A stretch of 64,000 nt of DNA from Clostridia bacterium. Its GTDB lineage: Bacteria > Bacillota > Clostridia > Oscillospirales > Acutalibacteraceae. Shown piece by piece: positions 1 to 64,000 of the stretch (position 1 is the stretch's first letter; every line of letters begins with the position of its first letter). Location: positions 1 to 64,000 of the forward strand of contig JAGBCU010000062.1 of the NCBI GenBank assembly GCA_017937865.1. The letters run 5' to 3'. A model generated the notes under the pieces. It was not told the DNA's origin, ran no database searches, and worked only from the letters and a program-made list of their open reading frames with translations. The position numbers and the translations under genes were made by a program.

Positions 1-11
1 CGGCGAGTGAA

Positions 12-153
12 ATCACTTCGTGATGAAATACGCTAAAGCGTATGAAATATGCTGTCGCATATGATTTCGAAGGCGAATTTTATTTCATATTTTTCCAGAG
101 AAAAATATTTCATCCAAAACTTGTTTTGGATTTCATCGTGCTTGCACGATTTC
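12..153. repeat. Hairpin array A (seven short stem-loops with 3-nt linkers)
   Basis: Seven small inverted repeats follow each other. Clean ones are at 12-16/20-24, 28-33/38-43, 47-52/57-62, 87-95/100-108, 112-120/123-131 and 135-141/144-150; the one at 64-79 is imperfect. Stems differ in sequence, but each begins and ends with AT. Neighbouring stems are separated by exactly GAA on the left side (25-27, 44-46) and TTC on the right side (109-111, 132-134). No coding potential is apparent. The function is unknown, and the array may extend left of the window. It could be a structured RNA, a processing or stability element, or a mobile palindromic repeat. Confidence 0.75.
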
Positions 154-260
154 ATTGTTAACTAATAAATATTTATTTAAGAAAGATTCGTTGAAATGAC
201 AGAAGAAGCAGTTATTATTTGTATTATTTTTTTAGAATCTAAAAGGTTCGTAACTGCCAG
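154..260. other. Unassigned spacer between hairpin arrays
   Basis: This AT-rich stretch between arrays A and B has no linker-type hairpins and no convincing open reading frame with a ribosome binding site. The 112-residue frame that crosses it on the minus strand runs through array B and looks spurious. Confidence 0.4.
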
Positions 261-292
261 AAAAACCGACTTGTTTCGAAAAGTCGGTTTTT
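261..292. terminator. Bidirectional terminator-like hairpin
   Basis: AAAAACCGACTT (261-272) pairs with AAGTCGGTTTTT (281-292) around an 8-nt loop. A-tract and T-tract flanks would allow termination in both directions. No gene next to it explains it, so it may end a transcript entering from the left or an unannotated RNA between the two arrays. Confidence 0.55.
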
Positions 293-296
293 CAAC

Positions 297-461
297 TAAA
301 TCCACCCTTGCGGGTGGGTGAAATCTTCTTCGACGATGAAATCCAACTTCGTTGGGTGAAATCCGCCTCGACGGCGGATGGGTGGATTTAATTTCATCTG
401 AGGCAAAGCCGAAGATTTCATCAGCGTTAGCTGATTTCATCCTTGCGTGAGCAAGGATTTC
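297..461. repeat. Hairpin array B with an enclosing inverted repeat
   Basis: This is a second array of the same kind as array A. Stems lie at 302-307/312-317, 323-328/332-337 (one mismatch), 341-347/351-357, 361-367/373-379, 396-404/408-416 (two mismatches), 420-425/430-435 and 439-446/451-458. Linkers are GAA at 338-340 and 358-360, and TTC at 393-395, 417-419, 436-438 and 459-461, so the orientation again flips once. TAAATCCACCC (297-307) and GGGTGGATTTA (380-390) form a perfect 11-bp inverted repeat that encloses the left half, as in a multi-branched RNA or cruciform. Function unknown. Confidence 0.75.
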
Positions 462-469
462 ATTTAATA

Positions 470-501
470 AAAAACGAGACGAAATATTTCGTCTCGTTTT
501 T
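470..501. terminator. Terminator downstream of mtaB
   Basis: A perfect 32-nt palindrome, AAAAACGAGACGAAAT followed by its complement, ends in a T-tract on both strands. It lies 15 bases beyond the mtaB stop codon and would act as its rho-independent terminator. It also closes array B on the plus strand. Confidence 0.85.
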
Positions 502-515
502 CTGCATACTATCAA

Positions 516-1799
516 TTACAATATTTCCCCAACACACCAATCATCACCAACGTCAGTAATAACAACGTTTTTGATTTCACCTTTGAAATCTTTGTCTGTA
601 TAAATTCTTACAGGGGTATAATTCTCTGTATAGCCTTCGGAATAACCTTCTTTGTAAATCTCAAATAAAACAGAAACAGTTTTTCCTTTTTGTTCCATCA
701 GATAATCTTTTCTGATTTCGTCAGTGATTTCAGAAAGTGTAGCGGCTCTGGTTTCCTTAACAGCTTTTGTGAGCTGTTCCATTTTTTCTGCACGAGTGCC
801 TTCTCTTACTGAATAGGGGAATACATGCACCTTTTCAAAACCGATTCTTTTAACAAAATCACAAGTTGTTTTGAAATCCTCTTCAGTTTCTGTGGGGAAA
901 CCGACAAGCACATCTGTAGTTATCGTTGCATCTTCAAACGTACGTCTTAATTTGTTGGCTAATTCCTCGTATTCTTCGGCAGTGTAGTGCCTGTTCATTG
1001 CTTTTAAAACGTTGTTACAACCGCTTTGAACTGAGATGTGAAATTGAGGACAAAGCTTTGTTACCTGCTTTAATCCTGCAATCATATCGTCTGTTATGTG
1101 GTCAGGCTCTAAGGAGCCTAATCTGACTCTTTCAATTTCAGGATATTTTTCTGCAAGCATAAGTGCATCAGGAAGTGAATACGGCGTGTTTTTGCCAAAA
1201 TCGGATAAATTTATTCCTACAAAAACTATCTCTTTGTAACCGTTTTTAGCAAGAATTTTCAACTCTTTATCTATATCATCTAAAGCTTTTGAGCGCGAGC
1301 GACCTCGTGCCATCGGAATAAGACAGTATGAGCAAAATCTGTCACAACCGTCCTGGATTTTCAAAAATGCTCTTGTATGACCGTCAAAACGAGAAATACC
1401 TGTGCCTAAAAATGCATCCCCGGTTTTATGCTCAACGTAATTATTGTAAAATGTTTTCGATTTAAGAAACCTATTAAGCGCATCAATAACAGAAGTATTG
1501 CTTCTGTTGCCCATTAAAATATCAACCTCGGGTAAATCATTGATTATGTGAGGCTCGGCTTGTGAAGCGCATCCGGTTAAAATTATAATACTCTCGGGGT
1601 TTTGCTTTTTTAACCTTCTTATAGTCTGCCTTGTTTTTCTGACACTTTCTGCAGTAACCGTACAAGAATTTATAACGCAAATATCAGCACCAAGTGACTT
1701 GTATATTATTGTATAACCTTCATTTTCGAATAATTCAATCATTTCTTGGGTCTCATATTGATTGACCTTGCATCCTAAAGTGTAAAAATATACTTTCAT
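516..1799 (-). CDS. mtaB: tRNA t6A37 methylthiotransferase MtaB
   Basis: Radical SAM enzyme expected to add a 2-methylthio group to N6-threonylcarbamoyladenosine-37 in ANN-decoding tRNAs. The 427 residues show the family order. An N-terminal methylthiotransferase domain carries cluster cysteines C10 (in LGCKVNQYET), C46 (NSCTVT) and C77 (TGCAS). A radical SAM core carries C152, C156 and C159 (GCDRFCSYC). A C-terminal TRAM-like segment ends in VGEIL. LGCKVNQYET favours MtaB over MiaB or RimO. The ATG start has AAGGAAG upstream. A terminator sits on each side, so it is probably monocistronic. tcdA at 20.9 kb acts on the same tRNA position. Confidence 0.93.
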   Translation of the reverse strand: MKVYFYTLGCKVNQYETQEMIELFENEGYTIIYKSLGADICVINSCTVTAESVRKTRQTIRRLKKQNPESIIILTGCASQAEPHIINDLPEVDILMGNRSNTSVIDALNRFLKSKTFYNNYVEHKTGDAFLGTGISRFDGHTRAFLKIQDGCDRFCSYCLIPMARGRSRSKALDDIDKELKILAKNGYKEIVFVGINLSDFGKNTPYSLPDALMLAEKYPEIERVRLGSLEPDHITDDMIAGLKQVTKLCPQFHISVQSGCNNVLKAMNRHYTAEEYEELANKLRRTFEDATITTDVLVGFPTETEEDFKTTCDFVKRIGFEKVHVFPYSVREGTRAEKMEQLTKAVKETRAATLSEITDEIRKDYLMEQKGKTVSVLFEIYKEGYSEGYTENYTPVRIYTDKDFKGEIKNVVITDVGDDWCVGEIL

Positions 1800-1829
1800 C
1801 TTTTCTTCCTTAATATATACAATAATTGT

Positions 1830-1867
1830 AATAAAAATTAAAACACTCCCGAATTTCTTCGGGAGTG
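1830..1867 (-). terminator. Terminator between the secreted hydrolase gene and mtaB
   Basis: CACTCCCGAA (1844-1853) pairs with TTCGGGAGTG (1858-1867) around a TTTC loop. Read on the minus strand, the stem is followed by a T-rich run, so it ends the 1907-3895 gene before mtaB. Confidence 0.85.
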
Positions 1868-1906
1868 AAATTATATCATAGTTACACGTTTAGTGCAAGT
1901 CTATAA

Positions 1907-3895
1907 TTAGCCTGGGAAAGGACCGCTTGAAGCTATATCGGAGAAGCCGTTACCGCGACCGAATACTGTTGTAACGGTATCGTCAAGGAATTTGCAAATT
2001 GCTTCAAGAATTTTATCCATTGTTTCGTCTTCTGCTTCGCCTTCTTTACCTACGCTACGAAGTGCATTAAGGAGTCTTGCGGATGTAGCATCAGCAACTG
2101 CAGCATCACAGATTGTTGTCTGAAGAAGAGCCTGAGCTTCGTTGTAAGCAGCTTCGAGCTCTGCAAGGTCTTCGGGAGCGTACATTGATTTATCTGTTTC
2201 TGCGAATACTTCTTCAGCTTCTTCAAGGTACCAACGTGTAATATTTTTAGTATTTCTGTTACCGTTAAACTGAGGATATGCATCAGACATATCGTTTACG
2301 GATTTGATTTCACCTGTAATAAGCTTACCGATAAGCTTGATAACAACGTCGTTTCTACCAACCTCGTGATGCTGACCGCCGAATAACCAAACGTTTTCGG
2401 GGAATGCACAAGTAGAAATATCAACACTACCGTCGGGAGAAACAATAGCACCGTCTCTAAAGAGAATTTCATCAGGAAGAACTGTGCCTGCTTTTGCGTA
2501 TGTAGCACCGAGTGTTGTTGAGTCGATGTCAATAATAGCGTCACTGTTTGTTGTCTGTGAAGACATCATAACACCGAAGAAGTTGTAATCCTGAACGCTG
2601 TAGTCGAGGCCGTAACCTGCAACGTTGTGAACAAGTCTGCCGCTATTCATAAGAACATTAAGGTTGTCAACAAGGTTGAGCTTTGCTGTCTGGAAAGCGT
2701 CAAGCTTAGGTGCAAGAAGGTGGTATGTAGGATCTGTCCAGATGAAGTCGTATTTTACTTTAGCTTCTTCAAATCTGTCAGAGGGGAGCATTGCCCAGAA
2801 CTGAGGACAGTTAAGCATAAGAGTATCAATAATACCGTCAACAGCCGCAGTAAGTATTGAGTAGATTACTGATTTGGGCATAATCTTTAATGCTATGTTG
2901 ATAATATAACCGAGAGTACCGTAGCCGTTGCTCTCTTTCATAATCATAGGAAGGAAATCGCCGAAGAAGAACTGATCATCAAGATTGAACTTTCTGAGAT
3001 AGAAGTCACCCATAACGTCAGTACCGTTAAGACAAGCAACAACGTTAACAACTCTGTTGATATCGGGATAGCCTGTGTCTTTATAAAGGTCGAGGTAAGC
3101 TGTAAGAATTGTACCGCCAAGAGAGATGGTAACGATATTTACCTTGTCAACGCCCTTCTGAGCTTTTACCATCTGAATATAATCGTTAAGACCTTTAGCT
3201 GATTCCATAGGATCGCCGATAAGCGGGAAAGCATAAAGATAAAGGTTATCTTCGCCAACCTCATCAGTAATTGACTGCATAGGAATCATTCTGTAGAAGT
3301 AATCTCTGTCATCCTGGCTCATACCTGCAACTGATGTCTGATAAGAAACTGTTTTAAGGTTATGAGTGGGTAAACCGTGTTTGTTACTTGACTGAATAGC
3401 GAAAAGCTCAGTAACTGTTTTGTAAACACCGTCAGCAAGCATACCGTCTTTGTCGCTCTGAGTGATAAGAGCTTTAACAAGGGGACCTGCAAGGTTGTTA
3501 GCAATAACAGGAACAAGCTTTGAGTCGTCAATAATAAGAAGACCGCCTGAAAGCTCTGAACCGTTTGAGTTAACAGCAGGGTTACCGTTTTCATCAGCAA
3601 GGTAAGAAATAGACTGGCTGATACCGGGGATGATAACTGTGGGATAAATAACAGCATCTTTGCCGGAAGCGTTACCCTGAGGGTTATTAGCTTTAAACAT
3701 ATCGGGGTTGGATTTCATCATTTCAATAGCCTCGTCAATACTATCAGCATTGATAACAGTTGAACCGTCCGCTAATTCTGTGGGCTCAGCGAGGTTTACG
3801 ATTGTAGCAACTGAAGCTGCAGTCATACCGATAACTGAGAAAGAAATTACAACGGCCAAAAGGATAGCTATTACACGTTTGCTTGTCTTTTTCAT
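1907..3895 (-). CDS. Secreted alpha/beta-hydrolase-like protein, function unknown
   Basis: This 662-residue protein has a clear signal peptide (MKKTSKR, a hydrophobic stretch to about residue 26, small residues near 25-29). The middle resembles a lipase or acyltransferase of the alpha/beta-hydrolase fold. VIIPGISQS near residues 87-95 fits the strand and oxyanion loop. KVNIVTISLGG near 251-261 looks like a nucleophile elbow with Ser258, although the usual first Gly of GxSxG is Thr. DGAIVSPDGSVD and GGQHHEVGRND in the last third could supply Asp and His. The C-terminal 130 residues are helical, acidic and unplaced. No lipobox or cell-wall sorting signal is seen. The start has AAGGAGGCC just upstream. 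Substrate unknown; the catalytic triad is inferred. Confidence 0.6.
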   Translation of the reverse strand: MKKTSKRVIAILLAVVISFSVIGMTAASVATIVNLAEPTELADGSTVINADSIDEAIEMMKSNPDMFKANNPQGNASGKDAVIYPTVIIPGISQSISYLADENGNPAVNSNGSELSGGLLIIDDSKLVPVIANNLAGPLVKALITQSDKDGMLADGVYKTVTELFAIQSSNKHGLPTHNLKTVSYQTSVAGMSQDDRDYFYRMIPMQSITDEVGEDNLYLYAFPLIGDPMESAKGLNDYIQMVKAQKGVDKVNIVTISLGGTILTAYLDLYKDTGYPDINRVVNVVACLNGTDVMGDFYLRKFNLDDQFFFGDFLPMIMKESNGYGTLGYIINIALKIMPKSVIYSILTAAVDGIIDTLMLNCPQFWAMLPSDRFEEAKVKYDFIWTDPTYHLLAPKLDAFQTAKLNLVDNLNVLMNSGRLVHNVAGYGLDYSVQDYNFFGVMMSSQTTNSDAIIDIDSTTLGATYAKAGTVLPDEILFRDGAIVSPDGSVDISTCAFPENVWLFGGQHHEVGRNDVVIKLIGKLITGEIKSVNDMSDAYPQFNGNRNTKNITRWYLEEAEEVFAETDKSMYAPEDLAELEAAYNEAQALLQTTICDAAVADATSARLLNALRSVGKEGEAEDETMDKILEAICKFLDDTVTTVFGRGNGFSDIASSGPFPG

Positions 3896-3929
3896 GGAAA
3901 AAGGCCTCCTTAAGTTTTTATACTGTCTA

Positions 3930-3958
3930 AATATACCATATTTCTCTCAAAAATACAA
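3930..3958 (-). promoter_or_regulatory. Probable promoter of the secreted hydrolase gene
   Basis: On the minus strand, TTGTAT (3953-3958) and TATATT (3930-3935) are 17 bases apart, a moderate match to a sigma-A promoter, 35 bases upstream of the start codon. Confidence 0.5.
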
Positions 3959-4004
3959 TATTATATATAAAGTTTTTTTACACAAAAACAAACGCTAATA
4001 TTTG

Positions 4005-4033
4005 TTGACTTTAACACTTTTTATATGTATAAT
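4005..4033 (+). promoter_or_regulatory. Sigma-A promoter of the prepilin peptidase operon
   Basis: TTGACT (4005-4010) and TATAAT (4028-4033) are 17 bases apart and lie 39 bases before the chosen start at 4073. Confidence 0.75.
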
Positions 4034-4072
4034 TTGTTTTAGATGCCATAAATGACAAGAAAGGGGTATTTT

Positions 4073-4882
4073 ATGATACATTTTCTTACGGCTTACATAG
4101 CAGCTATTATCTTTGTTTTCGGTACTGTAATCGGTAGTTTTTTAAACGTTCTTATTTACAGATTACCGCAAGGTATGGATTTTAAAAAGGGTAGCTCAAT
4201 TTGTACAACCTGCAAACACGAATTAAATTGGAAAGATCTTTTTCCGTTGTTCAGCTGGTTGTTTCTTCGCGGGAAATGCCGTTACTGTAAAGCTCCTATT
4301 TCTGCAAGATACCCTATTGTCGAAGCGTTAAACGGTATTGCATACGTTCTTGTGTATTTATTCTTGTGTGGCGGTACTGCTATTGAAGGCCTTACTTTAA
4401 AGTTAGTTGGCTATATGATTATGATGTCTGCTTTAATCGTAGTTTCTTGGATAGATTTCGAGCATCAGATTATTCCCGATTCAATGTGGATTGCCATATT
4501 CGTCGGCGGTCTTTTCATTGTAGGCGATGCTTTAATTACAGGTACCTTTACTAAAGAGTGGATTATTTCTAAGATTATCGGTCTCTTTGCAGTTTCAGGT
4601 TTATTTTTCTTAATCGCTTTCGTTACTCAGGGCAGAGCTATGGGTGGCGGTGATATTAAGCTTATGGCGGCAGTTGGTTTCGTTCTTGGTTGGAAAGCCG
4701 TTATAATTTCACTTTTTATGAGTGCAATTTTAGGGGTGCTTTTCTCTGTAGGCAGAAAAATCTTCGCTAAAAAAGAAATGAAGGGCGTTATACCTTTTGG
4801 CCCGTTTCTTGCTATGGGCTCCGCTATATGTGCTTTTATAGGTGAGTGGATATTTGACGCATATCTTAATTTGTTTCTGTAA
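4073..4882 (+). CDS. pilD: Type IV prepilin peptidase (A24 family)
   Basis: Membrane aspartyl protease that cleaves, and in many homologues N-methylates, type IV pilin-like leader peptides. The 269 residues contain the zinc-binding cysteines of the methyltransferase domain (C44/C47 and C69/C72). Catalytic Asp128 lies in SWIDFEHQIIPD and Asp194 in the GGGDIKLM motif, with about seven hydrophobic membrane segments. ATG 4073 was chosen because AAAGGGG lies just upstream; an in-frame ATG at 4052 would put that ribosome binding site inside the gene. No pilin or assembly gene is in the window, so the substrates are elsewhere. It could equally be named comC. Confidence 0.92.
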   Translation: MIHFLTAYIAAIIFVFGTVIGSFLNVLIYRLPQGMDFKKGSSICTTCKHELNWKDLFPLFSWLFLRGKCRYCKAPISARYPIVEALNGIAYVLVYLFLCGGTAIEGLTLKLVGYMIMMSALIVVSWIDFEHQIIPDSMWIAIFVGGLFIVGDALITGTFTKEWIISKIIGLFAVSGLFFLIAFVTQGRAMGGGDIKLMAAVGFVLGWKAVIISLFMSAILGVLFSVGRKIFAKKEMKGVIPFGPFLAMGSAICAFIGEWIFDAYLNLFL

Positions 4883-4942
4883 TTGATTCATTTAACTCCT
4901 TGGTCTTGCATAGTATTGTGTAAGGCAAAGGAGTTGTATTAT

Positions 4943-5425
4943 ATGTTTGTTGTTTCAATGTCATCATCAAATTTGAAAAAGCTTTTCGGTGTTGTTTGCG
5001 CTTTAACTTTAGTATCTTTGGTAGTGGTGTTTTTCGTAAATTCACAAAGCAATGTTACTATTAAAAAGGTTTCCTTACACACTGCTGAAACGGCTGATGA
5101 CAGATTAAAGTTTATTTCTGACCACGGATGGATTGTGGATGAAGAGCCTGTTGAAGTGAGGCAAATTGCAATACCTCAGGAATTTGACGATGTGTATAGC
5201 AATTATAACGAAATTCAGCTTTCTCAGGGCTATGATTTAACTAAGTATGCCGGCAGAAGTGCAAAAAGGTGGACTTATATTATCAGGAATTATCCTGATG
5301 TTTCAGAAAATGAAGATTACGTCAGAATTAATCTTATTGTATGTGACGGGAAAATAATCGGCGGTGACGTTTGCTCTATAAAATTAGACGGGTTTATGCA
5401 CGGCTTTGAAAAGGATAGTGTATGA
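4943..5425 (+). CDS. DUF4830-like membrane-anchored protein
   Basis: The 160-residue protein has an N-terminal membrane anchor (about residues 10-32: KKLFGVVCALTLVSLVVVFFV) and an outside domain. The domain reads as DUF4830, with DRLKFISDHGW, IPQEFDDVYSNYNEIQ, GYDLTKYAGR and GGDVCSIKLDGFMHGF. Its function is unknown. ATG 4943 is preceded by AAAGGAG at 9 bases. The longer frame from 4883 lacks a ribosome binding site and starts right after the pilD stop. The stop overlaps the next start (ATGA), so the two are translationally coupled. Confidence 0.75.
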   Translation: MFVVSMSSSNLKKLFGVVCALTLVSLVVVFFVNSQSNVTIKKVSLHTAETADDRLKFISDHGWIVDEEPVEVRQIAIPQEFDDVYSNYNEIQLSQGYDLTKYAGRSAKRWTYIIRNYPDVSENEDYVRINLIVCDGKIIGGDVCSIKLDGFMHGFEKDSV

Positions 5426-6141
5426 AGAAAGAACGTATTGATAAGTTAATTGCTTCTCAAGGCTTGTTATCACGAAATGATGTGAAAACAATGGTTAAAA
5501 GAGGAGAAGTGTCTGTAAACGGAGTTGTGATAAAAGACAGCTCCGTTAAAGTCAGTTATGAAGATGACATCGTTGTAAACGGTAAACATTTAAAGCAAAC
5601 GGAGTTTACCTATATTATGCTCAATAAACCGAAGGGTGTGGTGAGTGCATCTGAGGATAAAAGAGATAAAACAGTTGTTGATATTCTTCCTGATGAGTTA
5701 AAAAGAAAAAATCTTTTTCCTGCCGGAAGACTTGATAAGGATACCACCGGCTTTTGTCTTATTACCGATGACGGTGATTTTGCGCACAGGATTCTTTCAC
5801 CGTCTCGCCATGTGGACAAGACTTATGTTGCAACAGTTGATAAATACATTGATTTTGAAAATGCACGCAAGGCATTTAAAGACGGTATCGTTCTTGCAGA
5901 CGGTACAGTTTTATTATCAGCTGATTTAGAGCTACTATCTGATGACGATAACCAAAGCTTTAAGGTTGTAATTAAAGAGGGGAAATATCATCAGGTTAAA
6001 AGAATGTTTGCTTCGTTAGGTACAACCGTTATTGAATTAAAGCGTATTTCAATAGGTGGTCTTGTTCTTGATGATAATTTAGAAGAGGGGGAAGCAAGAC
6101 TTCTTACCGCTGAAGAATTATCAAAAATTGAAAATCGGTAA
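5422..6141 (+). CDS. rsuA: Pseudouridine synthase, RsuA family (16S rRNA)
   Basis: Converts a uridine, by family precedent U516 of 16S rRNA, to pseudouridine. The 239 residues have an S4 RNA-binding domain (about 1-55: RIDKLIASQGLLSRNDVKTMVKRGEVSVNG is its core region) and the catalytic motif AGRLDKDTTG with Asp105. KYHQVKRMFASLG follows near the C terminus. The start overlaps the previous stop by four bases (ATGA). RsuA and RluB/E/F are hard to separate by eye; the short C terminus suits RsuA. Confidence 0.85.
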   Translation: MKKERIDKLIASQGLLSRNDVKTMVKRGEVSVNGVVIKDSSVKVSYEDDIVVNGKHLKQTEFTYIMLNKPKGVVSASEDKRDKTVVDILPDELKRKNLFPAGRLDKDTTGFCLITDDGDFAHRILSPSRHVDKTYVATVDKYIDFENARKAFKDGIVLADGTVLLSADLELLSDDDNQSFKVVIKEGKYHQVKRMFASLGTTVIELKRISIGGLVLDDNLEEGEARLLTAEELSKIENR

Positions 6142-6271
6142 GATTTTACACGTTTTTGTTTAAAATGACAAAGGATATTGATTTTATGTGCATTTTTGCA
6201 TTTAAAACAAGTTTTTTCGTCATAAAACTAACATTTTGCATAAAAAAATTTTGGAAATATAAAAAAAGTAC

Positions 6272-6307
6272 TTGCAAAATTGTGCAAAGTTGTGTATTAT
6301 GTATAAT
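6272..6307 (+). promoter_or_regulatory. Overlapping promoters of the CdaR-like regulator
   Basis: TTGCAA (6272-6277) is 17 bases from TATTAT (6295-6300). A second pair, TTGTGC (6280-6285) and TATAAT (6302-6307), is 16 bases apart. The surrounding 200 bases are AT-rich with no other feature seen. Confidence 0.6.
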
Positions 6308-6350
6308 TGTCAAATCTCAAATTTGTTAAAAATTATTGGAGGTAATCAAA

Positions 6351-7436
6351 ATGTCCAATAGAGTGTTTCAAGGCATAATCCATCAGATGCGTGACGTTGT
6401 TGACAGAACAATCGGTATTATCGATGAATCAGGTGCAGTTATTTCCTGTAGCGATTTAGGTAAAATCGGTGAGGTAAGAAACGTTAATACAGCTGCAGTT
6501 TTTTCTTCTGCAACCTGTGTTTCCTTTGATGGTTGTCTTTATCAGTCATTTGGTACACATATGCGTCCTGAATACGCTGTTTTTGTTGAAGGTGACGACG
6601 CTGCTGCTCATAGCTATATTGGTGTGCTCGGTGTATCTCTTTCAAATATTAAGCAGTTCTATGATGAAAAATATGACAGAAGCAATTTTATCAAAAACAT
6701 AATCCTTGATAATATTCTTCCCGGTGATATTTATCTTAAAGCTCGTGAGCTTCACTTCAATAACGAGGTTTCAAGAGTTGTCCTTCTTATCAGATTCCTT
6801 GATAAGAATGATGTATCTGTTTACGACGTTATTCAGAATCTCTTCCCTGACAAATCAAAGGATTTCGTTATCAACATCAGCGAATCCGATATCGCTCTTG
6901 TTAAAGAGGTAAGAAGCGATGTTGACGGTAAGGACCTTGAAAAGCTTGCCCGCTCGATTTCCGATGCTCTTTCATCAGAGTTTTATACTCATTCCCTTGT
7001 TGGTATCGGTACTCCCGTTGTTGGTGTTAAAGAGCTTGCCCGTTCCTTTAAAGAAGCTCAGGTTGCCCTTGAGGTTGGCAAGGTTTTCGATACTGAAAAG
7101 AATATAGTAAGCTACGACCATTTAGGTATAGCCCGTCTTATTTATCAGCTTCCCACAACTCTTTGCGAAATGTTCCTTAAAGAGATTTTCAAGGTTGGCT
7201 CAATTGAAACTCTTGATCAGGAAACTCTTTTCACAATTCAGAAATTCTTTGAAAATAATCTTAACGTTTCCGAAACCTCAAGAAAGCTTTTCGTACATAG
7301 AAACACTCTTGTTTACAGACTTGAAAAAATCAAAAAGCTTACCGGTCTTGACCTTCGTGAATTTGATGATGCTATCGTGTTTAAAGTAGCTCTTATGGTT
7401 AAAAAGTATCTTGATGCTAATCCCGTTAAGTATTAA
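6351..7436 (+). CDS. CdaR/PucR-type transcriptional regulator
   Basis: The C-terminal 70 residues carry the helix-turn-helix of PucR/CdaR proteins (FFENNLNVSETSRKLFVHRN, then TLVYRLEKIKKLTGLDLREF). A GGDEF-related middle domain precedes it (LVGIGTPVVGVKELARSFKEAQVALEVG). The N-terminal 130 residues probably sense a ligand. Proteins of this family regulate sugar-diacid or purine use, but no such genes are nearby, so the target is unknown. ATG 6351 follows GGAGG (6338-6342); a TTG at 6336 in frame lies in the ribosome binding site. It stands alone, with its own promoter and a palindrome after it. Confidence 0.8.
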   Translation: MSNRVFQGIIHQMRDVVDRTIGIIDESGAVISCSDLGKIGEVRNVNTAAVFSSATCVSFDGCLYQSFGTHMRPEYAVFVEGDDAAAHSYIGVLGVSLSNIKQFYDEKYDRSNFIKNIILDNILPGDIYLKARELHFNNEVSRVVLLIRFLDKNDVSVYDVIQNLFPDKSKDFVINISESDIALVKEVRSDVDGKDLEKLARSISDALSSEFYTHSLVGIGTPVVGVKELARSFKEAQVALEVGKVFDTEKNIVSYDHLGIARLIYQLPTTLCEMFLKEIFKVGSIETLDQETLFTIQKFFENNLNVSETSRKLFVHRNTLVYRLEKIKKLTGLDLREFDDAIVFKVALMVKKYLDANPVKY

Positions 7437-7467
7437 TTGTTAACTAAATATTAAAAATAAATTAAAA

Positions 7468-7520
7468 TAGCACATTTTTATTACAAAAGGGTTACATTTT
7501 GTAATAAGATGTGCTATAAT
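7468..7520 (+). promoter_or_regulatory. Palindrome overlapping the ftsE promoter
   Basis: TAGCACAT...TTATTACAAAA (7468-7488) and its near-perfect complement (7497-7516) flank an 8-base centre. The -10 box TATAAT (7515-7520) begins inside the right arm. A weak -35 box TTACAT (7492-7497) lies in the centre, 17 bases away. This fits an operator over the ftsEX promoter. A terminator for the upstream gene is less likely, because no T-run follows on the plus strand. Confidence 0.6.
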
Positions 7521-7571
7521 ACTTTGTGTTATTGTGGCAAAACTAATTAATTTACGATTGGGTGTTGAATT

Positions 7572-8417
7572 TTGATAGAATTTAAAAACGTATCTAAAAT
7601 TTATGAAGATACAAATACAAAAGCGCTCAACAATCTTAATATATCTATTGAGAATGGTGAGTTTGTTTTTATTGTCGGTGCTTCAGGTGCCGGTAAAAGT
7701 ACATTTTTAAAGCTTATGATGAGGGAAGAGGTTTCTTCTTCCGGTTCAATTAATATCAATGGTTATGATTTGAACCATATGAAGAAGAGAGATATTCCTT
7801 ATTTCAGAAGAACTCTCGGTATAGTTTTTCAGGATTTCAGACTTATCCCTACAATGAACGTTTATGATAACATCGCTTATGCTATGAGAGTTATCGGTTC
7901 AAGAGAAAGCGAAATCAGAAAAAGAGTACCTTATCTTCTCGGTCTTGTAGGTCTTAGCTCTAAAGCCCGTTCAAAGCCAAGTCAGCTTTCAGGCGGTGAG
8001 CAACAGAGAGTTGCTTTGGCAAGGTCTCTTGCAAATAATGCAAATATGATAATTGCGGACGAGCCTACAGGTAACATTGACCCGAGAATGTCTTATGAAA
8101 TTGTTGACCTTCTTGATCATATTAACTCTGAAGGTACAACTGTAATTATGGTTACCCATGATTATCATCTTGTTAAAACCTTTAATCACCGCGTTATTAC
8201 TATCAAAAACGGTGAAATTGAGTCAGATTACCCCGACGCTTCACATATTGACGTTGAACCTTATCAGTTTGATGATATTGATAACGAAATCGGCGCATAT
8301 TTCGTTGAGGATAATTCCTCTGATTTTGATTATCTTATGAAAACATACGGTGTTGAGGCCTCTTCCGATGATGTTTTAGAGGTAGATGTTGAAAAGACGG
8401 AAGGGGGCGATGAATAA
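7572..8417 (+). CDS. ftsE: Cell division ATP-binding protein FtsE
   Basis: ATPase of the FtsEX complex, which uses an ABC-type cycle to control peptidoglycan hydrolases at the septum. Walker A is GASGAGKST near residues 35-43, the signature is LSGGEQQRVALARSLA, and Walker B is MIIADEP. The family is usually about 220-230 residues. This one has 281, with an acidic C-terminal tail of about 60 residues (over 40 per cent Asp, Glu, Ser and Tyr) that has no counterpart in standard FtsE. The start is TTG, with GGGTG upstream. The stop codon shares one base with the ftsX start. Confidence 0.93.
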   Translation: MIEFKNVSKIYEDTNTKALNNLNISIENGEFVFIVGASGAGKSTFLKLMMREEVSSSGSININGYDLNHMKKRDIPYFRRTLGIVFQDFRLIPTMNVYDNIAYAMRVIGSRESEIRKRVPYLLGLVGLSSKARSKPSQLSGGEQQRVALARSLANNANMIIADEPTGNIDPRMSYEIVDLLDHINSEGTTVIMVTHDYHLVKTFNHRVITIKNGEIESDYPDASHIDVEPYQFDDIDNEIGAYFVEDNSSDFDYLMKTYGVEASSDDVLEVDVEKTEGGDE

Positions 8418-9331
8418 TGAAAGCAGCAAGCTTAGGTTATCTTACCCGTGAGGGCTTCAGAAATATATGGGTTAACAGACTTTTATCTCTTGCTACGGTA
8501 GTTGTTCTTGTTTCCTGTCTTATAATTGTCGGTAGCGGTTCTCTTATCTTCCTCAATATAAACTCAGTTCTTGATTTGATTGAGGGTCAGAACGTTGTAA
8601 TGGTTTATGTTAATGACGATGCTGACGATTATCAGACTCAGCTTTTGGGCGTTTCTTTACAAAATCTTGATAATGTAAAGAATGTTGAGTTTGTACCTCG
8701 TGAAGAGGCTTTTGAACGTCAGAAGGAAGCTTATGGCGATAAAGCAGCTCTTCTTGAAGGTTTATCAGCTGATATCTTGCCCGATGCATATAAGGTTACT
8801 GTTGATGACCTTGAATTATTTGATGAAACAGTAAAAGAAATTAAAAAGCAAGAGAATGTGTTGCAAATCCACGAAAACAGTGAATTGGCAGGTAAGCTTG
8901 CAAGCATCAGAAACGCAGTTTCTTATATCAGCCTTGGTATAGTTGCAATTCTCTTCTTTGTTTCATTGTTTATTGTTTCTAACACAATAAGAATTACGAT
9001 TTACAACAGAAGGCTTGAAATCAGTATTATGAAGGCTGTTGGTGCGACTAATACATTTATTCGTTGGCCCTTTGTTGTTGAGGGTGTCCTTTTGGGTATC
9101 TTCTCTGCGGTTCTTGCTTTGGGTATTCAGTATGTAGTATATTCAATAGCTTCAATCTGGCTTACAAATATACTTTCTATGCTTGGTGGCGAGGCTGTTA
9201 ATTTCTTTGATTATGTATGGTATCTTTTAGCTATCTTTGCATTTATCGGTGTTGTAATCGGTGTGTTTGGTAGTGTGATATCTCTTAATAAATATTTGAA
9301 GGAGCATAACAATGTTGTTGAATCCGATTAA
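8417..9331 (+). CDS. ftsX: Cell division protein FtsX
   Basis: Membrane partner of FtsE. The 304 residues have one N-terminal membrane segment (about 20-45) and a large extracellular domain (about 50-165, with VNDDADDYQTQLL and VEFVPREEAFERQKEAYGD). Three more segments follow, with the conserved cytoplasmic stretch RRLEISIMKAVGATNTFIRWPF between the second and third. The extracellular domain normally docks the coiled coil of the cognate hydrolase, which here is the next gene. The reading frame overlaps the hydrolase start by 20 bases. Confidence 0.93.
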   Translation: MKAASLGYLTREGFRNIWVNRLLSLATVVVLVSCLIIVGSGSLIFLNINSVLDLIEGQNVVMVYVNDDADDYQTQLLGVSLQNLDNVKNVEFVPREEAFERQKEAYGDKAALLEGLSADILPDAYKVTVDDLELFDETVKEIKKQENVLQIHENSELAGKLASIRNAVSYISLGIVAILFFVSLFIVSNTIRITIYNRRLEISIMKAVGATNTFIRWPFVVEGVLLGIFSAVLALGIQYVVYSIASIWLTNILSMLGGEAVNFFDYVWYLLAIFAFIGVVIGVFGSVISLNKYLKEHNNVVESD

Positions 9332-10649
9332 AAAATCGAATAAAATCTTTGCACTGCTTCTTGCAGTTGTTCTTGTTGTTTCCAGCTTATCTGTATCTTG
9401 CTTTGCTGTAACTGATGCGGAAAAGGCAGAGTATGAAAAGAAAATTGAAGAGCTTCAGAAACAAATTGAAGAAAATAAAAAGAAAATTGAGGAAACAAAG
9501 AAGAAAGCTTCTGTTTATGATGACGATGTAAGCGCTTTACAGGATAAAATCGGTGCACTTCAGGAGCAGATTGATCTTTACAATGAAGCTATCGCAGTTA
9601 TTGATGCTGATATTGCGGTTATTGATAACCAGATAAAAGGCGTTGAAAATGAGATCGATTCTCTTAATAAACAGATTGACGAGCTTGATAAGCAGGTTGT
9701 TGATATTCAGCAGAAAATAGCAGACACATATACCTTGCTTGGTGAAAGAATCCGAGCCTCATATATGTCAGGTGCATCATCATCTCTCGAATATCTTCTT
9801 ACTTCTGATGAATTTGAGTTTCAGTCTTATCTTGAAAGAGTTGAGCTTATTGAAAGAATTGCTGAGCACGACGACACTCTTATAAAAGACCTTGAAAAAG
9901 AGATTGATTCTCTTAAAGCAAAGGTTCTTGAAATAGAAGATATGAAAACAAGACTTGCCGGAAAAATCAAAGAGCTTGATGAAGTAAAGAAAGAACATGA
10001 GGCTAAAAAGAAAGAGCAGGAGGATGCTCGTCAGGTTATCTTGGATGCAGAAGCAGAAATTCAAAAGGACCTTGATAAGGTCATGGCTGTTATCGATGAA
10101 TTTGATAAGGAGAGCAAAGCTTATCAGGCAGCCATTGATAAGGCTGAAGATGCTATTATGGAATACGAAAATAAGCTCGCAGAACAGAACACCTCTTTTG
10201 GTTCAGGTCAGGTTTCAGGTGATATGATTTGGCCCTTACCTTACAGCGATACTTATGTTTCTTCCTCATTCAAAATGAGAACTCTTAACGGTGTTACTAA
10301 ACAGCATAACGGTATTGATATCTGCCGTTGGGCAGGTACTCACGGTGCTACTATTGTTGCTGTAAAAGACGGTACAGTTGAGGTTGCGTATAAGAGTGGT
10401 AATAACGGTGGTTACGGTCTTTATGTGGTTATTAATCACGGTAACGGTGTTAAAACTTATTACGCTCATCTCTCTGCTACACTTGTTAACGTAGGTGATT
10501 ATGTTACACAAGGTACTACTATTGGTCGCGCAGGTAATACGGGTTATTCTTTTGGTGCCCATCTTCATTTCGGTCTTATGATAAACGGTGGTTGGGTTAA
10601 CCCAATGAACTATCTTACAAGACCCGCAGGTCTTCAGATAGTAGCTTAA
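9312..10649 (+). CDS. Secreted coiled-coil M23 peptidase (EnvC/PcsB-like FtsEX partner)
   Basis: Peptidoglycan hydrolase or hydrolase activator. A signal peptide covers residues 1-33 and a long coiled coil about 36-300. A LytM/M23 domain follows, with its zinc ligands present: H332 and D336 in HNGID, and H417/H419 in AHLHFG. Because the site is intact it is probably an enzyme, unlike degenerate EnvC. The start lies inside ftsX but has AAGGAG directly before it, supporting this choice. Gene order ftsE-ftsX-hydrolase matches the functional unit known from PcsB, CwlO and RipC, in which FtsX binds the coiled coil and ATP hydrolysis activates cleavage. Confidence 0.9.
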   Translation: MLLNPIKKSNKIFALLLAVVLVVSSLSVSCFAVTDAEKAEYEKKIEELQKQIEENKKKIEETKKKASVYDDDVSALQDKIGALQEQIDLYNEAIAVIDADIAVIDNQIKGVENEIDSLNKQIDELDKQVVDIQQKIADTYTLLGERIRASYMSGASSSLEYLLTSDEFEFQSYLERVELIERIAEHDDTLIKDLEKEIDSLKAKVLEIEDMKTRLAGKIKELDEVKKEHEAKKKEQEDARQVILDAEAEIQKDLDKVMAVIDEFDKESKAYQAAIDKAEDAIMEYENKLAEQNTSFGSGQVSGDMIWPLPYSDTYVSSSFKMRTLNGVTKQHNGIDICRWAGTHGATIVAVKDGTVEVAYKSGNNGGYGLYVVINHGNGVKTYYAHLSATLVNVGDYVTQGTTIGRAGNTGYSFGAHLHFGLMINGGWVNPMNYLTRPAGLQIVA

Positions 10650-10663
10650 AATCATTTATGCCT

Positions 10664-10702
10664 CCTCTCTCTCATATGTATATATGGGAGAGGGGATTTT
10701 TT
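10664..10702 (+). terminator. Terminator of the ftsEX operon
   Basis: CCTCTCTCTCATAT (10664-10677) pairs with ATATGGGAGAGGGG (10682-10695), with two G-T pairs and a GTAT loop, followed by TTTTTT. The T-run overlaps the TTG start of the next gene, and the right arm holds its only ribosome-binding-like sequence. Confidence 0.8.
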
Positions 10703-11399
10703 GTTAGTAATAAAAGATGTTTTTGAAGATCCGAAAAAAGAAAAAAAGAAAAGAAAAATTTTTAAGGATAAGCCAAAAGATGCGAAAGCGTTAATAAGAT
10801 ATACTGACTACTTTAATAGTAAACCGTTTTATATTCTTGAAATAGAAAGAGATTATCTTAATTCGGAAAGAATACAAAAACTACTTTCTGCATATAAAGG
10901 TAGAATAGTTTTAAATGAAATAATATCTCAAGAGCTGTTTGAGGGATACTTATTTAACGCAACGGATTATTTTTTGAGAGCATTACTCTCTTCGTTAGCT
11001 AATAAAATTAAATTTGAGAAAAACATAAGAAGCATCTGTATCAAATATTATAAGGTGTTGATATGTGAAGAAATTTTCGAATTAGTGAAAATTGTTCGTA
11101 ATTTTCATTACGAGGTTGAAGCTGACGATAAAATTGAAATGTTTAAAAATGAATGCTTTGCCCGTTACGGTACATTTGTCAGCGTAGGATGGTACAATAC
11201 TGTTGAATGCTTTGATATTTACATTGATTTGTCACAAATGAGCGAGGACGGGAAATGCGAAATCTATTTTAAAGGTAAGAGGGGATTGCTGTATCCGGAT
11301 AATTCTTACTTTGAAGTTGATGACAATGTGAGAAAATTACTTAAATATGGTGTTAACAAAAAAATAGGGTGTGCAATATGTGAGATTAAAAAGGCTTGA
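10701..11399 (+). CDS. Conserved-looking protein of unknown function
   Basis: I do not recognise this 232-residue protein. It begins with a very basic stretch (KKEKKKRKIFKDKPKDAKA), then has mixed alpha/beta sequence and no membrane segment or signal peptide. Cysteines are scattered and no catalytic motif stands out. The TTG at 10701 is the only plausible start, since no in-frame ATG occurs before the conserved part, and its AGAGGGG ribosome binding site is the arm of the upstream terminator hairpin. Codon use resembles the neighbours. The stop codon overlaps the -35 box of the greA promoter. Confidence 0.7.
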   Translation: MLVIKDVFEDPKKEKKKRKIFKDKPKDAKALIRYTDYFNSKPFYILEIERDYLNSERIQKLLSAYKGRIVLNEIISQELFEGYLFNATDYFLRALLSSLANKIKFEKNIRSICIKYYKVLICEEIFELVKIVRNFHYEVEADDKIEMFKNECFARYGTFVSVGWYNTVECFDIYIDLSQMSEDGKCEIYFKGKRGLLYPDNSYFEVDDNVRKLLKYGVNKKIGCAICEIKKA

Positions 11400-11424
11400 C
11401 ATTTTAAACAAGTTTATATATAAT
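11396..11424 (+). promoter_or_regulatory. Consensus sigma-A promoter of greA
   Basis: TTGACA (11396-11401) and TATAAT (11419-11424) are 17 bases apart, a perfect consensus. The TGA inside the -35 box is the stop codon of the preceding gene. Confidence 0.92.
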
Positions 11425-11477
11425 GTTAAGCATTGTATTGAACGAATACATTAATTTTGAGAGGATGTAATTTACTA

Positions 11478-11966
11478 ATGGCACAGGATATTGTTTTAAC
11501 ACGTGAAGGCTACGAGGAGCTTTCTCAAAAACTTCAATTACTCAAATCCGAGGGCCGTTCCGAGATAGCTGAAAAGCTTAAGGTTGCCCGTTCATTCGGT
11601 GACCTTTCCGAGAACAGTGAGTATGATGAAGCTAAGTCTGAACAGGCTAAGCTTGAAGCTGAAATCAACGATATAGAGGTTATGCTTTCAAGAGCAACTA
11701 TTATTGATGAAGCAGAAACAAGCAATAAAGAGGTTGTTCATCTCGGTTCAATAGTTACTATAAAAGAAACAACAAGAGGTTCTGCAGAAAAGACATATAC
11801 AATCACTGGCTTTGCACAGGCTAACCCTGCAGAAGGTAAAATTTCTGATGAATCACCTGTTGGTAAAGCTCTTTTAGGTCATAAGGTTGGCGACAAGGTT
11901 GTTGTTGAAGCACCTAGAGGAACAATCAATTTTAAGATAGTTAAAATTGATGTTGAACAGAAATAA
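11478..11966 (+). CDS. greA: Transcription elongation factor GreA
   Basis: Rescues backtracked RNA polymerase by stimulating cleavage of the transcript 3' end. The 162 residues have the N-terminal coiled coil with the acidic tip (SFGDLSENSEYDEAKSEQAKLEAEI) and the C-terminal FKBP-like domain (SPVGKALLGHKVGDKVVVEAP). ATG 11478 is chosen over the in-frame TTG at 11457, which falls in the ribosome binding site GAGAGGATG. The gene is monocistronic, between a consensus promoter and a terminator. Confidence 0.96.
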   Translation: MAQDIVLTREGYEELSQKLQLLKSEGRSEIAEKLKVARSFGDLSENSEYDEAKSEQAKLEAEINDIEVMLSRATIIDEAETSNKEVVHLGSIVTIKETTRGSAEKTYTITGFAQANPAEGKISDESPVGKALLGHKVGDKVVVEAPRGTINFKIVKIDVEQK

Positions 11967-11977
11967 TTTTTAAATTT

Positions 11978-12017
11978 AACCGATTTATGCATTTACTTTG
12001 CACAAATCGGTTTTTTT
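11978..12017 (+). terminator. greA terminator
   Basis: AACCGATTTATGC (11978-11990) pairs, with one mismatch, with GCACAAATCGGTT (12000-12012), followed by a run of T to 12017. Confidence 0.85.
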
Positions 12018-12034
12018 AATAGGATGTGGAAGGT

Positions 12035-12808
12035 TTGTATAAAAGAATAATATCAATTATTCTTGTTGTAGTTTTTATTCTTTCTTTTACTTCTTGTGAC
12101 TACTCTAAGGATTTAATTAAAGAAAATCCTCAAGATACCATTATCGGTTTCGTTACTGATTCTGTCAGTGAGCTTGCCGCAAAATCATACGCAGGAGACG
12201 GAGCACAGCTGATTGGATATAACAATTTATCGGATTTACTTTTAGCAATTGAAAACGGATATGTAAACTACGGCGTTTTGTCTGATTACGAATTTGTTCA
12301 AGCGGGCAATGCAGAACGAAAAATAGAAGTTTATGAGCAATGTCCGTTTAAGATTGATTTTTGTGCTTATTTCAGAAATGATTCCACAGAGCTTCGCGAT
12401 AGCTTTAATGTTTCATTAGAAAATATGAAGAACAAGGGGATTATTGATAAAATCAAAGAAGCTGAATACAACGGTATTACTTACTATTCATCTTATACCG
12501 GTAACGGCGAAACAGAATTAAAGGTTCTCTGTAATCCTGCAGCAGATTCCTACTTTTATATGCTTGAGGACGGTGTTTATTCCGGTATTGACGTTAAAAT
12601 ATTAGAAACCTTCGCAGAAGAAAATGGTTATAATATTTCATATATTTCAGATTTTGACGATGATGAATTGTTTTTAAAATTAAAAAACGGTGAAGGTGAC
12701 ATTCTGATATCTGATTATTCCTACAATAGTAAAAGAGCAGAACAATATCTTGTTTCAGACATCTACTTTACAGTTAACTTTAATCTTGTAATCAGAAAGA
12801 GCATCTGA
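12035..12808 (+). CDS. Lipoprotein with solute-binding lobes in permuted order
   Basis: A 257-residue exported protein with a probable lipid anchor at Cys21 (LSFTSC, an imperfect lipobox). Residues 36-146 resemble the second lobe of family 3 amino-acid-binding proteins: IGFVTDSVSELAAKSYAGD, then NGYVNYGVLSDYEF, then TELRDSFNVSLENMKNKGIIDKI. Residues 162-254 resemble the first lobe: LKVLCNPAADSYFYML, GIDVKILETFAEENGY, then NGEGDILISDYSYNSKRAEQ and SDIYF. The usual order is the reverse. No ABC permease or ATPase is near. The TTG start at 12035 fits the AGGATG ribosome binding site; GTG 12026 is the alternative. Ligand unknown. Confidence 0.65.
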   Translation: MYKRIISIILVVVFILSFTSCDYSKDLIKENPQDTIIGFVTDSVSELAAKSYAGDGAQLIGYNNLSDLLLAIENGYVNYGVLSDYEFVQAGNAERKIEVYEQCPFKIDFCAYFRNDSTELRDSFNVSLENMKNKGIIDKIKEAEYNGITYYSSYTGNGETELKVLCNPAADSYFYMLEDGVYSGIDVKILETFAEENGYNISYISDFDDDELFLKLKNGEGDILISDYSYNSKRAEQYLVSDIYFTVNFNLVIRKSI

Positions 12809-12846
12809 AAATAACGCTCTGTTTTAAAGCTTAATACATAAAAAAC

Positions 12847-12873
12847 AACCCCGCAGTTTGTAACTGCGGGGTT
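12847..12873. terminator. Bidirectional terminator between the lipoprotein gene and gapA
   Basis: AACCCCGCAGTT (12847-12858) and AACTGCGGGGTT (12862-12873) form a perfect 12-bp stem. On the minus strand it is followed by a T-rich run, so it ends the gapA transcript. On the plus strand it can stop the lipoprotein transcript. Confidence 0.88.
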
Positions 12874-12892
12874 TAAGTTATTTAATCAAAAA

Positions 12893-13930
12893 TTAAGCAA
12901 GCTCTGCAAAGTATTTGATTGTTCTAACCATCTGGCTTGTGTAGCTGTTTTCGTTGTCATACCAAGAAACAACCTGAACCTCATAAAGGTCATCAGCAAC
13001 CTTTGAAACCATTGTCTGAGTTGCATCAAAGAGTGAACCGTATCTCATACCGATAACGTCTGAAGAAACGATTTCGTCTGTGTTGTAACCGAATGATTCA
13101 GAAGCAGCAGCCTTCATAGCAGCGTTGATGCCTTCTTTAGTAACGTCTGTACCCTTAACAACAGCTGTAAGGATTGTTGTTGAACCTGTGGGAACAGGAA
13201 CTCTCTGAGCAGAACCGATAAGCTTACCGTTAAGCTCGGGGATAACAAGACCGATAGCCTTTGCAGCACCTGTTGAGTTGGGAACGATGTTAGCAGCACC
13301 TGCACGAGCTCTTCTCTTATCGCCTTTTCTGTGAGGACCGTCAAGGATCATCTGGTCACCTGTGTAAGCGTGGATTGTGCTCATGATACCGCTCTGGATG
13401 GGAGCATAATCGTTAAGAGCTTTAGCCATGGGAGCAAGGCAGTTTGTTGTACAAGAAGCAGCAGAGATGATCTGGTCATCAGCTGTAAGAGTGTTTTCGT
13501 TTACTGAGAAAACGATTGTCTTGAGGTCGTTACCTGCGGGAGCAGAAATAACAACTTTCTTTGCACCTGCGTTGATGTGAGCCATGCTCTTTTCTTTTGA
13601 GCAATAGAAGCCTGTGCACTCGAGAACAACGTCAACACCGATTTCGCCCCAGGGGAGTTCAGCAGCGTTAGCCATTGCGTAGATTTTAAGAGTTTTACCG
13701 TCAACTGTGATTGTACCTGCTTCGTCGTCTGCTTCAACTGTGTGAAGATTTTCGCCGATTCTACCGCAGTAACCACCCTGAGCTGTGTCATACTTGAGAA
13801 GCTGAGCAAGCATTGAGGGCTTTGTAAGGTCGTTGATAGCTACAACATCGTAGCCTTCAGCACCGAACATCTGACGGAATGCGAGACGGCCGATACGACC
13901 GAAACCGTTAATAGCAACTTTAACTGACAT
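12893..13930 (-). CDS. gapA: Glyceraldehyde-3-phosphate dehydrogenase
   Basis: Glycolytic enzyme, cytoplasmic, NAD-dependent, forming 1,3-bisphosphoglycerate. The 345 residues contain the Rossmann start [16 protein letters not shown], an Asp in AINDL that favours NAD over NADP, and the active site [12 protein letters not shown]. They also contain the phosphate-binding [17 protein letters not shown] and the C-terminal [12 protein letters not shown]. Start ATG (13928-13930) follows GGAGGT; a longer in-frame TTG start lies in that site. The gene stands alone rather than in a glycolytic cluster, and a long inverted repeat lies upstream. Confidence 0.97.
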
Positions 13931-13976
13931 TTGAATTACCTCCAAATATTTTTTGTTTTAGTATTTAACCATTGAT

Positions 13977-14004
13977 ATTTTACCACAAAACAGAATAATT
14001 GCAA
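13977..14004 (-). promoter_or_regulatory. Probable gapA promoter
   Basis: On the minus strand, TTGCAA (13999-14004) and TAAAAT (13977-13982) are 16 bases apart, about 50 bases before the gapA start. Confidence 0.55.
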
Positions 14005-14022
14005 TAACTTTGATATAAATTT

Positions 14023-14088
14023 AACCCATTTTTGAAAGTTTTGTCACTTTGTTGAAAAAAACAATGATAAACAGTGCAAAAATGGGTT
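14023..14088. promoter_or_regulatory. Long inverted repeat upstream of gapA
   Basis: AACCCATTTTTG (14023-14034) and CAAAAATGGGTT (14077-14088) are perfect complements separated by 42 bases. The match extends to 15 of 16 on the outer side. It lies between the hydroxyacid dehydrogenase stop and the gapA -35 box. It could be a pair of operator half-sites or a long-loop hairpin ending the upstream transcript. Confidence 0.6.
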
Positions 14089-14115
14089 ATATTTTAATAT
14101 AAATTTATAATAAAA

Positions 14116-15081
14116 TCAGTTTACAACGTTAACGGGTGTTCCGTTTAAATAATTTTTGATATTGTTTTCGAGAATTCCCATTAAACGAAGGCGTGTTTCG
14201 TAAGCCGCCCAGGCAATGTGAGGGGTTATAAAACAGTTGGGTGCAGTTAAAAGCGGATTGTCTTTTTTCGGTGGCTCTGTTGAGAGTACGTCAGTACAGT
14301 AACAAGCAACTTTTCCTTCTTTTAATGCATTTGCAACGTCTTCTTCAACTGCAACTGCGCCTCTTGCGGTGTTGATTATACAAGCGCTGTCTTTAACCTT
14401 ACTTAAAAAATCCTTATTGATAAGTCCGTTTGTTTTATCGGTAAGAGGACAGTGAACTGAAATGAAATCAGCATTTTTCAGAACGGTATCCATATCTGTA
14501 AACGTTACGCTGTCAAAGCCGTCTTTTTTACCTGAAGGGGTATAAACGAGTACGTTCATTCCGAAGGCTTTACCAATCTCTGCAACACGGCTTCCGATTT
14601 TACCAAAGCCGATAATACCGAGAGTTTTACCGTCTAACTCGTACAAGGGCTTGTTCCAATAACAAAAGTCTTTACAATTTGCCCAATCGCCGTTTTTAAC
14701 GGATTGTGTATATTCGTTAACTCTGTTAGTGTATTCAAGGATATAAGCAAAAACCATTTGCGCTACTGCATTTGTAGAATAAGCTGGGATATTTGAAACA
14801 GGTATATTTCTTTCTCTTAAAGCCTTGCAGTCAATCTGGTTAAAGCCGGTAGCAAGGGTGGAAACAAACTTTAATTCAGGTAATTTGTCAATAATTTCTT
14901 TGCTTAAAACAACCTTATTAACTACTAAAATTTCTGCCTCTTTAGCACGTTCAACAACAAGCTCGGGAGGAGTTCTGTCGTAGACAGTTAAATCTGTTAA
15001 ATCTTCAATACATTTCCAGGAAAGGTCGCCGGGGTTTTCTGTATAACCGTCAAGAATTACGGCTTTGAGTTTTTTTATCAT
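14116..15081 (-). CDS. D-2-hydroxyacid dehydrogenase (glycerate dehydrogenase-like)
   Basis: NAD-dependent reduction of a 2-keto acid, possibly hydroxypyruvate or glyoxylate. The 321 residues show the catalytic domain (TLATGFNQIDCKALRERNI), the NAD-binding GFGKIGSRVAEIGKAFG, and the active-site Arg (INTARGA), Glu (VLSTEPP) and His (TPHIAWA). ATG at 15079-15081 is preferred over the in-frame GTG three codons upstream because GGTGA is six bases before it. Its own promoter lies just upstream. The substrate cannot be told from the sequence. Confidence 0.88.
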   Translation of the reverse strand: MIKKLKAVILDGYTENPGDLSWKCIEDLTDLTVYDRTPPELVVERAKEAEILVVNKVVLSKEIIDKLPELKFVSTLATGFNQIDCKALRERNIPVSNIPAYSTNAVAQMVFAYILEYTNRVNEYTQSVKNGDWANCKDFCYWNKPLYELDGKTLGIIGFGKIGSRVAEIGKAFGMNVLVYTPSGKKDGFDSVTFTDMDTVLKNADFISVHCPLTDKTNGLINKDFLSKVKDSACIINTARGAVAVEEDVANALKEGKVACYCTDVLSTEPPKKDNPLLTAPNCFITPHIAWAAYETRLRLMGILENNIKNYLNGTPVNVVN

Positions 15082-15097
15082 AATTATCACCGAATAT

Positions 15098-15126
15098 ATT
15101 ATACACTTTAATTAGTCGCGTTTCAA
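15098..15126 (-). promoter_or_regulatory. Promoter of the hydroxyacid dehydrogenase gene
   Basis: On the minus strand, TTGAAA (15121-15126) and TATAAT (15098-15103) are 17 bases apart. Confidence 0.7.
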
Positions 15127-15145
15127 TCATTTTCTTCTTATTTAC

Positions 15146-15174
15146 TTGACCTTAGGTAAATTATGATATAAAAT
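15146..15174 (+). promoter_or_regulatory. Promoter of the VTT protein-galactokinase operon
   Basis: TTGACC (15146-15151) and TAAAAT (15169-15174) are 17 bases apart, 38 bases before the TTG start at 15212. It is divergent from the hydroxyacid dehydrogenase promoter. Confidence 0.65.
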
Positions 15175-15211
15175 AATATAAATATGTAAAAATGCGAAAC
15201 GGAGTGAGGTT

Positions 15212-15931
15212 TTGTCTTTAAAGAAAATTTCGAAAGAGAAAAATTTAAGCAGAATACTTCGTTTTGTTGCGGTATCGTTTTTTGTTTTAGCTGCTGCGTT
15301 ATCAATCTTGTTGGTGATTGTTTCTTTGCCTTGGGTTCAGAAGCAGTTAAATAATATTAATGCATGGTTTTATGAATTGGAACTGTTTATTGCAACCTTT
15401 GATAAGCTTTCTGCAGTTGGGATTATATTGTTTTTATTTGTGATAAAAACATTTTTTGCGATAATTCCGTTCACTGTTCTTTTTATCGGAACCGGTCTTG
15501 TTTTTCCCGTTCCGATTGCCGCAACAATCAATATTTTAGGATTTATAATTCTTATAAGCATTCAATATTTTTGGGGGCGAAAGTTTGGCGGTGGCGGTGC
15601 TCACAAGCTTTTGTTAAGGTCAGAAACGTTATCTGATTTTATGGATTTTCACGGTAAAGGAAATAAATGGATGTTAACCGTGTTACGCTTTGTGCCCGTT
15701 GCTCCTGTGGGTACTGTAAGCAAGGCTTACGGTGCAACAGATATGGCATATTTACCATACGTCGGTCTTTCTGTTTTAGGCTTTTTACCGCGGATTATTT
15801 CGTGGAGCGTAGTCGGATGTAACATTTACGATCCGTTTACACCCGGCTTTCTTGCACCGTTTATTGTTTTGTCAATTATCAGCGGTATCTCTTTACTGCT
15901 GCTTGATACACTTTTTAAATTAATAAAGTGA
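15212..15931 (+). CDS. TVP38/TMEM64 (VTT) family membrane protein
   Basis: The 239-residue polytopic membrane protein has about five to six hydrophobic segments. The family core is FPVPIAATINILGFIILISIQYFWGRKFG, written here in part as GTGLVFPVP and YFWGRKFGGGG, followed by LRFVPVAPVGTVSKAYGATDM. DedA/VTT proteins are thought to act in lipid or small-molecule movement across the membrane, but the substrate is unknown. The TTG start follows GGAGTGAGG. The stop is just before galactokinase and probably in the same transcript. Confidence 0.82.
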   Translation: MSLKKISKEKNLSRILRFVAVSFFVLAAALSILLVIVSLPWVQKQLNNINAWFYELELFIATFDKLSAVGIILFLFVIKTFFAIIPFTVLFIGTGLVFPVPIAATINILGFIILISIQYFWGRKFGGGGAHKLLLRSETLSDFMDFHGKGNKWMLTVLRFVPVAPVGTVSKAYGATDMAYLPYVGLSVLGFLPRIISWSVVGCNIYDPFTPGFLAPFIVLSIISGISLLLLDTLFKLIK

Positions 15932-15942
15932 GAGGGATTTTT

Positions 15943-17202
15943 ATGAAAAAGAATGATGTTTTAACAAATGAATTTTTAGAAAGACTAAGTGTCGTTTACG
16001 GTGATGAAGCTAAGCTTCAGCAGGACCGTTTTTATAACCTTGCCGAAACCTTTGAAAAGGATTTTGCAGGATGCGACGATATGCGATTTTTCTCTGCACC
16101 CGGCAGAACTGAAGTAGGTGGTAACCATACTGACCATAACAACGGTAAGGTGCTTGCTGCGGCTGTTAATTTAGATGCTATTGCTGCCGTTTCAAAACGT
16201 GACGATGGTATTATCTGCGTTAATTCTGCAGGCTATACTCCTATTACAGTTGATTCAGCTGACCACGAAATAAAAGATAACGAAGCAGGCAAATCTGATG
16301 CTCTTATAAGAGGTGTTTGTGCAAGATTTAAAGAGCTTGGCTACAACTACGGTGGCTTCAACGCTTCTGTTACGTCAAGAGTTCTTTCAGGCTCAGGTCT
16401 TTCATCATCTGCAGCATACGAGGTGCTTATTGGCACAATTCTTAACTACTTATATAACGACGGTAAAATCAGTGCGGTTGAAATTGCACAGATTTCACAG
16501 TGTGCTGAAAACGTTTATTTCAAAAAGCCTTGCGGACTTATGGACCAGACTGCTTGCTCAGTTGGTGGCTTCGTTCAGATTGATTTTGAGGATACCTCAA
16601 AGCCGGTAATAAATAAGGTTGACTTTGATATTGCAAAACACGGCTACATACTTTGCATTGTTGATACAGGCGGTAACCATGCAGACCTTACAGGTGATTA
16701 TGCCTCAATCCGTCTTGAAATGAATTCTGTTGCAGAATACTTCGGTAAAAACGTTTTACGTCAGGTTGATGAAAAAGAAGTGTTTGAAAACATCGGTGAT
16801 ATCCGTAAGAAAACAGGCGACAGAGCTATTGAAAGAGCAATACATTTCTATAACGAAAACAAGCGTGTTGAAAGACTTGCAAAGGCTCTTTCCGACGGTA
16901 ATTTTGATGAGTTTAAAAATATAATTATTGAAAGCGGTAAATCATCATATATGTATAACCAAAACTGCTTTACTCTTTCAAATCCCGATGAGCAGCCTGT
17001 AGCTCTCGCTCTTTGTATTTGTGAAGAGCTTCTCAAGGGTAGGGGTGCATACCGTGTTCACGGTGGCGGTTTTGCAGGTACAATTCAGGCATTTGTTCCC
17101 GAAACAGATGCTGAAAGCTTCGTAGCATCTATGAGAAAGGTTTTCGGTGAAAATTCTTGTTATATTCTTAAAGTAAGAAGCCACGGCGGCTGCGAAATAT
17201 GA
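15943..17202 (+). CDS. galK: Galactokinase
   Basis: ATP-dependent phosphorylation of galactose at C1 (Leloir pathway). The GHMP kinase motifs are present in order: GRTEVGGNHTDHNNG near residues 50-64, VLSGSGLSSSAAYEVL (ATP-binding loop), CGLMDQTACSVGG, and C-terminal RVHGGGFAGTIQAF. The length of 419 is typical of the clostridial type. ATG 15943 follows AGAGGGA; the in-frame GTG at 15928 overlaps the upstream stop and is less likely. galT and galE are not in the window. The stop overlaps the next start (ATGA). Confidence 0.92.
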   Translation: MKKNDVLTNEFLERLSVVYGDEAKLQQDRFYNLAETFEKDFAGCDDMRFFSAPGRTEVGGNHTDHNNGKVLAAAVNLDAIAAVSKRDDGIICVNSAGYTPITVDSADHEIKDNEAGKSDALIRGVCARFKELGYNYGGFNASVTSRVLSGSGLSSSAAYEVLIGTILNYLYNDGKISAVEIAQISQCAENVYFKKPCGLMDQTACSVGGFVQIDFEDTSKPVINKVDFDIAKHGYILCIVDTGGNHADLTGDYASIRLEMNSVAEYFGKNVLRQVDEKEVFENIGDIRKKTGDRAIERAIHFYNENKRVERLAKALSDGNFDEFKNIIIESGKSSYMYNQNCFTLSNPDEQPVALALCICEELLKGRGAYRVHGGGFAGTIQAFVPETDAESFVASMRKVFGENSCYILKVRSHGGCEI

Positions 17203-17927
17203 TTAAAAAAACGTATCAATTTACTGACATAGACGGTGGTTTTCCACCGTTTTTGTCTGTAATCAATACAGATTTTCTTTTTGCCCGCGGGGCATCTGAC
17301 GGTGTGTATATTCAGGAAATTGACGGCGAAAAAACTCTCCTTTTTTCTTTAAGAGGAGTAACTGCAACTATATGCAGATTAAATGCAAAAGCAGATACGC
17401 AGGAGTTAACGTCTTTTTTGGCTTTCCAAGGTATAAAGAATGTTTTGTCAGATTTCTTTTTCGAGGAAATAAGCCTTGAAGAAAGAGCAGTTTTAAAGAT
17501 AACCCCTGAATATGAGCTGATAAGCGATGCTATTTCTATTACAACTTCGTCAAAACTAAGTGACTACAAATGTATTTTTAAGTTACTTTCCCGTAACGGC
17601 TCCTTTGAAACGTGGTATCCATTGTTTTCTGCAAAGATTAATAAGGGCTTTTCTTGCGGAGTATATATGATAGAAAACTCTGTTCCTGTCAGTTGTGCCG
17701 TTGCACCTTTTGTTTATGAAAATTCAGGTGTAATTGCCGGTGTTTTTACAGACGAAAACCATAGAAACAAGGGTTATGCAACAAGGTGTGTAAAGTCACT
17801 TTTAAGTAAATTGCAAAAGAAAAATATCAAAGAGGTTTATCTCTGGTGTGAGGATAAAAATATTAAATTATATGAGAATATAGGCTTTTCTCTATATGGG
17901 AAAATCTATATAAAAAAGGAAGAATAA
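17199..17927 (+). CDS. GNAT-family N-acetyltransferase
   Basis: The 242 residues have a weakly conserved N-terminal part and a C-terminal GNAT fold. The acetyl-CoA loop is VFTDENHRNKGYATRCVKSL and the last strand is IKLYENIGFSLYGKIYI. The substrate is unknown. It is translationally coupled to galK by an ATGA overlap and lies one base before the YnbB-like gene. Confidence 0.8.
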   Translation: MIKKTYQFTDIDGGFPPFLSVINTDFLFARGASDGVYIQEIDGEKTLLFSLRGVTATICRLNAKADTQELTSFLAFQGIKNVLSDFFFEEISLEERAVLKITPEYELISDAISITTSSKLSDYKCIFKLLSRNGSFETWYPLFSAKINKGFSCGVYMIENSVPVSCAVAPFVYENSGVIAGVFTDENHRNKGYATRCVKSLLSKLQKKNIKEVYLWCEDKNIKLYENIGFSLYGKIYIKKEE

Positions 17928-17928
17928 A

Positions 17929-19182
17929 ATGTCATTCTTTAATTTTAGTGAACAATTACAAAAAATTTCTGAAACAGCTCTTTCTGATTGCAAGGAGCAA
18001 TTTGCTGAGATCGATAGGATTACAGAATTTAATCAACAAAGAGTTTTGAAGGCTTTTATCGATAACGGTGTAAGTGAAGCACATTTTTCAGGCTCAACCG
18101 GTTATGGCTACGGCGATAGAGGAAGAGAAGTGCTTGACGAGGTAACTGCACAGATTTTCGGTGCTGAGGATGCGCTTATCCGTCATAGCTTTGCAAGTGG
18201 TACTCATACTCTTTCCGTTATGCTTTTCGGTGTGCTTCGCCCCGGTGATACCGTTTTATGTGCAACGGGCGTGCCTTATGATACTATTCACTCTGTTATC
18301 GGTCTTTCGGGCGAGGGGATGGGCTCATTAAAGGATTTCGGTATCGACTTTGAAATAGTAGATTTAAAGCCTGACGGAACAGTCGATTTTGATGAATTAA
18401 AGAAAAGGCTTTGTGAGAAAGAATACAAGGCAGTTTATATTCAGCGTTCAAGAGGCTATACCTTAAGACCGTCTTTAGTTGCAGGTGAAATTAAAGCTAT
18501 TTGCGATATCGTTAAAGAAAACAGTAAGGCTATAACTATGCTTGATAACTGCTACGGTGAGTTTACAGAATATGAAACGCCTACTGATTGCGGAGTTGAC
18601 CTTTTTGCAGGCTCACTTATTAAAAACCCCGGCGGCGGTATCGCTAAATGTGGCGGTTATATTGCAGGTAAAAAAGATTTGGTTGAGCTTTGCTCTTACC
18701 GACTTACCACCCCCGGTATAGGTAAAGAGGTAGGCGCTACTCTCGGTAACTCAAGAGATATTTTTATGGGTCTTTTTAATGCACCTCACGTAACGGGTGA
18801 AGCATTAAAAACAGCAGTCTTTACAGCATCAGTATTTGAGGGGTTAGGCTACGAGGTTTCGCCCTCAAGTAAAGATAAAAGAGCAGATATTATTCAAAGC
18901 ATTAAGCTTTGCACAAGAGAAAAGCTTATCGCATTTTGTCAGGGACTTCAAAGTGGCTCGGTTGTTGATAGCTATGTTGTACCTGAGCCTTGGCCGATGC
19001 CGGGCTATGACAGTGACGTTATAATGGCTGCTGGTGCTTTTACTAACGGCTCTTCAATTGAGCTTTCTGCTGATGCACCCTTAAGAGAGCCTTTTGCAGT
19101 CTGGCTTCAAGGCGGTCTTAATTTCCATAGTGCTAAAATCGGTGTGCTTTTAGGTGCCCAAAGGGTAATGGATATTAACTGA
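17929..19182 (+). CDS. YnbB-like PLP enzyme (methionine gamma-lyase family, aluminium resistance type)
   Basis: A 417-residue fold-type I PLP protein of the group often labelled aluminium resistance protein. Visible features are GSTGYGYGDRGREVLDEV, RHSFASGTHTLSVMLFG (cofactor phosphate region), MLDNCYGEF (Asp near the pyridine nitrogen) and AGSLIKNPGGG with the candidate cofactor lysine. The C-terminal part has EPWPMPGYDSDVIMAAG. The family is common in Firmicutes, often near glnR, and its reaction has not been settled. The last eight bases overlap the convergent PBP gene. Confidence 0.85.
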   Translation: MSFFNFSEQLQKISETALSDCKEQFAEIDRITEFNQQRVLKAFIDNGVSEAHFSGSTGYGYGDRGREVLDEVTAQIFGAEDALIRHSFASGTHTLSVMLFGVLRPGDTVLCATGVPYDTIHSVIGLSGEGMGSLKDFGIDFEIVDLKPDGTVDFDELKKRLCEKEYKAVYIQRSRGYTLRPSLVAGEIKAICDIVKENSKAITMLDNCYGEFTEYETPTDCGVDLFAGSLIKNPGGGIAKCGGYIAGKKDLVELCSYRLTTPGIGKEVGATLGNSRDIFMGLFNAPHVTGEALKTAVFTASVFEGLGYEVSPSSKDKRADIIQSIKLCTREKLIAFCQGLQSGSVVDSYVVPEPWPMPGYDSDVIMAAGAFTNGSSIELSADAPLREPFAVWLQGGLNFHSAKIGVLLGAQRVMDIN

Positions 19183-20779
19183 TATCTCTGTTATTTTCAT
19201 ATTTATAAATGTTTTCACTGATTTCCTTGAAAACGGGAGCTCCGTCTGAACCACCGGAGCTTCCGTTTTCTTTCATTATACAAATAACATATTCGGGCTT
19301 TTCGTATGGAAAAAAGCCTACAAACCAGCTATATTTAATTTCATTACCGTTTTTGTCATAAGTACCGCTTTGAGCGGTAGCGGTTTTTGACGCTGTTTGA
19401 AAAAGGGGTGAATATGCCATTGTTCCTGTACCGCTTTTAGTTGTTTCAAGCATTGCTTCTGCAATTGTTTCGCAAATTTGTTTTGACAGTATTCTTTTGC
19501 CCTTTTTTTGACTTTCAGGCACATATTCACCGTTATAATCTGTAATACCGCTATAAATAAATGGCTCGTTATAAATACCTGAGTTAGCTATAACACAGTA
19601 AAATGATGCTATTTGTAAGGGTGTGGCTGTCAGCTTTCCTTGACCGAAGCTGAAGTTGCCGACAGCTGCATCACTGTTTAAATCATTTAAATCAGGTAAA
19701 GTACCGCTTTCGGTTATATAGCCGTTACCTATGTCAATTGCTTTTCCAAACCCGAATTTTTTTGCTGCTTTTAAAAGTGCTTCACCGCCGATTTTTGTGC
19801 CTAATTCAATAAAATAAGTGTTACAGGATTGTGATAAAGCAGTTTTAAAATCAATAATGCCGTGACCGTCACGTTTATTACAGTGAAATATGTTTCCGCT
19901 TTTTTCTGTATAGCCTTTACAATCAATTTGTGAAAATTCAATATTATTATCTAAAGCCGAAATAGCAGTAACTGTTTTAAATACAGAGCCGACGGGGTAG
20001 GCGGAAAATGCACGGTTGATGAAAGGTGAATCTTCATCGTTCAGAGATATTACCAAATTATTTCTGTCATAAATAGGGGTTGAGGCTACCGCTTTTATAG
20101 CAGAGGTTTTAACGTCTAACACAACGGCTGCACCCTTTGAAATTTTTCCGTTTTTCAAAGCGGTTTCGGTTATCGTCTGAATAGTTTTATCAATTGTTAA
20201 ATTAATACCACCGCCGTTATAGTAATTATTATCCCGTATTTCGGTTTTTTCACCAACTAACATTCTTCCCAGAGCGTCTGCACTGAAAGCAACCGATAAT
20301 TTCCCGCTATACTTTTTAATTTCTTTGTTATAGTATTTTTCAATACCGCAAACGCCGTTGTTGCTCTGGTCTGTGTAACCGATAAGGTGTACCGCGGTTG
20401 AATCACTGAAGCGTTTAAAGGTATCCAATTTAACAATATTCGAATTATTATAGTCAGCGACGTTTTCGTTTGTTTTAATTACGGTGAAATACCCTTTCAT
20501 AAGAGTATCCTTAACAAAATCTTTTCCTTTGATTTCTGTGATAATTGAAAAAGTACTTATATCAGGCTTTACAAGCAATACCGTTCCTTTTTCGTTATTA
20601 ACCAATAATTCACCGTTACAGTCGTAAATGTTACCTCTTTTTTCATCAATATCCTTTACTCTGATGTCCGATTGAAATGAAGCATATTCACTGTTGCTTG
20701 TAATGAAATACAACCTTAATCCTAAAGATGAAAAACAAAGAGATAAAACAACTAAGCAAGCTATAATACGTTTTTTCAT
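19175..20779 (-). CDS. Class B penicillin-binding protein (transpeptidase) with KTA motif
   Basis: D,D-transpeptidase that cross-links peptidoglycan. The 534 residues have one N-terminal membrane anchor (about 4-27) and a dimerisation or pedestal region with RGNIYDCNG. The transpeptidase domain has S265-VFK268 (SxxK) and S318-C-N320 (SxN). The third motif is K465-T-A467 instead of KTG, which is unusual. No PASTA domains follow. It could be a FtsI/SpoVD relative or a second class B enzyme; the window does not show a dcw cluster. Start ATG with AAGGAAAATTT upstream. Confidence 0.88.
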   Translation of the reverse strand: MKKRIIACLVVLSLCFSSLGLRLYFITSNSEYASFQSDIRVKDIDEKRGNIYDCNGELLVNNEKGTVLLVKPDISTFSIITEIKGKDFVKDTLMKGYFTVIKTNENVADYNNSNIVKLDTFKRFSDSTAVHLIGYTDQSNNGVCGIEKYYNKEIKKYSGKLSVAFSADALGRMLVGEKTEIRDNNYYNGGGINLTIDKTIQTITETALKNGKISKGAAVVLDVKTSAIKAVASTPIYDRNNLVISLNDEDSPFINRAFSAYPVGSVFKTVTAISALDNNIEFSQIDCKGYTEKSGNIFHCNKRDGHGIIDFKTALSQSCNTYFIELGTKIGGEALLKAAKKFGFGKAIDIGNGYITESGTLPDLNDLNSDAAVGNFSFGQGKLTATPLQIASFYCVIANSGIYNEPFIYSGITDYNGEYVPESQKKGKRILSKQICETIAEAMLETTKSGTGTMAYSPLFQTASKTATAQSGTYDKNGNEIKYSWFVGFFPYEKPEYVICIMKENGSSGGSDGAPVFKEISENIYKYENNRDIS

Positions 20780-20821
20780 AAATTTTCCTTATCTATTCAC
20801 AATTATATAGAATTATTATTG

Positions 20822-20851
20822 TTGACTTTGCTTGACCGTATACTTTATAAT
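20822..20851 (+). promoter_or_regulatory. Promoter of the tcdA-yhaM-prmA run
   Basis: TTGACT (20822-20827) and TATAAT (20846-20851) are 18 bases apart, 32 bases before the tcdA start. Confidence 0.65.
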
Positions 20852-20883
20852 AAATTAAATTTTAAAAATCATCAGGTGATGTA

Positions 20884-21570
20884 ATGAGCGAAAGATTCTC
20901 TCGTCAAGCCCGAATTATCGGCGAAGAAAAAATGAATATATTAAAAAATTCTTCCGTAATTGTTTTTGGCTTAGGCGGTGTAGGCGGTGCTGCGGCGGAA
21001 GCACTCGTAAGAGGCGGTATAGGTAAAATCGCAATAGTTGATAAAGACGTTGTTGATATAACCAACTTAAACCGTCAGATTATTGCTACGGAAGAAACTG
21101 TAGGAATGAAAAAAACTGATGCTGCCGAAAAAAGATTTTTATCAATAAATCCTGAGTTGATTGTTGAAAAATTTGATATCTTTTATTTACCCGAAACTGC
21201 TGATGAAATCAATCTTTCTGATTACGATTTTATTATTGATGCTATTGACAACGTAACTGCTAAAATTGAACTGATTGTAAGAGCAGAAAAACAAGGTGTA
21301 CCTATAATTTCTTCGATGGGTACCGGTAATAAGCTTTCACCCGAAATGCTTGAAATTGCTGATATTTATAAAACCTCTGTCTGCCCGTTAGCAAGAGTTA
21401 TGAGAAGAGAGTTGAAAAATAGGGGAGTTAAAAAGCTAAAAGTAATTTATTCGAAAGAAGAGCCTATAAAAACAGATTCTTCCGTTCCCGGTTCAATTTC
21501 CTTTACGCCACCCGTAGCGGGTTACCTCGCCGCGTCTTACGTAATTAAAAATCTTATCGAAAATAAATAA
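20884..21570 (+). CDS. tcdA: tRNA threonylcarbamoyladenosine dehydratase TcdA
   Basis: ATP-dependent enzyme that cyclises t6A37 of tRNA to ct6A. The 228 residues show the ThiF/E1-like nucleotide site VFGLGGVGGAAAEALVRGGI and VDKDVVDITNLNRQI. They also show YDFIIDAIDNVTAKIELI and the TcdA-type end VPGSISFTPPVAGYLAASYVI. The absence of a partner ubiquitin-like gene and the TcdA-like C terminus argue against ThiF or MoeB. ATG follows AGGTGATG. First of a run with yhaM and prmA. Confidence 0.9.
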   Translation: MSERFSRQARIIGEEKMNILKNSSVIVFGLGGVGGAAAEALVRGGIGKIAIVDKDVVDITNLNRQIIATEETVGMKKTDAAEKRFLSINPELIVEKFDIFYLPETADEINLSDYDFIIDAIDNVTAKIELIVRAEKQGVPIISSMGTGNKLSPEMLEIADIYKTSVCPLARVMRRELKNRGVKKLKVIYSKEEPIKTDSSVPGSISFTPPVAGYLAASYVIKNLIENK

Positions 21571-21584
21571 TTGGAGTGTAATAA

Positions 21585-22562
21585 ATGAAGTTTGTTGAAT
21601 GTGAAAAGCAAGGTCTTGTTGAGTGCTTTGCCCTTGTTAAAAGCTGTGAAAAAAAGAGTGCTAAAAACGGTACGTTTTATCTTGATATGCTTCTCGCTGA
21701 TAAGGATAGCGAATTAGTTGCAAAATTGTGGGATTACAAAGAGGATATGGCATTTTACCCCGAAGTGAATACAGTTGTTAAATTCAGAGGTACGCTTCAA
21801 CAGTATAACGGCAATGACCAGTTTATTATTCAGCGTATGAGAGCAACTAACGATAACGATAATATAAATATGTCTGATTTCGTAAAATCTGCCGATTATA
21901 GCGGTAACAAAATGCTTGATACAATTATCGATATTGTTAGCGGTTTCAACGATGCAGAATTAAAAAGCGTTGTTTTAAGTATGTTAGAGGATAACAAAGA
22001 GGATTTACTCTTTTTCCCTGCGGCTGAAAAGCTTCATCATGCTATGACGGGCGGTTTACTTTACCATACTCTTTCTATTGTTCGTCTCTGTGAATGTGTC
22101 TGCAGTATTTATCCTTGTATTGACCGTGAGCTTTTACTTTCGGGTGCAATTCTTCACGATATTGCAAAGCTTCGCGAGTATTCGGTTAATGCAACGGGTA
22201 TTGTAGACGGTCACACTGTTGAAGGTATGCTTTTAGGCCATCTTGTAATGGGTAGCGAGGATGTCGGCAGAAAATGTGACGAATTAAATATAACTCCCGA
22301 AAAGAAATTCCTTTTACAGCATATGCTTATTTCTCATCACGGAAAGCTTGAATTCGGTGCGGCGGTAAGACCGTCGTTTATTGAAGCTGAGGTTCTTTCA
22401 CAGCTCGACTTGTTTGATGCTAATATGTATGAAATGGCAGACGCAGTAAAAGACGTAGCTCCGGGTGATTTTACGGGTAGATTATGGATGCTTGATAACC
22501 GCAGATTTTATAATCACGGCAGAATTGCCGTAGAGCCTCAGGCAAAAATTATTGAGGAGTAA
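21585..22562 (+). CDS. yhaM: 3'-5' exoribonuclease YhaM family (OB fold + HD domain)
   Basis: The 325 residues have an N-terminal OB-fold nucleic-acid-binding domain (about 1-95, with ELVAKLWDYKEDMAFYPEVNTVVKFRG) and an HD phosphohydrolase domain. The metal ligands include HH and H in LHHAMTGGLLYHTLSIV, HD in LLSGAILHDIAKL, H in GHLVMGSE, and HH in LISHHGKLEFG. YhaM acts in RNA turnover in Firmicutes. ATG follows TTGGAG. The stop lies 4 bases before the prmA start. Confidence 0.9.
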   Translation: MKFVECEKQGLVECFALVKSCEKKSAKNGTFYLDMLLADKDSELVAKLWDYKEDMAFYPEVNTVVKFRGTLQQYNGNDQFIIQRMRATNDNDNINMSDFVKSADYSGNKMLDTIIDIVSGFNDAELKSVVLSMLEDNKEDLLFFPAAEKLHHAMTGGLLYHTLSIVRLCECVCSIYPCIDRELLLSGAILHDIAKLREYSVNATGIVDGHTVEGMLLGHLVMGSEDVGRKCDELNITPEKKFLLQHMLISHHGKLEFGAAVRPSFIEAEVLSQLDLFDANMYEMADAVKDVAPGDFTGRLWMLDNRRFYNHGRIAVEPQAKIIEE

Positions 22563-22566
22563 GCTA

Positions 22567-23484
22567 ATGGAATATACAGAGATTAAAATATATATACCTA
22601 CCGAGGATACAGAAAGAGCATCTAATATTGCAACAATGGTTGTGCCTTACGGTATCTACATAGAGGATTACAGCGACCTTGAAGCAGCCGCTTGGGAGAT
22701 TGCTCATATAGATTTAATTGACGAAGAGCTTCTTGAAAAAAACAGAGAAGAGTCAGTTATTCATATTTATATTGAAGAAGGCAATAACCCTGCAGAAGCA
22801 GTTTCTTTTATTTCAGAAAGATTAAACAGTGAGGGTATTTCCTACAGAATCGAAACTGTAGGTTGCTCTGAAGAGGATTGGGCTGATAAATGGAAAGCCT
22901 TTTTTAAGCCTACACCCGTCGGCGAAAGATTGTTCGTAAGACCCATTTGGATTGATGAGTATGATGCTGGTGACAGAGCAGTTCTTAATATTGAACCCGG
23001 TGCCGCTTTCGGTACGGGTACTCACGAAACTACCCGTCTTTGCCTTGAAACTCTTGATAAAATAATCAAGGATGGTGATACTGTTCTTGATATAGGCTGC
23101 GGAAGCGGTATTCTTGCAATAGCTTCAATGCTTTTAGGTGCTAAAGAAGGCTTTGGTGTTGATATTGACCCTCTTGCTGTGAAAACAGCAAAGGAAAACG
23201 GTTTGATGAATAATTTCAAGGAACCTGAGCTTACCTTTGTTTGCGGTGACCTTGCAGACAAGGTTACAAAAAAATATGACGTAGTTGTTGCGAATATAGT
23301 TGCTGATATAATCATACTTTTCAGTACGCAGGTAAAAGCATTTATGAAAACGGGTGCAAAATTTATTGCATCAGGTATTATAGATACAAGAGCAGATGAG
23401 GTTTGCTTGGCGCTTCAAAATGCAGGGCTTGTTTTAAAAGAACGCGTTGAAGAAAACGGTTGGGTATGCCTTGTTTGTGAATAA
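22567..23484 (+). CDS. prmA: Ribosomal protein L11 methyltransferase
   Basis: SAM-dependent trimethylation of ribosomal protein L11. The 305 residues have an N-terminal substrate domain (about 1-130) with WADKWKAFFKPTPVGERLFVRP. The methyltransferase core has FGTGTHETTRLCLE, VLDIGCGSGILAIASMLLGA and VVANIVADIII (the NPPY-like motif position). ATG 22567 follows GAGGAG; a slightly longer frame starts inside yhaM without a ribosome binding site. A terminator-like hairpin begins 14 bases after the stop. Confidence 0.92.
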   Translation: MEYTEIKIYIPTEDTERASNIATMVVPYGIYIEDYSDLEAAAWEIAHIDLIDEELLEKNREESVIHIYIEEGNNPAEAVSFISERLNSEGISYRIETVGCSEEDWADKWKAFFKPTPVGERLFVRPIWIDEYDAGDRAVLNIEPGAAFGTGTHETTRLCLETLDKIIKDGDTVLDIGCGSGILAIASMLLGAKEGFGVDIDPLAVKTAKENGLMNNFKEPELTFVCGDLADKVTKKYDVVVANIVADIIILFSTQVKAFMKTGAKFIASGIIDTRADEVCLALQNAGLVLKERVEENGWVCLVCE

Positions 23485-23497
23485 ATGTTATTAAAAT

Positions 23498-23550
23498 AAA
23501 ACCTTTTTCATATATTCTCTTTAAGGAGTGAATTATATGAAAAAGGTTTT
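23498..23550 (+). terminator. Terminator-like hairpin containing the dacF start codon
   Basis: AAAACCTTTTTCATATA (23498-23514) and its perfect 17-base complement (23534-23550) flank a 19-base loop. The loop holds the AAGGAG ribosome binding site. The start codon ATG 23537-23539 is in the right arm. T-rich sequence follows directly (TTTTTTG then TTTTTTA). It could terminate the prmA transcript, limit dacF translation, or both. Confidence 0.7.
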
Positions 23551-24784
23551 TTGTTTTTTATTATGCTTGTTAACGATGTTTACGACCTCTTTTAACGTCA
23601 GCGGTGTTGATAGGTTAGTAAAAGAGGAAGAGGGGATTGTTGTAAACAATTCTGCTGTACAATCACCATCAGCAGAAAATTTACCTGTTGAAATACATGC
23701 AAAATCTGCTGTTTTAATGGAAGTCTCAAGCGGTGAGGTCTTGCTCCAATATAATGCTGATGAAAAGCTTTTTCCTGCATCAGTAACTAAAATTATGACT
23801 ATGCTTCTTGTTGCCGAAGCTATAGACGAAAATAAAATAACGTTGGCTGATAAGGTGGTTTGTTCAGCTAACGCCGCCTCAAAGGGTGGGTCGCAGATTT
23901 GGCTTGAAGAGGGGGAGGAGATGACCGTTGACGAGCTGTTGAGAGCAACGGCAATCGGTAGTGCAAACGATGCCGCCACTCTTTTAGGTGAATACGTTGC
24001 AGGTAGTGAGCAAGGCTTTATCGATATGATGAATTCAAGAGCAAAAGAGCTTGGAATGAATAATACTAACTTTGAAAATGCAACGGGGCTTGACGATACG
24101 ACCGATACTCACCTTACAACTGCACGTGATATCGGTATAATGTCCGTTGAGCTTTTAAAGCATGATTTTATAACCGACTATACAACTGTCTGGATGGATT
24201 CCTTACGAAACGGCGAAACCGAGCTTGTAAATACAAATAAGCTTGTAAGGTTTTATTCAGGTACTACAGGACTCAAAACGGGAACAACCGCGAAAGCAGG
24301 GTGCTGTGTATCTGCATCCGCAAAACGTGACGGGCTTCACCTTGTTGCGGTAGTTATGGGTAGTGCAACAAGTGACGAAAGATTCAATTCTGCAAAAGCA
24401 ATGCTTAATTGGGGCTTTTCGAATTACCTTTGCTTTAAGCCTGAGATAGATACAACATCGGTTGAAAAGATAGTTGTGCAAAAGGGAAGAACGCCGTTTG
24501 TTGAAACGGAAATTCCCGAGATTACGTCAATTGCACTTAAAAAGGGGGAAGAAACAGGCGTTGTTGTAAAAATTGAAGTTGATGAAAACTTAACAGCCCC
24601 TATAGAAAAGGGGCAAACACTTGGTGTCATTTCTATTGAAACGCCATCAGAAAAGAAATACGAATATAAAATCACTGCAAAAAACAAAGTGGAAAAGCTA
24701 ACGTTTTTAGATTGTGTTGTGAAATCCTTAAACTTTATCGGTAACGGTAAAAAAGAATACCCCTTGAAGCCCGATAATACTTGA
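23537..24784 (+). CDS. dacF: D-alanyl-D-alanine carboxypeptidase (S11, DacF-like)
   Basis: Penicillin-binding DD-carboxypeptidase that trims stem pentapeptides of peptidoglycan. The 415 residues have a signal peptide (about 1-22), S82-x-x-K85 (FPASVTKIM), S142-A-N144 and K247-T-G249. An extra C-terminal domain (about 290-400) follows, with EIPEITSIALKKGEE and VEKGQTLG-like sequence as in PBP5-type proteins. No amphipathic C-terminal anchor is obvious. ATG 23537 follows AAGGAG at 23523-23528. The start is buried in a strong hairpin. The stop codon overlaps the thrC -35 box. Confidence 0.92.
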   Translation: MKKVFCFLLCLLTMFTTSFNVSGVDRLVKEEEGIVVNNSAVQSPSAENLPVEIHAKSAVLMEVSSGEVLLQYNADEKLFPASVTKIMTMLLVAEAIDENKITLADKVVCSANAASKGGSQIWLEEGEEMTVDELLRATAIGSANDAATLLGEYVAGSEQGFIDMMNSRAKELGMNNTNFENATGLDDTTDTHLTTARDIGIMSVELLKHDFITDYTTVWMDSLRNGETELVNTNKLVRFYSGTTGLKTGTTAKAGCCVSASAKRDGLHLVAVVMGSATSDERFNSAKAMLNWGFSNYLCFKPEIDTTSVEKIVVQKGRTPFVETEIPEITSIALKKGEETGVVVKIEVDENLTAPIEKGQTLGVISIETPSEKKYEYKITAKNKVEKLTFLDCVVKSLNFIGNGKKEYPLKPDNT

Positions 24785-24809
24785 CATTTCATAATCCCTT
24801 TGGTAAAAT
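24781..24809 (+). promoter_or_regulatory. thrC promoter
   Basis: TTGACA (24781-24786) and TAAAAT (24804-24809) are 17 bases apart. The TGA within the -35 box is the dacF stop codon, the same arrangement as at greA. Confidence 0.85.
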
Positions 24810-24877
24810 TAGACGATAAAATTTATTGTGGATAAATATGTATATATGGTCCGCATTCGAAAAGGGAAGTGTACGTT

Positions 24878-26374
24878 GTGTTATATACATCAACAAGAGA
24901 TAATAATGTAAGGGTTACTGCTTCAAAGGCAATTACTGACGGTATTTCACCCGATGGCGGTTTATATATTCCCGTTGAAATTCCGGCACTTTCAGCTGAT
25001 GATATAAAAGCTCTTTGCTCTGCTAATTATAAAGAGAGAGCAAAAAAGGTTCTCGGTCTTTATCTTTCAGACTTTTCAAAGGAAGAGCTTGATTATTGTG
25101 TTGAGGGTGCTTATAAAGACGGTAAGTTTTCTTCAGAGGCAGTAGCACCCGTAGTTAAGCTTCACGATAACGTTAATATCCTTGAGCTTTTCAAAGGTCC
25201 TACCTGTGCTTTTAAGGATATGGCTTTACAGATTCTTCCGTATCTTCTTACAGTATCTGCAAAGAAAAACCTTAAAGATAAAGAAATCGTTATTCTTGTT
25301 GCTACCTCGGGTGATACGGGTAAAGCGGCTCTCGAAGGCTTTAAAGACGTTGAGGGTACAAAGATTCTTGTTTTCTATCCCAACGACGGTGTCAGCCCAA
25401 TGCAGAAGCTTCAGATGACAACCCAAGAGGGTAATAACGTTGGCGTTTGTGCTATTTACGGTAATTTCGATGATGCTCAGACAGGCGTTAAATCAATTTT
25501 TACTAATAAAGAAATTCTTGACAGATTTGAGAAAAATAACCTTGTTTTCTCATCTGCTAACTCAATTAACTGGGGCAGACTTGCACCTCAGATTGTTTAC
25601 TACGTTTCCGCTTATTGTGATATGGTAAATAGCGGCGCAGTAAATTTCGGCGACAAGATTAATATTGTTGTGCCTACAGGTAACTTCGGCAACATTCTTG
25701 CCGCTTACTTTGCAAAAGAAATGGGTCTTCCCGTTAATAAGCTTATCTGTGCTTCAAATGCAAATAAAGTTCTCACTGACTTCATTGAAACAGGTATTTA
25801 TGATAGAAACAGAGATTTCTATACAACCGTTTCACCCTCAATGGATATTCTTATTTCAAGTAACCTTGAAAGACTTTTATATATCCTTTGCGGCAGAGAT
25901 TCAAACGTTATCAACGATTGGTTTGGTCAGTTAAAGGATAATGGCAAGTATTCTGTTAGTGATGACGTTAAAGCTAAAATCAGCGAGCTTTTCGTTGCAG
26001 GCTGCTGTGACGACGATATGACAAAGGCTACAATTGGCGAAACCTATGATGCTTACTCATATCTTGCTGATACTCATACTGCAGTTGCTATTAACGTTTG
26101 TAACGGTTATATTGCAAAAACAGGTGATAATACACCCGTTGTTATTGCTTCTACTGCATCACCCTTTAAATTCTCTAAAGCAGTTCTCAGTGCAGTTGAG
26201 AAGGATGCAAAGGAATATGACGACGAGTTCAGCACCGTTGCAGCACTTGAAAATATTTCATCTCTTAAAGCTCCTCAACAGCTTGCAGACCTCAAGGGTA
26301 AACAGGTTCGTTTTAATAAGGTTGCTTCTAAAGAGGATATGGCTCAGGTTGTATTCGATATGTTAGGTATTTGA
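24878..26374 (+). CDS. thrC: Threonine synthase
   Basis: PLP enzyme converting O-phosphohomoserine to threonine. The 498 residues match the long class of threonine synthases: N-terminal YTSTRDNNVRVTASKAI, cofactor lysine K113 in GPTCAFKDMALQ, and LVATSGDTGKAALEGF. The substrate/PLP stretch SSANSINWGRLAPQ and the phosphate loop VPTGNFGNILAAYFAKEMG follow. GTG 24878 is chosen because GGGAAG is eight bases upstream; GTG 24869 overlaps that site. No other threonine gene is nearby. Confidence 0.95.
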   Translation: MLYTSTRDNNVRVTASKAITDGISPDGGLYIPVEIPALSADDIKALCSANYKERAKKVLGLYLSDFSKEELDYCVEGAYKDGKFSSEAVAPVVKLHDNVNILELFKGPTCAFKDMALQILPYLLTVSAKKNLKDKEIVILVATSGDTGKAALEGFKDVEGTKILVFYPNDGVSPMQKLQMTTQEGNNVGVCAIYGNFDDAQTGVKSIFTNKEILDRFEKNNLVFSSANSINWGRLAPQIVYYVSAYCDMVNSGAVNFGDKINIVVPTGNFGNILAAYFAKEMGLPVNKLICASNANKVLTDFIETGIYDRNRDFYTTVSPSMDILISSNLERLLYILCGRDSNVINDWFGQLKDNGKYSVSDDVKAKISELFVAGCCDDDMTKATIGETYDAYSYLADTHTAVAINVCNGYIAKTGDNTPVVIASTASPFKFSKAVLSAVEKDAKEYDDEFSTVAALENISSLKAPQQLADLKGKQVRFNKVASKEDMAQVVFDMLGI

Positions 26375-26384
26375 GGTGACGTGA

Positions 26385-27083
26385 TTGTCATTGTTTGTTA
26401 TAGGTGATACCCACTTGTCTTTATCTGTTGATAAACCTATGGATATTTTCAAGGGGTGGACTGACTACGTTGAGCGTCTTGAAAGCAATTGGAACAAAAT
26501 CGTTTCACCTGAAGACAGTGTTGTAATACCGGGTGATATATCGTGGGCTATGGGTTTTAGTGAGGCGGTAAAGGATTTTAGCTTTCTTAATTCTCTTAAC
26601 GGCACCAAATATATCCTTAAAGGTAACCATGATTATTGGTGGAATACGATGTCAAAAATGAATAAGTTTCTTTCAGAAAACGGTTTTGACAGTATCAGGA
26701 TAATCCACAATAACGCCTATTCAGTTGAAGGCTTTGCAATTGGTGGCTCAAGAGGTTGGTTTTACGATGATTCTTCTCCTGCAGATCAAAAGGTTATCTT
26801 AAGAGAAGCCGGTAGGTTAAGAGCATCTCTTAAAGAGGCTGAAAAGCTTGGGGGAGAGCTTATAGCTTTTCTTCATTATCCTCCAATAAGTGCAACTCAG
26901 GAGTGCGAAGAGATTCTTTCCGTGTTGAAGGAGTTTCCTGTTAAAAGATGTTATTTCGGGCATCTTCACGGGTTTATAGCTCCCGAAAATGCAAAGATTA
27001 ATTATGAGGGTATTGAATTTAATCTTGCTTCTGCAGATTATCTTACATTCTGTCCAAAGCTTATTTCACCCTCAGAAAATTGA
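26385..27083 (+). CDS. Calcineurin-like metallophosphoesterase
   Basis: A 232-residue cytoplasmic phosphoesterase with every metal-binding motif in order: GDTHLS, PGDISW, KGNHDYWW, HYPP and GHLHG. The substrate is unknown. The start TTG 26385 follows GAGGTGACG, 10 bases after the thrC stop, so co-transcription with thrC is likely. Confidence 0.85.
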   Translation: MSLFVIGDTHLSLSVDKPMDIFKGWTDYVERLESNWNKIVSPEDSVVIPGDISWAMGFSEAVKDFSFLNSLNGTKYILKGNHDYWWNTMSKMNKFLSENGFDSIRIIHNNAYSVEGFAIGGSRGWFYDDSSPADQKVILREAGRLRASLKEAEKLGGELIAFLHYPPISATQECEEILSVLKEFPVKRCYFGHLHGFIAPENAKINYEGIEFNLASADYLTFCPKLISPSEN

Positions 27084-27171
27084 TTTTAAACGGCGTTTTG
27101 AAAAAAACTTGATTTTTTATCCGTTTTTATGGAAAATTCTTCAAAAAACAGTAGAAATTTGCAGATTATTA

Positions 27172-27180
27172 TGATATAAT
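27172..27180 (+). promoter_or_regulatory. Extended -10 promoter of trigger factor
   Basis: TGATATAAT (27172-27180) is an extended -10 element. No good -35 box is seen at 17 bases. The start codon lies 45 bases downstream. Confidence 0.6.
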
Positions 27181-27224
27181 CTTGCAGTTAATATATGTTC
27201 GCAAAATGAAAGGATGTTATACTA

Positions 27225-28664
27225 ATGAGTTTAAAGTCTTGCGAAAAAGTTGAAACAAACGTATATGCTCTTGAAATTTCTATAGAAAGCGATGCTTTTA
27301 AAGCAGCAGTTTCAAAGGCTTATGCAAAGAACAAAGGTAAATACAACGTTCCCGGTTTCCGCAAGGGCAAAGCTCCCAAGCACATTATCGAAACCTACTA
27401 CGGCAAAGAAGTTTTCTGGTATGATGCAATTGATGCTGAGTATCCCGTTCTCTTCGACGAGGCTGTTAAAGAAGCAGGTATTGTTCCTGTTGCAGCTCCC
27501 TTTGAAGATGAAATCGTTTCTCTTGATGAAAACGGCTTTGTTATCAAGCTTAAAGTAACTGTTAAGCCTGAGGTTGAGCTTAAAGCTTACAAAGGCATTA
27601 AAGCAGAAAAAGAAAAAGTTACTGTTAAGAAAACAGAAATCAAAGAAGAGGTTGACAGAGCTCTTGAAAAGGATGCTAAGCTTGTTACCGTTGAAGGCAA
27701 AGCAGCTAAGAAGGGTGATATCGCAACAATCGACTTTGAAGGCTTTGTTGACGGTGTTGCTTTTGAAGGCGGTAAAGGCGAAAGCTACGACCTTGAGCTC
27801 GGCTCAGGTAACTTCATTCCCGGTTTTGAAGATCAGGTTATCGGTCACAAAACAGGTGAAGAATTTGATATCGACGTTACTTTCCCCGAAGATTACGGTG
27901 CAGAAGATCTTGCAGGCAAGGCTTGTGTATTCAAAATCAAGCTTCATAAGATTATGAAGAAAGAGCTTCCCAAATACGATGACGAATTTGTAAAAGATAT
28001 CAGCGAGTTTGATACTGTTGCAGATTATGAAAAGAGCCTTGAAGAAGAAATCAAAGCTCGTAAGGAAGCAGCTGCTGACCGTGCTTTTGAAAGTGCAGTT
28101 ATGGATACTCTCGTTGACAACGTTATCGCAGAGATTCCTGCAGTTATGATTGAAAAAGAAATAGATAATCAGGTTAGCGAGTTTGAGTACAGACTTCGTG
28201 CTCAGGGTCTTGCTATGGATATGTATCTTCAGTATCTCGGTATGGATATCGCAGCTCTCCGCGATAGCTATAAGGAGGGTGCAGAGAAACAGGTTAAGCT
28301 TCGTCTTGCTCTTGAAAAGATTACAGAGCTTGAGAAAATCGAAATCAGTGACGAGGACGTTGAAACAGAGCTTAAATCTTATGCTGATGCATACGATATG
28401 CCTCTTGACAAAATCAAAACTCTTGTTGCTGCTGAAGATGTTAAGGCTGACCTTGCTTGCAGAAAAGCTATGGATATCGTTAAGGAAACTGCAGTTGCAG
28501 GTGCTAAGAAAAAAGCTCCCGCAAAGAAAGCAGCTGACGGTGCTGAAGCAGAAGCTCCTGCAGAAGAAAAGCCTGCAAAGAAGTCCGCTGCAAAGAAAAC
28601 AGCTGAAAAGAAACCCGCAGCAAAGAAAGCTCCTGCAAAAAAGAAAGCTGAAGACGCTGAATAA
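27225..28664 (+). CDS. tig: Trigger factor with Lys/Ala/Pro-rich C-terminal tail
   Basis: Ribosome-bound chaperone and peptidyl-prolyl isomerase. The 479 residues have the ribosome-binding loop GFRKGKAPKHIIE (about 44-56), an FKBP domain (about 160-245, with GDIATIDFEGFVDGVAF and GSGNFIPGFEDQ) and the C-terminal chaperone arms. Beyond the family's usual end, residues 423-479 form a low-complexity tail built of AKK, APAKK and AEK repeats, resembling histone H1 tails. ATG follows AAAGGATG. It stands first in the run tig-clpP-clpX-lon-ysxC, all protein folding and turnover genes, with a terminator after it. Confidence 0.95.
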   Translation: MSLKSCEKVETNVYALEISIESDAFKAAVSKAYAKNKGKYNVPGFRKGKAPKHIIETYYGKEVFWYDAIDAEYPVLFDEAVKEAGIVPVAAPFEDEIVSLDENGFVIKLKVTVKPEVELKAYKGIKAEKEKVTVKKTEIKEEVDRALEKDAKLVTVEGKAAKKGDIATIDFEGFVDGVAFEGGKGESYDLELGSGNFIPGFEDQVIGHKTGEEFDIDVTFPEDYGAEDLAGKACVFKIKLHKIMKKELPKYDDEFVKDISEFDTVADYEKSLEEEIKARKEAAADRAFESAVMDTLVDNVIAEIPAVMIEKEIDNQVSEFEYRLRAQGLAMDMYLQYLGMDIAALRDSYKEGAEKQVKLRLALEKITELEKIEISDEDVETELKSYADAYDMPLDKIKTLVAAEDVKADLACRKAMDIVKETAVAGAKKKAPAKKAADGAEAEAPAEEKPAKKSAAKKTAEKKPAAKKAPAKKKAEDAE

Positions 28665-28675
28665 TTTTAAAACCA

Positions 28676-28706
28676 ATGCCGCCGCCTGAATTTTTGGCGG
28701 CGGTAT
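28676..28706 (+). terminator. Hairpin after trigger factor
   Basis: ATGCCGCCGCC (28676-28686) and GGCGGCGGTAT (28696-28706) form a GC-rich stem around a 9-base loop with five T. Only a weak T-run follows, so it may be a leaky terminator between tig and clpP. Confidence 0.7.
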
Positions 28707-28777
28707 TATGCATATTTTGTTTAAAAACCAAAATATAGCCAATAATGCCGATATAACTTAAATAGGAGGTTGTAATT

Positions 28778-29359
28778 ATGGCACTTATTCCTTACGTTAT
28801 TGAGCAAACAAATCGCGGTGAACGTTCATACGATATTTTCTCAAGATTGCTCAATGATAGAATTATCGTTCTTTCTGATGAAGTAAATGATGCTACTGCA
28901 AGTATTATCGTAGCACAGCTTCTTTACCTTGAGGGTCAGGACCCTGATAAAGATATCAGCTTCTATATCAATAGCCCTGGTGGTAGCGTAACCGCAGGTC
29001 TTGCTATTTACGATACAATGAAATATATCAAATGTGATGTTTCAACTATTTGTATGGGTATGGCAGCTTCAATGGGTGCTTTCCTTTTTTCTTCAGGTAC
29101 AAAGGGCAAGAGATATATTCTTCCTAATGCTGAAGTAATGATTCATCAGCCCTTAGGCGGGGCTCAGGGTCAGGCTACTGAAATTCTTATCGCTGCCGAC
29201 CATATTAAACGTACAAAAGACCGTTTAAATAAAATTCTTGCTGAAAATACAGGCAAGAGCATTGAAGAAATCTTTCAGGATACAGAGCGTGATAACTGGC
29301 TTACAGCTGAAGAAGCAGTAAATTACGGTCTTGCTGATAAGATTATTGATAAAAGATAA
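28778..29359 (+). CDS. clpP: ATP-dependent Clp protease proteolytic subunit
   Basis: Serine protease forming the barrel that works with ClpX or ClpA/C. The 193 residues have the triad S98 ([10 protein letters not shown]), H123 (MIHQPLGG) and D172 (ERDNW), plus [19 protein letters not shown] 28778 follows ATAGGAGG. clpX starts 31 bases downstream, the usual clpP-clpX order. Confidence 0.97.
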
Positions 29360-29390
29360 TTTGTGAAGAAAACTCTACGGAGGTGCTATT

Positions 29391-30656
29391 TTGGCACGTG
29401 ATGATAAAGGGATGGAAGGTCAGGTTCGTTGCTCCTTTTGTGGCAAGACCCAATCACAAGTCCATCAGATGATATCGGGCCCCGGTGTTAATATCTGTGA
29501 CAGATGCGTTGATCTTTGTATGGATATTATCGAAGGTGTTCCCGACGAAAATGAAAAAGCGAGAGCTATTTCAAAGCAAAAAGCTAAGAAGCTTCCTAAG
29601 CCTCAGGAAATCAAAGCTACTCTTGATGAATATGTTATTGGTCAGGATTTAGCAAAAATGGTTTTAAGCGTTTCTGTTTATAACCATTATAAAAGAATTT
29701 TCTGTGATTCACCCGATGACGTTGAAATTAACAAAAGTAACGTTCTTTTGTTAGGTCCTACGGGTGTCGGTAAGACCCTTCTTGCTTCAACTCTTGCAAA
29801 GCTTCTTGACGTACCCTTTGCTATTGCTGATGCTACAACCTTAACTGAAGCAGGTTACGTTGGTGAAGATGTTGAAAATATTCTTCTTCGCCTTATTCAG
29901 GCTTCTGATTTTGACGTTGAAAAAGCAGAGTTAGGCATTATTTACGTTGACGAAATTGATAAGATTGCAAGAAAGTCTGAAAACACTTCGATAACCCGTG
30001 ACGTAAGCGGCGAGGGTGTTCAGCAGGCTCTTCTTAAAATTATTGAAGGCACTGTTGCAAACGTTCCTCCTCAGGGTGGAAGAAAGCATCCTCAGCAGGA
30101 ATTTATTCAGATTGATACGTCTAAAATTCTTTTTATCTGTGGCGGTGCTTTTTCAGGCTTAGAAAAGATTATTGAAGACAGATTAGGTAAAAGTGTTCTC
30201 GGTTTCGGTGCAGAGGTGCATTCAAAATCCGAGCTGAAAGAAATAGACCTTTTTTCAAAGGCGATTCCTCAGGATTTAGTGAAATTCGGTCTTATTCCCG
30301 AGCTTGTGGGTAGAATTCCCGTTATCACATCTCTTGAAAATCTTGATGCCGATGCACTTGTGAAAATAATCACTGAGCCTAAAAACTCTTTACTTAAGCA
30401 GTACAAGAGTCTTTTTAAAATGGATAAGGTTGACCTTGAATTTACTGATGATGCAGTAAGAAGAGTTGCTGAGCTTACCATTGAAAAGGAAACAGGTGCT
30501 CGCGGACTTCGTGCAATTATGGAAAAGGTTCTTATGCCTATAATGTATACCGTACCGTCTGATTCCACAATTCAATCTGTAAAAATTACCGCAGATGTTG
30601 TTGACGGCAAAGCTGAGCCTATAATCGCAAGAAAAGCGAAAGCAAGTAACCAATAA
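29391..30656 (+). CDS. clpX: Clp protease ATP-binding subunit ClpX
   Basis: AAA+ unfoldase that feeds substrates to ClpP. The 421 residues have an N-terminal zinc-binding domain ([14 protein letters not shown], then CDRCVDLC). Walker A is [11 protein letters not shown], Walker B is IIYVDEIDK, the pore loop region is AGYVGEDVE, and the sensor stretch is [12 protein letters not shown]. The start is TTG with GGAGGTG five bases before it. Confidence 0.97.
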
Positions 30657-30664
30657 ATTAAAAG

Positions 30665-30684
30665 GGGAGTCGGCAACGACTCCC
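30665..30684 (+). other. clpX-lon intercistronic hairpin
   Basis: GGGAGTCG (30665-30672), a GCAA tetraloop and CGACTCCC (30677-30684) form a perfect 8-bp stem. A/T-alternating sequence follows instead of a T-run, so it is more likely an RNA stability or partial attenuation element than a full terminator. Confidence 0.6.
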
Positions 30685-30713
30685 AAATTATATATATAAT
30701 AGTTTGGAGAATT

Positions 30714-33143
30714 ATGTCAGATACTATTTTACAAAAAAGAGCATTACCCGTACTTGCTCTGAGAAATTTAGTTGTTTTTCCTGACCAGACAGTTTGTTTT
30801 GAGGTAGGAAGATTTAAATCAATAAGAGCTATAAGGTCTGCCGTTGATACAACCGACAGACAGCTTTTTCTTGTCACTCAAAAGGATGCAACTGTTGAAG
30901 ATCCGAAGGTTTCAGAATTATATGATATCGGCGTTGTAGCCGAAATCAAACAGATTTCGGGCGACGGTAACAGATTTGAAATCGTTGTTGAAGGTCTTTA
31001 CAGAGCGAGAATGGTTGAGGTGTTGCGTGAAAAAGCAAGTCTTCGCGGTGTAATAGAGCAGGTTGAAGAAATTCAGCCTGATGATAAGGATTTAAATACA
31101 GTTGCAACACTCCGTCTTTTAAAAGAGAGGGTAGATGCTTACGTTAACGTTAGTCCCCGTATTGCTCCTGAAATTTTTCTTTCAGTTTTAGAGGAGTCGG
31201 ATATTGCCGCTGCAACCGATGACGTTGCAGGTCATTTTCATCTTCAGGTAGAGGATAAACAAAAGCTTTTATCAGAGCTTAACGTTTTAACACGTGCAGA
31301 AAAGCTTTGTTCAATTCTTTCAAGAGAAACTGAAATTCTTGAAATTGAAACTCAAATCAATGAAAAAGTTCAGGAAAGAATGGATAAGCATCAAAGAGAA
31401 TATTATCTTCGTGAGCAGATAAAGGTTGCCTCTAATGAGCTCGGTGAAGATGATTCTCCTGTTGCTGAAGCGGATAAATATAAAGAAAAAATCAAGGCAC
31501 TTCCTATTGATGATAGGTCAAGAAAACGTCTTCTTGATGAGTGTGACAGATTTATAAAAACAACTCCGGGTAGCCCTGAAGCAAACGTTGCAAGAACTTA
31601 TCTTGAAAGAGTTGTTTCTCTTCCTTGGGGTGTTTTAACTGAGGATAATCTTGACGTTCAAGGTGCGAGAAAAATCCTTGAGAAAGACCATTACGGTTTA
31701 GAAGAAGTAAAAGAAAGAATTCTTGAGCTTATAGCTGTTAAAAAGCTTGCCCCCGATGCTAAAGCACAGATTTTGTGCCTTGTTGGCCCACCGGGTGTCG
31801 GTAAAACCTCTATAGCCTGTTCTCTTGCTGAGGCTATGGGCAGAAAGTATGTCCGTATATCTTTAGGCGGTGTCCATGATGAAGCTGAGATAAGAGGTCA
31901 TAGACGTACTTACATAGGCTCAATGCCGGGTAGAATAATTACAGCAATTGAGCAGGCAGGAACGTCTAATCCTCTTGTGCTTCTTGATGAAATAGATAAG
32001 CTGGGCAGTGATTATAAGGGTGACCCGTCATCCGCACTTCTTGAAGTGCTTGACGGTGAACAAAACAGCACTTTTACAGACCACTATATTGACGTGCCTT
32101 TTGATTTAAGTAAGGTTTTATTTATTACAACTGCTAATGACCCGTCGCAGATTCCCGGTCCTCTTTATGACCGTATGGAAATAATCGAGCTTTATAGCTA
32201 TACCGCTGAAGATAAATTCAGTATAGCGAAGAAATATCTTATACCGAAGCAAATTAAAAACTTTGGTATGAACAGTAAAATGCTTCGTTTTACTGATGCC
32301 GCAATAAGAGCTTTGATTGCTGATTATACAAAAGAAGCAGGCGTAAGAACGCTTGACAGAACTATTACAAAAATAATCAGAAAGGTTGCCGTTAAATTTG
32401 CAGATGGCTTTGAAGGAAAATTTACAGTTTCTCCATCAAATTTAGAAGAGCTTTTAGGTGCACCTAAATATAAAACTGCAAAGCTTGATTTTGAAGAAAT
32501 GATAGGTGCTGCTAACGGTCTTGCCTGGACTTCAGTTGGCGGCGAAATGATGCAGATTGAAGTAGCAGTGCTTGAGGGTAGCGGTAAGCTTGAGCTTACA
32601 GGCTCACTCGGTGACGTTATGAAGGAATCTGCAAAAGCTGCTATCAGCTTTATAAGAAGCCGATGTGAAAAGCTTGGTATTGATTCTGATTTTTATAAAA
32701 ATAAGGATATACATATCCACGTTCCCGAAGGTGCAGTACCTAAAGACGGGCCTTCTGCAGGTGTTACAATTACAACAGCTCTCGTTTCTGCGCTTACAGA
32801 AACTCCTGTTAACAAATCTGTTGCAATGACAGGTGAGATTACCTTAAGAGGTAAGGTTCTTCCTATAGGTGGCTTGAGAGAAAAGTCGACTGCCGCTTTT
32901 AAAAACGGAATGAAAGCAGTATTGATACCTGAGGGTAATAAAGCAGACCTTGATAAGGTTAACGATACAGTAAAAAATGCAATAGAGTTTATACCTGTTT
33001 CAAATCTTGACGAAGTTCTTTCAATTTCTTTGGTTAATAAAGGCAAAAAAAGAGTTGACAAGATAAACAATATATCAAAAAAGAACATTAATGAAAATAT
33101 TACTGATACAAAAACTAACGGTGTTTACTGTAAGGAGATTTAA
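30714..33143 (+). CDS. lon: ATP-dependent protease La (Lon)
   Basis: AAA+ serine protease degrading misfolded and regulatory proteins. The 809 residues include the N-terminal substrate domain (LPVLALRNLVVFPDQ), Walker A GPPGVGKTSIA and Walker B LVLLDEIDK. The proteolytic dyad is S681 (KDGPSAGVT) and K724 (GGLREKST), with the 43-residue spacing known for Lon. A basic Asn/Lys-rich tail of about 35 residues extends the C terminus. ATG follows TTGGAG. ysxC begins 2 bases after the stop. Confidence 0.97.
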   Translation: MSDTILQKRALPVLALRNLVVFPDQTVCFEVGRFKSIRAIRSAVDTTDRQLFLVTQKDATVEDPKVSELYDIGVVAEIKQISGDGNRFEIVVEGLYRARMVEVLREKASLRGVIEQVEEIQPDDKDLNTVATLRLLKERVDAYVNVSPRIAPEIFLSVLEESDIAAATDDVAGHFHLQVEDKQKLLSELNVLTRAEKLCSILSRETEILEIETQINEKVQERMDKHQREYYLREQIKVASNELGEDDSPVAEADKYKEKIKALPIDDRSRKRLLDECDRFIKTTPGSPEANVARTYLERVVSLPWGVLTEDNLDVQGARKILEKDHYGLEEVKERILELIAVKKLAPDAKAQILCLVGPPGVGKTSIACSLAEAMGRKYVRISLGGVHDEAEIRGHRRTYIGSMPGRIITAIEQAGTSNPLVLLDEIDKLGSDYKGDPSSALLEVLDGEQNSTFTDHYIDVPFDLSKVLFITTANDPSQIPGPLYDRMEIIELYSYTAEDKFSIAKKYLIPKQIKNFGMNSKMLRFTDAAIRALIADYTKEAGVRTLDRTITKIIRKVAVKFADGFEGKFTVSPSNLEELLGAPKYKTAKLDFEEMIGAANGLAWTSVGGEMMQIEVAVLEGSGKLELTGSLGDVMKESAKAAISFIRSRCEKLGIDSDFYKNKDIHIHVPEGAVPKDGPSAGVTITTALVSALTETPVNKSVAMTGEITLRGKVLPIGGLREKSTAAFKNGMKAVLIPEGNKADLDKVNDTVKNAIEFIPVSNLDEVLSISLVNKGKKRVDKINNISKKNINENITDTKTNGVYCKEI

Positions 33144-33145
33144 GT

Positions 33146-33727
33146 ATGAATTACAATAAGGTTGAATTTGAAGCGGCTTTCGGTACTTTAAAGCAAATCC
33201 CCGAGTCAGACTTACCCGAAATCGTTTTTGCAGGTCGTTCAAACGTTGGTAAATCATCAATGCTTAACCGCCTTTTTAACAGGAAAAATCTTGCAAGAGT
33301 ATCATCAATGCCCGGTAAAACTATAACCATTAACTTTTTTAAGGTTGAAAATGTTAGAATAGTTGACCTTCCCGGATACGGCTATGCTAAAGTAGCAAAG
33401 GGTGAGAAACGTAGGTGGGCTGAAATGATGGAGGGTTATTTCCAATCACCACGAAATATAAAACTCGTTGTTCAGCTTGTTGATATGCGTCATAAACCAT
33501 CAGAGGATGATTACGTTATGATGCGTTTTCTTCAAGATGCAGGATTACCCTTTATCGTTGCTGCTACAAAGTCTGACAAGCTCAATAAAACTCAATATAA
33601 TGAACGTAAAAACGCTTTAAAAGAAGAGTTAAAGGAGTTTGGCGAAGATTTAATTATAATTCCGTTTTCATCTGAAAAAGGTGAAGGCACGGACCTTCTT
33701 AAAGCCGAAATTGAAAAGGTTTTATAA
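33146..33727 (+). CDS. ysxC: Ribosome biogenesis GTP-binding protein YsxC/EngB
   Basis: GTPase needed for 50S subunit assembly. The 193 residues have FAGRSNVGKSSMLN (G1), PGKTITINFF (G2), VDLPGYGYAKVAKGEKRRW (G3 region), ATKSDKLNK (G4) and PFSSEKGEG (G5). ATG follows AAGGAG, which lies inside the end of lon. The lon-ysxC pairing is common in Firmicutes. A terminator follows. Confidence 0.95.
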   Translation: MNYNKVEFEAAFGTLKQIPESDLPEIVFAGRSNVGKSSMLNRLFNRKNLARVSSMPGKTITINFFKVENVRIVDLPGYGYAKVAKGEKRRWAEMMEGYFQSPRNIKLVVQLVDMRHKPSEDDYVMMRFLQDAGLPFIVAATKSDKLNKTQYNERKNALKEELKEFGEDLIIIPFSSEKGEGTDLLKAEIEKVL

Positions 33728-33742
33728 AATAACGATGCAAAG

Positions 33743-33786
33743 AAAAACACTTGTGAATCCCGAAAGGGAAACACAAGTGTTTTTTA
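33743..33786. terminator. Bidirectional terminator between ysxC and lepA
   Basis: AAAAACACTTGTG (33743-33755) pairs with CACAAGTGTTTTT (33772-33784). A small CCC/GGG stem sits in the loop, and A/T runs flank the stem. It serves the convergent ysxC and lepA transcripts. Confidence 0.9.
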
Positions 33787-33792
33787 CTTTTA

Positions 33793-35607
33793 TTAATCGT
33801 CATCAAGCTTGAGGATAGCCATAAATGCTTCCTGAGGTACTTCAACAGTACCGAATGAACGCATTCTCTTTTTACCCTCTTTTTGCTTTTCAAGAAGCTT
33901 TTTCTTACGGGTAATATCACCGCCGTAGCATTTTGCAAGAACGTCTTTTCTCATAGCCTTAACAGTTTCTCTTGCAATAACCTTACCGCCGATAGCAATC
34001 TGAATGGGGATTTCAAACATCTGTCTGGGAATGTTATCTTTAAGCTTTTCTGCAATACGTCTTGCCCTTGAATAAGCTTTATCAGAGTGAACTATAAATG
34101 AAAGGGCGTCAACAATATCACCGTTAAGCAAAACATCAAGCTTAACAAGGTTAGAACGCTTGTAATCTGCAATTACATAGTCAAGTGAAGCGTAACCCCT
34201 TGTTCTTGACTTCAGAGCATCAAAGAAGTCGTAAATAATTTCGTTCAAGGGTAAATCATATTTGATTTCAACACGGTCACCTGAAATATAGTCCATATTT
34301 TTAAAAGTACCGCGTCTTTCCTGACATAATTCCATTACAGAGCCTACGTATTCAGTAGGTGCGTATATATGAGCATCTGCAACGGGCTCTTCGCTGAAAT
34401 CGATATTTGCAGGGTCGGGATAATGAGTTGGGTTGTCAATTTCTAAAACTTCACCGTTTGTAAGGTGTATTTTATAAACAACGCTCGGAACAGTTGTAAC
34501 AAGGTCTAAATCGTACTCTCTTTCAAGTCTTTCCTGAATGATTTCAAGATGTAAAAGACCAAGGAAGCCACAACGGAAGCCGAAGCCTAAAGCACCTGAG
34601 GTTTCAGGCTCGTATGAAAGGGAAGCATCATTTAACTGTAGCTTTTCAAGTGCTTCGTGGAGATTTTCGTAGTCTGCACCGTCAGCAGGGTAAATACCGC
34701 AATAAACCATAGGTGTAGCTTTTCTGTAACCGGGAAGAGGCTCGCTTGCAGGGTTATCAGCAAGAGTTACGGTATCACCGACAACAGCATCACGAACAGT
34801 TTTAATTGAAGCGGTGATATAACCAACCTCGCCCGAACAAAGCTTGTTGCAAGGCTTAAGTGATGTTGCCTTCATCGTACCGACCTCAACAACTGTAAAT
34901 TCAGCACCTGTTGCCATCATCTTCATTGTGTCACCGGGTTTAATTGTGCCGTCAACAACTCTGACGTAAACGATAACACCTTTGTAGTTATCGTAAACAG
35001 AGTCAAATATCAAAGCCTTTAAGGGAGCATCGTCGTCACCCTCGGGGCAGGGTACAAGCTCAACGATTTGCTCAAGCACCTCTTCAACGTTTTGACCTGT
35101 TTTAGCGGAAACTCTCGGTGCAGTATCGCAAGGTATACCTATAATTTCTTCAACGTCTGCTGAAACTCTGTCAGGGTCAGCAGAGGGAAGGTCGATTTTA
35201 TTAATAACGGGTACGATTTCAAGATTGTGGTCTAACGCAAGGTAGGTGTTTGCCAAGGTCTGCGCCTCAATACCCTGAGAAGCGTCAACAATAAGTATAG
35301 CACCCTCGCAAGCGGCAAGTGACCTTGAAACCTCGTAGTTAAAGTCAACGTGACCGGGAGTATCAATTAAATTAAGCTGATAAGCCTCACCGTTTTTAGC
35401 AGTGTAATCAAGCCTTACGGCGTGAGCCTTAATTGTAATTCCTCTTTCTTTTTCAAGATCCATATCGTCAAGAATCTGTGCGGACATATCTCTTTTAGCG
35501 ACGGTATCCGTTAATTCAAGTAAGCGGTCTGCTAATGTAGATTTACCGTGGTCGATATGAGCAATGATAGAGAAATTTCGTATATTTTCTTTCTTTACTC
35601 GGGCCAT
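33793..35607 (-). CDS. lepA: Elongation factor 4 (LepA)
   Basis: Ribosome-associated translational GTPase. The 604 residues show [22 protein letters not shown] (G1, N-terminal), [11 protein letters not shown] (G2), DTPGHVDF (G3) and [13 protein letters not shown] (G4). The LepA-specific C-terminal domain ends in [22 protein letters not shown] follows AAAGGAA. It lies 21 bases after mrnC and is probably the last gene of obgE-mrnC-lepA. Confidence 0.97.
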
Positions 35608-35628
35608 ATTTATTCCTTTCTGCAGAAA

Positions 35629-36069
35629 TTAATCATTGTTTTCTGTATGATATTTGTATGTAGATAAACGGAATAGCTCGTTTATTCTTGCGGTTTCACC
35701 GCATAAATAAAGATATCCGTATAAAGCCTCAAGACCTGTTGCATATCTGTAATCGACAGCATCTTGGTTTTTAGGTGAGTGACTGCTGTGAGCATTTCTG
35801 CCACGTTTAAAAACAGCCTCTTCGTTTTCGTTTAAAAAGGGGAGTAACTCCCTTATCATTTGTGCCTGAAAGGCAGCGTTAACGTATTTTATTGATTGCT
35901 TGTGAAGCTTGCCGGTGGGCTTGTTTTCTTCAAAAGAGAGCATTTGCCTTACAAGTAAGCTGTAAACTGCATCACCCAAAAAAGCAAGAGTTAAAGGACT
36001 ATACATTCGCGCTTTGCTTTCGGGCATAACTTCATCAAGAAATATTTTAAAATCTTCTTTAGGGGACAT
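35629..36069 (-). CDS. mrnC: Mini-ribonuclease III
   Basis: RNase III-like catalytic domain without the RNA-binding domain; in Bacillus it matures 23S rRNA. The 146 residues show LTLAFLGDAVYSLLVR with the catalytic acidic residues, FKRGRNA, and YRYATGLEALYGYLYL. ATG at 36067-36069 is chosen because GGAG lies seven bases before it. The start overlaps the obgE stop region by 11 bases. Known as a Firmicutes and cyanobacterial enzyme. Confidence 0.92.
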   Translation of the reverse strand: MSPKEDFKIFLDEVMPESKARMYSPLTLAFLGDAVYSLLVRQMLSFEENKPTGKLHKQSIKYVNAAFQAQMIRELLPFLNENEEAVFKRGRNAHSSHSPKNQDAVDYRYATGLEALYGYLYLCGETARINELFRLSTYKYHTENND

Positions 36070-37330
36070 AGTCAAACTCCAAATCATAAATACTAACAGT
36101 ATCTCCCTCGGTAATTCCGCGGTCTATAAGACTTTGAATAATACCGCTTGTCTGTAAAACGTTTTGGAAATACTGCAATGATTCATAGTCGTTTAAATCC
36201 GTTTTCATAAGAATCTTTGCAAGCCATTCAGCCTCAACGATAAATACGTCACCCTCAACGCGTATCTTATAATCCCGTTTTGCAGTTTTGAGTATATCTT
36301 TTGGTGTGATTTCTTGTTTTTCGTAAATCTTAACGGGTGGAAGCTTCTGAAGCTCTGCCGCAACCGCGTTTATGAGCTCCTGTGTGCCTTCTGCGATTGG
36401 TGCAATAATTTCGTAATATTGAAGACCTTTATCACATATATATTTTCTGAACTCTTCTCTTTGCTCGTCTGTTGCAAGGTCGATTTTGTTACCGGCAACA
36501 ATTTGAGGATATCTCGTAAGCTCTTCATTGTATTTTGCAAGCTCACTGTTAATTGCTTCAAAATCTTCAATAGGGTTTCTGCCCTCGCTACCTGCAACGT
36601 CAACAACGTGAACAAGAAGTCTGCAACGTTCTATATGACGTAAGAATTCGTGACCTAAACCGATGCCGTCGCTTGCACCCTCAATAATACCGGGAATATC
36701 AGCCATCACGAAGCTGCTTTCAGGCCCCATCCTTACAACACCGGGAACGGGGATGAGAGTAGTAAAATGATAGTCAGCTATAATAGGCTTCGCTTCACTT
36801 ACTACGGAAATCAGAGTAGATTTACCAACATTCGGGAAACCGATAAGACCAACGTCAGCTAATAACTTTAATTCGAGTGTAACGTCCCATTCTTCACCTG
36901 GGGCACCGTCTTTTGCAAAGCGGGGTACTTGCCTTGTAGCAGTAGCAAAATGAGGGTTACCCCAACCGCCTTTACCGCCTTTAGCTGCAATAAAGGTTTC
37001 CTCTTCGCTCATATCAGCCATAACGAAGCCTGTTTCGTTTTCTTTAATAACAGTACCTCTTGGTACTTTAATTATTAAATCCTCGCCACGCTTACCGTTA
37101 CAACGTGAACCACGTCCGTTTTCGCCGTTTTGAGCTTTGTATTTCCTTTTGTATCGGAAATCGGAAAGAGTAGAGAGGTTATCGTCAACCTGGAAAACTA
37201 TATTTCCGCCTCTGCCACCGTCACCGCCGTCGGGACCGCCTGCATTAACAAACTTTTCTCTGTGAAAAGCTACTGCACCGTTTCCGCCGTTACCGGCAAT
37301 AATTTTTATTTTCGCTTTATCAACAAACAT
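36059..37330 (-). CDS. obgE: GTPase ObgE/CgtA
   Basis: Ribosome-assembly and stress-linked GTPase. The 423 residues have the glycine-rich Obg domain (about 1-158, e.g. GGNGGNGAVAFHREKF), the G domain (GFPNVGKSTLISV, MADIPGIIEGASDGIGLGHEFLRHIERC, GNKIDLA) and a C-terminal OCT domain of Gram-positive type (from about 345). ATG follows AAGGACG. It is the first gene of the minus-strand operon with mrnC and lepA; a possible -10 TATAAT is at 37369-37374 on the minus strand. Confidence 0.97.
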   Translation of the reverse strand: MFVDKAKIKIIAGNGGNGAVAFHREKFVNAGGPDGGDGGRGGNIVFQVDDNLSTLSDFRYKRKYKAQNGENGRGSRCNGKRGEDLIIKVPRGTVIKENETGFVMADMSEEETFIAAKGGKGGWGNPHFATATRQVPRFAKDGAPGEEWDVTLELKLLADVGLIGFPNVGKSTLISVVSEAKPIIADYHFTTLIPVPGVVRMGPESSFVMADIPGIIEGASDGIGLGHEFLRHIERCRLLVHVVDVAGSEGRNPIEDFEAINSELAKYNEELTRYPQIVAGNKIDLATDEQREEFRKYICDKGLQYYEIIAPIAEGTQELINAVAAELQKLPPVKIYEKQEITPKDILKTAKRDYKIRVEGDVFIVEAEWLAKILMKTDLNDYESLQYFQNVLQTSGIIQSLIDRGITEGDTVSIYDLEFDYVP

Positions 37331-37603
37331 AATTAATCGTCCTTATTGATTTTTGATATATTCAATTTATTATACTATATTATTTAAAAAATATAAATAC
37401 CTTATTTAAAAAATAATAAAAAAGTATTTTTTAGATTGAATTCACTTTTTTTGTAGAACAAATATCGAACATTGAACGAACAAAGTCTATTATGTAATTG
37501 ATATTTAAGTCAATAAAATTTACTAAATTTCTATAAAAAACACGAAAAAACGGCAAAATGCTCTTGAAAGACCGTAAAAAAGGACTACAAAACAGTAAAA
37601 AAT
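37331..37603. other. AT-rich intergenic region with repeated GAACA motifs
   Basis: This stretch carries the obgE promoter side and a cluster of GAACA words around 37455-37482 (AGAACA, CGAACA, GAACGAACA). No gene with a ribosome binding site was found in it. Confidence 0.45.
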
Positions 37604-37666
37604 AGAACATTTGTGTTGACTTTTGGAAAAATGGTGCTATAATTAAATCACAAAAACAAATGTTCG
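37604..37666 (+). promoter_or_regulatory. Promoter with LexA-box-like dyads
   Basis: TTGACT (37616-37621) and TATAAT (37638-37643) are 16 bases apart. AGAACATTTGTGTT (37604-37617) overlaps the -35 box, and AAAACAAATGTTCG (37653-37666) lies just after the -10. The second matches the Bacillus SOS box CGAACATATGTTCG at 11 of 14 positions and the first at 9 of 14. SOS control is an inference. Confidence 0.5.
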
Positions 37667-37688
37667 TGTTTTGTTCGGAGGTATTATT

Positions 37689-37967
37689 ATGACATTATTT
37701 TCAATTATAAAAGTTGTTTTAGAATTATCAGCAATTGCTCTTCTTTGCTACGGTGTTTACCGTGAAAAAGATTTGATTAAGTTTGAAAGAAAAGTATTCA
37801 AATATATAAAAGCATTTGTTCTTTCATGTGCTTACAGCATCAGAGATAAATTTCAGGGCGAGAAGAAAACCGATAATGTAATATCAGTTGATACATCTGC
37901 TTATGAAGAAATGCTTGTTTCTTTAAATAAAGCTTCAAATGTTTACGATATCAGAATCGCATCTTGA
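37689..37967 (+). CDS. Small single-pass membrane protein, unknown function
   Basis: The 92-residue protein has one N-terminal membrane segment (about 2-22: TLFSIIKVVLELSAIALLC) followed by a basic stretch (REKDLIKFERKVFKYIKAF) and a polar tail, suggesting a cytoplasmic C terminus. No LysM domain, so it is not an obvious YneA. ATG 37689 follows CGGAGGT by six bases. Its promoter carries LexA-box-like dyads, so a damage-induced role is possible but unproven. Not recognised as a named family. Confidence 0.65.
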   Translation: MTLFSIIKVVLELSAIALLCYGVYREKDLIKFERKVFKYIKAFVLSCAYSIRDKFQGEKKTDNVISVDTSAYEEMLVSLNKASNVYDIRIAS

Positions 37968-38030
37968 TTTTTTGAATACTTTAATCATTAATTACATATA
38001 AGTTTAAAGGTCTCTTAGGGTGACTGCTTA

Positions 38031-38059
38031 TTGACTGTTAAAAAGAGTGATAGTATAAT
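38031..38059 (+). promoter_or_regulatory. nnrD promoter
   Basis: TTGACT (38031-38036) and TATAAT (38054-38059) are 17 bases apart, 70 bases before the nnrD start. Confidence 0.75.
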
Positions 38060-38129
38060 TAAGGAAGTACTCTTCTTGTTGGTGATGATTTTTTAAGTTT
38101 TACCGACTATATCCGATGGGAGTGGTTTT

Positions 38130-39038
38130 TTGATTAACAAATTATCTCTTGATGTAAACGGTGCTAAGAAGCTGCTACCTGAAAGAGACCTTTTTTCTAA
38201 TAAAGGTAGCTTTGGTAAGGTGCTTTTGATTTGTGGCAGTAAAAATATGGTTGGTTGTTGTTATCTTGCAACAATTGGTGCCTTAAGAAGCGGTGCAGGT
38301 CTTGTAACGTTAGCTTTTCCCGATTGCCTTTATATCCCACTTACTTCACGTCTTACTGAAAACCTCTTCTTACCGCTTTCTTGCAATGAAAACGGCTTTA
38401 TATCAAAAGAAAACACTACTTTACTTATTAAAGCAGTTAATGAATCAGAGGTTGTTATGTTAGGCTGTGGAATCGGTGTAACCGATGATACAAAAGCCGT
38501 TGTTAAAGATATTATTCTTAACTCAAAAACGCCCTTGATTTTAGATGCTGATGCTCTGAATTGTATTGCAGACTCCGTAGACATTTTATCAAAAGCCAAG
38601 TGTGATATTTTACTTACACCTCATCCTGGAGAAATGAGCAGGCTTTGCGGTAAAACCGTTTCCGAAATTCAGGAAGACAGAGAAAGCACTGCAATTGAGT
38701 TTTGCAACAAATATAAGGTTAATTTGCTTTTAAAGGGTCACGAAACTGTTATCTGCAATAAAGAGTGTACCGATATTTATATAAATAAAACAGGTAATAC
38801 AGGACTTTCCAAGGGAGGAGCAGGGGATTTACTTTCAGGTATTGTTTCAGGTCTTTTTCCCTCCATGAAAAAGGCGGGGGAATCATTGTTTTCTTCTGCT
38901 GCTTTGGGTGCGTTTATTCACGGCTTAACCTCTGATTTTTTAAAGGAGGATTTCTCCGAATACTCAATGCTTCCAACTGATTGTGCCGATGCTTTACCCG
39001 AAGTCTTTTCATTTTTGAGTAATTATATTGAGGATTAA
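38130..39038 (+). CDS. nnrD: ADP-dependent NAD(P)H-hydrate dehydratase
   Basis: Repairs hydrated NADH and NADPH. The 302 residues have the ribokinase-like fold motifs KGSFGKVLLICGSKNMVG, MLGCGIGVTDD, PLILDADALN, LLTPHPGEMSRLCG and the nucleotide/catalytic loop NTGLSKGGAGDLLSGIVSG. The N-terminal epimerase domain of fused proteins is absent. TTG start with GGGAG upstream. The end overlaps the next gene by 11 bases. Confidence 0.92.
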   Translation: MINKLSLDVNGAKKLLPERDLFSNKGSFGKVLLICGSKNMVGCCYLATIGALRSGAGLVTLAFPDCLYIPLTSRLTENLFLPLSCNENGFISKENTTLLIKAVNESEVVMLGCGIGVTDDTKAVVKDIILNSKTPLILDADALNCIADSVDILSKAKCDILLTPHPGEMSRLCGKTVSEIQEDRESTAIEFCNKYKVNLLLKGHETVICNKECTDIYINKTGNTGLSKGGAGDLLSGIVSGLFPSMKKAGESLFSSAALGAFIHGLTSDFLKEDFSEYSMLPTDCADALPEVFSFLSNYIED

Positions 39039-39513
39039 ATATATATTTGTTGCCTTTTGTTTTACATTGCTTTGTCTTACATCTTCTTGTAATACAAGTT
39101 TTTCAAACGGCAAATATCCGGAAGTCGATTTTTCAAAAGAAGTTAAAATCAATGTTGAGTATAATTTTGAAGTCTTTGATGCCTTAATAGGTTATCAGAA
39201 TGGTTGTCTTAATTTCAGATATTGTGATAATTGCGGTACAATCAGCGGTACAGAGGTTACGATTAATACTGCTGAATACGAAATTCTTGGCGATGAAATA
39301 GAGTTCAAAGGAAATATCAATAATCTTAACGACAATTTTTTACCGCTGATTGTATATAAAATGCTTTCTGATAGTAACGGAATTATAAAAACTCAAATGT
39401 ATGACGATAAAAAAGATTGTTATTATTTTGAAGAAAGTGTTTTATCGAAGTTCTTAAGACTTGAAATATATGAGAATAACGGAAAATCATCATACGTTTT
39501 AATAATTACTTGA
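39028..39513 (+). CDS. Putative exported protein, unknown function
   Basis: The 161-residue protein starts with a hydrophobic export signal ending in LTSSC, an imperfect lipobox. The rest is Asn/Tyr/Asp-rich and not recognised. The TTG start at 39028 is uncertain: no good ribosome binding site precedes it, and GAGG lies just after it, so an ATT or ATA start slightly downstream is possible. It overlaps nnrD by 11 bases and ends before a bidirectional terminator. Confidence 0.55.
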   Translation: MRIKYIFVAFCFTLLCLTSSCNTSFSNGKYPEVDFSKEVKINVEYNFEVFDALIGYQNGCLNFRYCDNCGTISGTEVTINTAEYEILGDEIEFKGNINNLNDNFLPLIVYKMLSDSNGIIKTQMYDDKKDCYYFEESVLSKFLRLEIYENNGKSSYVLIIT

Positions 39514-39527
39514 AAATAGATAAAAAG

Positions 39528-39558
39528 CATCCCATCTTCATTGTGTGAAGATGGGATG
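39528..39558. terminator. Bidirectional terminator between the exported protein gene and nagB
   Basis: CATCCCATCTTCA (39528-39540) and TGAAGATGGGATG (39546-39558) form a perfect 13-bp stem with a TTGTG loop. On the minus strand a GCTTTTTA run follows, so it mainly ends nagB. Confidence 0.9.
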
Positions 39559-39582
39559 AACTTATATACTTAAATTTATAAA

Positions 39583-40305
39583 TTAAAGAAGAGAAGCTGC
39601 TGCTTCATCAAGGAATATTTCAACGTCATTGTGGTTTTGTAAAATTGAAGCAGGAACCTGAGGCGTAACCTCGCCCTTAATCATATTACGAACAGCCTCT
39701 GCTTTTTTAGGACCTGTAGCAATAAGAACAATTTTCTTTGCTGACATAATCTGGTTAACGCCCATGGTAAGAGCGTAGTGTGGCATAGGATTTTCGTCAA
39801 AATAAATCTTGTTAGCTTCAATTGTGCTATCTGTAAGCTTTACTTTGAAAGAACCGTCTGTAAAGCTATCAGCGGGCTCGTTAAAGCCAATATGAGCGTT
39901 GTTACCGATACCGAGAAGCTGAATATCAATTCCGCCTGCTTCGTTGATTTCATTATCGTATCTTCTGCATTCTGCATCAGTGTCAGTAGCATTACCGTCA
40001 AGAAAATGAACGTTTTCTTCTAAAATATCAAGACTGTTAAAAAGCTGTTCATGCATAAATGTATAGTAGCTGTTTTTATCAGCCTTTGGTAAGTCACAGT
40101 ACTCGTCAAGGTTGTAAGTTTTTACACCCTTAAAAGAGATACCTTCTTCCTTATGCGTCTTAATAATGCTATTGTATGTAGGAATAGGAGAAGCACCTGT
40201 AGCAAGACCTAAAATACAATCAGGATTTGCCTTAACCTCGTCAGTGAAAATTTTAGCAACCGCAACACCAATTTCTTCTGCAGTTTTTAAAACTGTAACT
40301 TTCAT
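39583..40305 (-). CDS. nagB: Glucosamine-6-phosphate deaminase
   Basis: Converts glucosamine 6-phosphate to fructose 6-phosphate and ammonia. The 240 residues show LGLATGASPIPTYNSI, KTYNLDEYCDLP, LLGIGNNAHIGFNEPADSF and ALTMGVNQIM, including the catalytic Asp and His of the family. ATG follows AAAGGGTG. It has its own promoter; nagA is not in the window. Confidence 0.96.
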   Translation of the reverse strand: MKVTVLKTAEEIGVAVAKIFTDEVKANPDCILGLATGASPIPTYNSIIKTHKEEGISFKGVKTYNLDEYCDLPKADKNSYYTFMHEQLFNSLDILEENVHFLDGNATDTDAECRRYDNEINEAGGIDIQLLGIGNNAHIGFNEPADSFTDGSFKVKLTDSTIEANKIYFDENPMPHYALTMGVNQIMSAKKIVLIATGPKKAEAVRNMIKGEVTPQVPASILQNHNDVEIFLDEAAASLL

Positions 40306-40332
40306 TAAATCACCCTTTTACCTTTTTTTGCT

Positions 40333-40338
40333 ATTATA
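40333..40338 (-). promoter_or_regulatory. nagB -10 element
   Basis: On the minus strand TGTTATAAT is an extended -10, 28 bases before the nagB start. The -35 region is poor. Confidence 0.5.
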
Positions 40339-40389
40339 ACATATTAATTAAAAATTTAAAGGGAAATTCTTGATTTTCTTCTATAATTA

Positions 40390-40417
40390 TTGAAAAATTT
40401 ATAAATAATGATATAAT
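40390..40417 (+). promoter_or_regulatory. Promoter of the HAD hydrolase gene
   Basis: TTGAAA (40390-40395) and TATAAT (40412-40417) are 16 bases apart, with TG extending the -10. Confidence 0.65.
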
Positions 40418-40449
40418 TACTATTATATAGTGAGAAAACAGGTGGTTTT

Positions 40450-41058
40450 GTGGTTAAAAATATTGTTTTCGATATGGGTGGAGTTTTAATCGATTTTAAT
40501 TTTCAAAAAACTCTGAAAGAATATTTCCCTGAAAAATATCATGAGGTTTTAAACAGAGAGGTTTTTATGAATTCCGTCTGGCAAGACCTTGATGGCGGTT
40601 TTCTTCGTTCGGATGAAGCTATTGAAATGATTTTACCGAAAATTCCTGAAGAAACCCGTCAGTTAATTTCGGAAATGGTTAACGACTTTTACCCTTATAT
40701 GCCACCGTTCCCGCAGATGTATGACGTTATTAAAAGAATAAAAACAGCAGGGTATCCCGTTTATCTTTTATCTAACGCAACACCGCGTGTGTTTGACCAT
40801 TATCTCAATATCCCGTCATTAACTTTGATGGATGGTTTTTTCATTTCTGCACTCTATAAATTGAGAAAGCCACAAAGAGAAATTTATGAAGCTTTTTGCA
40901 ATAAATTCTCTCTTAAACCGGAAGAATGTTTTTTTATTGACGATATGACCTCAAATATTGAGGGAGCTAAAGACTTTGGTATGAAAGGTCACGTCTTTAA
41001 AATTACTGATATTAAAGCTCTTGAAAAAGCTTTAAATGATGAAGGTGTATTTTTTTAA
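40450..41058 (+). CDS. HAD-superfamily hydrolase (YihX-like)
   Basis: The 202 residues show motif I as FDMGGVLIDFN, motif II as YLLSNAT, the lysine in LRKPQREIYEAF and motif IV as FFIDDMTSNIEGA. The replacement of the second motif I Asp by Gly (DMGGV) is the pattern of the YihX-like group, some of which are sugar phosphatases. Substrate unknown. GTG start with CAGGTGG upstream. Confidence 0.85.
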   Translation: MVKNIVFDMGGVLIDFNFQKTLKEYFPEKYHEVLNREVFMNSVWQDLDGGFLRSDEAIEMILPKIPEETRQLISEMVNDFYPYMPPFPQMYDVIKRIKTAGYPVYLLSNATPRVFDHYLNIPSLTLMDGFFISALYKLRKPQREIYEAFCNKFSLKPEECFFIDDMTSNIEGAKDFGMKGHVFKITDIKALEKALNDEGVFF

Positions 41059-41073
41059 AACGGAGGAATTATT

Positions 41074-41832
41074 ATGAAAAAGATTATTATTTTATGCTCT
41101 GTTATTATTGCTACAGCTATAATTATTACGTGCTTTGCAGCTTGTGACGGTAAAACAGAGGATAACACAACAACTGAGCCTACAACAGAAGAAATCGTTA
41201 CTCAGATTGCTGAGGTTGAAGGCGTTAAGCTCACCGCTTTCATTGAGGATGAATACGTTTTACTTAAAAACGGTGACAAAGAGTTCCAGAAATTAATGTA
41301 TCCTATAAAAAAGAATTTTACAATTGATTTTGAGCTTGCAAAGGAAAGCTTCAATTTCGTTGATATGAACTTTGACGGCTTAGTTGATTTCTATATGGCA
41401 GTTGCTGAAAAAGACGGTAACGTTGAATTTTATTGCTGGCTCTATAATGCGACAGACAAGCAATTCGATTATTCAATTTCCCTTTCTTCACTTAAGAATA
41501 TATCTGTTGATGCTAACGAACAGATGATTTATTCTTCTGATAGCGGATATTATTATGAATACGGTTGGGTTGACGGTCAGCTTAAGGTTGTTACATCTTA
41601 TGACAAAAATGAAACTGTTCCCGAAAAGGTTACCCAAGCTTCCAACAACTTAAAGCCTAATAAAGACAATAATACAAGCTCTAACACTCAGGCAGGAGAT
41701 ACAGTTGTTGATTCCTCAAATACAACAACCGCAACCACGAATGCTCCACAAAATACAACAACTACAGCACCCGTAACAAAAGGCACTATTCAAGTTATTA
41801 CTGACACATTGCCTGAAAAAGATTGGGCATAA
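41074..41832 (+). CDS. Lipoprotein with Thr-rich tail
   Basis: The 252-residue lipoprotein has a signal peptide and lipobox CFAAC (lipid Cys near 25). A Thr/Glu-rich linker follows, then a folded region with VDMNFDGLVDFYM (FG-GAP- or calcium-loop-like) and WLYNATDKQFDYSI. A low-complexity Asn/Thr/Ser segment comes near the C terminus. The FG-GAP-like loop recalls XAC2610-type domains, but this is tentative. ATG follows GGAGGA. The next gene starts nine bases after the stop. Confidence 0.7.
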   Translation: MKKIIILCSVIIATAIIITCFAACDGKTEDNTTTEPTTEEIVTQIAEVEGVKLTAFIEDEYVLLKNGDKEFQKLMYPIKKNFTIDFELAKESFNFVDMNFDGLVDFYMAVAEKDGNVEFYCWLYNATDKQFDYSISLSSLKNISVDANEQMIYSSDSGYYYEYGWVDGQLKVVTSYDKNETVPEKVTQASNNLKPNKDNNTSSNTQAGDTVVDSSNTTTATTNAPQNTTTTAPVTKGTIQVITDTLPEKDWA

Positions 41833-41841
41833 GGAGTTTTT

Positions 41842-42165
41842 ATGGAAGAAAAGAATGTAAATGCAGTTGAAAATACTGCTGAGAATAAAAAACAGTCTAA
41901 AGATAACGACTTTCAGTTCTTTAAATGTTGCTCCGCTTCCTTAAAGAAGTTTTCTCTTATAATGTTTGTTGTCAATATATTTTTGATTCTTGTTGCAGCA
42001 GTTATAGGTATCTTCGTTTGCATCGCTTACGTAAGCATTGAAATGATATCTATTCTTGCTTTCCCGATTTTCTGCATTGTAGCAATTTTGATAATTATTG
42101 CAAGGTTTATCTCTGCATTAATATATGGCTTTGCAGAAATAGTTGAAAAGCACGAGAATAAATGA
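41842..42165 (+). CDS. Small two-TM membrane protein, unknown function
   Basis: The 107-residue protein has a polar N-terminal 35 residues, two adjacent hydrophobic segments (about 36-62 and 68-96) and a short polar tail. No family is recognised. ATG follows AAGGAG. It is the last gene before the aromatic operon leader. Confidence 0.6.
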   Translation: MEEKNVNAVENTAENKKQSKDNDFQFFKCCSASLKKFSLIMFVVNIFLILVAAVIGIFVCIAYVSIEMISILAFPIFCIVAILIIIARFISALIYGFAEIVEKHENK

Positions 42166-42211
42166 ATTGAATAAAAATTCATAATTATACGGATTTTTTT
42201 GCATTTAAGTA

Positions 42212-42240
42212 TTGACAAATAAAAAATGCAGGAGTAAAAT
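42212..42240 (+). promoter_or_regulatory. Promoter of the aromatic amino acid operon
   Basis: TTGACA (42212-42217) and TAAAAT (42235-42240) are 17 bases apart. Transcription would begin near 42247 and include the leader peptide and attenuator. Confidence 0.8.
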
Positions 42241-42271
42241 TACCCCATACTATTTGAGTGAGGTGTTACAG

Positions 42272-42343
42272 ATGTACCAAAGTTTTAATCGATTTTATTA
42301 CTTTATTAAGGATTGTCTGTACACTGCTCAAAATTGCAACTGA
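42272..42343 (+). CDS. Phe/Tyr-rich leader peptide (attenuator peptide)
   Basis: A 23-residue frame, ATG 42272 to TGA 42341-42343, with ribosome binding site GAGTGAGGTG (42256-42265) six bases before it. Phe is at positions 5, 8 and 11 and Tyr at 2, 9, 10 and 17, with an FYYF run at codons 8-11 (42293-42304). That is seven aromatic residues in 23, upstream of a Phe/Tyr pathway operon and before an intrinsic terminator. This is the classic arrangement of pheA- or trp-type attenuation, in which ribosome stalling on scarce aminoacyl-tRNA prevents termination. Peptide function is inferred from position and composition. Confidence 0.8.
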   Translation: MYQSFNRFYYFIKDCLYTAQNCN

Positions 42344-42415
42344 TTGTAATTTTAGTGATATAGACAGTCCGCATTCTGCTATGCTTTTAAAAGCATATTA
42401 GTTTGCGGATTTTTT
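42310..42415 (+). terminator. Attenuator: pause-type hairpin and intrinsic terminator
   Basis: GGATTGTCTGTACACT (42310-42325) can pair with AGTGATATAGACAGTCC (42354-42370), with an inner hairpin 42330-42339/42344-42353. The terminator pairs TCCGCA (42368-42373) with TGCGGA (42404-42409) around the perfect palindrome ATGCTTTTAAAAGCAT (42381-42396), followed by TTTTTT. An alternative pairing of ATAGACAG (42360-42367) with CTGCTAT (42376-42382) would break the terminator stem. A ribosome at the FYYF codons would cover the start of the first hairpin. No T-box consensus was seen. Confidence 0.75.
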
Positions 42416-42431
42416 ATTTGGAGGATTATTT

Positions 42432-43619
42432 ATGATTTCAGAAAAAATGATGCAGCTCGGAAAAAAAAGCTCAATTATTCGCGAGATTTTTGAGTACGGT
42501 AAAAAGAGAAAAGCCGAAATCGGTGCTGAAAACGTATTTGATTTCAGTCTTGGTAACCCAAGTGTTCCCGCGCCTCAAAAGGTTACCGACGTTATGACAA
42601 AATTAATGAACGAAGTGCCTGCCGAAGTGCTTCACGGTTATACTTCGGGCCCCGGTGATATGAACGTAAGAACAGCAATTGCCGAGTACATTAAGAATAA
42701 ATTCGGTGTTGATGCTAATGCTGGGTTAATATATATGACCTGCGGTGCTGCGGCTTCTCTTACAATTACTTTAAACGCAATTACCGAACCCGGCGACGAG
42801 GTAATCGCATTTGCACCGTTCTTTCCTGAATACAGAGTGTTTGCTGAACAGGCAGGAGCAAAATTTGTAACAGTGCCTTGTAAGCAAGAGGATTTACAGA
42901 TTGATTTTGATGCTTTAGAAAAAGCAATTAATAAAAATACAAAGGCTATCATAATTAATTCACCTAATAATCCCTCAGGTGTAATTGTTCCTGAAAAGGA
43001 TATTATCAAACTTACTGATTTTCTCAAAGAAAAACAGAAAGAGTATATTAAAGAAATTTTCCTTATTTCAGACGAGCCTTACAGAGAGCTTGTTTTCACA
43101 GGTGAAAAGGTTCCTTATATACCTTGTTACTATGAAAACTCTTTCGTATGCTATTCTTACAGTAAAGCACTTTCTCTTCCCGGTGAAAGAATCGGTTATA
43201 TTTTCGTTTCACCCACAATGAAGGATGCCGGTGATGTTTATGCGGCAGTTTGCGGTGCAGGTCGTGCTTTAGGCTACGTTTGTGCTCCAAGCCTTATGCA
43301 GTATACAATCGCACAGTGCCTTGAAGATACTGCTGATATCAGTATTTATGAAAAAAACAGAAAGCTTCTTTACGAGGGTCTCACCGATATCGGTTATACA
43401 GTTATTAAACCCGACGGTGCATTTTATATGTTCGTAAAAACTCTTGAGGAGGATGCTTTTAAATTCTACGAAAGAGCAAAGAATTTTGAATTGCTTCTCG
43501 TTCCAAGTGACGATTTCGGTTGTAAGGGCTTTGTAAGAATCTCTTACTGTGTAGATACTAAACAAATTGAAAATTCACTTCCTGCTTTTAAAGCACTTTA
43601 TGAGGATTATAAAAAATGA
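42432..43619 (+). CDS. Class I/II aminotransferase (aromatic or aspartate type)
   Basis: PLP aminotransferase, probably the final step to phenylalanine and tyrosine given its place at the head of the aromatic operon. The 395 residues show FSLGNPSVPAP, HGYTSGPGD, INSPNNPSGV (Asn binding the cofactor), LISDEPYREL (Asp/Tyr) and CYSYSKALSLPGERIGY with the Schiff-base lysine. It could be an aspartate or prephenate aminotransferase. ATG follows TTGGAGG. The stop overlaps the pheA start (ATGA). Confidence 0.88.
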   Translation: MISEKMMQLGKKSSIIREIFEYGKKRKAEIGAENVFDFSLGNPSVPAPQKVTDVMTKLMNEVPAEVLHGYTSGPGDMNVRTAIAEYIKNKFGVDANAGLIYMTCGAAASLTITLNAITEPGDEVIAFAPFFPEYRVFAEQAGAKFVTVPCKQEDLQIDFDALEKAINKNTKAIIINSPNNPSGVIVPEKDIIKLTDFLKEKQKEYIKEIFLISDEPYRELVFTGEKVPYIPCYYENSFVCYSYSKALSLPGERIGYIFVSPTMKDAGDVYAAVCGAGRALGYVCAPSLMQYTIAQCLEDTADISIYEKNRKLLYEGLTDIGYTVIKPDGAFYMFVKTLEEDAFKFYERAKNFELLLVPSDDFGCKGFVRISYCVDTKQIENSLPAFKALYEDYKK

Positions 43620-44716
43620 TTGATTACGAAAAAGAGTTTCACGAAGCAAGAAATACTATAAGTGAAATTGATGTAAAAATCGCAAAGCTTTTTGAAGAGC
43701 GTATGAACGCCGCAAAGGTTGTTGCAGAATATAAGAAAGTAAACGGTATTCCCGTTGAGGATAAGGAAAGAGAAAAAATACTTCTTGAAAAGAACAGTCA
43801 AATGGTTACTGAAGACGAAATTCGGTCTTATTACGTAAACTTTCAAAAGTATATGATGAAGCTTTCAAAGGATTTTCAGCATAAAATTCTTGACGGCACC
43901 CGTGTGGCATTTTCCGGAGTTAAAGGTGCGTTTGCCGAAATTGCCGTTAAAAAGATTTTTCCCGACTGTGTTCCCGTTGGTTATCAGGATTTTAAATCTG
44001 CTTATAAAGCCGTTGAAAACGGTGAATGCGAATGTGCAGTTTTGCCAATTGAAAATAGCTTTGAGGGCGATGTTGCAAGAGTAATGGATTTAACATATTT
44101 TGGCTCACTTTTTATTAACGGTGTTTACGATATGGCGGTTGAGCAACACCTTTTCGGTACATCCGATTCTCATAAAAGAGATGTTAAAAAGGTTATCAGC
44201 CACCCTCAAGCTTTAGGGCAGTGTAGCGAATACATCTCCGAAAAGGGCTTTGAAATTGAAGAGGCTGTTAACACAGCTGTTGCGGCTCAAAAGGTTGCAA
44301 CCGACGGTGATAAGTCTGTTGCAGTTATCTGTAGCTTAGAAGCAGGTCACGAATACGGCTTAAAGCTTCTTGACAGAAAAATTAATGAAAATAATACTAA
44401 TACGACAAGATTCGGTGTTTTCTCCCGTATTCCGAGAGGTGAGAGTGTTGGTGATGAGCATTTTATACTTCTTTTCACCGTTCGCGATGAAGCAGGTTCG
44501 CTTTGTAAAGCAGTTTCGGTTTTCAGTGAATTAGGCTATAACCTTAAAGCTTTAAAAAGCAGACCTTCAAAGGACGTTATATGGAACTATTACTTCTTCC
44601 TTGAGGGCGAAGGTAAATTAACAAAAGAATCGGAAGAGAAAATGCTTTCAGAGCTTTCAAAGGTTTGTACTAACGTTCGTCTTGTTGGTAGATACGGTAA
44701 AGAACAGATTATTTAA
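43616..44716 (+). CDS. pheA: Bifunctional chorismate mutase/prephenate dehydratase
   Basis: Converts chorismate to prephenate to phenylpyruvate. The 366 residues are: a chorismate mutase domain (about 1-85: ISEIDVKIAKLFEERMNAAKVVAEYK), a prephenate dehydratase domain (VAFSGVKGAFAEIAVKKIFP, LPIENSFEGDV, VISHPQALGQC, and the catalytic Thr in NTTRFGVF), and a C-terminal ACT domain (DEAGSLCKAVSVFSELGYNL, then SRPSK). The ACT domain usually binds phenylalanine for feedback inhibition; here KSRP replaces ESRP. It is translationally coupled to the aminotransferase. Confidence 0.95.
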   Translation: MIDYEKEFHEARNTISEIDVKIAKLFEERMNAAKVVAEYKKVNGIPVEDKEREKILLEKNSQMVTEDEIRSYYVNFQKYMMKLSKDFQHKILDGTRVAFSGVKGAFAEIAVKKIFPDCVPVGYQDFKSAYKAVENGECECAVLPIENSFEGDVARVMDLTYFGSLFINGVYDMAVEQHLFGTSDSHKRDVKKVISHPQALGQCSEYISEKGFEIEEAVNTAVAAQKVATDGDKSVAVICSLEAGHEYGLKLLDRKINENNTNTTRFGVFSRIPRGESVGDEHFILLFTVRDEAGSLCKAVSVFSELGYNLKALKSRPSKDVIWNYYFFLEGEGKLTKESEEKMLSELSKVCTNVRLVGRYGKEQII

Positions 44717-44736
44717 ATTCAATTTGGAGCAATATT

Positions 44737-45744
44737 ATGGAAATGACAGTAAAAACGTCAATGGGCGATTATAATATCACTATTTTACGTGGTGCTATTA
44801 ACAATTTAAATAAATATTGCAATACAGATAAAAAAGCTCTTATTGTAACTGACAACGGTGTGCCTTTTGAATATGCTGATACTGTATCCAAGCAATTCAG
44901 AAACAGCGTTATAAAAGTCATCCCTCATGGTGAAAAAAATAAAAACTTTGAAACCTACAAAAGCTTACTTGAGGTTTTAAGTGAAAATGAATTTACACGC
45001 AACGATTGCGTTGTTGCAGTCGGTGGCGGTGTTGTAGGTGATATTTCAGGCTTTACCGCTTCAACTTATATGAGAGGTATAGATTTTTATAATATTCCTA
45101 CAACCTTGTTATCGCAGGTTGATTCTTCAATCGGTGGTAAAACTGCAATAGATTTTTACGGTTATAAAAATACCGTCGGTGCTTTTTATCAGCCTAAAGC
45201 TGTTGTGATTGACCCGAACGTTTTAAAAACCCTCTCACAAAGACAGCTCAATAACGGCCTTTGTGAAAGTATAAAAATGGCGGCAACATCAGATAAAGAA
45301 CTCTTTAATCTTATTAAAAACGGAGATGCATACGAAAATATTGAAACAGTCATTGAAGAATCATTAAAGATTAAAAAGTATGTTGTGGAAAAAGACGAAA
45401 AGGAAATGGGCTTAAGACGTGTGCTTAATTTCGGTCACACCGTCGGCCACGCCGTTGAAACCTCAATGGGCTTAAATGATTTGCTTCACGGTGAATGTGT
45501 TTCTATCGGTATGCTTGCCTTTTCTTCCGATAACGTGAGAAGTGAATTGATTTCAGTTTTAAATAAGTATAATTTACCTACCGAATTACCTTTATCTGCC
45601 GATGAGATTTTATCTGCATTAAGGCACGATAAAAAAGCTAATTCAAAAGGTGTTAACGCAGTTTTTGTTGATGAAATCGGTAGCTTCAGATTAGAGTTTA
45701 TAGATTTTGAAAAGCTTGATGAATTAGTAAAGGGGGCGTATTAA
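44737..45744 (+). CDS. aroB: 3-dehydroquinate synthase
   Basis: Cyclises DAHP to 3-dehydroquinate (shikimate step 2). The 335 residues show VAVGGGVVGDISGFTASTYMRGI, PTTLLSQVDSSIGGKTAIDFYGYKN, GLCESIKMA and NFGHTVGHAVE, including the metal-binding Glu and His residues. ATG follows TTGGAG. Two bases separate it from aroC. Confidence 0.96.
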   Translation: MEMTVKTSMGDYNITILRGAINNLNKYCNTDKKALIVTDNGVPFEYADTVSKQFRNSVIKVIPHGEKNKNFETYKSLLEVLSENEFTRNDCVVAVGGGVVGDISGFTASTYMRGIDFYNIPTTLLSQVDSSIGGKTAIDFYGYKNTVGAFYQPKAVVIDPNVLKTLSQRQLNNGLCESIKMAATSDKELFNLIKNGDAYENIETVIEESLKIKKYVVEKDEKEMGLRRVLNFGHTVGHAVETSMGLNDLLHGECVSIGMLAFSSDNVRSELISVLNKYNLPTELPLSADEILSALRHDKKANSKGVNAVFVDEIGSFRLEFIDFEKLDELVKGAY

Positions 45745-45745
45745 G

Positions 45746-46840
45746 TTGAAGAATACTTTTGGTAATAATATCTCTGTTACACTTTTCGGCGAAAGTCACG
45801 GTGAAGCCATCGGTGCAGTGCTTGACGGTATTCCTGCAGGTGTTGAGGTAGACCTTGAATTTATCAGAAAACAACTTGATTTAAGGCGTCCCGTCGGCAA
45901 AATTTCAACCCCTCGTAGCGAAGCCGATAAATTTCAGCTTGTCAGCGGTTGCTTTAACGGTAAAACTACAGGCACTCCTATTTGTATTGTTATACCTAAC
46001 GAAAATACTCATAGCAAGGATTATTCATCCTCTTACGGTAAAGCAAGACCGGGTCACGCTGATTATACTGCTTTTTGTAAATATAACGGCTGTGAGGATT
46101 ACAGAGGTGGCGGTCATTTCAGCGGAAGAATAACCGCAGGGCTTGTAGCTGCAGGTGCTATTGCTATTAAAATGCTTGATTCTAAGAATATTAAAATCGG
46201 TACTCACATATTAAAATGTGCAGGTGTTTTTGATGATTCTTTTAAAAATATTAATGACGAGTTAGACGCTTTAAATAATAAAGCCTTTGCTGTAATTAAT
46301 GATGACAAAGGCAAACAGATGATTGAAAATATTGAAAAGGCTGCTGCAAAAGGTGACAGTGTAGGCGGTATTCTCGAAACAGTTGTAACGGGTCTTCCCG
46401 TTGGTGTTGGTGAGCCTTGGTTTGATTCTCTTGAAAGTGTACTTTCTCATGGGTTGTTTTCAATTCCTGCAATTAAAGGTGTTGAATTCGGTCAAGGCTT
46501 TAACTGTGCCGATATGCTTGGTAGCGAAATGAACGACTCTTTTAAATTAGATAACGGTGAAATTGTTACTGAAACTAATAACAATGGCGGTATAAACGGC
46601 GGTATTTCAAACGGTATGCCTTTAGTTATTAAATGTGCCGTTAAGCCTACACCGTCAATTTCAAAAGAGCAGAATACAGTTGATTTTATAAACAATGAAA
46701 ATACCGTTCTTTCTGTTAAGGGTAGGCACGACCCTTGCATTGTCCATAGAGCCCGTGTTGTCGCTGATAGCGTTGTTGCAATTACATTGTGCGATGTGCT
46801 CTCTCAAAAATTCGGTACTGATTGGTTTGGTGAGGATTAA
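45746..46840 (+). CDS. aroC: Chorismate synthase
   Basis: Forms chorismate from EPSP using reduced FMN. The 364 residues show GESHGEAIGAVLDGIPAGV, RRPVGKISTPRSEADKF, RPGHADYTAFCKYNG and RHDPCIVHRARVV. The family's RSSARET stretch is replaced by GGGHFSGRITAG, as in a known short clostridial type. The TTG start follows AAGGGGG. The stop shares one base with the next start. Confidence 0.95.
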   Translation: MKNTFGNNISVTLFGESHGEAIGAVLDGIPAGVEVDLEFIRKQLDLRRPVGKISTPRSEADKFQLVSGCFNGKTTGTPICIVIPNENTHSKDYSSSYGKARPGHADYTAFCKYNGCEDYRGGGHFSGRITAGLVAAGAIAIKMLDSKNIKIGTHILKCAGVFDDSFKNINDELDALNNKAFAVINDDKGKQMIENIEKAAAKGDSVGGILETVVTGLPVGVGEPWFDSLESVLSHGLFSIPAIKGVEFGQGFNCADMLGSEMNDSFKLDNGEIVTETNNNGGINGGISNGMPLVIKCAVKPTPSISKEQNTVDFINNENTVLSVKGRHDPCIVHRARVVADSVVAITLCDVLSQKFGTDWFGED

Positions 46841-48090
46841 TGGATTACGGTTGTATAGGTGAAAAGCTTTCTCATAGCTTTTCTAAAGAAATTCATAATG
46901 CACTTACCGATTATGACTATCAGCTTTTAGAGTTAAAAAGAGAAGAATTGGAAGCGTTTTTTACTGAAAGAAGCTTTAAAGCAATAAACGTTACAATTCC
47001 TTATAAGCTTGACGTTATTCCTTATCTTGATTGGATATCTGATGAGGCAAGGGCTATTAATGCAGTTAATACAATCGTAAACCGCAACGGAAAGCTTTAC
47101 GGATATAACACGGATTTTTACGGTTTAAAAGGTCTTATCGAAAGAAAAATAAAGTCATTTAAAGGAAAAACGGTTGCGATTTTAGGTAGCGGCGGCACTT
47201 CTAATACGGCTTTTGCTGTTGCAAACAGTCTTGATGCTCAAAACATTGTTAAAGTTTCCCGCAAAAAGCAAGAAGGCTATATTACCTACGATGAGCTTTA
47301 CGAAAGCTATAGTAATTGCGAAATAATAATAAATACCACACCTTGCGGAATGTACCCCAAAGCAGGTGTATCGGCGGTTGATATTAATAGATTTCCTTGC
47401 GTTGAAGCCGTGTTTGATGCGGTTTATAATCCGCTTAAATCAAAGCTTATTTTAGATGCCGAGAAAAAGGGGATAATTGCCGGCGGAGGACTTTATATGC
47501 TCGTTTCTCAGGCGGCTTATGCAGTAGAAAAGTTTATTGATACTTCCGTTTCTCTTGGGAAAATCGAAGAGGTTTTCAAGAAGATTTATAAAGATAAAAT
47601 GAACGTTGTTCTAATCGGTATGCCTGCAAGCGGTAAAAGCTCTGTAGGTAAAGAGTTAGAAAAAATGCTTTCTAAAACCTTTGTTGATAGCGATACCGTT
47701 TTATCTGAAAATGCTGAAAAAACTATTCCCGAAATTTTTAATGAACACGGTGAAGCATATTTCAGAGAGCTTGAAAAGGTTACTATAAAAAATATTTCAT
47801 CTGAAAATTCTCATATTATAGCAACGGGTGGCGGTGCTGTCTTAAACTGTGAAAATATAGAGAATTTAAAAAGTAACGGAAGAATATATTTCCTCGACAG
47901 ACCTCTTTCGATGCTTTTAACAACAGATGACAGACCCTTATCAAGTAACAGGGCAGATCTTGAAAAAAGATATAACGAAAGATACGAGCTTTACAGAAAA
48001 TACGCTGACGTTATCATTGACGGTAGTGGCTGTGTAAATGAAGTAGCAAAAAGAATTGAGGCGGATTTTAATGGATATTCTTGTAATTAA
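46840..48090 (+). CDS. aroEK: Shikimate dehydrogenase-shikimate kinase fusion
   Basis: One 416-residue polypeptide carries two shikimate-pathway enzymes. Residues 1-250 are shikimate dehydrogenase: IGEKLSHSFSKEIHN, catalytic Lys56 in VTIPYK, Asp92 in YNTDF, the NADP loop ILGSGGTSNTAFAV, and LYMLVSQAAYAVEKF. Residues 254-416 are shikimate kinase: VLIGMPASGKSSVG (Walker A), Asp in FVDSDTVL, RELE, ATGGGAV and the lid arginine in TDDRPL. The two are usually separate genes. An ATG at the junction lacks a ribosome binding site, so a true fusion is likely. The end overlaps aroQ by 20 bases. Confidence 0.93.
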   Translation: MDYGCIGEKLSHSFSKEIHNALTDYDYQLLELKREELEAFFTERSFKAINVTIPYKLDVIPYLDWISDEARAINAVNTIVNRNGKLYGYNTDFYGLKGLIERKIKSFKGKTVAILGSGGTSNTAFAVANSLDAQNIVKVSRKKQEGYITYDELYESYSNCEIIINTTPCGMYPKAGVSAVDINRFPCVEAVFDAVYNPLKSKLILDAEKKGIIAGGGLYMLVSQAAYAVEKFIDTSVSLGKIEEVFKKIYKDKMNVVLIGMPASGKSSVGKELEKMLSKTFVDSDTVLSENAEKTIPEIFNEHGEAYFRELEKVTIKNISSENSHIIATGGGAVLNCENIENLKSNGRIYFLDRPLSMLLTTDDRPLSSNRADLEKRYNERYELYRKYADVIIDGSGCVNEVAKRIEADFNGYSCN

Positions 48091-48505
48091 CGGTCCTAAT
48101 CTTAATATGCTGGGTATAAGAGAGCCTGATATTTACGGCAAGGAAACTTATACCTCATTAATTGAAAAAATTGAAGCTTATGCTGAAAAGAAGAATGTCA
48201 ACGTTAAATGTTATCAATCTAACCATGAGGGAGATTTAGTTGATGTTATTCAATTTGCTTACGGCGTTTATGACGGTATTGTTATAAATCCCGGGGCTTA
48301 TACTCATACAAGTATAGCTATTCTTGATGCATTAAAAGCAGTCGGTATTCCTGCCGTTGAGGTGCATATATCCGACGTTGATGCAAGAGAGGATTTCAGA
48401 AAAATAAGCTATGTAAGACAAGCTTGTTTTGAAACAATAAGCGGTAAAGGTACTGACGGTTATCTTTTAGCAATAGATTCTTTAATAAAGAAGATGAAAC
48501 AATGA
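48071..48505 (+). CDS. aroQ: Type II 3-dehydroquinate dehydratase
   Basis: Dehydrates 3-dehydroquinate (shikimate step 3). The 144 residues show INGPNLNMLGIREPDIYG with the catalytic Tyr, CYQSNHEGDLVD, INPGAYTHTSIAILDAL and AVEVHISDVDAREDFR. ATG 48071 follows GAGGCGG; the in-frame TTG at 48056 is inside aroEK without support. The stop overlaps the aroA start (ATGA). Confidence 0.96.
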   Translation: MDILVINGPNLNMLGIREPDIYGKETYTSLIEKIEAYAEKKNVNVKCYQSNHEGDLVDVIQFAYGVYDGIVINPGAYTHTSIAILDALKAVGIPAVEVHISDVDAREDFRKISYVRQACFETISGKGTDGYLLAIDSLIKKMKQ

Positions 48506-49710
48506 ACGTAGAAATTTTCCCATCGGTTGCTAAGGGCAAAATACATCCGCCACCCTCAAAAAGCTGTGCCCATAGATTGCTTATATGTGCGGCGCTGAGT
48601 GACGGTGTGAGCAAAATATCCAATATCGGCTCTAACGACGATATTCTCGCAACCATAGATTGCTTGAAAAATTTAGGTGCTGATATTGATATTAACGGTG
48701 ACGTTGTAACTGTTAAAGGTATTAATATTTCAAAAAAATCAAAAACACTTCAGCTTAACTGTAACGAAAGCGGAAGTACCTTAAGATTTTTTATTCCATT
48801 AAGCCTGCTTTTAAGCGAAGAAACTGTTTTTTACGGAAGTGACAGGCTTCTTTCACGCCCCCAGAGCGTATATGAAGCGATTTTTAATGAGCAGGGTTGT
48901 TTTATTGAAAATGACGGAAAACAGCTTAAAACAGCAGGTGAGCTTAAATACGGTGTGTTTAAAATGAGAGGGGACGTCAGCAGTCAGTTTTTAACAGGTC
49001 TGCTTTTTGCTTTGCCTCTTCTTAATGGCGACAGTGAAATTGTTTTGACTACTCCTCTTGAAAGTGCACCTTACGTTGATATTACAATTGATGTTTTGTC
49101 AAAGTTTGGTGTTTCTGTTGAAAGAAAATCTGAAAGCAGTTTCTTTATTAAGGGTAATCAAAAGTATTTACCTCAGTCGCTTTCGGTTGAATGTGATTGG
49201 TCCAATGCCGCTTTTCTTGATGCGTTTAATCTTTCCGGTGGTAACGTAGCCGTTGAAGGCTTAGATTACGAGAGCTGTCAGGGCGATAAGGCTTATAAAG
49301 GCTTTTATGAAAAGATTAAATCAGGTTGCCCCGAAATTGATATTTCGGATTGTCCTGATTTAGGTCCTGTTCTTATAGCAGTTTCAGCTATTTGCAACGG
49401 TGCTGTAATTAAAGGCACTAAAAGATTGAAAATCAAAGAGAGTGACCGCGGTGAAGCAATGAGGCAAGAGCTCAAAAAGTTCGGTGTTGATATTACCGTA
49501 AATGAAGATTCTATCGTTATACCGAAAGCGAAGCTTTTAACCCCAACCGAAAATCTTTGTTGCCACAATGACCATAGAATTGCGATGTCACTCGCTGTTT
49601 TGTGTAGCGTTGTCGGCGGTGTGCTTGAAAATGCACAATGTGTTAAAAAAAGTTATCCCGAGTTTTTTGATGATATAAAAACGCTTGGAATACAATATAA
49701 AATCATCTGA
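48502..49710 (+). CDS. aroA: EPSP synthase (3-phosphoshikimate 1-carboxyvinyltransferase)
   Basis: Joins PEP to shikimate 3-phosphate. The 402 residues show PPSKSCAHRLLICAALSDG, NESGSTLRFFIPLS, GDVSSQFLTGLLFALP, and the C-terminal KIKESDRGEAMRQELKKFG and HNDHRIAMSLAVL. Coupled by overlap to aroQ. The LFALP stretch is the target site region in class II enzymes, but class assignment by eye is uncertain. Confidence 0.95.
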   Translation: MNVEIFPSVAKGKIHPPPSKSCAHRLLICAALSDGVSKISNIGSNDDILATIDCLKNLGADIDINGDVVTVKGINISKKSKTLQLNCNESGSTLRFFIPLSLLLSEETVFYGSDRLLSRPQSVYEAIFNEQGCFIENDGKQLKTAGELKYGVFKMRGDVSSQFLTGLLFALPLLNGDSEIVLTTPLESAPYVDITIDVLSKFGVSVERKSESSFFIKGNQKYLPQSLSVECDWSNAAFLDAFNLSGGNVAVEGLDYESCQGDKAYKGFYEKIKSGCPEIDISDCPDLGPVLIAVSAICNGAVIKGTKRLKIKESDRGEAMRQELKKFGVDITVNEDSIVIPKAKLLTPTENLCCHNDHRIAMSLAVLCSVVGGVLENAQCVKKSYPEFFDDIKTLGIQYKII

Positions 49711-49725
49711 TTGGAGATAATTAAA

Positions 49726-50754
49726 ATGAGTATGAATTTCAAAAGAAAACTTCCTATACCTATGGAAATTAAAGAGCAGTTTCCGTTAACTGCTAAAATG
49801 GCAGAACAAAAAGAGAAAAATGATGCTGAAATTAAAGCGGTTTTTACCGGTGCTTCTGATAAATTTCTTCTTATAATCGGACCTTGCTCAGCTGATTCAA
49901 AAGAGCCCGTGCTTGAATATATTTCAAGACTTGCAGAGGTAAGAGAAAAGGTTAAGGATAAGATAGTTATTATTCCTCGTATCTATACAAATAAGCCCAG
50001 AACAACAGGCTCAGGCTATAAAGGAATGCTTCATCAGCCCGATCCAAACGAAAAACCCGATATGCTTCACGGCATTATCTCTATCCGTGAATTACATATG
50101 TGTGCACTTCGTGACTACGGATTTTCCTGTGCCGACGAAATGCTTTACCCCGCAAACTACCGTTATCTTTCAGACCTTCTTTCTTACGTTGCTATCGGTG
50201 CCCGTTCAGTTGAAAATCAGGAGCACAGACTCGTTTCAAGCGGTCTTGATATTCCCGTTGGTATGAAAAACCCGACCGGTGGTGATTTATCAGTTATGAT
50301 GAATGCGGTTACCGCAGCTCAAAGCAGTCATACCTTCCTTTACAGAGGATGGGAGGTTGAAAGCGAGGGTAACCCTTATGCTCACGCAATTATGAGAGGT
50401 CTTGTTGACCGTGACGGTCACAGTATTTCTAACTATCACTACGAGGACCTTTTAAACCTTAATGAAGCTTATCAAAAATCAGGCTTAAAGAATCCCTCTT
50501 GTATAGTTGATGCAAACCATGCAAACTCCGGCAAGAAATATCTCGAACAGGTGAGAATCACAAAGGATATTCTCTATAGCAGAAATCATAACGACGATAT
50601 CAAAAAGCTTGTTAAAGGTATAATGATTGAAAGCTACCTTGAAGACGGTGCTCAAAAAATCGGTGACGGCGTTTTCGGAAAATCAATAACTGACCCTTGT
50701 CTTGGTTGGGAAAAAACCGAAAAGCTTATCTACGATATTGCAGAGCAGGCTTAA
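49726..50754 (+). CDS. aroF: DAHP synthase (type I, AroG/F/H-like)
   Basis: First step of the shikimate pathway, joining PEP and erythrose 4-phosphate. The 342 residues show LIIGPCSADSKEPVLEYI, RIYTNKPRTTGSGYKGMLHQPDPNEKPD, SVENQEHRLVSSGLDIPVGMKNPTGG and IVDANHANSGKKYLEQ. It is of the E. coli size class. Which amino acid inhibits it cannot be told. ATG 49726 follows GGAG; the in-frame TTG at 49711 is inside that site. It is the last gene of the operon, then a strong terminator. Confidence 0.93.
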   Translation: MSMNFKRKLPIPMEIKEQFPLTAKMAEQKEKNDAEIKAVFTGASDKFLLIIGPCSADSKEPVLEYISRLAEVREKVKDKIVIIPRIYTNKPRTTGSGYKGMLHQPDPNEKPDMLHGIISIRELHMCALRDYGFSCADEMLYPANYRYLSDLLSYVAIGARSVENQEHRLVSSGLDIPVGMKNPTGGDLSVMMNAVTAAQSSHTFLYRGWEVESEGNPYAHAIMRGLVDRDGHSISNYHYEDLLNLNEAYQKSGLKNPSCIVDANHANSGKKYLEQVRITKDILYSRNHNDDIKKLVKGIMIESYLEDGAQKIGDGVFGKSITDPCLGWEKTEKLIYDIAEQA

Positions 50755-50762
50755 TATAGTAT

Positions 50763-50803
50763 AATAATTCTGTGGTGGATAGCACCGCAGAATTATTTTT
50801 TTA
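50763..50803 (+). terminator. Terminator of the aromatic operon
   Basis: AATAATTCTGTGGTG (50763-50777) pairs with CACCGCAGAATTATT (50783-50797), with one G-T pair and a GATAG loop, followed by a T-run. Confidence 0.93.
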
Positions 50804-50806
50804 TTG

Positions 50807-50833
50807 TGAAACTTTTTTGAAGCTAAAAACGTT
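50807..50833 (+). promoter_or_regulatory. ECF-type promoter of the sigma factor module
   Basis: TGAAAC (50807-50812) and CGTT (50830-50833) are 17 bases apart, the pattern recognised by ECF sigma factors such as Bacillus SigW, SigX and SigM. No sigma-A pair is seen here. It suggests the sigma factor transcribes its own module. It begins within a few bases of the upstream terminator. Confidence 0.65.
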
Positions 50834-50856
50834 TATTAAGTGAAGGGGGTGATACC

Positions 50857-51372
50857 TTGCGGGATAGAGAGCTTGTACAACAAGCAAAATACGGTGACAA
50901 AGAAGCCTTATCGCAAATTGTCAGACGTTATTATAATGAAATTTATCTTTTTATATATCGAAGGCTTGGTGATAGCTATTCAGCAGAGGATATCACTCAA
51001 GAGGTATTCCTGAAATTTACTCAGTGTTTACCTCAATATAAAGAGAAGGATAAACTAAAAAGCTACTTACTGTCTATAGCAATTAATTGCTCTAACGACT
51101 ACTACCGAAAAGCAAAACGTGAGGTTTTATCTGAAGAAATTGAAATTACGGAAGAAGCAGAAAACAGCTTTGATTCAGATATGCGTGAATGTATAAAATC
51201 TGCATTATTACAGTTACCTGATGAACAAAGGAACGTAATAATTTTGCGGTATTATCACGATTTAAAAATCAGAGAAATATCACGTATTACAAGCTGTTCT
51301 CAATCAACGGTAAAATCGAGATTATACCGTGGCGAGAACCAACTGAAAGAAATTTTGAAAGGAGTTTTATGA
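50857..51372 (+). CDS. ECF RNA polymerase sigma factor
   Basis: The 171 residues have region 2 (about 10-75: LFIYRRLGDSYSAEDITQEVFLKF) and region 4 (about 115-165: LPDEQRNVIILRYYHDLKIREIS, then CSQSTVKSRLYRGENQL), and no region 1 or 3. TTG start follows AAGGGGGTGA. It is followed without a gap by a membrane protein and an ABC transporter, which suggests an envelope- or antibiotic-responsive regulon. A classical zinc-finger anti-sigma gene is absent. Confidence 0.92.
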   Translation: MRDRELVQQAKYGDKEALSQIVRRYYNEIYLFIYRRLGDSYSAEDITQEVFLKFTQCLPQYKEKDKLKSYLLSIAINCSNDYYRKAKREVLSEEIEITEEAENSFDSDMRECIKSALLQLPDEQRNVIILRYYHDLKIREISRITSCSQSTVKSRLYRGENQLKEILKGVL

Positions 51373-52134
51373 TTGAAAAATAAAGAAATTAAATCTGCGT
51401 TAGATTATTATGACGTTAAATTACCCGACGAAGATAAAATCGAATCAACAGTTTTAAACGTTATAAATAGTCAGCGTACCGTAAAAACTCCCGAACTATC
51501 CTTTAAAAGAATAATTATAAGTCAAATCAGTAGCGTAAAAAACTCATTTTGGTTTTTCTCTTTTTTGTTTTTGATAGTCATTGTTTTTATGTATTTAAAA
51601 ATTGACAGTGAATATACAACGCTGTTTTTGTTTTCAACAACGCCGTTTTTGAATATTATTGCATTGCCTACATTGTTTTTTACTTTTAACAGAGAAAGAA
51701 TGGAGCTGGAAGGTACTTGTCTTATCAAGCCTGCAACTGTGTTTTCGGCTAAATCTGTAATTTGCGGTGCGCTTGATTTAATTCTGATACTCTTTGCGGT
51801 ATTAATATCTGCGATTGTGACCGATGTACCTGTTTTACAAAGTGCTTTTTTAGGTTTTTTAGGTTATACAAGCTCCGCTTTCATAGCGATGTGCTTTAGC
51901 TTGTTTTTTAAAACCCAGGTTGCGATGGCGGTAACGTCTGCTATCTATGCGGTTGCAGTTTCTTCCGTATTCGTTTTTGAAGATGTTGCGAATTTTATTT
52001 TAAATATGAATTTTGCAACGCTGTCAATAATATTCCTTCTGTTTTTCTTATTGCTCTCAGGAGTAGTGTATTATACAAAAAACAATTACAAATATGAAAG
52101 GGTGGTATTCTTGTATGGAACTGAAAATATCTAA
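51373..52134 (+). CDS. Six-TM membrane protein of the ECF module (possible anti-sigma)
   Basis: The 253-residue protein has about 54 N-terminal cytoplasmic residues, then about six hydrophobic segments (roughly 57-76, 82-105, 122-145, 150-173, 182-203, 218-238). The layout of a soluble N terminus and membrane part, encoded directly after a sigma factor, suits an anti-sigma factor, but no zinc-finger motif is seen and it could be a transporter subunit. The TTG start abuts the sigma stop, with GGAG upstream, so translation is coupled. The end overlaps the ATPase gene. Confidence 0.7.
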   Translation: MKNKEIKSALDYYDVKLPDEDKIESTVLNVINSQRTVKTPELSFKRIIISQISSVKNSFWFFSFLFLIVIVFMYLKIDSEYTTLFLFSTTPFLNIIALPTLFFTFNRERMELEGTCLIKPATVFSAKSVICGALDLILILFAVLISAIVTDVPVLQSAFLGFLGYTSSAFIAMCFSLFFKTQVAMAVTSAIYAVAVSSVFVFEDVANFILNMNFATLSIIFLLFFLLLSGVVYYTKNNYKYERVVFLYGTENI

Positions 52135-53002
52135 TATTACAAAAAAGTACGGTGATAAAATTGCCGTTGATAACGTGAACGTCACTTTAGAAAACGGTGT
52201 TTGCGCACTTTTAGGTGCCAACGGTAGCGGTAAAACTACTCTTATGAGAATGATTGCAGGCGTTCTCGGTAATACTAAGGGGAGCATTTCTCTTGACGGA
52301 AGAAACATAGAAATACTTGATTCTGCATACAGAAATGTTCTCGGATATTTACCTCAGAATTTTGGTTGCTATAAGGATTTTAAAGTAAAAGACTTTCTTT
52401 TGTATATGTGTGCATTAAAAGGTTTAGACGGTAAATTCGCAAAAAAACGTTGCGAAGAGATGCTTTTAAAGGTTGGGCTTGAAAATGTTTCTAATAAAAA
52501 AATAGGTGCGTTATCAGGCGGTATGAAGCAACGTTTAGGAATTGCTCAGGCGCTATTAAATGACCCGACAATTTTAATTCTCGATGAGCCAACGGCAGGT
52601 CTTGACCCTAAAGAAAGAATAAGGTTCAGAAATCTTATTTGTGAGCTTTCAAAAGACCGTATAATCATTTACGCTACACATATTGTTTCGGATATTTCTT
52701 ATATTGCTGATAGAGTATTGTTAATGAAAGCAGGGAGAATTGTTGCTGATGGTTCAACAGAAGAGCTTCTGAATATCGTCAAAGGTAAGGTGTGGTCTGT
52801 AGATATAATGCGAAATGAGCTTGAATCTTACCAAAATAAATATAGTGTCGGTGCTATTTCCGACAGTAAAATAAAAGATGTTAACGTAAGAATCGTTAGC
52901 GACGTAAAGCCTGACGAAAAAGCTATAGAAGCTTTACCCGACCTTGACGACGTTTATTTATATTATTTCGGTGAGGTGGCGGAAGTTGAAAACAGTAATT
53001 AA
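52115..53002 (+). CDS. ABC transporter ATP-binding protein
   Basis: The 295-residue ATPase shows Walker A GANGSGKTTLM, the Q-loop region YLPQNFG, signature LSGGMKQRLGIAQAL, Walker B ILILDEPTAGLDPKER and switch His in ATHIVSD. A C-terminal extension of about 80 residues follows. The type is that of antibiotic or peptide exporters. ATG 52115 follows GAAAGGGTGG; the ATG at 52094 is upstream of that site. It overlaps its neighbours at both ends. Confidence 0.92.
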   Translation: MELKISNITKKYGDKIAVDNVNVTLENGVCALLGANGSGKTTLMRMIAGVLGNTKGSISLDGRNIEILDSAYRNVLGYLPQNFGCYKDFKVKDFLLYMCALKGLDGKFAKKRCEEMLLKVGLENVSNKKIGALSGGMKQRLGIAQALLNDPTILILDEPTAGLDPKERIRFRNLICELSKDRIIIYATHIVSDISYIADRVLLMKAGRIVADGSTEELLNIVKGKVWSVDIMRNELESYQNKYSVGAISDSKIKDVNVRIVSDVKPDEKAIEALPDLDDVYLYYFGEVAEVENSN

Positions 53003-54245
53003 ATACGAACTTATCAAAATATTTAATTCAAGGTTAGCTTCCGTAGTGCTTTTAATTGCTTTTGTTATATCTGTTGGCGTTTCCGGATTTAATGCTATTC
53101 AATATAAAACAGGGGAAAAGGGCTACTATAAAATTAATGATATGAACGGTAATCAGTTTCCCGATGTATTTGTATCGGCTGAAAATATTGATACTCTTGT
53201 TTCTCAATTGAATGAATTTGAATCGAGGGAAGAAATATACGAAACAGATGCAGGTATAGTAAATACTTATGTGGGTATTACCTTTAAAGGAAAATATGAT
53301 ATTGATAAAAGTGCGTTGCTCCGTGCGGTTTCAAACGGTGAAATTACAAATGCTGAATATCACAAGGCTTTAAGCGATTACCAATCAGCGCCTTGTATAA
53401 AAAAAGAGTATTTAGCTGATTACTTTGAATTATATTATCCGGTTTCTTGCTATAGCAGTATTTCAAATAACATCGAATCAACTCTTCAATGGTTGATTGA
53501 AGATGATTTAGGCAATTTATATGAAACTTCAAAGCTTGCAAAGGTTATAAGAGAAGAACAAGCTTTAAACAAAGGTGTTGTTTTTACGTATGACTACGGT
53601 TGGAGTTTAGGTGAAGAAATGCTTTCGTATCTCGTGCCTCTGTATCTTATTGTTGTTGTATTCGGTCTTTGTAATATGTTCTCCGGTGAGTATTCTCTTG
53701 GTACAGATTCCCTGGTTAAATCAACTTTCCGCGGTAGAAAAAAGTTTGTATTGATGAAATATTCAACGGCTATAATCTATTGTTTTATTTGTTCTGTTGC
53801 CATAATTGTTATTTGTTATTTACCTTCACTTGTTTTGTTAGGCTTTTCAGGTTATAACGTAGGTACTGTCTATACCAATATTGAAATGTTACTTTTAAAA
53901 TTTGTTTCTTTATTAATAGGCGGTATTAGTATAAGCACTGTAGTTATGTTCTTTTCAAGCTTATTTAATAAGCTTATATACGTTCTTTTTGCTTCTGTGA
54001 TTACTGCGGTTATTCCTTATATATTACTATACATACCGAATCTGGATTTTACTTCACAAATAATTTTACACCTATTGCCTTTCAATCTTTCGTTTGATTC
54101 ATATTGGTTGTTTGATAATTATATTTCAATAGATATCATTGAAATATTTTGCTTTATTCCCGCAGTTGTTTTTAACGTTATAAGCTCAGTTACAGTTTAC
54201 TTTATGACGGTAAAATCCTTTTCAAAACATAGAATAATGAATTGA
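52986..54245 (+). CDS. ABC transporter permease, first of two paralogues
   Basis: The 419-residue membrane protein has one N-terminal membrane segment (about 15-38), an extracytoplasmic domain of about 170 residues (MNGNQFPDVFVSAENIDTL, DYFELYYPVSCYSS) and a C-terminal membrane domain with about five segments (from about residue 215). It shares order and motifs with the next gene. The TTG start at 52986 follows GAGGTGG by six bases and lies within the ATPase gene end. Substrate unknown. Confidence 0.8.
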   Translation: MKTVIKYELIKIFNSRLASVVLLIAFVISVGVSGFNAIQYKTGEKGYYKINDMNGNQFPDVFVSAENIDTLVSQLNEFESREEIYETDAGIVNTYVGITFKGKYDIDKSALLRAVSNGEITNAEYHKALSDYQSAPCIKKEYLADYFELYYPVSCYSSISNNIESTLQWLIEDDLGNLYETSKLAKVIREEQALNKGVVFTYDYGWSLGEEMLSYLVPLYLIVVVFGLCNMFSGEYSLGTDSLVKSTFRGRKKFVLMKYSTAIIYCFICSVAIIVICYLPSLVLLGFSGYNVGTVYTNIEMLLLKFVSLLIGGISISTVVMFFSSLFNKLIYVLFASVITAVIPYILLYIPNLDFTSQIILHLLPFNLSFDSYWLFDNYISIDIIEIFCFIPAVVFNVISSVTVYFMTVKSFSKHRIMN

Positions 54246-54254
54246 GGTGGTTTT

Positions 54255-55547
54255 GTGGGTAACCTTATTAAATTTGAATTGAAAAAAATATTTCAAAATA
54301 AGCTTTGTTTTGCCGTAATTATTCTTGTGTTAATCGGCAGCTTAGCTTTAACGGGTTATAATTTATCCCAATATAAAAGCGGGGTAAGAGGCGAGTACGC
54401 CCTTAGCGATATGGACGGTAGAAAAATGCCCGAGGTTTTCGTTTCAAACGAAAACATTGAAGCACTCAAAGCACGGTTAGATGAATTTGAAGCAAACGAC
54501 GAAATTTACACAACCTCTGAGGAAGTAGAAAAAGAATTAGTTTATGTTAACGGTGTTGCTAAAAACCCTTATAAGTGTGAGTACAACGGTAAATATGAAT
54601 TTGATTTAGGTGAAATTATAAATAAATACGAAGCAGGTGAGATTACTGAAGAAGAGTATTTATCTATAATTCAGAATAACGATAATTTACCTTTTATCCG
54701 TTTAGAATATTTACCTGAGTATTTTGAGCTTTACGCACCCGTTAAGGAATATAACCAACAGATTAACGGTATAAAAGAGTTGCGGGAAACCGCCAACTCT
54801 GCTAAAGGAACTGTTGATGAAAAAATTTATCTTCATAAGGCTGAGGTAATTGAAAAATCTTTAGAAGAGGGCTTTACCTACGGCTATGATTACGGTTGGG
54901 AATCAGCTTTCCATTCGTTTTCAGATGGTACAATATCGCTTCTTTTAGTTGCGGTTGTTATTATGGGTGTCTGTAACTTGTTCTCAAATGAATATTCTTA
55001 CAGAACAGCTGAGTTGATTATAGTAAGTAAAAACGGTAAAAAGAAAACTGTTTCAGCTAAAATAATTGCTTCCGTGATTTACGCTGTTATTTGTTCGCTA
55101 GTTTTTTGTGCAATAGTATTTTCTGTTAATTTTGCTTTTCTCGGTGCAGAGGGTATGAACGTCGGCGTTGGTATCAGCAACCTTGAAAGAGCGTGTTTAT
55201 CAATACCCTTTATTACCCTCGGTTGTATTATAATCGCTTTGCTGTCTCTTGCCGTATCTTCGCTCTTTAGCAAGCCCGTTGTTTCAACCTTTGGTGCATT
55301 GTTTATAGGCTTTTTCCCAATGATTTTAAATTTCTACGTTTTATTAGAGGAGCCGTTAGAAACATTAACAAAAATTACTCCCGTTATGATGATTTGCGGA
55401 AATTATATAACTTATGACGATTTTATCGTTATCGGTGAAAACGTTTTAAGTATAGTAACAATGTTTATTCCTGTATCAATATTGCTGTTTGTTTTAACGT
55501 CGGTAATTTGTATGGTTAAATTTTGCAAGTATCAGGTTAAGAATTAA
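54255..55547 (+). CDS. ABC transporter permease, second of two paralogues
   Basis: The 430-residue protein repeats the plan of the previous gene: N-terminal membrane segment, extracytoplasmic domain (MDGRKMPEVFVSNENIEAL, PEYFELYAPVKEYNQ), then a C-terminal membrane domain starting after YGYDYGWESAFHSF. The pair probably forms a heterodimeric transporter core. GTG start with GAGGTGG upstream, 9 bases after the first permease. A hairpin follows. Confidence 0.8.
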   Translation: MGNLIKFELKKIFQNKLCFAVIILVLIGSLALTGYNLSQYKSGVRGEYALSDMDGRKMPEVFVSNENIEALKARLDEFEANDEIYTTSEEVEKELVYVNGVAKNPYKCEYNGKYEFDLGEIINKYEAGEITEEEYLSIIQNNDNLPFIRLEYLPEYFELYAPVKEYNQQINGIKELRETANSAKGTVDEKIYLHKAEVIEKSLEEGFTYGYDYGWESAFHSFSDGTISLLLVAVVIMGVCNLFSNEYSYRTAELIIVSKNGKKKTVSAKIIASVIYAVICSLVFCAIVFSVNFAFLGAEGMNVGVGISNLERACLSIPFITLGCIIIALLSLAVSSLFSKPVVSTFGALFIGFFPMILNFYVLLEEPLETLTKITPVMMICGNYITYDDFIVIGENVLSIVTMFIPVSILLFVLTSVICMVKFCKYQVKN

Positions 55548-55552
55548 GAAAT

Positions 55553-55583
55553 CACCCCAACGACTCTCTGAATCGTTGGGGTG
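55553..55583. terminator. Hairpin between the ABC module and the phosphoesterase gene
   Basis: CACCCCAACGA (55553-55563) and TCGTTGGGGTG (55573-55583) form a perfect 11-bp stem with a 9-base loop. It lies between convergent genes and can serve both strands, although T-runs are weak. Confidence 0.75.
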
Positions 55584-55604
55584 AAATGTTATTATCTATT
55601 AATT

Positions 55605-57023
55605 TCAAAATTCACAAAACCAATTGTTGTTATCAAGAGGACCGCCCGTCATAATTTCGTGGGCTGCATCTTTAATATGGGTTAACGTTCTTATAAGTCC
55701 GCCGTTTTTAATACGGAGCTTTTTAACTATTTTAAGCGGTAAAGCAAGAGCCTGAGTGAAAACTGTATAGTAAGCAGAGCCTTCCTCATGCTTTACAAGT
55801 GAGCCGTCAAGAATTGAACAAAAAGCACTGAATACCATATCGGTAACTTTTACGTCAGCAATTTCTTTAGCAGCCTTTTTATCAATAGCCTTGCCAAAAG
55901 TAATAAAGTTCATTATTCTTGCAGCCTTTTTAACTGTAAGCTTATCAAGCCATTTTAAAACGGGTCTTGCAACTATCCATATTTTACTTGCTTTTTCAGC
56001 ACCTAAACCGATTGCCTCAACAACTGCTAAAAACTTATCTTTCTCGTTAATTGCTGCAGATTTAATAATATCACTGAAAAGTGCAGTAGCGTGATTTTTG
56101 AGAAAATCGTTTGTATATTCTTTACCGTTGTGAGTGAAATTTTCCGTGTGCTCTGTTTTTATATCAATACCGTCATTATAAACGTCGCAGTAGAGAATCG
56201 GGGCAGGGTAGCCACTAATAGACCCTGCATTTATTTCGTAAAAATGCTTACCGCTTTCTGCAACGAATTTTCTTATTGATTGCATATGAGAGTGACCCGT
56301 AAACATAACGGGGAAATCAATATTTGTAAATTTTGTGCATTGATTTATTCTGTGGTCAACTGAGCCTTTGCCGTTAATAGCTCTCTGTAATTCAGTTAAA
56401 AATAGGTGGTGATGTTGCATACCGAAAACAACGTCACCGCGTTTTTTAGCTTCATTTACCTGCACCGCAATCCAGCTAAAATGCTCGTCAGAATAACCGG
56501 AACTGCCATAACCGTCCTGGTCGTCATCAAGGCAGAAAATACTTACACCATCACACGGGCGAACAACGTATGAAACCTTGTTCTGATGAGTATAAAAGGT
56601 TGAAACAGCATCACTTATGCCGAAATCCTTGTAAAACTCTGCAAGCTCCTCGGGTGGAACCGTTTCAACGTCGTGATAGATTTTGTCGCCCTCATATCTT
56701 CTCGGATTACCGTCGCAACACCAATCGTGAGTTGCGGTAATAACGTAAACGGGCATAATCTTTTTGAATTCGTAAAGAATTTCTCTCATTTCCTCGTGAG
56801 ATACTCTTTCGCCGTCGTTTGAAAGGTCACCTGCAATAAGAAGAAAATTTGCATCAGAGTTTTTTATTAACTCAAGAGCCGCGAGTATAGTTCCGCGGCT
56901 CTGTGCTAACATTTTTTGGTCTGAACCTGCTCTTCTTTCATAAGCCTTACCCGTATTACCTAATTTTTCGGAGTAATAATGTGGGTCAGCAATGAGAGCA
57001 AATTTTGTAATAAATTTATCCAT
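55605..57023 (-). CDS. Metallophosphoesterase, large
   Basis: The 472-residue protein has no signal peptide. Metallophosphoesterase motifs are DPHYYS near the N terminus, AGDLSNDGE, ATHDW (in the place of GNHD), QHHHLF and GHSHMQ. The C-terminal 170 residues are helical and not recognised. The ATG at 57021-57023 has only a weak ribosome binding site, five bases after the upstream stop, suggesting coupled translation with the DUF4474 gene. An N-terminal extension through the upstream gene is not supported. Substrate unknown. Confidence 0.8.
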   Translation of the reverse strand: MDKFITKFALIADPHYYSEKLGNTGKAYERRAGSDQKMLAQSRGTILAALELIKNSDANFLLIAGDLSNDGERVSHEEMREILYEFKKIMPVYVITATHDWCCDGNPRRYEGDKIYHDVETVPPEELAEFYKDFGISDAVSTFYTHQNKVSYVVRPCDGVSIFCLDDDQDGYGSSGYSDEHFSWIAVQVNEAKKRGDVVFGMQHHHLFLTELQRAINGKGSVDHRINQCTKFTNIDFPVMFTGHSHMQSIRKFVAESGKHFYEINAGSISGYPAPILYCDVYNDGIDIKTEHTENFTHNGKEYTNDFLKNHATALFSDIIKSAAINEKDKFLAVVEAIGLGAEKASKIWIVARPVLKWLDKLTVKKAARIMNFITFGKAIDKKAAKEIADVKVTDMVFSAFCSILDGSLVKHEEGSAYYTVFTQALALPLKIVKKLRIKNGGLIRTLTHIKDAAHEIMTGGPLDNNNWFCEF

Positions 57024-57028
57024 AACAA

Positions 57029-57991
57029 TTACCAATGAATTTTAAAGGTTTTAGCAGTTCTTTTGTATGTAATTGGGTCAAGAAAGCTGGTTTTTGCAAC
57101 TTCCTTCAAGCCTTGCTCAAATGCGTTAGCCATCTGAACATCGGGGAATTCGAGAACGATATCAAGATCAATTGCCATAGGAACACCTGCATGGAAAACC
57201 TTAAAGCCTGTAAGCCACCAATGCTTTTCGGGACCTCTTGAGAAAACGTATTCATTCTGGTTATAGAAATCGAATGACATTGTAATAAGCTCGTCGTTTG
57301 AAGCACAGTCATACTGCATAATCTTATCGGTTTTGTTGTAAAGACCGATTTCTGCACCTGCAGTAATACCGTACTGACCTTTCCAAAGCTGTATCATCCA
57401 GTCTTTACCTGCATAATCGAACTGAATTCTCTTAGTATCGTAATACATACCTGCTATAGGTGCCATCATATCATAGATATAGTTGAAACCAAAATATCTC
57501 TGAAGAGGTTCCATCTGTGAGTAGTAAATGCACTGCTCAGCATCGTATTCAAAGCCTGCAAATTCAAGGATTTTACCTGCAGTATTAGGATCTTCTGTGT
57601 TGAAGAGTAAATCCTGAAGACCTTCAACAGTATAGTTATCAAATTTAATTTCGGTTGTGCTTTCAGCAGCTGCCTCGGTAGTTGCTTCAGAGTTACCGTT
57701 TGTAGTTGCTTCGGTTGACTCGCTTGTAGAAGATGAACTGCTTGACGAACCTGAAGCGGTAGTTGAAATGCTTGAAGAAGCAGTCGTTTGTGCGTTAGTT
57801 GATGAGGGTGGAGTAACGATAACGCTGTCAGTAACCTGCATATTATCGGGTACCACGTCGTTTACAACGCTGTTATCAGTAGCCTGAGTAGTTGTAGTGT
57901 TGTCACCGCCACCAAAACCGCAACCGGTAAAAAGAAGTGTTATCGCCATAATTAAAGCCATAACAGAGATAATTCTTGAATGTTTTTTCAT
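57029..57991 (-). CDS. DUF4474-type lipoprotein
   Basis: The 320-residue lipoprotein has a signal peptide ending in LLFTGC. A low-complexity Thr/Ser/Glu linker of about 95 residues follows, then a C-terminal domain read as DUF4474 (YDAEQCIYYSQMEPLQRYFGFNYIYD, DWMIQLWKGQYGITAGAEIGLYN, WWLTGFKVF). The domain function is unknown. Start ATG at 57989-57991 follows AAGGAG; the longer frame adds residues without a ribosome binding site. It shares the minus-strand transcript with the phosphoesterase gene. Confidence 0.78.
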   Translation of the reverse strand: MKKHSRIISVMALIMAITLLFTGCGFGGGDNTTTTQATDNSVVNDVVPDNMQVTDSVIVTPPSSTNAQTTASSSISTTASGSSSSSSSTSESTEATTNGNSEATTEAAAESTTEIKFDNYTVEGLQDLLFNTEDPNTAGKILEFAGFEYDAEQCIYYSQMEPLQRYFGFNYIYDMMAPIAGMYYDTKRIQFDYAGKDWMIQLWKGQYGITAGAEIGLYNKTDKIMQYDCASNDELITMSFDFYNQNEYVFSRGPEKHWWLTGFKVFHAGVPMAIDLDIVLEFPDVQMANAFEQGLKEVAKTSFLDPITYKRTAKTFKIHW

Positions 57992-58087
57992 TAGATAATT
58001 CTCCTTGGTTTTAATAAAATTATATATACTAAAAAATAATAACATACATTTACAAAAAAGTCACTACTTTTTTGAAATTATATATGA

Positions 58088-58117
58088 TTGACAAAAATGT
58101 TATTAAAGTTATATAAT
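58088..58117 (+). promoter_or_regulatory. Promoter of the araD-dnaE operon
   Basis: TTGACA (58088-58093) and TATAAT (58112-58117) are 18 bases apart, 29 bases before the araD start. Confidence 0.75.
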
Positions 58118-58146
58118 TTATTTAAATTGATTTAGTTGGTGATAAT

Positions 58147-58848
58147 ATGTACAGTAAACTTAAAGCGGAGGTTTGCTCTGCAAATAAAGAGTTACATTCT
58201 TTAGGTCTTGCTCCTTTTACTTGGGGTAACGTTTCAGCGGTTGACCGTGAAAATAACGTTTTTGCAATAAAGCCCTCAGGCGTGCCTTATGACGATTTAA
58301 CCCCCGATAATATGGTAGTAATATCTTTAGCTGACGGTAGCGTTGTTGAGGGGGATTATAACCCTTCGTCAGATACACCTACTCACTATATTTTATATAA
58401 AGAATTTCCCCAGCTTAATGCGGTTGTTCATACTCATTCAATTAACGCTTCCTCATTCGCTCAGTCAGGTAGAGCAATTCCGTCTTACGGAACAACTCAT
58501 GCCGATTTTTCTCATACGGAAGTGCCTTGTACAAGAGCTTTAACAGCCGAAGAGGTTAAAAATGATTATGAATTAAACACAGGAGTAGTTATAGTTGAAC
58601 ATTTTAAGAAAAAAAAGCTTGATGTTTCATCGACTCCTGCTGTGCTTGTTCGTTCTCACGCACCCTTTGCTTTCGGTAAAAATGCTCACGATGCGGTCCA
58701 TAATGCCGCTGTACTTGAGATAGTAGCAGAAATGGCAATAAAAACCGAGCTTCTTTCAGATAAATATGAAGCTCAGATTCCACAGTACCTTTCAGATAAG
58801 CATTACTTCAGAAAACACGGAAAGGACGCCTATTACGGTCAGAAATAA
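58147..58848 (+). CDS. araD: L-ribulose-5-phosphate 4-epimerase (class II aldolase family)
   Basis: Interconverts L-ribulose 5-phosphate and D-xylulose 5-phosphate. The 233 residues show FTWGNVSAVDREN, KPSGVPYDDL, VVHTHSINASSFAQSGRAIP with metal-binding His, and the C-terminal HKHYFRKHGKDAYYGQ-like end (SDKHYFRKHGKDAYYGQK). The motif AIPSYGTTHADF supports AraD over fuculose aldolase. No araA, araB or ascorbate genes are near. ATG with GGTGATAAT upstream. dnaE starts two bases after the stop. Confidence 0.93.
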   Translation: MYSKLKAEVCSANKELHSLGLAPFTWGNVSAVDRENNVFAIKPSGVPYDDLTPDNMVVISLADGSVVEGDYNPSSDTPTHYILYKEFPQLNAVVHTHSINASSFAQSGRAIPSYGTTHADFSHTEVPCTRALTAEEVKNDYELNTGVVIVEHFKKKKLDVSSTPAVLVRSHAPFAFGKNAHDAVHNAAVLEIVAEMAIKTELLSDKYEAQIPQYLSDKHYFRKHGKDAYYGQK

Positions 58849-58850
58849 TT

Positions 58851-61800
58851 ATGACAGATTTTACTCATTTACATCTGCATACAGAATATAGCCTTCTCGA
58901 CGGCGCTTGTCGCATCGGGGAGGTCGTAAGCCGTGCAAAAGAGCTTGGTCAAAAATCACTTGCGATTACTGACCACGGCGTTTTGTACGGTGCTGTTGCA
59001 TTTTATAAAGAGTGTAAATCTCAAGGTGTAAAGCCCATTATCGGTTGCGAGGTCTACGTTGCACCTCGTACAAGATACGATAAAGTTCACGGTCTTGACA
59101 GTGACCGATACCATTTGATTTTATTATGTAAAAACGAAACAGGTTATCAGAATTTATTAAAACTCGTTTCTTCTGCTTGGGTTGACGGATTCTATACGAA
59201 GCCTCGTGTTGACCGTGATATTTTAGAAAAATACAGTGAAGGTCTTATAGCTCTTTCGGGCTGTCTTTTCGGTGAGGTTTCTCAAAAAATTCTGTCAAGA
59301 AATTTTGATGATGCAAAGGAAACTGCCCGTTGGTATAAGGAAACCTTTGGTGACGGTAACTATTATCTTGAAGTGCAAAATCACGGTATGGTTGAAGAAA
59401 AAGAGGTTTTAGATTCTGTTATTAGAATCAGCCGTGAATTAAATATTCCGATAGTTGCAACAAATGACGTTCACTATTGCGAAAAGCAGGATGCAGATAT
59501 TCAAAGAGTGTTAATTGCTGTTCAAACCAATAAAGTTGTTGGTGAAGATAACGCTCTCGAATTTTCGTCAGACGAGTTTTACCTTAAAAGCGGTGACGAA
59601 ATGCTTGAAGCATTTTCTGATTACCCGGAAGCTATTGAAAATACAAATATCATAGCAGATAAATGTAATTTCGATTTTGAATTCGGTGTTACAAAGCTTC
59701 CTCTTTTTGATGCTCCGATTGATGACCATAAGCTTTATTTAAAGCAAGAATGTGTAAACGGCTTGAATAAGCATTTTACAGTTGTTCCCGAAAATTATTT
59801 AAAACGACTTGAATATGAATTAAGCGTCATTGACGAAATGGGGTTTAATGATTATTTCCTTATCGTTGCCGATTTTATAAGATTTGCAAAGAGCAAAGGT
59901 ATTCCCGTAGGTCCCGGCAGAGGCTCTGCGGCAGGCTCTCTTGCGGCATACGCCCTTGGAATTACAGGTATTGACCCGATTGAAAATAGGCTTCTTTTCG
60001 AAAGATTCCTGAACCCTGAGAGAGTCAGTATGCCCGATATTGATATAGATTTCTGTTACGAAAGAAGAGGGGAAGTAATCGACTACGTAACAGAAAAATA
60101 CGGTAAAAACCGAGTTGCACAAATTGTAACCTTCGGTACTTTACAGGCAAAGGCTGCCGTTAGGGACGTTGCAAGAGCATTAGGTCTTCCTTACAGTACG
60201 GGGGATATTGTAGCAAAACAGCTTTCAAGAGAATTCCCTGATATTAAAACTGCTCTTCAAAAGAATCCTGAACTTAAAAACCTTTATGATTCCGATGATA
60301 ATATAAAGAAGCTTATTGATACTGCAATGCGTGTTGAGGGTATGCCTCGTCATGCCTCAACTCATGCCGCAGGTGTTGTTATTACAAGGGAGGATGTTTC
60401 ATCCTACGTTCCGCTTGCAAAAAACGGCGATCAAACTGTTACACAGTTTACAATGACTGAAATTGAGCAATTAGGTCTTCTGAAAATGGACTTTTTGGGT
60501 CTTAGAACACTTACCGTTATAAGCGATGCTGAAAAAGAGGTTAAAAAGACAGAGCCTGATTTTGATATATCAAAAATACCTCTTGATTATCCCGATGTTT
60601 TTACTCAAATGACAAGAGGTAATACCTCTGGTGTTTTTCAATGTGAATCTGCGGGTATGACTAACTTAATAGTTAATATGCGACCCGAAAAATTCTCGGA
60701 TATTGCGGCGGCTATCGCTTTATACAGACCGGGTCCTATGTTCTTCATTGATAGCTATCTTATTAATAGAAAACACCCTGAAAATATTCATTACAGAACA
60801 CCTCAGCTTAAAGATATTCTTGATGAAACAAACGGTTGTATGGTTTATCAGGAACAGGTTATGCAGGTTTTCAGAACTCTTGCGGGTTACTCATACGGTC
60901 GAGCTGACGTTGTAAGAAGAGCGATGAGTAAAAAGAAAAGAGATGTTATGGAAAATGAACGTAACATCTTTATTAACGGTCTTACGGACGAAAACGGCAA
61001 TATCGTTATTGAAGGTTGCGTAAGGCGAGGTATTGATGAAAGCGTTGCCGATGCGATTTTCTCTGATATGATATCCTTTGCATCCTACGGCTTTAATAAA
61101 AGTCATACGGCGGCGTACGGTCTTATTGCTTATCAGACCGCATATCTTAAGGTTAAATATCCTAAAGCGTTTATGGCGGCTATCCTTACAAGCGTTATAG
61201 GTGAAGAGGGCAAAACTGTCGGTTATATTGAAGAATGTGAAAGACTTAAAATTAAGGTTTTACCGCCGCACGTTAACAGAAGTAATGCCCGCTTTTCAGT
61301 AATTGGTGACGATATAGCATTCTCACTTTTAAGTATCAAAAACCTCGGTAGAGCTTTAATTGATAAAATTGAAAAAGAGCGTAATTTAAACGGTAAGTTT
61401 ACAAGCTTTTGGGATTTTTGTAAGCGAATAAGCGGTAACGAGCTTAACCGTCGTGCGTTAGAGTGCCTTATTAAAGCAGGAGCTCTTGACGGTCTTGGTT
61501 TAAACCGAAAAGAAATGCTTTTGAATATGGAAACGACATTAGCTGCCGCTAATAAAGAAAATAGCCTTTATGAAGGCGGTCAGCTTGATATGTTTTCCGC
61601 ATTTGGTGGTGAAGAGTTCACCTCAGCACCTGATTTTACCCGTTGCGATGAGCTACCTAAAAATGAATTGCTTTATTTTGAAAAAGAGGTTGCGGGTATG
61701 TATTTTACGGGTCACCCTCTTGAAGCATACAGAAGTATTTCAGAAGCTGTAAATTCACCTAAAACCTCAACACTTTACGAGCTTTTAGAAACAGGTAAAG

Positions 61801-62393
61801 AAAACGAAATCGACGAAAAACAAGTAAATTTCTTGTGCGTTGTAACGTCAATTAAAAAGAAGGTAACTAAAAAAGACGATATAATGGCATTTTGTAACGT
61901 TGAAGACGTTTACGGCAGTATTGAGCTTGTTGCTTTTCCGAAAATTCTTGCTATGTACGGAAATCTACTCAATATAGGTAGCATTATACTCGTACAAGGC
62001 AGAATTTCAGTTAAGGATGAAGAAATTAAGCTTTTAGCCGAAACTATAACAAAAGCACCCGAAAAAGTAGAGGATATCCCTCAAAAGCTTATAAAAACAT
62101 CGGTAAATAATGCCCATAGCAATTCACAAGATGAAAATAAAAAGCCTTCAACCGAAAACGAGAAAAAGAAAAAAGGTATATTCTTACGAATTGACAGTGA
62201 AAATTCAGTATTAGTAGAGAAAACTAAAAATCTTATTTCAATTTTTGAGGGTGATATCCCCGTTTTTATCTACAGAAATGATTTGAAGAAATACGATTTT
62301 CTCGGTATTGAATATTTGACTTCAATTAACGGGCCTATGATTAAAGAATTAAAAATAATGTACGGGGACGATAATGTTGCCGTGAGGAATTAA
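58851..62393 (+). CDS. dnaE: DNA polymerase III subunit alpha DnaE
   Basis: Replicative DNA polymerase subunit of the DnaE1 type (1,180 residues, no PolC-like exonuclease insertion). It shows the N-terminal PHP domain ([21 protein letters not shown]), the palm with PDIDIDF carrying the catalytic Asp residues, [24 protein letters not shown], and [11 protein letters not shown]. The HhH motif region ([13 protein letters not shown]) and an OB fold ([23 protein letters not shown]) follow. The C-terminal 120 residues are Lys/Asn-rich. It is coupled to araD, which is metabolically unrelated. Confidence 0.97.
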   Translation: [1180 protein letters not shown]

Positions 62394-62440
62394 TGCAACC
62401 GATTAAAATAAAACTTTTTAATTGATTTTACGAAAAACTA

Positions 62441-62469
62441 TTGACAAAGGGACTCAGATTTAATATAAT
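62441..62469 (+). promoter_or_regulatory. tRNA promoter
   Basis: TTGACA (62441-62446) and TATAAT (62464-62469) are 17 bases apart, a perfect consensus, 19 bases before tRNA-Met. Confidence 0.93.
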
Positions 62470-62488
62470 TCTATTCGTTGCAAAACAC

Positions 62489-62565
62489 GGACCATTAGCT
62501 CAGTTGGTTAGAGCAACCGGCTCATAACCGGTTGGTCCGGGGTTCGAGTCCCTGATGGTCCACCA
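62489..62565 (+). tRNA. tRNA-Met (CAU), elongator type
   Basis: The 77-base cloverleaf has acceptor GGACCAT/ATGGTCC, D-arm GCTCAGTTGGTTAGAGC, anticodon loop CTCATAA with CAT at 62523-62525, a T-arm with GGTTCGAGTCC, and encoded CCA. The lack of three G-C pairs next to the anticodon and the paired first base argue against initiator tRNA. A lysidine-modified Ile-CAU is less likely. Confidence 0.92.
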
Positions 62566-62567
62566 TA

Positions 62568-62587
62568 GCCGTCGCAACAGCGGCGGC
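62568..62587 (+). other. Hairpin between the two tRNAs
   Basis: GCCGTCGC (62568-62575), AACA loop, GCGGCGGC (62580-62587), with one G-T pair. No T-run follows, so it is probably a processing feature of the dicistronic tRNA transcript. Confidence 0.55.
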
Positions 62588-62595
62588 AGATATAT

Positions 62596-62671
62596 AGGGG
62601 TATAGCTCAGCAGGTAGAGCAGCGGTCTCCAAAACCGCGTGTCGTGAGTTCGATTCTTACTGCCCCTGCCA
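62596..62671 (+). tRNA. tRNA-Trp (CCA)
   Basis: The 76-base cloverleaf has acceptor AGGGGTA/TGCCCCT, D-arm GCTCAGCAGGTAGAGC, anticodon loop CTCCAAA with CCA at 62629-62631, T-loop GTTCGATTC and encoded CCA. Confidence 0.95.
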
Positions 62672-62705
62672 AAAAAATCCAAGTCGAAAGACTTGGATTT
62701 TTTTC
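62671..62705 (+). terminator. tRNA operon terminator
   Basis: AAAAATCCAAGTC (62673-62685), a GAAA tetraloop and GACTTGGATTTTT form a stem ending in a T-run, two bases after tRNA-Trp. Confidence 0.95.
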
Positions 62706-62707
62706 TT

Positions 62708-62861
62708 TTGTGTTCGTAGAACACAACTTCATTCGTCGACGAAAGACGACGACTTCATTTCAACTTGTTGAACTTCATAAGTTGCAAAAGAATGAAGTTG
62801 TGCCGTGTACAAATGAAGTGCTTCGCAATGAAGTATTACATAATGCAGTTGCCTTCGGCAA
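62708..62861. repeat. Hairpin array C (related to arrays A and B)
   Basis: Short stems are TTGTGTTC/GAACACAA (62708-62715/62719-62726), TCGTCG/CGACGA (62733-62738/62747-62752), TTCAA/TTGAA (62759-62763/62768-62772), TGC/GCA and TTGCC/GGCAA (62849-62853/62857-62861). They are separated by CTTCAT on the left and ATGAAG on the right. AACTTCAT (62771-62778) and ATGAAGTT (62792-62799) mark the centre where the orientation flips. The plan matches arrays A and B but uses a GAAG-type instead of a GAAAT-type linker. No gene is seen in this 240-base gap. Confidence 0.65.
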
Positions 62862-62868
62862 ACGTAAA

Positions 62869-62906
62869 AGCAAAGAAACCAAGTTTAATGTCCTGGTTTC
62901 TTTGCT
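62869..62906 (-). terminator. Sulfatase gene terminator
   Basis: AGCAAAGAAACCA (62869-62881) and TGGTTTCTTTGCT (62894-62906) form a perfect 13-bp stem. On the minus strand it is followed by TTTT, seven bases past the sulfatase stop. Confidence 0.85.
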
Positions 62907-62912
62907 GATTTA

Positions 62913-64000
62913 TCAATATTTCTTAAATTTTATATTCTTATGAAACCTTGGCTCTTTTTCTCCTGCTTTTATCATTTCTCTTGATAAAAGAGCTCTCATT
63001 TGCGCAATTACCTTACTGTAATTTTCATCGTTTATAAGATTATTTTTTTCGCAGGGGTCATTTTTTAAATCATAAAGAAAATCATCAAAATAATGTTTCG
63101 CATCGGGCTTGTGCCAACCTGAGCCTATAGCCTTTGCTGAATATTTCCAATTTTTCGTTCTTATGGCTCTCCCGATATGTGATTCACTAATCTGAATGAA
63201 AACACAATCTCTTTCGGGAACGTCAGTTTTGTTAACAGGAAGAACGTTACCCGAATAATTATCGGGAATAGTAATACCTGCAAGATTAAGCAGTGTGGGT
63301 GGTAAATCAATAAGACTTACAAGGGCAGAAATATTTTCTGCTTTTTTTACTGCACCGCCACCGAAAACAAGGGGTGTATGAGTACAGGAATCGTGACAAC
63401 TACGTTTATATTCAACGTTTCGTGTTTTAAAGTGGCAACCGTGGTCACTTGTGTATATTATGACGGTGTTATCATAAATGTCTTTCTTTTTTAGTAAATT
63501 AACCAGCTTACCTACGTTTTCGTCGAGTCTGTTTATTGCTGCAAGATAATCGGGGTATTCCTCGTTGTAATCACCCTTTAAGAATGATAAATCTTCGGGG
63601 ATAGGGTAGTCTCGATATTTTTCTACACTTTCAATAGGTCCTTCGAAATGCCCGCGGTCATTTTGGTGGTGGGGTTCCAGCTGTGAAATAAACATAAAAA
63701 ACGGTTTTTCGTTGTTGTGATTTTCAATGTATTCCAATGCGAAATCATTTATACAGTCGGCACGGTAACCCGTGAAATCAATTTTATTACCGTTTTCATC
63801 AAAAACGTAACCGTCGTAGCCGTGAGAGGTGAATTCTAAAACGTCGGCACCTCGCCAGTACTTGTAACCGCCTTGTTTTTCAATCGGCACGGCAGTTTTC
63901 TCACAATGTGTTCCAAATCCCTTTAATCTGTCTGAAGCAAGATGCCATTTGCCGATATAAGCGGTGTCATATCCGTTTTCATTAAAATAATCGGCTATTG
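62913..64000 (-). CDS. Sulfatase family protein (5' end outside the window)
   Basis: Hydrolase of sulfate esters, or a related phosphoesterase of the alkaline phosphatase superfamily. The frame is open to the window edge, beyond the first in-frame GTG at 63890. Those extra codons read GYDTAYIGKWHLAS, a hallmark sulfatase motif. Inside are PFFMFISQLEPHH, LAAINRLDENVGKLVNLL, VIIYTSDHGCHF (metal Asp/His) and the C-terminal LYDLKNDPCEKNNL. The formylglycine Cys/Ser motif lies upstream, outside the window, so activity cannot be judged. The C-terminal end is complete. Confidence 0.88.
   Translation of the reverse strand, partial: IADYFNENGYDTAYIGKWHLASDRLKGFGTHCEKTAVPIEKQGGYKYWRGADVLEFTSHGYDGYVFDENGNKIDFTGYRADCINDFALEYIENHNNEKPFFMFISQLEPHHQNDRGHFEGPIESVEKYRDYPIPEDLSFLKGDYNEEYPDYLAAINRLDENVGKLVNLLKKKDIYDNTVIIYTSDHGCHFKTRNVEYKRSCHDSCTHTPLVFGGGAVKKAENISALVSLIDLPPTLLNLAGITIPDNYSGNVLPVNKTDVPERDCVFIQISESHIGRAIRTKNWKYSAKAIGSGWHKPDAKHYFDDFLYDLKNDPCEKNNLINDENYSKVIAQMRALLSREMIKAGEKEPRFHKNIKFKKY

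Follow-up and report, generated by a model that had tools for sequence, protein, structure and literature searches.

The window, that is, the whole stretch of 64,000 nucleotides analysed here from a Clostridia bacterium, carries an operon of eight shikimate and phenylalanine (Phe) genes preceded by a short leader, and the question raised by this locus is how the transcription of these genes is governed. The original prediction was a leader peptide rich in Phe and tyrosine (Tyr) codons, acting through ribosome-mediated attenuation. The analysis described below gives a probability of about 0.9 to the leader being a transcription attenuator in which the translating ribosome senses charged tRNA-Phe and charged tRNA-Tyr jointly. 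The attenuation initially proposed is supported with a refinement of its layout, in that the loop of the 1:2 hairpin contains the regulatory codons and segment 2 is itself part of the frame.

The components of the leader and the genes behind it are listed in Table 1. The consensus-like promoter, the 23-codon frame with its good ribosome binding site and seven Phe/Tyr codons, the intrinsic terminator placed 22 nt before the first gene (stem end at 42409, ATG at 42432) and the eight-gene operon, each gene of which could be named using NCBIfam, were all recovered as first described. The predicted folding energy of the leader RNA is -51.3 kcal/mol, shuffled sequences giving -30.3 +/- 3.8 (z = -5.6; none of 200 shuffles as good). 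Among the 31 ATG frames of 15-30 amino acids preceded by a Shine-Dalgarno (SD) sequence in the whole window, the leader frame is the sole one with a run of four Phe/Tyr codons, the FYYF at 42293-42304. At least seven Phe/Tyr in 22 codons is expected with p = 0.006 at the base composition of the window, so that the count is by itself only mildly unusual and the case is carried by conservation. Segment 2 has two possible partners, the SD/start region upstream of it (segment 1) and segment 3 downstream, and the overlapping hairpins noticed at the outset resolve into three mutually exclusive helices in the trp/phe manner: 1:2 plus 3:4, or 2:3 alone. The terminator 5' arm, AGTCCGCA, occupies 42366-42373.

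Table 1. Features of the leader and of the downstream operon, with positions counted along the window
Feature	Coordinates	Strand	Basis
Promoter: -35 TTGACA 42212-42217, 17-nt spacer, -10 TAAAAT 42235-42240	42212-42240	+	11/12 consensus positions; kept in relatives' alignment
Leader SD GAGGTG 42260-42265 and start codon 42272-42274; 1:2 hairpin segment 1 is 42262-42274	42260-42274	+	Pairs with segment 2; own-partner test
Leader ORF, 23 codons, MYQSFNRFYYFIKDCLYTAQNCN and stop, ATG 42272 to TGA 42343	42272-42343	+	Homologous frames in about 60 leaders
CGA Arg codon immediately 5' of the aromatic run	42290-42292	+	CGA in 28/28 leaders with Arg here; no consistent RNA partner
Regulatory codons Phe-Tyr-Tyr-Phe (TTT TAT TAC TTT), predicted stall site	42293-42304	+	Alignment, footprint scan
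Segment 2, GGATTGTCTGT: antiterminator 5' strand and 1:2 hairpin 3' strand	42310-42320	+	Pairing and covariation tests
Small hairpin spanning the leader stop codon, AAAATTGCAA...TTGTAATTTT	42330-42353	+	MFE fold; relatives differ in sequence here
Segment 3, ATAGACAGTCC: antiterminator 3' strand, overlapping the terminator 5' arm	42360-42370	+	Pairing and covariation tests
Intrinsic terminator: 3:4 stem 42366-42409, U-tract 42410-42415	42366-42415	+	Fold; covarying in alignment A4
PLP-dependent aminotransferase, first operon gene	42432-43619	+	NF005305
Chorismate mutase-prephenate dehydratase (pheA)	43616-44716	+	NCBIfam
3-dehydroquinate synthase (aroB)	44737-45744	+	NCBIfam
Chorismate synthase (aroC)	45746-46840	+	NCBIfam
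Shikimate dehydrogenase-shikimate kinase fusion (aroE-aroK)	46840-48090	+	NCBIfam
Type II 3-dehydroquinate dehydratase (aroQ)	48056-48505	+	NCBIfam
EPSP synthase (aroA)	48502-49710	+	NCBIfam
DAHP synthase (aroF type); intrinsic terminator 8 nt past the stop	49711-50754	+	NCBIfam

Relatives of the leader were first gathered via the aminotransferase, the first gene of the operon, and leaders from other families (L018 and L020) were already present among these. Two covariance models were built, R1 from 16 leaders and R2 from 41, and about 60 homologous leaders were found in several families of one class. The genes located behind them are an aminotransferase-pheA pair, pheA alone or the DAHP synthase gene aroF alone, as checked by NCBIfam on examples. 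Within the genus, the leader is present at every full-length close orthologue except the divergent L017. Among sampled genomes, leader matches were obtained in 28 of 394 from the order (one of them, L056 in genome G366, being a false positive of model R1), 22 of 300 of the family and 7 of 391 of the class, and a phylum-wide sample returned two genomes only, the window's own and one from the same order; all these counts are lower bounds since few candidates were scored per genome. At four loci (L017, L019, L021 and L022) the gene is present with no leader within the stretch read, and at orthologous aminotransferase loci elsewhere in Clostridia the leader was found at just 3 of 80. The leader is patchy even within its own order. 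In species G008 (locus L004), the leader terminator and the aminotransferase gene are set apart by some 300 nt of inserted, repeat-like sequence at about 1207-1500.

Homologous leaders deprived of the small frame or of its aromatic codons had been named in advance as the observation that would speak against attenuation, and the search for them failed to refute it: all the leaders, where present, keep a Phe/Tyr-rich frame, and nearly all possess an identifiable antiterminator and terminator. Likewise, the alignment of homologues displays conservation of both the aromatic codons and the terminator pairing. The 57 distinct leader peptides total 201 Phe, 196 Tyr and a single Trp, the latter in a tail located after segment 2. 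Both Phe and Tyr occur in 56 of the 57, and four consecutive Phe/Tyr residues in 47. The order of the aromatic run varies freely (FYYF, YYYYYYF, FYFYFYYF, FFFYFF), as does its flank (RFYYF, KFYYYYYYF, KFYFYFYYF, SFFFYFF), which is expected if the codons and not a peptide motif are under selection. The C-terminal half of the peptide (DCL, GCP, DFL, DCSS) tracks the variants of RNA segment 2, and each of these variants (GGAUUGUCUGU, GGACUUUCUGU, GGGCUGCCCGU and GGACUGCUCGU) is accompanied by a matching segment 3.

Alignment A4, on which the helices were evaluated, had been built to fit 1:2 and 3:4 and not the antiterminator 2:3. Changes on both sides of a pair were observed in 12 of the 14 pairs of 1:2 and in 4 of the 8 pairs of 3:4, in an alignment that leans towards these two helices. 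On the same alignment, 85% of the cells of 2:3 are paired, compared to 30-45% in controls slid along the sequence, and 19 cells carry double changes versus 6.0 after shuffling, a value as high being reached in none of 500 shuffles. In a separate comparison of ungapped segments, each strand was matched with its own or with foreign partners, and none of 5000 permutations reached the observed value for 1:2, 2:3 or 3:4; as the homologues are related to each other, these permutation counts are not true probabilities. Each of the three helices thus performs better than its foreign-partner controls. The 5' strand of 1:2 is made of the leader's own SD and AUG. Pairing of the SD to segment 2 is moderate and not universal, with 0.58 against 0.32 in the shuffled control (46 of 57 leaders).

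The position of the codons relative to the structural switch was explored by a footprint scan, which can be briefly described as follows. A ribosome was placed in turn on each codon of each leader, folding was restricted to the RNA from its downstream edge up to the terminator loop, and the terminator arm was recorded as held or not by an upstream partner. The calculation is blind to codon identity. In the leader of the window, the antiterminator holds with codons 2-9 in the A site and collapses after codon 10, the aromatic run being codons 8-11; the stall predicted at 42293-42304 would accordingly free the antiterminator strand in this model, as was originally proposed, and the behaviour generalises. 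In 52 of 53 usable leaders, a Phe or Tyr codon is the last one in the A site that is still permissive, a figure to be read with the caveat that the models used to find leaders favour a conserved spacing from the codon run to segment 2. The frequency of Phe/Tyr by offset from this last permissive codon is 0.94 (-1), 0.98 (0), 0.92 (+1), 0.57 (+2) and 0.02 (+3). The exceptions to the scan are L061 and L063, which show no antiterminator plateau, and L068 and L160, which show no drop. When the full-length RNA is considered at equilibrium, the terminator often beats the antiterminator even in the presence of a stalled ribosome, which implies that the switch must be kinetic, as in known attenuators.

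From the parts, their conservation and covariation and the codon positions, we infer the following course of stalling, read-through and folding in the cell. RNA polymerase would start near 42247 and a ribosome would load on the leader frame. When Phe or Tyr is scarce, this ribosome would halt in the FYYF run and, sitting in the 1:2 loop, would hold segments 1 and 2 apart, leaving segment 2 free to pair with segment 3; the terminator would then not form and the operon would be transcribed. When both amino acids are plentiful, the ribosome would cross segment 2 and block its pairing while segments 3 and 4 are made, 1:2 could refold behind it and the terminator would form. Should the leader not be translated, 1:2 and 3:4 would both form and transcription would stop. 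The frame passes through segment 2 and ends beyond it (median 17 nt, range 1-39), with about 26 nt left before the terminator arm, so that termination in the fed state would rest on the transit of the ribosome and the refolding of 1:2 rather than on a parked ribosome. The leader can be placed among leader-peptide attenuators on several grounds: a predicted promoter and a short ORF with a ribosome binding site precede the first structural gene, a cluster of end-product codons ahead of Phe/shikimate genes is kept across homologues, the intrinsic terminator and its rival antiterminator are both conserved structures and, in silico, a stall at, and not after, the regulatory codons frees the antiterminator strand.

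Among the alternatives, the one that survives best, while being improbable, is an arrest peptide: a nascent peptide of the RFYY type would stall the ribosome in response to free Phe/Tyr or some other ligand, as TnaC does with Trp, instead of uncharged tRNA. R-F-(F/Y)-Y is indeed near-invariant in the genus and recurs in several families, and ligand-induced arrest of ribosomes on a short leader is known from a drug-dependent uORF of B. subtilis (PMC9226507). However, half of the leaders have another residue in place of the Arg (K, S, I, G, M, Q, A, N and others), Phe and Tyr interchange freely, and, where Arg is found, its codon and not merely the residue is fixed. Arrest in the presence of plentiful Phe/Tyr would moreover raise expression when the product is abundant.

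The fixed Arg codon is an oddity of its own. CGA is used in all 28 distinct leaders having Arg directly before the aromatic run, compared to a CGA share of Arg codons of 4.5% in 56 window genes; of the 92 Arg codons of the operon none is CGA, and of the 35 at other places in the leaders 4 are. A cause at the RNA level was considered and rejected for now, as the pairing predictions show no shared partner. It is possible that CGA acts as a slow codon or a polymerase pause. A more elaborate proposal, speculative and rather unlikely to hold in full, is that the fixed rare codon constitutes a ribosome-pacing or polymerase-pausing signal which, together with 1:2 closing over the leader SD as segment 2 emerges, would form a timing gate admitting one ribosome. 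If true, such a gate would let the attenuator work where RNA polymerase may outrun the ribosomes. TTNTTT, the NusG-type pause motif, occurs in 37 of 61 leaders, mostly inside the T-rich codon run; the leader of the window has none in its run.

Control by a T-box, a riboswitch or an RNA-binding protein acting on the leader, with the aromatic codons being secondary, is less probable still. T-boxes do exist in this genome, which holds nine of them including one upstream of pheS (L033, contig 46 of G000, 14881-15096), and these were easily found, whereas Rfam reports no T-box (RF00230) in the window, and relaxing the threshold on the leader to E values of up to 10 yields no credible candidate either. 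At the same threshold none of the 4227 Rfam families matched the leader, RF01743 included, and nothing is conserved besides the parts of a leader peptide; the absence of a T-box sequence claimed at the outset is confirmed to this extent. The last alternative, in which the frame serves to make a small functional protein, with a terminator that is constitutive or otherwise controlled, is hardly credible despite the good SD and the conserved frame, given the extreme composition of the peptide, its constant position just ahead of Phe/shikimate genes and a C-terminal half that follows segment 2 variants covarying with segment 3.

The attenuator reading also fits into a wider aromatic regulon. The presence of a T-box on pheS in the same genome indicates that control by a Phe T-box is available and yet not used for biosynthesis; judging from the sequences, the synthetase and biosynthesis genes appear to employ different sensing devices. 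A further T-box is located ahead of a phenylacetate-CoA ligase (PaaK) gene (L037, contig 36 of G000, 63359-63602) and its specifier codon may be UUC (Phe). The initial remark that tyrA is not part of the operon is correct, with the refinement that the gene is not left unregulated: it lies elsewhere in the genome (contig 61 of G000) with its own Tyr-run leader, MKRNFAATYYYYYYFG, before a terminator (L172, leader ORF about 634-684). Counting the present one, nine genomes of the genus possess this leader, its run containing five or six Tyr codons. In the footprint scan, the terminator 5' arm and loop are held by an upstream partner most with the ribosome in the Tyr run, and the tyrA leader is, according to this modelling, a second attenuator specific for Tyr. 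It differs from the Phe/Tyr leader in that the Tyr codons are in the 1:2 stem, closer to the textbook design. As to tryptophan, a search for trpE (PF04715) gave no hit in this genome or in 23 others that bear the leader, each with a completeness of 90% or more, and scored in every control genome. This suggests Trp auxotrophy alongside the Phe/Tyr leader in these 24 genomes. Phe and Tyr thus look like the only aromatic amino acids of the pathway, which would explain why Trp is not read. At the hisG locus (L203), no His-rich small frame was seen in the stretch read, which starts inside the operon.

In E. coli, the pheA (pheL), trp and his attenuators comprise a promoter, a short ORF rich in codons of the product, mutually exclusive 1:2, 2:3 and 3:4 helices and a terminator before the biosynthetic genes. 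In trpL, the codons are in segment 1 and the stop codon lies between segments 1 and 2. The present leader shares the overall layout of promoter, ORF, exclusive helices and terminator with the E. coli systems and differs from trpL by having the SD and AUG in segment 1, the codons in the loop, a frame running through segment 2 and two amino acids read. Among Firmicutes, the Leu/phe leader RF01743, listed from L. lactis only (PMC2864571), is likewise named for two amino acids including Phe, with Leu and Phe there and Phe and Tyr here. The uORFC-13-1 motif found ahead of aroF has been seen in Acholeplasma and environmental sequences only and is described, in the part of the source available, as a candidate uORF with 'at least one' Phe codon (PMC8632094). 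By this description it has in common with the present leader a uORF with one or more Phe codons, an SD, an intrinsic terminator and a downstream DAHP synthase; the portion available gives no Tyr and no evidence on a stall position. Leader peptides are also documented in Firmicutes for hisS/hisZ (PMC2965389), his operons (PMC9413887) and S. aureus ilv (PMC5794164). The his, hisS/hisZ and ilv-leu leaders similarly represent leader-peptide attenuation replacing T-boxes in Gram-positives, the amino acids there being His or branched-chain ones and the operons being different. The original statement that Firmicutes mostly rely on T-boxes or TRAP for such operons thus stands in that leader peptides are uncommon there, and is to be refined by the documented cases (PMC2965389, PMC9413887, PMC2864571). 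In the B. cereus group, tyrosine biosynthesis has been reported to involve T-boxes (PMC2494555). The vmlR leader of B. subtilis senses antibiotics and involves a NusG-dependent TTNTTT pause (PMC9226507); both leaders combine a uORF, an anti-antiterminator, an antiterminator and a terminator, and vmlR is not a sensor of tRNA charging.

Within the openly readable literature searched, no Phe/Tyr leader family in Clostridia was found described. The device is of a known kind, namely leader-peptide attenuation, and its bivalent, widespread Phe/Tyr version of Clostridia, with a somewhat different geometry, is apparently unreported. It would be an unreported and widespread leader family in gut Clostridia that otherwise use T-boxes. 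With the covariance model, regulons for aromatic amino acids can be annotated in Clostridia that are not in culture. The leader would offer a clean natural test of transcription-translation coupling in these bacteria. 'Runaway' uncoupled transcription, shown in B. subtilis, has been argued from terminator-to-stop distances to be widespread (PMC7858274), yet an attenuator of this type depends on the mutual timing of ribosome and polymerase. The stop-to-terminator distance, taken as a proxy for runaway transcription, has a median of 15 nt over just 9 window genes. Elsewhere in the window, a Gut-1 RNA (RF01706), listed as human-gut-only, was detected at 293-367 with 73.9 bits.
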